Shown: positions 1 through 22,031 of the stretch, in pieces
How positions within the stretch are numbered: the first letter of the stretch is position 1
Layout: the number at the start of each line of letters is the position of its first letter
Virus record (IMG/VR): IMGVR_UViG_3300035157_000603
Coordinates: 1-22,031 of that record
Length of the DNA stretch: 22,031 nt
Direction: 5' to 3' (one strand)
Origin: a virus
The notes under the pieces: generated by a model
What the model was told of the DNA's origin: nothing
The model's input: only the letters and a program-made list of their open reading frames with translations
The model's database searches: none
Position numbers and translations under genes: made by a program

Positions 1-1
1 A

Positions 2-3000
2 ACATTTAATGGTACTGGTAATTCTGCTGGTGCTATGCTTCAGTCAGATGGATCTATTTTAACTACTTATTCATATTATCAAGGAAGAATAGATAGAATC
101 TTTATTAATAGAGATGGTATATTCCAAGTAGTATATGGAACACCTGCAGATAAACCTACTTCACCTCTTCCTGTAGATGATGCTATAGAAATTGCAACAA
201 TTGATCTTCCACCATATTTGTATGATGTTTCTGATGCTTCTGTAAAATTCTTAGATTATAAGAGATATCAAATGCAAGATATCCATAATCTTGAGACTAG
301 AATTAAAAATTTAGAATATTATACAGCATTGACTTTATTGGAAAGTAATACTGCAAATATGTTCGTCTCAGATGCAGATGGATTGAATAGATTTAAATCT
401 GGTTTCTTTGTTGATAATTTCTCAACATTCCTTGCACAAGAACTTAGTGAAGGAGTTAAGAATAGTATTGATCCTACACATGGAGAATTAAGACCATCTC
501 ATTATACAACTTCAGTTGACCTTATGCCTGGTCCTGTTGAAAATAATATTCCTAATCAAGATAAGAATTTTGAGACTCCTCAAGGTTTGAATATTAGAAA
601 GAATGATGGTATTATTACATTAGATTATGGTGAAATAATATGGCAACAACAAACTCATGGAACTAGAGTTGAAAGTGTAACTCCTTATGTTGTTTCTTAT
701 TGGAAGGCAGATTTGGAATTAACTCCAGAATCTGATACATGGATTGATCAAACTAGATTAGATGCTCGTATTATTAACAGAGAAGGTAATTTTGCTGAAA
801 CCGTAGCAGAATTATCTAGAACAAGAGGATTTAATCCTCAGAATGGTTTTGGTCAAACTGTATGGAATTCTTGGGAGACTTTCTGGGCAGGTGAAACTAG
901 ATCAGGAAGAAGGCAATTCTTTGAAGGAAGAACACGAAGAACTGGAAGAAGGAGATGGAGACAGAGAAGAACAGTAAGAGAGACTTGGACTGAGAGAGAT
1001 ATACGACAAACAAGAACTGGTTCTAGAATGGAAATTCGAGAACAATTTGATAGGGAATCTCAAGGAGATAAAGTTCTTAGTAGTAGTCTAGTTCCATTTA
1101 TGAGATCTAGAAATATTGAATTTACTGGAAAATCATTAAAACCATTAACTAGAATATATTCATTCTTTGACTCGCAAGATGTTACTGAATATTGTGTTCC
1201 AAAATTACTTGAAATTAATATGATTTCAGGAACTTTCCAAGTAGGAGAAACTGTTCAAGGAACAACTCAAACATCTTGGAGTGGTGGTGCTGGACCAACG
1301 AATTTAATTACTTTCAGAGTTGCTCAAACAAATCATAAAGAAGGTGAGTATAATATCCCAACTAAAACTTATAAGGATAATCCTTATACTTTACAAACAC
1401 TTTCATCTGCATATTCATCCACTTCTACATTATTGAATGTGGATACATTCTCATTGGCGAATATTAATCAACCAGAATTTAGTGGATATGTTACAAATCA
1501 GATGGTTTTAGTCGGACAATCGAGTGGTGCTCAAGCAAGAATAAGTAATGTCAGACTTATTTCTGATATTTCATCATGGCTTCAAGGTTCATTCTTTATT
1601 CCTGATACAAATCAAAATCCATCTGCACCTAGATTTGAGACTGGTAATAAGTTGTTTAGACTTACTAGTGACGAAGATAATGGTGCAGGAGCTTCTACTA
1701 GAGGTGAAGATGAGTATAGAGCAGAAGGAACACATCAAGTAGTTCAAGAAACTATCATTTCTACTAGAAATGCTAGTGTAGAAGTACAAGATTTAAGTGA
1801 AACAAGAGATCAAGTTGAGAGAATAGGAGGTACATTCTCACAGACTAGAGATAATTGGATAACTACAGCAACATGGAGAATTGGTGGTGACCCTCTTGCA
1901 CAAACATTTAGTGTTGAGGATGAAACAGGTGTATTTGTAACAAAAGCAGATGTCTTCTTTAGAACAAAAGATGACATGGAGATACCAGTTAATTTCTCTA
2001 TTAGAACAGTAAGTAATGGTATTCCAACTAAAACTATTGTTCCTGGAACAACTGTTATATTAGAACCTGGTGATATTAATATCTCTAGTGATGGTTCTTT
2101 TGCTACCACATTTGAGTTTAAATCTCCTGTTTTCTTAGAATCAGGAGAAGAATATGCTATGGTTTTATTATCAAACTCTGCAAAATATTCAGTTTATATT
2201 TCTAGAGTTGGTGAAAATGATTTAATCACTGATTCTTTCGTTGGTCAGCAACCATTTTTGGGATCTCTATTTAAGTCTCAGAATGCTTCTACGTGGGAAC
2301 CAAGTCAGTGGGAAGACCTTAAATTCAATCTTTATAGGGCAAACTTCGATCCATTAGTAGGTACTGTTGATTTTTATAACCCACAACTTTCTTCTGGAAA
2401 TTCTCAGATTCCTATTTTAGACACTAATGCATTATCATTTACTTCTAGAGAATCTAGAGTTGGATTAGGAACTACTATTGCTGATGGTGGTCTTAAGGTT
2501 GGTAATTTGGTTATACAAGCAGAAACAAATGCTACAGGAAATCTTGCAGGATTTGCAGGAACTGCTATTGCATTAAGTGTTGCTAATGCTGGTATTGGTT
2601 ATACTCCTAGCAGTGGTAGTTTACAATTTGATAATATTAATTTAATTACTGTAACTGGTGGGGGAAGAGGAGCAACTGCTAGTGTTGTTGTTACTGACGG
2701 AACAATTACTGGTGCTAGTGTTACTGGTGCTGGTGGAGGTGGATATCAAGTTGGAGATATTGTTAGTATCAGTAATCTAGGAATTGCATCAGTTGGAAGA
2801 AATGCAAGATTATCCATAGTTTCTATTGGTAATACTAATGAGTTAATTCTTAATCAAATCCAAGGTAATTTCTCTGTAGGAAGTGCTAAAACTTTATCTT
2901 ATGTTAATAATAGTGGAATTACTACTGAAATGAATCTTGATTTTGGTGGAGATGTTCAAGTTGCATCTAACAATATTGTAAATGATGGTTTACATTTAAA

Positions 3001-4306
3001 AGTTAACCATAAGAATCATGGAATGTATTCTAATAAGAATAAGGTTACAATTTCAGGAGCAATATCTGATATTAAACCTACTAAATTGAATGTTGCATAT
3101 GATTCTGATTCAACATCACCTATTTCAGTTGCTAATGCTGGTCAATTCTTGAATTTTGAAAATGTTGGTGTAGGAACTACTAACGCAGGATATATTAAAA
3201 TTGAGAATGAGATTTTAGAATATCAGTCTGTTTCTGGTAATTTAGTTAATATTACTTCAAGAGGTAATAATAAGTTTAATTATCCTGTTGGAACTCCTGT
3301 TTATAAGTATGAACTTAATGGAGTAAGTTTACATAGAATTAATAAAACCCATAATGTTTTATCTACAAAACCTATTACATTTGATGATTATTATGTTAAA
3401 TTGGATATGGCTAATGAAGGTGTGAATAGAACTGTTGCTGGTTATCCTTTATTATATGCAGGAAAAACTAAATCTACAGGTGGAGAACAGATAAGAGCAA
3501 CTCAAAATATTCCTTTTGAACTTATGAGTCCTATTGTAGATAATATTACTTTACCTAAAACTTCAATTGATGCTGAAGTAAGAACTACAACTGGAGTAAG
3601 TTTGGATGGTAGTGAGGATGAATGGCTTGATAATGGATATGAGGCTGTTACTCTTAACGAAACTAATTATCTAGAAACTCCTAGATTAATTGCATCTAAA
3701 GTTAATGAAGATCAATACCTAACAGAAATGGAAGGTAAGAAGTCATTGCATATGAAATTAACTTTAACTACATCAGATAGTCGTATAAGTCCTGTAATTG
3801 ATACTAGAAGAGTTTCTGCTATATTTACATCTAATACTGTTGATAGACCTATTATCGACTATGCAAATGATAGTAGAGTTAATTCTCTTACAGATGATCC
3901 TAATGCATGTCAGTATGTATCTCAGGAAATGATGATTGAGAATTCTGCTTCTTCATTGAAAATAATTCTTGATGCTCATCTTACTGAAGAAACTGATATT
4001 AGAGCATTCTATTCTATTAATAATACTGAAGGTAAGACACCTATTTTCATTCCTTTCCCTGGTTATGATAATATAAATCAAAGAGGTGAAATAATTAATG
4101 TAAAAAATAGTGATGGTAAGTCTGATAAGAAGGTAATTAAATCAAATCAATATACTTTTGGTTCAGATGCTGAATTTAAAGAGTATACCTTTAGTATTGA
4201 CCAATTACCGTCATTTAAAATTTATAGAATTAAATTGGTGATGACTTCTACTAGTCAAGTACATGTACCAAGGGTTAAAAATCTAAGGGTTATGGCATTA
4301 GCATAA
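2..4306 (+). CDS. Large virion structural protein, DUF4815-type (5' truncated)
   Basis: This is the C-terminal part of a very large virion protein. The frame is open from base 2, before the first Met at 35, and the residues encoded ahead of that Met read like the same protein, so the true start lies outside the window. The early part (SYYQGRIDRIF, then YQMQDIHNLETRI and NLEYYTALTLLE) resembles large cyanophage structural proteins annotated as DUF4815; that name is from memory. An unusually Arg-rich segment lies at about bases 891-1040. It is followed by modules of the type GTFQVGETVQG and VLVGQSSGAQA, a Gly-rich beta-repeat (bases 2573-2800) and a module with YIKIENEILEY (bases about 3088-3325). 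The C-terminal third is a well-formed globular region. A role in the baseplate, tail fibre or whisker is likely but cannot be fixed from sequence. It stops one base before the next gene. Confidence 0.82.
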   Translation, partial: TFNGTGNSAGAMLQSDGSILTTYSYYQGRIDRIFINRDGIFQVVYGTPADKPTSPLPVDDAIEIATIDLPPYLYDVSDASVKFLDYKRYQMQDIHNLETRIKNLEYYTALTLLESNTANMFVSDADGLNRFKSGFFVDNFSTFLAQELSEGVKNSIDPTHGELRPSHYTTSVDLMPGPVENNIPNQDKNFETPQGLNIRKNDGIITLDYGEIIWQQQTHGTRVESVTPYVVSYWKADLELTPESDTWIDQTRLDARIINREGNFAETVAELSRTRGFNPQNGFGQTVWNSWETFWAGETRSGRRQFFEGRTRRTGRRRWRQRRTVRETWTERDIRQTRTGSRMEIREQFDRESQGDKVLSSSLVPFMRSRNIEFTGKSLKPLTRIYSFFDSQDVTEYCVPKLLEINMISGTFQVGETVQGTTQTSWSGGAGPTNLITFRVAQTNHKEGEYNIPTKTYKDNPYTLQTLSSAYSSTSTLLNVDTFSLANINQPEFSGYVTNQMVLVGQSSGAQARISNVRLISDISSWLQGSFFIPDTNQNPSAPRFETGNKLFRLTSDEDNGAGASTRGEDEYRAEGTHQVVQETIISTRNASVEVQDLSETRDQVERIGGTFSQTRDNWITTATWRIGGDPLAQTFSVEDETGVFVTKADVFFRTKDDMEIPVNFSIRTVSNGIPTKTIVPGTTVILEPGDINISSDGSFATTFEFKSPVFLESGEEYAMVLLSNSAKYSVYISRVGENDLITDSFVGQQPFLGSLFKSQNASTWEPSQWEDLKFNLYRANFDPLVGTVDFYNPQLSSGNSQIPILDTNALSFTSRESRVGLGTTIADGGLKVGNLVIQAETNATGNLAGFAGTAIALSVANAGIGYTPSSGSLQFDNINLITVTGGGRGATASVVVTDGTITGASVTGAGGGGYQVGDIVSISNLGIASVGRNARLSIVSIGNTNELILNQIQGNFSVGSAKTLSYVNNSGITTEMNLDFGGDVQVASNNIVNDGLHLKVNHKNHGMYSNKNKVTISGAISDIKPTKLNVAYDSDSTSPISVANAGQFLNFENVGVGTTNAGYIKIENEILEYQSVSGNLVNITSRGNNKFNYPVGTPVYKYELNGVSLHRINKTHNVLSTKPITFDDYYVKLDMANEGVNRTVAGYPLLYAGKTKSTGGEQIRATQNIPFELMSPIVDNITLPKTSIDAEVRTTTGVSLDGSEDEWLDNGYEAVTLNETNYLETPRLIASKVNEDQYLTEMEGKKSLHMKLTLTTSDSRISPVIDTRRVSAIFTSNTVDRPIIDYANDSRVNSLTDDPNACQYVSQEMMIENSASSLKIILDAHLTEETDIRAFYSINNTEGKTPIFIPFPGYDNINQRGEIINVKNSDGKSDKKVIKSNQYTFGSDAEFKEYTFSIDQLPSFKIYRIKLVMTSTSQVHVPRVKNLRVMALA

Positions 4307-4307
4307 T

Positions 4308-4526
4308 ATGTACAAAGTAGATGGAAACAGGGATCTAGCAAGAGATCCCGATACAAATTCAATTATTAATGTGAATAATATGGAATATACAAAATATATT
4401 TCTAGTCGTAATGCTAAACAAAAAAAGAATGAAAATCTTGATAGTATGAAAAATGATCTTGATAATTTAAAAAATGAAATGAATGAAATCAAATCACTAC
4501 TTAAGGAATTAGTCAATGGCAATTAG
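4308..4526 (+). CDS. Small coiled-coil phage protein, function unknown
   Basis: A 72-residue protein starting two bases after the stop of the large structural gene. The N-terminal half (MYKVDGNRDLARDPDTNSI) is polar and probably extended. The C-terminal half (residues about 40-70) is rich in Lys, Asp, Glu and Leu with heptad-like spacing (LDSMKNDLDNLKNEMNEIKSLLKEL), which predicts a short coiled coil. The stop overlaps the start of the next gene by 11 bases, implying translational coupling. From memory, small proteins with this RDPxTxxIIN start and coiled-coil end recur in T4-like cyanophage structural regions without assigned function. It may trimerise or bridge its structural neighbours, but that is inference. 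A minus-strand reading frame here is a shadow. Confidence 0.75.
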   Translation: MYKVDGNRDLARDPDTNSIINVNNMEYTKYISSRNAKQKKNENLDSMKNDLDNLKNEMNEIKSLLKELVNGN

Positions 4527-4905
4527 AAAAATAACATTTGATCCAAATGCAGGAGTACCCGTTGCTTCTAATTTAACCATTTATGGTGGTACTGATTTTA
4601 ATGCAAAATTTAATGTAGTTGATGTTTCCAATGCTGGATATGGGTTTACTGCAGGTTGGGGTGTTTCATCACAAATGATAAAAAGTGCTGGTATAGGAGC
4701 AACAACTGTCCCTACAGCAAGTTTTATTGCAGGTATTAATACTGTTACGAAATCAATAACATTAAATTTACCTAAAGCAACTACAGGAATTATAACTGAA
4801 GGAAGATATGAGTATAATGTTTTAGTAAAATCTGGAGTAGGAACTGTGTATAATATAATAAATGGTAATATACTGGTATATCCAGTTATATCATCAGCAC
4901 CATAA
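4516..4905 (+). CDS. Small beta-sandwich virion protein
   Basis: A 129-residue protein almost entirely of predicted beta strands. The pattern is an N-terminal strand, a GTDFNAKFNV strand, a bipartite core with SSQMIKSAG, then SITLNLPKATTGIITEGRYEYNV and a final strand ending in ILVYPVISS. This matches a widespread family of small phage baseplate or fibre adaptor domains, in which a 'GRYxYDV' strand precedes a C-terminal 'xxGxxxVxP' strand; the family match is by eye. The start overlaps the preceding coiled-coil gene by 11 bases. It sits between tail-fibre-like genes and gp13, so it is probably a virion component made late. There is no signal peptide or membrane segment. Confidence 0.75.
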   Translation: MAIRKITFDPNAGVPVASNLTIYGGTDFNAKFNVVDVSNAGYGFTAGWGVSSQMIKSAGIGATTVPTASFIAGINTVTKSITLNLPKATTGIITEGRYEYNVLVKSGVGTVYNIINGNILVYPVISSAP

Positions 4906-4908
4906 ATA
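4901..4908 (+). promoter_or_regulatory. Candidate T4-type late promoter (CATAAATA) upstream of gp13
   Basis: CATAAATA differs from the T4 late promoter octamer TATAAATA only at the first base and matches the NATAAATA form reported for cyanophage late promoters. It spans the stop of the preceding gene and lies 22 bases before the gp13 ATG, with an AAGGGG ribosome-binding site between them at 4914-4919. The background is AT-rich, so a chance match is possible. Confidence 0.5.
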
Positions 4909-4930
4909 TATTGAAGGGGTAATAGTCTAA

Positions 4931-5785
4931 ATGGCACAACCAGCAAGTAGAGCAGACTTAATAAATTATGCTAAGAGGCAGTTAGGTGCCCCTGTGCTGG
5001 AAATTAATGTCGCTGATGAACAAGTAGAAGATATACTGGATGATTCTATCCAATATTTCCAAGAAAGGCATTTTGATGGTGTAGAACGCACCTATATGAA
5101 GTATAAGTTAACTCAAGCGGATATTGATAGAGGAACTGCTAATACAGGTACTAACTCTACAAATACAGAAGGTATAACCACTACACAGGCATCTACAACT
5201 ATTAATGGTAGTGCAATTCAATTTGATTGGGTAGAGAATAGTAATTATTTACAAGTACCTCCAGAGATTATAGGAGTATATAAGATATTTCATTATGACG
5301 GATCTAACACTGCTACTAACAATATGTTCAGTGTTAAATATCAATTATTCTTAAATGACATTTATTATTGGGGATCGACTGAAATCCTGACTTATGCAAT
5401 GACACGGAGATATTTGGAAGATATTAATTTCCTTTTGACAACTGAAAAACAGATAAGATTTAATCAGAGAATGGATAGATTATATTTGGATGTAGATTGG
5501 CAAGCAGTAAATAAAGGAGATTTTATTATCATGGAATGTTTCAGGGCATTAAATCCCAATGATTTTCCTAGAGTATGGAATGACTCATTCTTAAAAAGAT
5601 ATTTTACTGCTCAATTAAAGAGACAGTGGGGACAAAATTTACTTAAGTTCCAAGGAGTTAAATTACCAGGTGGTATAGAGTTAAATGGACGGCAAATCTA
5701 TGATGATGCTAATGTAGATCTTGAAATCATCAGAGAACAAATGTCTAATACTTATGAAGTTCCACCACTTGATATGATAGGATAA
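4931..5785 (+). CDS. gp13: Neck protein gp13
   Basis: A 284-residue homologue of T4 gp13, which with gp14 forms the neck that seals the filled head and joins it to the tail. The N-terminal block is characteristic: QLGAPVLEINVADEQVEDIL followed by DSIQYFQERHFDGVE. The central region (YLQVPPEIIGVYKIF) and the C-terminal block (DFIIMECFRALNPNDFPRVW, then FLKRYFTAQLKRQWGQNLLK) also fit the family. Between them, at about residues 70-95, lies a Thr/Asn-rich low-complexity loop. The length is close to T4 gp13 (309 residues). An AAGGGG ribosome-binding site lies 11 bases upstream. The stop overlaps the gp14 start in a TAATG arrangement, which implies coupled translation. Confidence 0.93.
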   Translation: MAQPASRADLINYAKRQLGAPVLEINVADEQVEDILDDSIQYFQERHFDGVERTYMKYKLTQADIDRGTANTGTNSTNTEGITTTQASTTINGSAIQFDWVENSNYLQVPPEIIGVYKIFHYDGSNTATNNMFSVKYQLFLNDIYYWGSTEILTYAMTRRYLEDINFLLTTEKQIRFNQRMDRLYLDVDWQAVNKGDFIIMECFRALNPNDFPRVWNDSFLKRYFTAQLKRQWGQNLLKFQGVKLPGGIELNGRQIYDDANVDLEIIREQMSNTYEVPPLDMIG

Positions 5786-8349
5786 TGGCATTAAATCCAT
5801 ACTTTCAACAAGGAGCAAGATCTGAACAGAGTTTGGTTCAGAGTCTCATCAACGAACAGTTGAGGATGTATGGTGTTGAAGTGCATTATATGCCTCGAAA
5901 ATATTTGACAACGAATACTGTTATAAGAGAAGTAGTACAATCTAAATTTGATGATGCATATCCATTAGAAGCATATGTAGATACTTATGATGGGTATGGA
6001 GAAAATCCTACTATTCTATCTAAGTTTGGTATAGAACAAACCAATGAAATAACATTGACTATATCAAAGGATAGATGGGAACAATATATTGAACCTTTAA
6101 TGAAGAATGAACCTGATGTCAAGTTAACAACTAGACCTAAGGAAGGTGATTTAATTTATTTCCCTCTTGGTGATAGATTATTTGAAATTAAGTATGTCGA
6201 GCACGAAAAACCATTTTATCAGTTACAAAAAACTTATATTTACGAACTTAGATGTGAACTCTTCCGTTACGAAGATGAGGTTATTGATACTGGTGTTGCT
6301 GAGATTGATGATGAGTTAACAGGTGATACTGCAAGTGGAGAGACTGAAGATGGTACTCCAATTATTATTGGTCCTACTCAAACTCTTACTTTAGTGGGAA
6401 CTGGTGTACAAGCATCAGCAGTAACAGGTATTCGTAATCATTATATTAGATCGGTTAATGTAACAAATAGAGGTGGTGGATATAACCCTCCAATTTATGT
6501 TGGTTTCTCATCAGCACCTGCTGGTGGAGTAACTGGTATAGCAACATGTTCATTAATAGGTGGAATTAATGTTTGTAATTTGAATGTTAATCCCAGAAAT
6601 CGTTCTATTCAAGCAATTAATCTTATTAATACAGGTGCAGGATATACTGTAGCACCTGGTATAGCAATAACAGGTGATGGAAAGAATGCTACTGCTACTG
6701 CAGGGATAGGTACTACTGGTGGTGTTGGTATAGTAACTCTGAGTGCTGCTGGTGGTGGTTATGTATTTGCACCAACAGTTACCTTCTCAACTCCAATACA
6801 TGTTGGAGCAGCAGCAACTGCTATTTTAGACCAACCTATGGTTGGTGGAGGAGTAAGTATTACATCTGCACCTATTAGTATTGGTGCTTCATCATATCTC
6901 TTTAACGGTGGAACAACAGGTGGTGTTTATTATAAGAGAGCACCAGAAGTTATATTTGAGTTACCTACTGGTAGTGCTGATACTGCAACTGCTACAGCTA
7001 CTTTAGACGATTACCATACAACTGGTGGAACAGTATTAGATATTACAGTTAATGAGGGTGGAAGATTCTATGATTCTTCAACTCCACCTACTGTATCTAT
7101 TTCTCATCCAGGATGGTCTTATGCTTCTGCATCAATTGGAATTGCAGGTACTTCTATTGATCCAGATTCTATATCATACGGTTCTACAGGTAGAGCATAT
7201 ACAACAAGTCCTACAGTTATTATTGGAACAGGTAGTGGTACAGATACGCCATATGAATACGCAGTTGGTATTGCTACTATTAATCCAATTACTGGTGTAG
7301 TTACTGATGTTTCCTTTAATGAGGCAGATCCTTGGGCAGTTGGAACTGGTGCTACAATTGGTCTTGGTTACACAGTTACACCAACAATTTCATTTAGTGG
7401 TGCTCCCAGTCCTGTTAATGCAACAGCAACTGCTTCGATTGATGCTGATGGTCAAGTTGAGTCTATTTCTATAGGTAATAGTGGATTTGGTTATGTTTCT
7501 GTACCATCTGTAACAGTAGCAGCACCTACTTCTACTGCAGAACAGTATAGAGCATTAGGAGTTTCTACAATAAGATATAACTCTATTAAGACTGAAGGAA
7601 CTGTTGGTATAGGTTCTACTGTATTTACAGGAATTACTACAACTAATATCGTTGTTGGTGATAGAGTTAGAATGTTCTATGACCATGATGATGTTTTTGT
7701 TAACTATATTCCTGATGATACTTGGGTAACACAAATTGAACCAAATGAAGTTTATATATCTGCAGAAGCAACTAATGTAGGTATTGGAACAACAACATTT
7801 GAGTTTGGTATTGATAAGTGTGGTATTGTTACAGGAATTGCTGTTACATGGGGTGGAGGTGGATATCTAGCACCACCACTTGTATCTATTTCTAATACTG
7901 AAGGAGATAAGAATTATATAGAGGAAGTAGCAGGAATACATACAGCCACAGGTATATCTACATTAACTGCTGCAGGAAATGTAGCAGATGTCTATATAAC
8001 TGATGCAGGTCATGGATATGTATTAACTCCAACAGTTACTCTATCTGAACCTTCTATGGATTCTACAGGAGACTTTATTTTTAATGAAATTGTTAAAGGT
8101 TCAGTTAGCAATACAACTGGTAGAGTGAGATTATGGAATTCAGTAACTAATGTTCTTGAAGTTGCCTCTATTACAGGTTCATTTAAACTTGGTGAGATGA
8201 TAGTTGGACAAACTTCAGGTGCATCACATAAGTTGCGTATTATTGATGTTGAACCTACTGATGATGGATTTGCAGATAACTTTAATATAGAGACTGAAGC
8301 AGATAAGATTATAGACTTTACCGAACAGAACCCATTTGGGATTCCCTAA
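5785..8349 (+). CDS. gp14: Neck protein gp14 with a long internal beta-repeat insertion
   Basis: An 854-residue homologue of T4 gp14, which is only about 256 residues. Residues 1-175 are the recognisable neck domain (SLINEQLRMYGVEVHYMPR, GDLIYFPLGDRLFEIKYVEH, FYQLQKTYIYELRCELFRYE). The C-terminal end (ETEADKIIDFTEQNPFGIP) also matches cyanophage gp14. Between them, residues about 220-790 form a run of roughly nine degenerate units of 40-60 residues, each with an 'I-x-V/I-x-x-x-G-x-GY-x-x-x-P-x-V' core such as NTGAGYTVAP, AAGGGYVFAP, GNSGFGYVSVP, WGGGGYLAPP and DAGHGYVLTP. Near the end come two 'F-x-x-E-x-V/I-x-G' units. Gly, Thr, Ala and Val dominate, so a surface-exposed beta structure decorating the neck is likely. 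It may act as a collar, whisker or host-binding appendage; that role is inferred. The ATG overlaps the gp13 stop. Confidence 0.9.
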   Translation: MALNPYFQQGARSEQSLVQSLINEQLRMYGVEVHYMPRKYLTTNTVIREVVQSKFDDAYPLEAYVDTYDGYGENPTILSKFGIEQTNEITLTISKDRWEQYIEPLMKNEPDVKLTTRPKEGDLIYFPLGDRLFEIKYVEHEKPFYQLQKTYIYELRCELFRYEDEVIDTGVAEIDDELTGDTASGETEDGTPIIIGPTQTLTLVGTGVQASAVTGIRNHYIRSVNVTNRGGGYNPPIYVGFSSAPAGGVTGIATCSLIGGINVCNLNVNPRNRSIQAINLINTGAGYTVAPGIAITGDGKNATATAGIGTTGGVGIVTLSAAGGGYVFAPTVTFSTPIHVGAAATAILDQPMVGGGVSITSAPISIGASSYLFNGGTTGGVYYKRAPEVIFELPTGSADTATATATLDDYHTTGGTVLDITVNEGGRFYDSSTPPTVSISHPGWSYASASIGIAGTSIDPDSISYGSTGRAYTTSPTVIIGTGSGTDTPYEYAVGIATINPITGVVTDVSFNEADPWAVGTGATIGLGYTVTPTISFSGAPSPVNATATASIDADGQVESISIGNSGFGYVSVPSVTVAAPTSTAEQYRALGVSTIRYNSIKTEGTVGIGSTVFTGITTTNIVVGDRVRMFYDHDDVFVNYIPDDTWVTQIEPNEVYISAEATNVGIGTTTFEFGIDKCGIVTGIAVTWGGGGYLAPPLVSISNTEGDKNYIEEVAGIHTATGISTLTAAGNVADVYITDAGHGYVLTPTVTLSEPSMDSTGDFIFNEIVKGSVSNTTGRVRLWNSVTNVLEVASITGSFKLGEMIVGQTSGASHKLRIIDVEPTDDGFADNFNIETEADKIIDFTEQNPFGIP
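6442..8060 (+). repeat. Degenerate protein-level tandem repeats inside gp14
   Basis: About nine diverged units of 40-60 codons, recognised at protein level by an aliphatic strand, a Gly-x-Gly-Tyr turn, a short Pro-containing turn and a second Val/Ile/Thr strand. The units are not identical in DNA, so they are old duplications or kept by selection. One stretch, about bases 7570-7810, interrupts the series with a non-repeat segment. Confidence 0.75.
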
Positions 8350-8373
8350 ATATAATATACTAGGACTATAACA

Positions 8374-9378
8374 ATGTTTGAATATTTTTATAACGAAATT
8401 TTGAGACGTACCATTATTTCATTTGGTACTCTTTTTAATGGAATTTCTGTTGAGCAAAAAAATGATACTGATCAAACTGTTAGTAATATAAGAGTTCCAC
8501 TTGCATATGGACCAACTCAAAAATTCTTAGCAAGATTAGAGCAGCAACCTGATTTGAATAAAGGTGTTGCAATTACTTTGCCAAGAATGTCTTTTGAGTT
8601 TACTGGTCTTACTTACGATCCAACAAGAAAGGTTACTACTACTCAACAATTTACTGTAGCAGACCCTAATGATGGAACTGAAACTAAGAAGGCATTTATG
8701 CCAGTTCCTTATAATATGCAATTTGAACTTGCTATTATGTGTAAGTTAAATGATGATGCATTACAGATAGTAGAACAGATATTACCTTATTTCCAACCAG
8801 CATATAATGTGACTGTAGAGTTGGTAGAAAGTATTAAAGAGAAGAGAGATATACCAGTTATTTTAGAAAATATTACAATGCAAGATGATTATGAAGGAGA
8901 CTTTACTCAAAGAAGAGTTCTTCTTTATACTTTAAGATTTACTGCTAAAACATACCTATTCGGTCCTGTTCAGTCTGCTACCAAGGATATCATCAGGAAG
9001 GCTACATTGGGATATCTTACAGGTACAGATACTACCAATACTACCAGAAATGTTTCTTACACTGTTGTACCTCGTGCTATTAAGAGTTACAATCCTAGTG
9101 CAGAAACTACATTATTAACTGCTGACCTTGATTTAACTACTCAAGTATTTGCTGTTGATAGTATAGGTACTATTGCTGCTAGTGATTATATTGTTATAGG
9201 TAGTGAAGAAATGTTAGTAAGGTCTGTTTCTGGTAATGAAGTAACAGTTACTAGAGGTAAGGATGGTACTACAATTGCTTCTCACTTAAAGGGTGAAGAA
9301 GTTAAGAAGATTACAGCAGCAGATACTCCATATATTGAAGATGGAGATAACTTTGGTTTTGATGGAACTACCTTTTAA
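8374..9378 (+). CDS. gp15: Tail terminator / proximal tail sheath stabiliser gp15
   Basis: A 334-residue homologue of T4 gp15 (272 residues), the ring that caps the completed tail and binds the neck. Like T4 gp15 it opens with MFEYFYNEILRRTI. It then has IRVPLAYGPTQKFLARL, the proline-led ALPRM-type motif (ITLPRMSFEFTGLTYDP), MQFELAIMCKLNDDALQIVE, and the hallmark VEQILPYFQPAYNVTVEL. It continues with a KRDIPVILENI and QRRVLLYTLRFTAK block. Residues about 245-312 are an extra module (TTQVFAVDS, YIVIGSEEMLVRSVSGN, VTRGKDGT) absent from T4 gp15 and accounting for the added length. The start is the first ATG after the gp14 stop, preceded by AGGA at 8362-8365. Confidence 0.92.
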   Translation: MFEYFYNEILRRTIISFGTLFNGISVEQKNDTDQTVSNIRVPLAYGPTQKFLARLEQQPDLNKGVAITLPRMSFEFTGLTYDPTRKVTTTQQFTVADPNDGTETKKAFMPVPYNMQFELAIMCKLNDDALQIVEQILPYFQPAYNVTVELVESIKEKRDIPVILENITMQDDYEGDFTQRRVLLYTLRFTAKTYLFGPVQSATKDIIRKATLGYLTGTDTTNTTRNVSYTVVPRAIKSYNPSAETTLLTADLDLTTQVFAVDSIGTIAASDYIVIGSEEMLVRSVSGNEVTVTRGKDGTTIASHLKGEEVKKITAADTPYIEDGDNFGFDGTTF

Positions 9379-9380
9379 TC

Positions 9381-9842
9381 ATGACTGAAAATTTTGATAG
9401 ATTAGATAAGACTTTTAATGTTACTCCTGTTGAAGTAGAAACTACTCCACAAAATGGTTGCTCTCCTAAAAGTGAGCAACTTACTAATGTTACTCCTGAG
9501 AAACCTGCTAGACTTACTCAGGATGATATTACTAAAGATTATGAGTATACAAGAGGTAATCTTTATAGTATAATAGAGAAAGGACAAGAAGCAATTAATG
9601 GTATTCTTGAACTTGCTCAAGAAAGTGAAATGCCTAGAGCATACGAAGTTGCTGGTCAACTTATTAAGAGTGTTTCTGATGCTACAGATAAATTAATGGA
9701 TCTTCAGAAGAAACTGAAGGATGTTAATGAAGAACAAGTGGCAAAAGGACCATCAACTGTTAATAATGCACTTTTTGTTGGTTCCACAGCAGACCTTGCT
9801 AAATTAATCAAAGGTCAAATACCACCAAATAAGTCTGAATAA
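9381..9842 (+). CDS. gp16: Small terminase subunit gp16
   Basis: A 153-residue homologue of T4 gp16 (164 residues), the small terminase subunit that forms a ring, recognises replicated DNA and stimulates the gp17 packaging motor. Residues about 45-60 (DDITKDYEYTRGNLYSII) correspond to the T4 'LEDDYGVVRRNM' region. The central helical hairpin (residues about 60-118: EKGQEAINGILELAQESE, then PRAYEVAGQLIKSVSDATDK and LMDLQKKLKDVN) corresponds to the oligomerising coiled coil. The C-terminal NNALFVGSTADLAKLI matches T4 'NATVFMGSPTELMDEI'. The N-terminal 35 residues are variable. It starts two bases after the gp15 stop; in T4 it is adjacent to gp17, but here 6.4 kb of other genes separates them. 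Confidence 0.9.
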   Translation: MTENFDRLDKTFNVTPVEVETTPQNGCSPKSEQLTNVTPEKPARLTQDDITKDYEYTRGNLYSIIEKGQEAINGILELAQESEMPRAYEVAGQLIKSVSDATDKLMDLQKKLKDVNEEQVAKGPSTVNNALFVGSTADLAKLIKGQIPPNKSE

Positions 9843-9845
9843 ATA
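9838..9845 (+). promoter_or_regulatory. Candidate late promoter (AATAAATA) upstream of the long fibre gene
   Basis: AATAAATA overlaps the stop codon of gp16 and lies 27 bases before the GTG start of the next gene. It fits the NATAAATA form of the T4-type late promoter. The TAA stop itself supplies part of the match, so a chance occurrence is possible. Confidence 0.45.
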
Positions 9846-9871
9846 TACTTGTAGATGGAGTAGTAATAAAG

Positions 9872-12800
9872 GTGCCACTTAAAAAGCCTTCAGAATTTTA
9901 CGATAAGAAACCTAATTCTCCTTTTGATAATGTAAAGGAAGAGTTAAAGAATGCTAAGCCTGAAAAGGTTGAGCGAATTTCTGAAGCTTTTGATTCTTTT
10001 AAAGGTAATTTAAATAATTTACAAGCACTTAAAGATTTCACTGAAACCTTTGGTACATTTAAGTCTAATGTTGAAAAGGTAGAAACTTTATCATCATCAG
10101 TAGAAGAAATAAGAGAAAGTATTACAGATTTAATTGATAGAAAAGATTTAGATGATGCCATGATGGCTCATCTGTTGTTTGTAGAAGAGTCAATAAGAAA
10201 TGTTCAGGATAAAGTAAAAACAGTTAATTCAAATACTTTATTAGAAATTAATCAGGGATTTGAATCATTATCTGAAAGTGTAGGTAAGTTTTTAGGTGAA
10301 GAAGTACCTGCATATAAAAAGTTAATTGTCGATTCTGAAACAAGAGTTGATAATAGATTTGGAAGTTTTAAAGAGAGTGTAGCAGAATCTTTTAAAGACT
10401 TTGGACAGGATATCTATAAAGAGATTGCTACAATAACTGAGGGTATTGAAGGAGTAAATGAGCAAAGTCTTTCTTCAATTAAGGAAGATGTAAAAGGAAT
10501 TGGTGAAAAAGTAAAGGCATTACTGGAAGAAGAACTTCCACAATATCAGAAGTTTTTTGCTGAAACAGAATTAAAAGTAGAAGATAGAATTAGTGAAAAT
10601 GAAGAATTAGTAGAAGGTAAATTAAAGTCTACTAAGAAAGATTGTAAAAAGGATATTGAAGCAGTAGAAGAGAATATAAAAGGTATTGAGGAATCTAGAG
10701 CAAATACTGAGAAAGGAATAAACAAGTTATTTAAAGCATTAGCAAATGATATTGTTACGCTGGATGAAAAGATAACAGTAGTTGATATTGGTCTTACTTC
10801 AATTAATGAACAGGTTAAAGATAAAGATACCTCTGTTAATAATATTCTAGCAGAAAAGATTATAAAGATTGAGAATCTGGTAGAAGAATCAAAGCAATTA
10901 TCTGATATCTTTAAGAGAGATTTTAAAAATAGAGAGATAAATGAAGACAGAAAACTTCAAGAGTATTCTAGTACTTTAGATTCTTTCTCTGAAAAGATTG
11001 GAAAGTTAGAAGAGAATTTAGAGAGTAATATTTGCGAACTACAGGAGAATTTAGATACTAGTACTACCAAGTATTATGATGATTTAAAATCTAATGTAGG
11101 TGAATTCCAAAAGGATTTAGATGATAAGTTAAAAGGAATAAAGATTGATTTTGTTGTAAATGAAAAGCATATTGAAGGTATAAGAAGAGAATTTGAAACA
11201 GTATTAGAAAAACTTCAAGTAGATAAGATTGAACAAAAGAGTAAGGAACTTACTGGAAAAGTAAGACATTTAGAAGAAGTACTTGAGAAATTTGATGAGA
11301 AGAAAGTTTTATCAGAAGGTCTTTTAAATATTCCTCCTGATGTAGATAATTCTGATCCTCTTACACCATTAGGTCAAAAGTATGTGACCTTTGATAAGTT
11401 AGCAGAGCATTATCGTTTATTTGTTAATAGAGTCCAGCAGCAACTAGCAACCTTTGGAGGTGGTGGTGCTGTTCGTCTTGATGATTTAGAAGATGTTGAT
11501 GTAACAGGTGGTTTACAGAATAATTATATTATCCAATACAGTACAGCAAATTCTAAGTGGGTAGCAAGACAAGGTAATGTTGGTGGTGCTGGTACTTGGG
11601 CATCTGATTCAGTTGGTGTTAATACATCCAGGAATGTAGGTATTGGTACTACTGCTAAAGCTGATGTTGCACTATTTGTTGAGGGGGATATTGAGGCAAC
11701 TGGAAATGTAAATGTTGCAGGAACAATTACATATGATGATGTAACGCATGTAGATTCTCTAGGTCTCAGTACCTTTAGAAGTGGAATAGAAGTACAAACA
11801 GGAACTGCTACCACTGCATTATTAGTACAAGGTGACGCAAGGGTAACTGGTATTCTGACTATTGGTACATCTTCTATTACGCTTGATGGTGATACTAATG
11901 AAATTAATGTTGGTGTTGTTACAGTTACTAATTCAACTATTTTCATTGGTGCTGGTGTAAGTATTAGTGGCACTGCATCTGGTATTAACTCTGCACCTAA
12001 TGTCTTATATGTTGCTAAAGATGGTGATGATAATAATAATGGTACATCAATTGATAATGCATTTTTAACAATTAAATCAGCATGTGCTTCTGCACAACAA
12101 GGAACAACTATTAAGGTTTTATCTGGAAGTTATGAGGAAGCAAACCCAATCGAAGTTCCTGCATTTATTTCAATTGTTGGTGATGATCAAAGAGCAGTTA
12201 ATGTAAGTGGTGCTACAAAGACTAGTAATATATTCCATGTAAGAAAGGGTGTTAAGTTAGCAAACATGACCTTCAAGGAGCATTTACACCCTGCTGCTGC
12301 GGTTTCTTTCCCTACCGATGAGATAGCAGAAAATGTTAATGGTGGTAAATGGAAAGGTCCATACATTCAGAACTGTACGAGTGATACTACAACAGGAATT
12401 GGACTTTATATTGATGGCGATCAAGCAAGATCATTGAAAGCAATGAATGTAGATGCTTTTACTCAGTATAACCAAGGTGGAGTTGGTGTTGCTGTTACTA
12501 ACGGAGGATTTGCTCAGTTAGTTTCATTATTCACTATTTGTACTAATGAAGCAGTTACTGTAGACAAAGGTGGTCAAGCAGATATAGCAAATAGTAACTG
12601 TAGTTTTGGTAGTTATGGTTTGGTTGCAAGAGGAGTAAGTGATTTGCAGTATACAGGTGAAACATCTGCTACTGCTGCAATATCTCAACCAAATATTAAT
12701 GTAAATGTAAGTACACCTACTTTAAATATATCCAATTTCCAGTACGATCATTTAAGTGGTATAGCAACAGTAACAACAACTGCAAATCATAACTTCCAAG

Positions 12801-13675
12801 TAGGAATGGGAGTTACACTTTCTGGTATTGGAGTAACTTGTGAATATGGAACTAAAACATATCCATATCAAACACCTTATATCTTTGATGTAGATGCAAT
12901 TCCTTCAGCTAGAAAGTTTGTAGTTAATGTTGGTATTTCTACTGTTGCACATAGTTATGTGTCTGGTGGTACTGCAAAGATTGATGTAGATAGACCTTAT
13001 GATGGACAGTTAGTTTACTTTGATGAACTTTATAAAGAAGTAACTACTATAACAGTTGGTTCTGGTGGTACTGGATATAGTGCTACTCCTACTGTAACGG
13101 TTGATGCACCTACTGGTCCTAGTGGTGAGACATGTACTGCTTTTGCCACTCTTGAAGGAGAAAGTGTTGCAAGTATTACTATTATTAGTAGTGGTAATCA
13201 ATATGTTGGAACTCCTAATGTAACAATTTCTGCCCCACAGTCTGGAAGTAATACTGCTACTGCCACTGCAACAATGCAACCATTATACTATACAATAAAT
13301 AGTTCAACTCCAGTTACGTCTGGAATTACTACATTGTCACTTGCTACCAATCTACTTAATGAAGTAGGAACTGGTGCTACTGCATACTTTGCACAAGGTA
13401 GTAGAATTATTGCTAGTTCTCATACATTTGAATATGTTGGTGCTGGTAATCAGATTGTTACTGCTACACCAAAACGGGGTGGTGTAACTAATCAAGTAAA
13501 TGAAGTAGTTACTTTAGATGGTGGTAAGGTTCTTTATACAAGTACAGACCAAGCAGGTAACTTTAGAATTGGTGATGATTTGCAAATCAATCAAGAAACT
13601 GGTACAATTAGTGGACGATCTTTTAGTAAGAGTTTGTTCTCAGAAATGACTCCGTTTATCCTAGCATTAAGTTAA
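9872..13675 (+). CDS. Long coiled-coil / beta-helix fibre-like virion protein
   Basis: A 1267-residue protein with a GTG start, preceded by GGAG at 9857-9860 eleven bases upstream. Residues 1 to about 475 are Lys/Glu-rich and predict long coiled coil with little Pro or Gly after the first 25 residues. Residues about 485-575 are a linker with DDLEDVDVTGGLQNNYIIQY and a Gly cluster. Residues about 580-705 carry repeats of the 'NVGIGTTAKADVALFVEGDI-EATGNVNVAGTI' kind seen in phage fibres. From about 709 (VLYVAKDGDDNNNGTSIDNA, ISIVGDDQRAVNV) to about 930 the sequence fits a right-handed beta-helix, pectate-lyase-like fold. Two GxGY units follow at about 1060-1130, then a cyanophage-type C-terminus with SSHTFEYVGAG and TSTDQAGNFRIGDDL. 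A trimeric tail or neck fibre is the best guess. No catalytic residues were identified. Confidence 0.85.
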   Translation: MPLKKPSEFYDKKPNSPFDNVKEELKNAKPEKVERISEAFDSFKGNLNNLQALKDFTETFGTFKSNVEKVETLSSSVEEIRESITDLIDRKDLDDAMMAHLLFVEESIRNVQDKVKTVNSNTLLEINQGFESLSESVGKFLGEEVPAYKKLIVDSETRVDNRFGSFKESVAESFKDFGQDIYKEIATITEGIEGVNEQSLSSIKEDVKGIGEKVKALLEEELPQYQKFFAETELKVEDRISENEELVEGKLKSTKKDCKKDIEAVEENIKGIEESRANTEKGINKLFKALANDIVTLDEKITVVDIGLTSINEQVKDKDTSVNNILAEKIIKIENLVEESKQLSDIFKRDFKNREINEDRKLQEYSSTLDSFSEKIGKLEENLESNICELQENLDTSTTKYYDDLKSNVGEFQKDLDDKLKGIKIDFVVNEKHIEGIRREFETVLEKLQVDKIEQKSKELTGKVRHLEEVLEKFDEKKVLSEGLLNIPPDVDNSDPLTPLGQKYVTFDKLAEHYRLFVNRVQQQLATFGGGGAVRLDDLEDVDVTGGLQNNYIIQYSTANSKWVARQGNVGGAGTWASDSVGVNTSRNVGIGTTAKADVALFVEGDIEATGNVNVAGTITYDDVTHVDSLGLSTFRSGIEVQTGTATTALLVQGDARVTGILTIGTSSITLDGDTNEINVGVVTVTNSTIFIGAGVSISGTASGINSAPNVLYVAKDGDDNNNGTSIDNAFLTIKSACASAQQGTTIKVLSGSYEEANPIEVPAFISIVGDDQRAVNVSGATKTSNIFHVRKGVKLANMTFKEHLHPAAAVSFPTDEIAENVNGGKWKGPYIQNCTSDTTTGIGLYIDGDQARSLKAMNVDAFTQYNQGGVGVAVTNGGFAQLVSLFTICTNEAVTVDKGGQADIANSNCSFGSYGLVARGVSDLQYTGETSATAAISQPNINVNVSTPTLNISNFQYDHLSGIATVTTTANHNFQVGMGVTLSGIGVTCEYGTKTYPYQTPYIFDVDAIPSARKFVVNVGISTVAHSYVSGGTAKIDVDRPYDGQLVYFDELYKEVTTITVGSGGTGYSATPTVTVDAPTGPSGETCTAFATLEGESVASITIISSGNQYVGTPNVTISAPQSGSNTATATATMQPLYYTINSSTPVTSGITTLSLATNLLNEVGTGATAYFAQGSRIIASSHTFEYVGAGNQIVTATPKRGGVTNQVNEVVTLDGGKVLYTSTDQAGNFRIGDDLQINQETGTISGRSFSKSLFSEMTPFILALS

Positions 13676-13676
13676 T

Positions 13677-14009
13677 ATGGCACTCGCACTTAACAGATTT
13701 AAAACATATACTAAAGAACTTACTACAAGTAGTCAAACAGTATATACTGCTCCTACAGGTTATACAGGAATCGTTTTGTATGCTCATGTAACCAATTATG
13801 GTTCAGCAGCTACAACTCTTACTATGTCTCATAAGAGAACTGCTACTACAACAGAAATTATTAAAGGAGCAAGTGTTCCTGTTGCTGATGCTTATATTCC
13901 ATTAGATGGAAAATTGGTATTAGAAACTAGTGATTATATTGTTGCTGAAGCAGGTGCTAATAGTACTTTAAAGGTTATTCTTTCTGTATTGGAGACAGCA
14001 AATGCCTAG
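13677..14009 (+). CDS. Small beta-rich virion protein
   Basis: A 110-residue protein of predicted beta strands, starting one base after the stop of the fibre gene. The order SQTVYTAPTGYTGIVLYAHV, then ATTLTMSH, then ADAYIPLDGKLVLETSDYI, then STLKVILSVLE is typical of small jelly-roll-like phage proteins that attach to fibres or the tail ('YTAPxGxTxxVxxxxVTN'). This class assignment is by eye. It has no Cys and no signal peptide. It is probably a virion component co-made with the fibre gene. Its end overlaps the next small gene by 8 bases. Confidence 0.75.
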   Translation: MALALNRFKTYTKELTTSSQTVYTAPTGYTGIVLYAHVTNYGSAATTLTMSHKRTATTTEIIKGASVPVADAYIPLDGKLVLETSDYIVAEAGANSTLKVILSVLETANA

Positions 14010-14172
14010 ACTTCTGAGTCAAATTAATGGTTCTGGGCAAGTTGGTATTGCTAGTGATGGAACTAGCCTTGGTAATATGAAAGAACTAAACTTTGATAGT
14101 AATAGAGTTAAATTAAGTGCAACTGGTATAGCAACGGTTACATCAGACCCATTAACAATCATAGGACTATGA
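14002..14172 (+). CDS. Small fibre-like protein, 56 residues
   Basis: A 56-residue frame opening at ATG 14002, inside the last codons of the preceding gene, and closing at TGA 14172, which overlaps the next ATG as ATGA. The protein (MPRLLSQINGSGQVGIASDG...) has the Gly, Thr and Ala content and the 'ATGIATVT' strand seen in phage fibre repeats. These tight overlaps on both sides and the absence of any other explanation for the 159-base gap support a real gene. It might be a short adaptor or a remnant of a once longer fibre protein; neither can be shown here. Confidence 0.6.
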   Translation: MPRLLSQINGSGQVGIASDGTSLGNMKELNFDSNRVKLSATGIATVTSDPLTIIGL

Positions 14173-14450
14173 AAAACTTTTCTCAGTTTATGGGTGAGGC
14201 ACAGGAAGCAAAGAAATGTCCTGATGGTAAGTATTGGTGCTTCCAAGACAAAAAATGTAAAACAATTCCCCGTGGATATCATATAGGTAGAAGCGGATAT
14301 CTAGCACATGATAAAAAAAATGGTAATGGCAACGGCGAAAACGGTAACGGACATGCTAATGGGAATGGACATGGTGGGAATGGTAATGGTAATGGTGGCA
14401 ACGGGTCTAGCGGTAATGGCGGTGGTAATGGCGGTGCTAACGGCGGTTGA
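14169..14450 (+). CDS. Cys-containing Gly/Asn-rich protein with a capsid-targeting-like leader
   Basis: A 93-residue protein in three parts. Residues 1-11 are MKNFSQFMGEA, which resembles the T4 capsid-targeting sequence MKTYQEFIAEA of internal proteins cleaved by the gp21 prohead protease after a (Leu/Ile)-x-Glu; here the matching tripeptide is Met-Gly-Glu. Residues 15-50 are a basic segment with three Cys (17, 24, 30) in CPDGKYWCFQDKKC, followed by IPRGYHIGRSGYLAHDKK. Residues 51-93 are almost only Gly and Asn with a few His, Glu, Ser and Ala. The tail is encoded by GC-richer DNA than the neighbours. The start overlaps the previous stop as ATGA. I do not recognise a named family. A protein packaged into the head, or a small structural protein, are both possible. 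Confidence 0.72.
   Translation: MKNFSQFMGEAQEAKKCPDGKYWCFQDKKCKTIPRGYHIGRSGYLAHDKKNGNGNGENGNGHANGNGHGGNGNGNGGNGSSGNGGGNGGANGG
14321..14448 (+). repeat. Low-complexity Gly/Asn codon tract
   Basis: An imperfect simple repeat built from GGT/GGC and AAT/AAC codons, with units such as GGTAATGGC. It encodes the Gly/Asn tail of the 93-residue protein. The repetitive DNA would be prone to slippage, and the length may vary between related phages. On the opposite strand it makes a spurious Pro/Leu-rich frame. Confidence 0.85.
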
Positions 14451-14452
14451 AG

Positions 14453-14460
14453 GATAAATA
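14453..14460 (+). promoter_or_regulatory. Candidate late promoter (GATAAATA) before the DUF2997 gene
   Basis: GATAAATA fits NATAAATA and is the only promoter-like element in the short gap between the Gly/Asn-rich gene and the DUF2997 gene, 29 bases before the ATG at 14490. It could start separate transcription of the DUF2997-to-DUF192 cassette. A TATAAT at 14464-14469 lies just after it but has no -35 element at the right distance. Confidence 0.5.
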
Positions 14461-14489
14461 TGCTATAATGTTTGTAATTATTGATTATC

Positions 14490-14702
14490 ATGCCTGAACA
14501 ACAAACACTTAAGTTTACAATTAGACAAGATGGTCAAGTAACTGAAGAAGTTACTGGGACTACTTCTCATGAGTGTGTAGAACTTACAAGATCTATAGAA
14601 GAGAAACTTGGAACTCTAGAAACCCGTCAATTTAAACCTGAATTTTATTCTAACAATGTCGCACTTCAGTACAATAAAAACGAAACTCAAGAACAAGTCT
14701 GA
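14490..14702 (+). CDS. DUF2997 family protein
   Basis: A 70-residue protein from the ATG at 14490; an in-frame TTG at 14481 is a less likely start. The sequence fits DUF2997: a beta hairpin with 'FTIRQDGQVTEEVTG', then a Cys-containing helix 'SHECVELTRSIEEKLGTLE', then the family ending 'TRQFKPEFY'. DUF2997 genes often sit directly beside DUF1257 genes in bacteria and cyanobacteria, and that arrangement is kept here. The biochemical role of the family is not established to my knowledge. The last 47 bases overlap the DUF1257 gene, so the pair is probably co-translated. It has no signal peptide. Confidence 0.8.
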   Translation: MPEQQTLKFTIRQDGQVTEEVTGTTSHECVELTRSIEEKLGTLETRQFKPEFYSNNVALQYNKNETQEQV

Positions 14703-15036
14703 ACTTATAGAAGCACTTCAACTTCTTCAGTACGATGTTCAAGAAGATCAAGAATTAGTAAACCCTATTAATCATCAACATGAGAAAGTAAAGGTTGATG
14801 TTTCTATTGGTAATGATATAGGATTTCGTTTGAATAATAATGGTGAGTATGAATTAGTTGCCGATATACAAACTTGGAATCAATCTATTCCTCCAGAACG
14901 GTTAATAGAAAAGGTTACTCAACAATATGCCCGTATGACAGTTCATAATCAGGTTAAGGAAATGGGATTTAAGGTTGACGAAGAGTGGGAAATGGATGAT
15001 AATAGTATAGAATTAACAGTTTCACGCTGGATTTAA
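14656..15036 (+). CDS. DUF1257 / Ycf35 family protein
   Basis: A 126-residue protein that starts with the diagnostic MSHFSTIKTKLKNKSELIEA of the DUF1257 (Ycf35) family. Next come the conserved middle (DVSIGNDIGFRLNNNGEYEL) and the end with 'QQYARMTVHNQVKEMGF' and a beta-strand close (SIELTVSRWI). Length and order fit the full family domain of about 120 residues. Ycf35 is encoded in cyanobacteria and some algal plastids; its function is not established. Its presence between phage structural genes, next to DUF2997, supports a cyanobacterial host and suggests the two proteins act together. The start lies 47 bases inside the DUF2997 gene and there is no detectable ribosome-binding site outside it. 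Confidence 0.88.
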   Translation: MSHFSTIKTKLKNKSELIEALQLLQYDVQEDQELVNPINHQHEKVKVDVSIGNDIGFRLNNNGEYELVADIQTWNQSIPPERLIEKVTQQYARMTVHNQVKEMGFKVDEEWEMDDNSIELTVSRWI

Positions 15037-15039
15037 TTT

Positions 15040-15189
15040 ATGAGTGAAGAATTTGGTCGTATTGCATCAGCACTTGAAAGAATTGCTGCTGCTCTTGAAC
15101 ACTTGCATATTGAACAGATAGACCATGCACACATCGATGATATTGGTGAAATACATGGTGATGTAACAACCCATCCTAAAAACTTCTAA
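15040..15189 (+). CDS. Small His-rich helical protein, 49 residues
   Basis: A 49-residue frame starting three bases after the DUF1257 stop and ending in TAATG, where its stop overlaps the ATG of the PurS-like gene. The first half (MSEEFGRIASALERIAAALE) is an amphipathic helix with repeated Ala/Leu/Ile positions. The second half is His/Asp-rich (HLHIEQIDHAHIDDIGEIHG), with six His in the protein, which could bind metal; that is only suggested by composition. Without it the 152-base gap would be unexplained in an otherwise fully packed region. I do not recognise a family. Confidence 0.65.
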   Translation: MSEEFGRIASALERIAAALEHLHIEQIDHAHIDDIGEIHGDVTTHPKNF

Positions 15190-15512
15190 TGAGATTTAAA
15201 GCACTTGTTCATGTCAGATTAAGAGGATCTGTATCTGATGCTGCTGGTAATGCAGTGATGAATAACACACATTTGGTTGCTCCTAAACTTAAACCTCATT
15301 TGTTGAGGATTGGGAAGGCAATTGATTTTTGGTTTGATGCAGAGAGTGAAGAGGTGGCAAGAGAACAAATGGATCTTCTTTCTGATAGATTTTTATCTAA
15401 TACAGTTATAGAAGATTGGGAGTATGAATTAGAGGAGACTGAAGAAACTGGAATAGGAAATATATCTAATGACAATGCTGGTACATCAAAGCACCACTTA
15501 TTTGATAAATAA
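15189..15512 (+). CDS. purS: PurS-like subunit of phosphoribosylformylglycinamidine synthase
   Basis: A 107-residue protein. PurS is a small subunit that, with PurL and PurQ, makes formylglycinamidine ribonucleotide from FGAR, ATP and glutamine in the fourth step of purine synthesis. The first 85 residues fit the family: FKALVHVRLRGSVSDAAGNAV, then a short variable loop, then LLRIGKAIDFWFDAES, then EVAREQMDLLSDRFLSNTVI ending in EDWEYELEE. Classic PurS is about 80-90 residues. The extra 20 C-terminal residues (TGIGNISNDNAGTSKHHLFD) are polar and look disordered. No purL or purQ lies in the window, so it would act with host enzymes or with phage genes elsewhere. T4-like cyanophages are known to carry other purine genes. 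The start overlaps the previous stop. Confidence 0.85.
   Translation: MRFKALVHVRLRGSVSDAAGNAVMNNTHLVAPKLKPHLLRIGKAIDFWFDAESEEVAREQMDLLSDRFLSNTVIEDWEYELEETEETGIGNISNDNAGTSKHHLFDK
15504..15511 (+). promoter_or_regulatory. Candidate late promoter (GATAAATA) before the DUF192 gene
   Basis: GATAAATA overlaps the last codons of purS and lies 23 bases upstream of the DUF192 ATG. It matches NATAAATA but is partly forced by the encoded Asp-Lys-stop. Confidence 0.3.
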
Positions 15513-15514
15513 AA

Positions 15515-15530
15515 GGTAAGGATGCTTACC
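15515..15530 (+). promoter_or_regulatory. Hairpin over the ribosome-binding region of the DUF192 gene
   Basis: GGTAAG and CTTACC form a perfect six-base stem with a GATG loop, ending four bases before the ATG at 15535. The only Shine-Dalgarno-like AGG in the gap is in or next to this stem, so folding could limit initiation, or the stem could bring an upstream AAAAGG closer to the start. No T-run follows, so it is not a terminator. Confidence 0.4.
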
Positions 15531-15534
15531 AGTA

Positions 15535-16218
15535 ATGAATATCCATATAGATTTACCACTTAATATAGAAGTTCCCAACTCTCAAACAGATTTTAGATTG
15601 GGATTGATGTTCAGAGAAAGTCTGGAAAAAGATAGTGGAATGCTTTTTATATTTGATAGTGTAGAACAGCAATCCTTTCATATGAAAGATACTCAGATTC
15701 CTTTGGATATTGCATTCATTAAGGAAGATGGGACAATTGATAGTATTAAAGAATTAAAACCATATAACCCTATTCCAGTATTTTCGGAAGGGGAAATTCA
15801 ATATGCATTAGAAGTAAATAGAGGGTGGTTTGAAGAACATGATGTTAAAGTAGGTGATAAAATTCTTGAGCAGGTAATTGAAAATTATAATACTTCTGAT
15901 TGGAGAGATGATTTTAATCCAACAGAAATTGAATCAGTTGATTTAATTAAACCAGAACCTATGGTTTCACCTAAATCAAATATTCCTTATGAGGATTTAA
16001 GTGAAGCAACTAGGATTGCTCCTAAGGTTGGTAATATAATTGATGTATATTTGGCATGGAGAGGATCAAGTTATATGATAAAAATGTTTTTCCCTCAAGT
16101 TACTGTACCATCAAGAAAAGATATTAGAGATCAGGTTCATAAGGTATATCCAGGAGCTAAGGTTTGGAATTATCAAGTGTCTACATATAAACCAGGAGAA
16201 CCTTTATTGGTAAATTAG
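15535..16218 (+). CDS. DUF192 family protein with a C-terminal extra domain
   Basis: A 227-residue protein. Residues about 10-115 fit DUF192: FRLGLMFRESLEKDSGMLFI, then SFHMKDTQIPLDIAFIKEDG, then YALEVNRGWFEEHDVKVGDK. These blocks cover the 'R-x-GLM', 'GMLFxF', 'MKxTxIPLDIAF' and 'ALEVNxGW' signatures. Bacterial members are often exported, but there is no signal peptide here, so it should stay in the infected cytoplasm or go into the virion. After a linker of about 40 residues, residues about 160-227 form a second region (IIDVYLAWRGSSYMIKMFFP, then SRKDIRDQVHKVYPGAKVWN, ending GEPLLVN). I recall 'KVYPGAKV...PGEPL' endings from other cyanophage hypothetical proteins. Function is unknown. Confidence 0.82.
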   Translation: MNIHIDLPLNIEVPNSQTDFRLGLMFRESLEKDSGMLFIFDSVEQQSFHMKDTQIPLDIAFIKEDGTIDSIKELKPYNPIPVFSEGEIQYALEVNRGWFEEHDVKVGDKILEQVIENYNTSDWRDDFNPTEIESVDLIKPEPMVSPKSNIPYEDLSEATRIAPKVGNIIDVYLAWRGSSYMIKMFFPQVTVPSRKDIRDQVHKVYPGAKVWNYQVSTYKPGEPLLVN

Positions 16219-16219
16219 T

Positions 16220-17884
16220 ATGGCAATTGATGAAGTCTATCTTGGTAATCCCCTTTTAAAGAAAGCAAATGTTCAGCAAGAATTTACAAGAGAACAAATT
16301 CTTGAGTTCATGGCATGTAAGGCAGACCCAGTATATTTTGCAAAAAACTATGTACAAATTGTAAGTTTGGATGAGGGTCTTGTTCCTTTCCAACCTTATG
16401 ATTTTCAGGAGAAATTAATAAAAAATTTCCACGAGAATAGATTCAATATATGTAAGATGCCTCGTCAGACTGGTAAGTCTACGACATCGGTATCATACTT
16501 ATTACATTATGCTGTGTTTAATGATAATGTAAATATTGGTATTCTTGCTAACAAAGCAGCAACTGCAAGAGACTTGTTAGGTAGATTACAAACTGCCTAT
16601 GAAAATCTTCCTAAATGGATGCAGCAAGGAATCATATCATGGAATAAAGGTTCATTGGAGTTAGAAAATGGTTCTAAAATCTTGGCGGCTTCCACTAGTG
16701 CTAGTGCTGTTCGGGGTATGTCTTTCAACATCCTCTTCTTGGATGAGTTTGCTTTTGTTCCCAATCACATCGCTGACTCTTTCTTTGCTTCTGTTTATCC
16801 TACTATTACTTCTGGTAAAAGCACAAAAGTAATCATGGTTTCAACCCCTCACGGGATGAACCATTTTTATAGGTATTGGCACGATGCAGAGAAAGGAAAG
16901 AATGAATATGTACCAACTGATGTTCATTGGTCAGAAGTTCCTGGTAGGGATGATGAATGGAAGAGACAAACTATTGCGAACACATCAGAGCAACAGTTTA
17001 AGATTGAGTTTGAATGTGAGTTTTTAGGTTCTGTTGATACTTTAATTGCACCAAGTAAATTAAGGTCATTAATATATGAAGAACCAAGAACCACTAGTGC
17101 AGGGTTAGATGTATATGTTGACCCACAAAAAGGACATGATTATGTAATAACAGTTGATGTGGCAAGAGGTGTTTCTAAAGATTATTCTGCATTTGTAGTA
17201 ATTGATATAACCGAGTTTCCACATTGTGTAGTAGCAAAGTATAGGAATAATGAAATTAAACCAATGCTTTTCCCATCTCTTATTCAACAAGTGGGAACCA
17301 AATATAATAATGCATTTGTTTTATGTGAGGTAAATGATGTAGGAGATCAGGTAGCATCTATATTAAATTTTGATATGGAGTATGCAAATCTCCTTATGAC
17401 TTCCATGAGAGGAAGAGCAGGTCAAGTTGTTGGTCAAGGATTCTCTGGTAAGAAGACTCAATTAGGAGTTAAGATGTCTAAGACAGTTAAGAAGGTAGGT
17501 TCTCTTAACTTAAAGACTTTAATAGAAGAAAATAAACTTCTCTTTACAGATTATGATATTATGAGTGAATTAACTACATTCATTCAAAAAAGTAATTCAT
17601 TCGAGGCAGAAGAAGGATGTAATGATGACCTTGCTATGTGTCTTGTCATATATGCATGGTTAGTAGCACAAGATTACTTTAAGGAACTTACTGACCAAGA
17701 TGTAAGAAAGAGATTATATGAAGAGCAAAAGAATCAAATTGAGCAAGATATGGCACCATTTGGATTTTTAAGTGATGGTGTAACTGAAGAAGAATCATTT
17801 GTAGATAAAGATGGAGATAGGTGGTTTACAGATGAATATGGAGATAAAGGTGGTGGAATGAACTATATGTGGGACTATCTTTAA
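16220..17884 (+). CDS. gp17: Large terminase subunit gp17
   Basis: A 554-residue ATP-driven DNA-packaging motor and headful nuclease that docks on portal gp20. The N-terminal ATPase has a Walker A at residues 80-88 (MPRQTGKST) and a Walker B at 171-176 (ILFLDE, with catalytic Glu 176), followed by a coupling motif around 208 (STPHGM). The nuclease domain carries the RNase H-like acidic set: Asp 313 in VITVDVARG, Glu 370 in VLCEVND, and Asp 469 or 470 in CNDDLAM. These positions parallel T4 Asp401, Glu458 and Asp542. It is somewhat shorter than T4 gp17 (610). The ATG follows the DUF192 stop by one base. The frame is intact, with no intron or intein. Bases about 16681-16860 are richer in GC than the rest of the gene. 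Confidence 0.96.
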   Translation: MAIDEVYLGNPLLKKANVQQEFTREQILEFMACKADPVYFAKNYVQIVSLDEGLVPFQPYDFQEKLIKNFHENRFNICKMPRQTGKSTTSVSYLLHYAVFNDNVNIGILANKAATARDLLGRLQTAYENLPKWMQQGIISWNKGSLELENGSKILAASTSASAVRGMSFNILFLDEFAFVPNHIADSFFASVYPTITSGKSTKVIMVSTPHGMNHFYRYWHDAEKGKNEYVPTDVHWSEVPGRDDEWKRQTIANTSEQQFKIEFECEFLGSVDTLIAPSKLRSLIYEEPRTTSAGLDVYVDPQKGHDYVITVDVARGVSKDYSAFVVIDITEFPHCVVAKYRNNEIKPMLFPSLIQQVGTKYNNAFVLCEVNDVGDQVASILNFDMEYANLLMTSMRGRAGQVVGQGFSGKKTQLGVKMSKTVKKVGSLNLKTLIEENKLLFTDYDIMSELTTFIQKSNSFEAEEGCNDDLAMCLVIYAWLVAQDYFKELTDQDVRKRLYEEQKNQIEQDMAPFGFLSDGVTEEESFVDKDGDRWFTDEYGDKGGGMNYMWDYL

Positions 17885-17889
17885 GTGTT

Positions 17890-17911
17890 CATGAATGATT
17901 CATGCATTTTT
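17890..17911 (+). terminator. Possible weak terminator after gp17
   Basis: CATGAAT and ATTCATG flank a single G, giving up to six base pairs with a three-base loop, and five T residues follow at 17907-17911. The stem is AT-rich, so any termination would be weak. It is the only inverted repeat in the 95-base gap between gp17 and gp18. Confidence 0.4.
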
Positions 17912-17934
17912 AACCTCTCGAAAATAAACTTTTT

Positions 17935-17942
17935 AATAAATA
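17935..17942 (+). promoter_or_regulatory. Candidate late promoter (AATAAATA) upstream of gp18
   Basis: AATAAATA lies in the largest intergenic gap of the window (17885-17979), 37 bases before the sheath ATG. A strong ribosome-binding site, GGAG at 17967-17970, sits nine bases before the ATG. Its position ahead of the highly expressed sheath gene makes this one of the more convincing late promoter candidates. Confidence 0.6.
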
Positions 17943-17979
17943 ATTTCAAGTTAAACTGAGAAATTCGGAGACAGAAAAC

Positions 17980-20169
17980 ATGGCGACTCCTCAATTATCT
18001 CCTGGTGTTCTAACTAGAGAGGTTGATTTAACAGTAGGGAGAGCTGATAATGTATTAGACAACATAGGAGGTATTGCGGGTCCATTCCCACAAGGTCCAG
18101 TTGACGATTTGGTGAACATAACTACTGAGCAGGAACTTATCAATGTATTTGGTAAGCCAATCTCAACAGATGCACAGTATGCATACTGGATGAGTGCAGC
18201 ATCCTACCTTTCATATGGAGGAGTTCTAAAAGTTGGAAGAACAGATGGTTCTACACTGAAAAATGCTAACGCTGGTGTAGGTCAAGCATCTGCAGATTTA
18301 AAAATTAAAAATTACGACGATTATTTAAACAATTACGAAGAAGCAACAAACTTTGTGTTTGCTGCAAAAACTCCTGGTACTTGGGCAAATGGTCTTAAGG
18401 TTTGTACAATTGATGATTTAGCAGACCAAACCCTAAATTTCAATAGTACTTCATTATCAAGTATTGGTGCTACTGTAGGATATGGTATAACACAAGCAGT
18501 TAATGATGTAGTTCTTCCAGGAATGGGAAGCACCTCAACCTTTAATGGTTATGTTAAGGGAATTATAACTGGTGTTACTACAAGTTCTACTGAAGGTTTG
18601 AGTGAAGTACAAGTTAAAGTTGTAGAAAGAGTTGATTCTGCTGGTGTCGCCACAGCAATCAATTATGCAGAGGGTGCATCATATGCTTCATTTGCTACTG
18701 GAGATGTTTTATTCCATAAAGCGAATGGTACTTTAGTTGGTACTGGTGCAACTGCAGTAACCAAAGTTGCTGACTGGTATGATTCACAAACTCTTGGATT
18801 AACTAACGCAACAGTTTATTGGAAGTCCATTGCTCCAAAACCAACAACTAATAAGTATTCTCTTAATAGAAATGGTAAGAATGATGCTACTCACGTTGTA
18901 GTTGTTGATGATTTAGGAGAGGTAACAGGAATTACTGGTCAGATTATAGAGAAGCATTTAAGTCTTTCTAAGGCACTTGATGCTATATCTGATGTAAATT
19001 CACCTCAGAAGATTTGGTACGAACAGTACTTAGCACTTTATTCTGAGAATGTATACGCTGGAGGTAATCCAGGAAGTGGTATTGATGAGACTTGGGTTAC
19101 AGATCCTGCACCTGGCGGATTTAGTGCTTTAGGTGGATGGCAAGCAGTTAGTGCTGGAGATGGTCTCTGGGGACAAAATGCTCAAGGAGTTAACTTTGCT
19201 TCAGTTGGAAATATTACATACGACTTAACAGGTGGTGTTGACTACTCTGATGCTAAGGGTATGAAACCACAACTTGGTGATATTATTACTACTTACAACT
19301 TATTCTCTAATAAGGATGAAGAAGCAGTTGATTACCTAATTATGGGTCCAGGATTTGACAATGAAGGTGATTCTCAAGCAAAAGCAAACTATCTAATCTC
19401 TCTTGCTAATGAGAGAAAGGATTGTATGGCAACTGTTGGACCACATAGAGCAAATGTTGTTGGAGTTTCTAATAGTGATACTCAAACAACTAATTTAACC
19501 AAATTCTTTAGTTCACTACAATCTTCATCTTATGCAACACTTGATAGTGGATATAAGTACACATATGATAGATTTAATAATAAATTCCGTTGGATACCAA
19601 CTAATGCTGATATAGCAGGTTTGATGGCTCGTACATCACTCAACTCATATCCTTGGTTCTCACCAGCAGGACAGCAGCGTGGTATTATTAATAATGCAAT
19701 TAAACTTGCATATAATCCTAATAAGGCACAAAGAGATCTTCTCTATCCATTAAGAGTTAATTCAGTTATCACACAACCAGGAGTTGGAACACTTCTATTC
19801 GGTGATAAGACTGCACTTGGATATGCATCTGCATTCGACAGAATTAATGTTAGAAGATTATTCCTTACAATTGAGCAAGCACTACAAAGTGCAGCAGAAG
19901 CACAACTCTTTGAACTCAATGATGAGTTAACAAGAGCTAACTTTAAGAATATTGTTGAACCATATCTTCGTGACATTCAGGCAAAGAGAGGACTCTATGG
20001 ATTCCTTGTTATTTGTGATACCACAAACAACACACCTGATGTTATTGATAATAATGAATTCCGAGCAGACATCTTCCTGAAGCCTGCGAAGTCAATCAAC
20101 TATGTTACTCTTACTTTCGTTGCTACCCGTACTGGTGTTAGTTTCGATGAAGTAGCAGGTCGAGTTTAA
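17980..20169 (+). CDS. gp18: Tail sheath protein gp18
   Basis: A 729-residue contractile tail sheath subunit (T4: 659). The N-terminal strand that interlocks neighbouring subunits is present (MATPQLSPGVLTREVDLTVG), followed by GPFPQGPVDDLVNITTEQEL and the family's SAASYLSYGGVLKVGR. The long middle (residues about 150-450) is the variable protruding part. The C-terminal core fits the family: PWFSPAGQQRGIINNAIKLA, then LYPLRVNSVITQPGVGTLLF, then AFDRINVRRLFLTIEQAL, ending in INYVTLTFVATRTGVSFDE. It is made in many copies around the gp19 tube and is expected to be one of the most abundant virion proteins. Its own GGAG site and upstream promoter candidate fit that. Confidence 0.96.
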   Translation: MATPQLSPGVLTREVDLTVGRADNVLDNIGGIAGPFPQGPVDDLVNITTEQELINVFGKPISTDAQYAYWMSAASYLSYGGVLKVGRTDGSTLKNANAGVGQASADLKIKNYDDYLNNYEEATNFVFAAKTPGTWANGLKVCTIDDLADQTLNFNSTSLSSIGATVGYGITQAVNDVVLPGMGSTSTFNGYVKGIITGVTTSSTEGLSEVQVKVVERVDSAGVATAINYAEGASYASFATGDVLFHKANGTLVGTGATAVTKVADWYDSQTLGLTNATVYWKSIAPKPTTNKYSLNRNGKNDATHVVVVDDLGEVTGITGQIIEKHLSLSKALDAISDVNSPQKIWYEQYLALYSENVYAGGNPGSGIDETWVTDPAPGGFSALGGWQAVSAGDGLWGQNAQGVNFASVGNITYDLTGGVDYSDAKGMKPQLGDIITTYNLFSNKDEEAVDYLIMGPGFDNEGDSQAKANYLISLANERKDCMATVGPHRANVVGVSNSDTQTTNLTKFFSSLQSSSYATLDSGYKYTYDRFNNKFRWIPTNADIAGLMARTSLNSYPWFSPAGQQRGIINNAIKLAYNPNKAQRDLLYPLRVNSVITQPGVGTLLFGDKTALGYASAFDRINVRRLFLTIEQALQSAAEAQLFELNDELTRANFKNIVEPYLRDIQAKRGLYGFLVICDTTNNTPDVIDNNEFRADIFLKPAKSINYVTLTFVATRTGVSFDEVAGRV

Positions 20170-20177
20170 TTCTAATA

Positions 20178-20185
20178 TCTAAATA
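20178..20185 (+). promoter_or_regulatory. Possible late promoter variant (TCTAAATA) upstream of gp19
   Basis: TCTAAATA has one mismatch to TATAAATA, and is followed by AGGAGG at 20191-20196, nine bases before the gp19 ATG. The ribosome-binding site is the strongest in the window. The promoter call is weak because of the mismatch at a conserved base. Confidence 0.3.
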
Positions 20186-20205
20186 CCAACAGGAGGATAC
20201 TACAA

Positions 20206-20808
20206 ATGGCCACAGGTTTTTCAATTGGCAAATTTAAATCCGCCCTCGCAGGGGGCGGTGCAAGACCGAATCTCTTTGAAGTTCGGTTAACATCTATTCC
20301 AGGTGGAGTTACTTGGGATTCAGACAACTTTAAGTTTATGTGTAAGGCAGCATCATTACCTGCTCAAACTATAGCAAATATTGATGTTCCTTTCAGAGGA
20401 AGAATCTTTAAAGTTGCTGGAGACAGAACTATTGAGAATTGGACTCTTACTATCATTAATGATGAAGATTTCAAATACAGAACTGCTTTTGAAGGATGGA
20501 TGCAGCATATTCTCAGATTAGAGAATAATACTGGTACTACAAATCCAGTTTCATATATGACTAATGCTGATGTTATTCAGTTAGGTAGAGGAAGTCAAGT
20601 GGAATCAACAAATTCCACTGATGGCAGCTATGATGATTCTGCTAATGGAACAGAAGTAGCAGGACTTGCTAGATATCAAATGCAAGATATTTGGCCAGTT
20701 AATGTTAGTTCTATTGATTTATCAATGGACAATTCTGACCAGATTGAAGAGTTTACTGTTGAGTTTGCTGTTCAATCATTCTCTAGAATGGCATCGGTTG
20801 ATACTTAA
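20206..20808 (+). CDS. gp19: Tail tube protein gp19
   Basis: A 200-residue tail tube subunit (T4: 163), which stacks as hexameric rings to form the DNA channel. Family features are the NLFEVRLTSIPGG strand, the 'MCKAASLPAQTIANIDVPFR' block, 'GRIFKVAGDRTIENWTLTII', and 'NDEDFKYRTAFEGWMQHILR' before a short variable insert at residues about 115-155. It closes with 'WPVNVSSIDLSMDNSDQIEE' and a 'FTVEFAVQSF' strand. The variable insert (SQVESTNSTDGSYDDSANGT) is polar and explains the length above T4. A strong AGGAGG precedes the ATG. Confidence 0.95.
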   Translation: MATGFSIGKFKSALAGGGARPNLFEVRLTSIPGGVTWDSDNFKFMCKAASLPAQTIANIDVPFRGRIFKVAGDRTIENWTLTIINDEDFKYRTAFEGWMQHILRLENNTGTTNPVSYMTNADVIQLGRGSQVESTNSTDGSYDDSANGTEVAGLARYQMQDIWPVNVSSIDLSMDNSDQIEEFTVEFAVQSFSRMASVDT

Positions 20809-20813
20809 ATATA

Positions 20814-20830
20814 AGGGGTTTTAAACCCCT
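20814..20830 (+). terminator. Hairpin between gp19 and gp20 touching a late promoter
   Basis: AGGGGTTT and AAACCCCT surround one T, a near-perfect inverted repeat that starts 6 bases after the gp19 stop. As RNA it folds with a GGGG/CCCC core stem. No T-run follows, so it is more like a processing or stability hairpin, or a weak terminator. Its last T is the first base of the TATAAATA octamer. Confidence 0.55.
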
Positions 20831-20837
20831 ATAAATA
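20830..20837 (+). promoter_or_regulatory. Late promoter (exact TATAAATA) upstream of gp20
   Basis: An exact copy of the T4 late promoter octamer, in the 56-base gap between gp19 and gp20, 27 bases before the portal ATG. It is the best late promoter candidate in the window. It directly abuts the preceding hairpin. The portal gene's ribosome-binding site is weak (AGAAGAAG around 20845). Confidence 0.7.
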
Positions 20838-20864
20838 GAAGAGTAGAAGAAGTTTCCTTAAATC

Positions 20865-22031
20865 ATGGCGAAGTTATTTGGGTTCTCAATAGAGGACACT
20901 GAACCACTATCTCCGACCACTGTTTCCCCTGTCCCCGAAAATAACGAGGACGGGGTTGACTGGTCTATGAGTAGTGGTTTTTTTGGGTCATATGTTGACT
21001 TGGAAGGAATCTATCGGACTGAGTTTGAATTAATTAAACGATATAGAGAAATGGCATTACATCCAGAAGTGGATAGTGCTATTGAAGATATTGTAAATGA
21101 AGCAATTGTATCTGATTTAAATGATAGTCCAGTTCAAATTGATCTGGATAATTTAAATGCTAGTGATGGTATTAAGAGAAAAATTAGAGATGAGTTTAAA
21201 TTCGTAAAAGATCTTTTAGATTTTGATAAAAAAGCACATGAAATTTATAGAAATTGGTATGTTGATGGAAGAATTTATTATCATAAAGTAATTGATTTAA
21301 AGAAACCTGAAGAAGGTATTCAAGAGATACGTTATATTGATGCAATGAAGATGAGATATGTGCGTCAGAATAAGAAGAAGGGTGGTAATGATAAGTATAA
21401 AAATAGAAATCCTCTAGTCAATGATAATCCAATGGATTATGAATGGCCAGAAATAGAAGAGTACTTCATTTATAATCCAAAATTAACATATCCTACTGGT
21501 AATGTTAAAGATTTAGGATCGAATACTGGTATTAAAATGACCAAAGATTCGATTACTTATTGCACTTCTGGATTAGTTGATAGGAACAAAGGAAATTGTC
21601 TTTCATATTTACATAAAGCAATTAAATCACTCAATCAACTTAGAATGATTGAGGATTCTCTAGTAATATACAGACTATCGAGGGCACCAGAACGAAGAAT
21701 TTTTTATATTGATGTCGGCAACCTACCTAAAGTAAAAGCTGAGCAATATCTCCGAGATGTGATGATGAGATATCGTAACAAACTTGTATACGACGCTCAA
21801 ACAGGAGAGATCCGTGATGACAAAAAGTACATGGCAATGCTGGAGGATTTCTGGCTCCCTCGGAGAGAAGGAGGGCGTGGTACTGAAATTTCTACTCTTC
21901 CAGGAGGTCAAAACTTGGGGGAAATCACGGATATTGAGTACTTCAAAAAGAAATTATATAGGTCGCTCAATGTACCCCCATCAAGAATGGACGGAGAAGG
22001 AGGATTTAATCTGGGAAGATCCTCAGAGATA
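20865..22031 (+). CDS. gp20: Portal protein gp20 (3' truncated)
   Basis: The first 389 codons of the portal (T4: 524 residues), the dodecameric ring at the head vertex through which gp17 pumps DNA. The frame from ATG 20865 is open to the right edge of the window, so the C-terminus is missing. The N-terminus (MAKLFGFSIEDTEPLSPTTV) is followed by 'RYREMALHPEVDSAIEDIVN', the usual start of the conserved core. From residue about 280 comes the highly conserved block used as a cyanophage diversity marker: FYIDVGNLPKVKAEQYLRD, YRNKLVYDAQTGEIRDD, LEDFWLPRREGGRGTEISTL and LYRSLNVPPSRM. DNA for this last block is much richer in GC than the first half of the gene. Confidence 0.96.
   Translation, partial: MAKLFGFSIEDTEPLSPTTVSPVPENNEDGVDWSMSSGFFGSYVDLEGIYRTEFELIKRYREMALHPEVDSAIEDIVNEAIVSDLNDSPVQIDLDNLNASDGIKRKIRDEFKFVKDLLDFDKKAHEIYRNWYVDGRIYYHKVIDLKKPEEGIQEIRYIDAMKMRYVRQNKKKGGNDKYKNRNPLVNDNPMDYEWPEIEEYFIYNPKLTYPTGNVKDLGSNTGIKMTKDSITYCTSGLVDRNKGNCLSYLHKAIKSLNQLRMIEDSLVIYRLSRAPERRIFYIDVGNLPKVKAEQYLRDVMMRYRNKLVYDAQTGEIRDDKKYMAMLEDFWLPRREGGRGTEISTLPGGQNLGEITDIEYFKKKLYRSLNVPPSRMDGEGGFNLGRSSEI

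Follow-up and report, generated by a model that had tools for sequence, protein, structure and literature searches.

The head-closure gene and its neighbours

The window, the whole 22,031-base IMG/VR virus record analyzed here, carries structural genes 13-14-15-16 in T4-like order, with 17-18-19-20 further on (Table 1). Its terminase shares 85% identity with that of Synechococcus phage SynMITS9220M01, which places the window among marine T4-like cyanophages. Related contigs are uncultured and for the most part partial, and we infer the host of the window phage and of these contigs from kinship alone. No psbA match was found in 22 contigs, all of them fragments, and those encoding the shorter form of gp14 described below likewise lacked it.

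The 854-residue ORF between gp13 and gp15 is a true member of the T4 gp14/Hc2 family by domain, gene order, and fold, as the first-pass annotation had recognized. PF11649 (T4_neck-protein) matches residues 3-175 (E 2e-29; 103 bits against a cut-off of 25), PHROG 460 (Hc2) matches at E 2e-133, and T4 gp14 PDB chains are matched by sequence at E 2e-24. The core also has the T4 gp14 fold (Foldseek E 6.7e-6, probability 1.0), although the superposition is loose owing to a low-confidence model. The interval first highlighted, 6442-8060, captures the repeat region, but the gene itself occupies 5785-8349. Mis-assembly, a concern raised at that stage, and frameshift were both rejected as causes of the long gp14: it is a single open frame, 77 unique ten-repeat proteins were retrieved, and an independent contig (L003) is 93% identical. 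The conserved C-terminal tail noted earlier is also found in repeat-free cyanophage gp14s, as is the small barrel-like domain preceding it; by analogy with T4 (PMC12270204), the tail ending in NPFGIP is probably the gp15-docking tail.

Table 1. Features of the gp14 locus (window coordinates)
Feature	Position	Strand	Basis
gp13 head-tail adaptor, ring partner	4931..5785	+	PHROG 211
gp14 head-closure protein, 854 aa	5785..8349	+	PF11649; PHROG 460; T4 gp14 fold match; between gp13 and gp15
Conserved head-closure core, res 1-195	5785..6369	+	PF11649; T4 gp14 PDB chains by sequence and fold
Repeat 1 (res 221-255), common to short forms	6445..6549	+	repeat HMM
Repeat 2 (res 274-308), common to short forms	6604..6708	+	repeat HMM
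Segment without DNA alignment in four-repeat L021 (163 nt there)	6681..7961	+	blastn
Repeat 3 (res 313-348), common to short forms	6721..6828	+	repeat HMM
369-residue block (res 347-715), only in long forms	6823..7929	+	alignment
Repeat 4 (res 376-407), only in long form	6910..7005	+	repeat HMM
Repeat 5 (res 416-453), only in long form	7030..7143	+	repeat HMM
Repeat 6 (res 462-500), only in long form	7168..7284	+	repeat HMM
Repeat 7 (res 519-552), only in long form	7339..7440	+	repeat HMM
Repeat 8 (res 558-596), only in long form	7456..7572	+	repeat HMM
Non-repeat domain embedded between repeats 8 and 9 (res ~601-680), only in long form	7585..7824	+	no repeat match; AlphaFold confidence <50
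Repeat 9 (res 681-727), only in long form	7825..7965	+	repeat HMM
Repeat 10 (res 733-767) = short-form repeat 4	7981..8085	+	repeat HMM
Small C-terminal barrel-like domain, res ~758-822	8056..8250	+	alignment; AlphaFold pLDDT 84-89; found in repeat-free gp14 too
Conserved C-terminal tail ending NPFGIP	8251..8346	+	alignment
gp15 tail-sheath stabilizer; res ~242-334 form a C-terminal extension that T4 lacks	8374..9378	+	PF16724; alignment
Two gp14-type repeats near C-terminus (res 1057-1134) of fibre-like ORF 9872-13675	13040..13273	+	repeat HMM

A diverged repeat array of graded length

The repeat region consists of ten diverged glycine-rich GxGY beta-repeats and one embedded non-repeat domain, followed by the small barrel-like domain. 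A repeat HMM (unit consensus SVTSITITNGGGGYTTAPTVTISSPGGVGATGTATIN) recovers ten units over residues 221-767, every one at E < 0.01. A profile trained without the long forms gives eight matches in the window protein, whereas among 1000 shuffled versions of the region 98% have zero matches and none has more than one. The roughly 570 residues first described as GxGY repeats are not pure repeat, since they include a different embedded domain (residues ~601-680) and lead into the barrel-like domain (~758-822). Units within one protein share 21-44% identity, which excludes recent tandem duplication and agrees with the earlier view of the repeats as old and diverged.

In Pfam searches up to E 1, gp14 matched PF11649 alone, and no repeat, Ig-like, or carbohydrate-binding domain was recognized; no NCBIfam model matched the repeat region, and a PDB sequence search returned no counterpart of the repeat. 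The whole 369-residue block occurs in no phage record searched, the best reaching 56% cover at 31% identity. Related stretches are found in cyanophage baseplate-wedge, tail-fibre, and other structural proteins (PHROGs 19630, 708, 701, and 5342; BFVD viral models). The literature searches made returned nothing on gp14 repeats.

AlphaFold modelling, suggested earlier as a check, succeeded in part. Two models reached mean pLDDT values of 62 and 65 and pTM values of 0.41 and 0.45; confidence is high for repeats 1-3 (pLDDT 85-91), repeat 10, and the small domain but low through much of the middle, where some stretches of the block score under 50. Three beta-strands are predicted per repeat unit. 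In a PDB fold search with the insert, the query model being only partly confident, the best E-value was 0.03; weak matches to translation-factor barrels and antibody chains were at chance level.

Relative to T4, gp14 is indeed enlarged more than threefold (854 against 256 aa), but the figure is about 480 aa in near relatives and 291-657 aa across cultured cyanophages. The enlargement is not peculiar to this phage; length comparison reveals a graded series in marine T4-like phages, of which the window is the extreme form. At the lower end, gp14 measures 213 aa in maane, 256 aa in T4, and 279 aa in phi-ST2, the zero HMM matches in T4 upholding the claim that its gp14 has no such region. Repeats are absent at 291-308 aa in P-TIM40, S-PM2 (292), S-SM1 (308), and P-SSM4 (308), and none were found in S-B68 (348 aa). 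Two repeats occur at 355-390 aa (ACG-2014d, ACG-2014j, S-H38, and S-RIM8, 390) and were found in S-MbCM25 (486 aa); four occur at 470-491 aa (P-SSM2, 470; S-SM2, 481; S-SKS1), and eight at 656-657 aa (S-PRM1; S-CAM9, 657). The cultured cyanophage proteins compared (S-PM2, S-RIM8, P-SSM2, S-SM2, and S-CAM9) share the core, the small C-terminal domain, and the NPFG tail with the window, and their repeats, where present, belong to the same family but number 0, 2, 4, or 8 rather than ten.

Repeat counts in complete gp14 ORFs (0, 2, 4, 8, and 10) are all even at E 0.01-0.05, although some odd counts appear at 1e-4 or 0.3-1 and the lineages are not independent. The evenness may hint at a two-unit building block. 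Pairwise duplication was rejected as its cause, because units two apart are not more similar to each other, and the evenness is accordingly treated as a pattern only. The repeats lie ahead of the small C-terminal domain in the window, S-SM2, P-SSM2, S-SKS1, S-CAM9, and S-PRM1, and inside it in ACG-2014d, ACG-2014j, S-RIM8, S-H38, and S-MbCM25, indicating that the same family was inserted independently at two sites.

Cassette gain and loss under purifying selection

Viral contigs fall into two gp14 forms, one of ~470-500 aa with four repeats and one of 839-873 aa with ten. Repeats 1-3 and 4 of the short form correspond to repeats 1-3 and 10 of the long form, whose extra material comprises units 4-9 plus the embedded domain. 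Long forms are near-constant in length, and all 77 unique ten-repeat proteins share a fixed ten-unit layout. Four-repeat phages show 92-97% identity to the window in gp13, the gp14 core, and gp15; for the four-repeat contig L021, identity is 93% in gp13, 97% in the core, 97% in gp15, 95% in the gp15 extension, and 95% in the fibre ORF. At the DNA level, positions 4238-6680 and 7962-13368 align with L021 and nothing between them does, while the alignment with contig L017 runs from 782 to 13343 with a single gap at 6786-8033. Against the short-form relatives, the sole gap in 6-12.5 kb of alignment falls within gp14.

The closure core of the window is 97% identical to those of the short-form contigs L021 and L018 but 61-65% identical to those of many other long forms. 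In trees of the core alone, built on 192 columns, the long forms do not constitute one clade (AU p = 1e-4), and the form changes seven times, at least four of these changes being forced by well-supported branches. The sister contigs of the window are all of the short form; its own lineage may have gained or lost the block. The occurrence of both ten- and four-repeat forms among near-identical phages, the absence of a long-form clade, and the second insertion site identify the gp14 repeats as an optional, exchangeable neck module. Judged from these comparisons, the neck of this virus appears to bear an optional, swappable decoration.

The proposal that selection keeps the repeats holds in one respect: dN/dS in the block is about 0.08-0.37, above that of the core but below 1, and signifies purifying selection. 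However, the block is present or absent among phages that are 92-97% identical, with at least four changes on the core tree. Between the window and L003, dS is 0.11 in the block against 0.26 in the core; block dS was below core dS in three or four of six further close pairs, clearly so in three, and equal or higher in the others. The lower values suggest exchange of the block between lineages. Across 12 long lineages, conservation of the block roughly equals that of the closure domain and the block is not hypervariable, which argues against strain-specific receptor recognition and favors a generic partner or a mechanical job. The window and L003 stand apart from all other long forms at residues 631-660, inside the embedded domain (21-38% identity); a hypervariable adhesin tip was considered there and rejected, as the domain is not unusually variable across lineages.

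These data also bear on the idea of near-neutral accretion, in which a spreading repeat family enters the structural genes of marine phages and is tolerated at exposed loops with no definite benefit. Such a process would account for the wide distribution of the repeats over several virion proteins, the two insertion sites in gp14, and the frequency of gain and loss. It would be harder to reconcile with purifying selection on the block, with block identity about as high as that of the core across lineages, and with a ten-unit layout fixed in 77 unique proteins, and we give it little credence.

A possible collar of gp14 arms

In T4, six gp14 subunits form the gate below the gp13 dodecamer; the barrel spans aa 55-177, and aa 178-256 are disordered before tail docking and then contact gp15 (PMC12270204). 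The window repeats begin where the T4 barrel ends and lie between the barrel and the conserved tail. By analogy, the gp14 core (residues 1-195) would join gp13 in the closure ring and the C-terminal tail would dock on gp15, while the chain of ten three-strand beta-repeats and the embedded domain would loop out between them. As the channel must pass DNA and six times ~560 residues would hardly fit inside, the arms would point outward; if gp14 is hexameric as in T4, six of them would surround the head-tail joint on its outer side and form a collar. Because gp13 and gp15 are nearly identical whether a phage has four repeats or ten, the ring evidently does without the extra units. The arms would then be dispensable for neck assembly, and they are gained, lost, or exchanged as a cassette, a block of six units separating four repeats from ten. 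Most likely their job would be an accessory one, in which they touch polymers of the cell surface or of particles, or the fibres of the phage itself, in a generic way and with low specificity; adhesion is possible on this reading. The comparisons show the anatomy, its conservation, the gain and loss of the cassette, and purifying selection. The hexamer, the collar, and the function are inferred, as is the outward display, since the AlphaFold models are mediocre and the insert gave no PDB fold match. We put the chance that gp14 forms an accessory exposed collar, an optional surface module on a working head-closure protein, at about even.

Such a collar would be built differently from that of T4. 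T4 gp14 (Hc2, PF11649; PDB 9lu4-9lu7, 9mkb) shares with the window protein the barrel core, the gene order 13-14-15-16, and the gp15-meeting C-terminal region, but it has 256 aa and no repeats, and the T4 whiskers and collar are fibritin trimers that bind domain III of gp13, not gp14 (PMC12270204). S-PM2 shows no collar by cryo-EM (PMC2984593), and the repeat HMM finds zero repeats in its gp14, which fits the collar idea, if weakly. The repeat-free 308-aa gp14 of S-SM1 has been detected in virions (PMC3037559).

Alternatively, the repeats could be mechanical rather than adhesive: wrapped around the joint of gp13, gp14, and gp15, they would stiffen it as a substitute for the fibritin collar of T4. 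The insertion lies exactly at the region where T4 gp14 contacts gp15 (PMC12270204), and the closure-like conservation of the block, the near-constant length of the long forms, and the failure to find wac would all suit a structural brace. However, gp13 and gp15 show no sign of partner adaptation, being 93-97% identical between four- and ten-repeat relatives; S-PM2 and S-SM1 manage without repeats; and gp15 length is independent of gp14 length, as P-SSM4 (gp14/gp15, 308/343 aa) and S-MbCM25 (486/261 aa) illustrate. Reinforcement of this kind seems unlikely to us, though less far-fetched than near-neutral accretion.

The C-terminal extension of gp15 (9097-9375, residues ~242-334) was observed in relatives with either form of gp14, whose gp15 ORFs measure ~330-350 aa, so these neighboring neck proteins were enlarged independently of each other. 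S-SM2 and P-SSM4 have such an extension, and S-PM2, S-SM1, and T4 do not. Covariation of the extension with gp14 length, suggested by S-SM1 and S-SM2, was rejected because P-SSM4 and S-MbCM25 contradict it.

As an exposed collar module, the window gp14 would work most like the neck passage structures of lactococcal 936/TP901-1 phages, to which it has no kinship. Those proteins combine a near-identical N-terminus of ~180 residues with exchangeable C-terminal modules over a length of ~500-900 residues, and the TP901-1 structure is non-essential (PMC6669499). They differ in being encoded by an unrelated separate gene with recognizable carbohydrate-binding modules and demonstrated weak host binding (PMC6669499), whereas the window carries an insertion in the head-closure protein. 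The neck fibres of Anabaena myophage A-1(L) offer an extended cyanophage neck decoration of the kind proposed here, but they derive from separate genes (gp80-82), with five fibres on a pentadecamer, and the carbohydrate-binding module at their distal end failed to bind the host (PMC10966104).

More broadly, the marine T4-like head-closure protein may be a platform for exchangeable neck decoration, built from a repeat family that has no Pfam, NCBIfam, or PDB counterpart, entered gp14 at two independent sites in even numbers of units, and is swapped as a cassette between near-identical phages; we hold this view tentatively. gp14 closes the pressurized head and is usually regarded as a slowly changing core part, yet the large module that it bears here is optional and is swapped with the ring partners left unchanged, much as phages otherwise exchange fibre tips. 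If the platform reading is true, nature has supplied pairs of phages with and without the decoration. What neck decoration is for, an old question even for the T4 whiskers, becomes testable with such near-isogenic phages of four and ten repeats.

A direct T4-type whisker was rejected, since a search of the window and nine related contigs detected no fibritin C-terminal domain (PF07921), whereas the T4 control gave E 2e-34. The arms might still act on tail fibres close to the neck, holding or sensing them in the manner of T4 fibritin with the long tail fibres, rather than contact the host. Cyanomyoviruses generally lack wac (PMC2984593), and the gp14 repeat type recurs twice in the fibre-like ORF and also in cyanophage tail-fibre models. 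Yet this ORF is 85-95% identical in four-repeat relatives, with no co-change seen, and T4 fibritin itself binds gp13 rather than gp14 (PMC12270204); we regard a whisker analogue as quite improbable. Immediately upstream of gp13, in the place of wac in T4, lies a 129-aa protein (4516-4905) that resembles PHROG 3304 (L-shaped tail fibre assembly) and gives a weak LtfC-like Pfam match. Beyond the fibre-like ORF, a small ORF (14169-14450) has a low-complexity C-terminal half rich in Gly, Asn, and His (GNGNGHANGNGHGGNGNG...).
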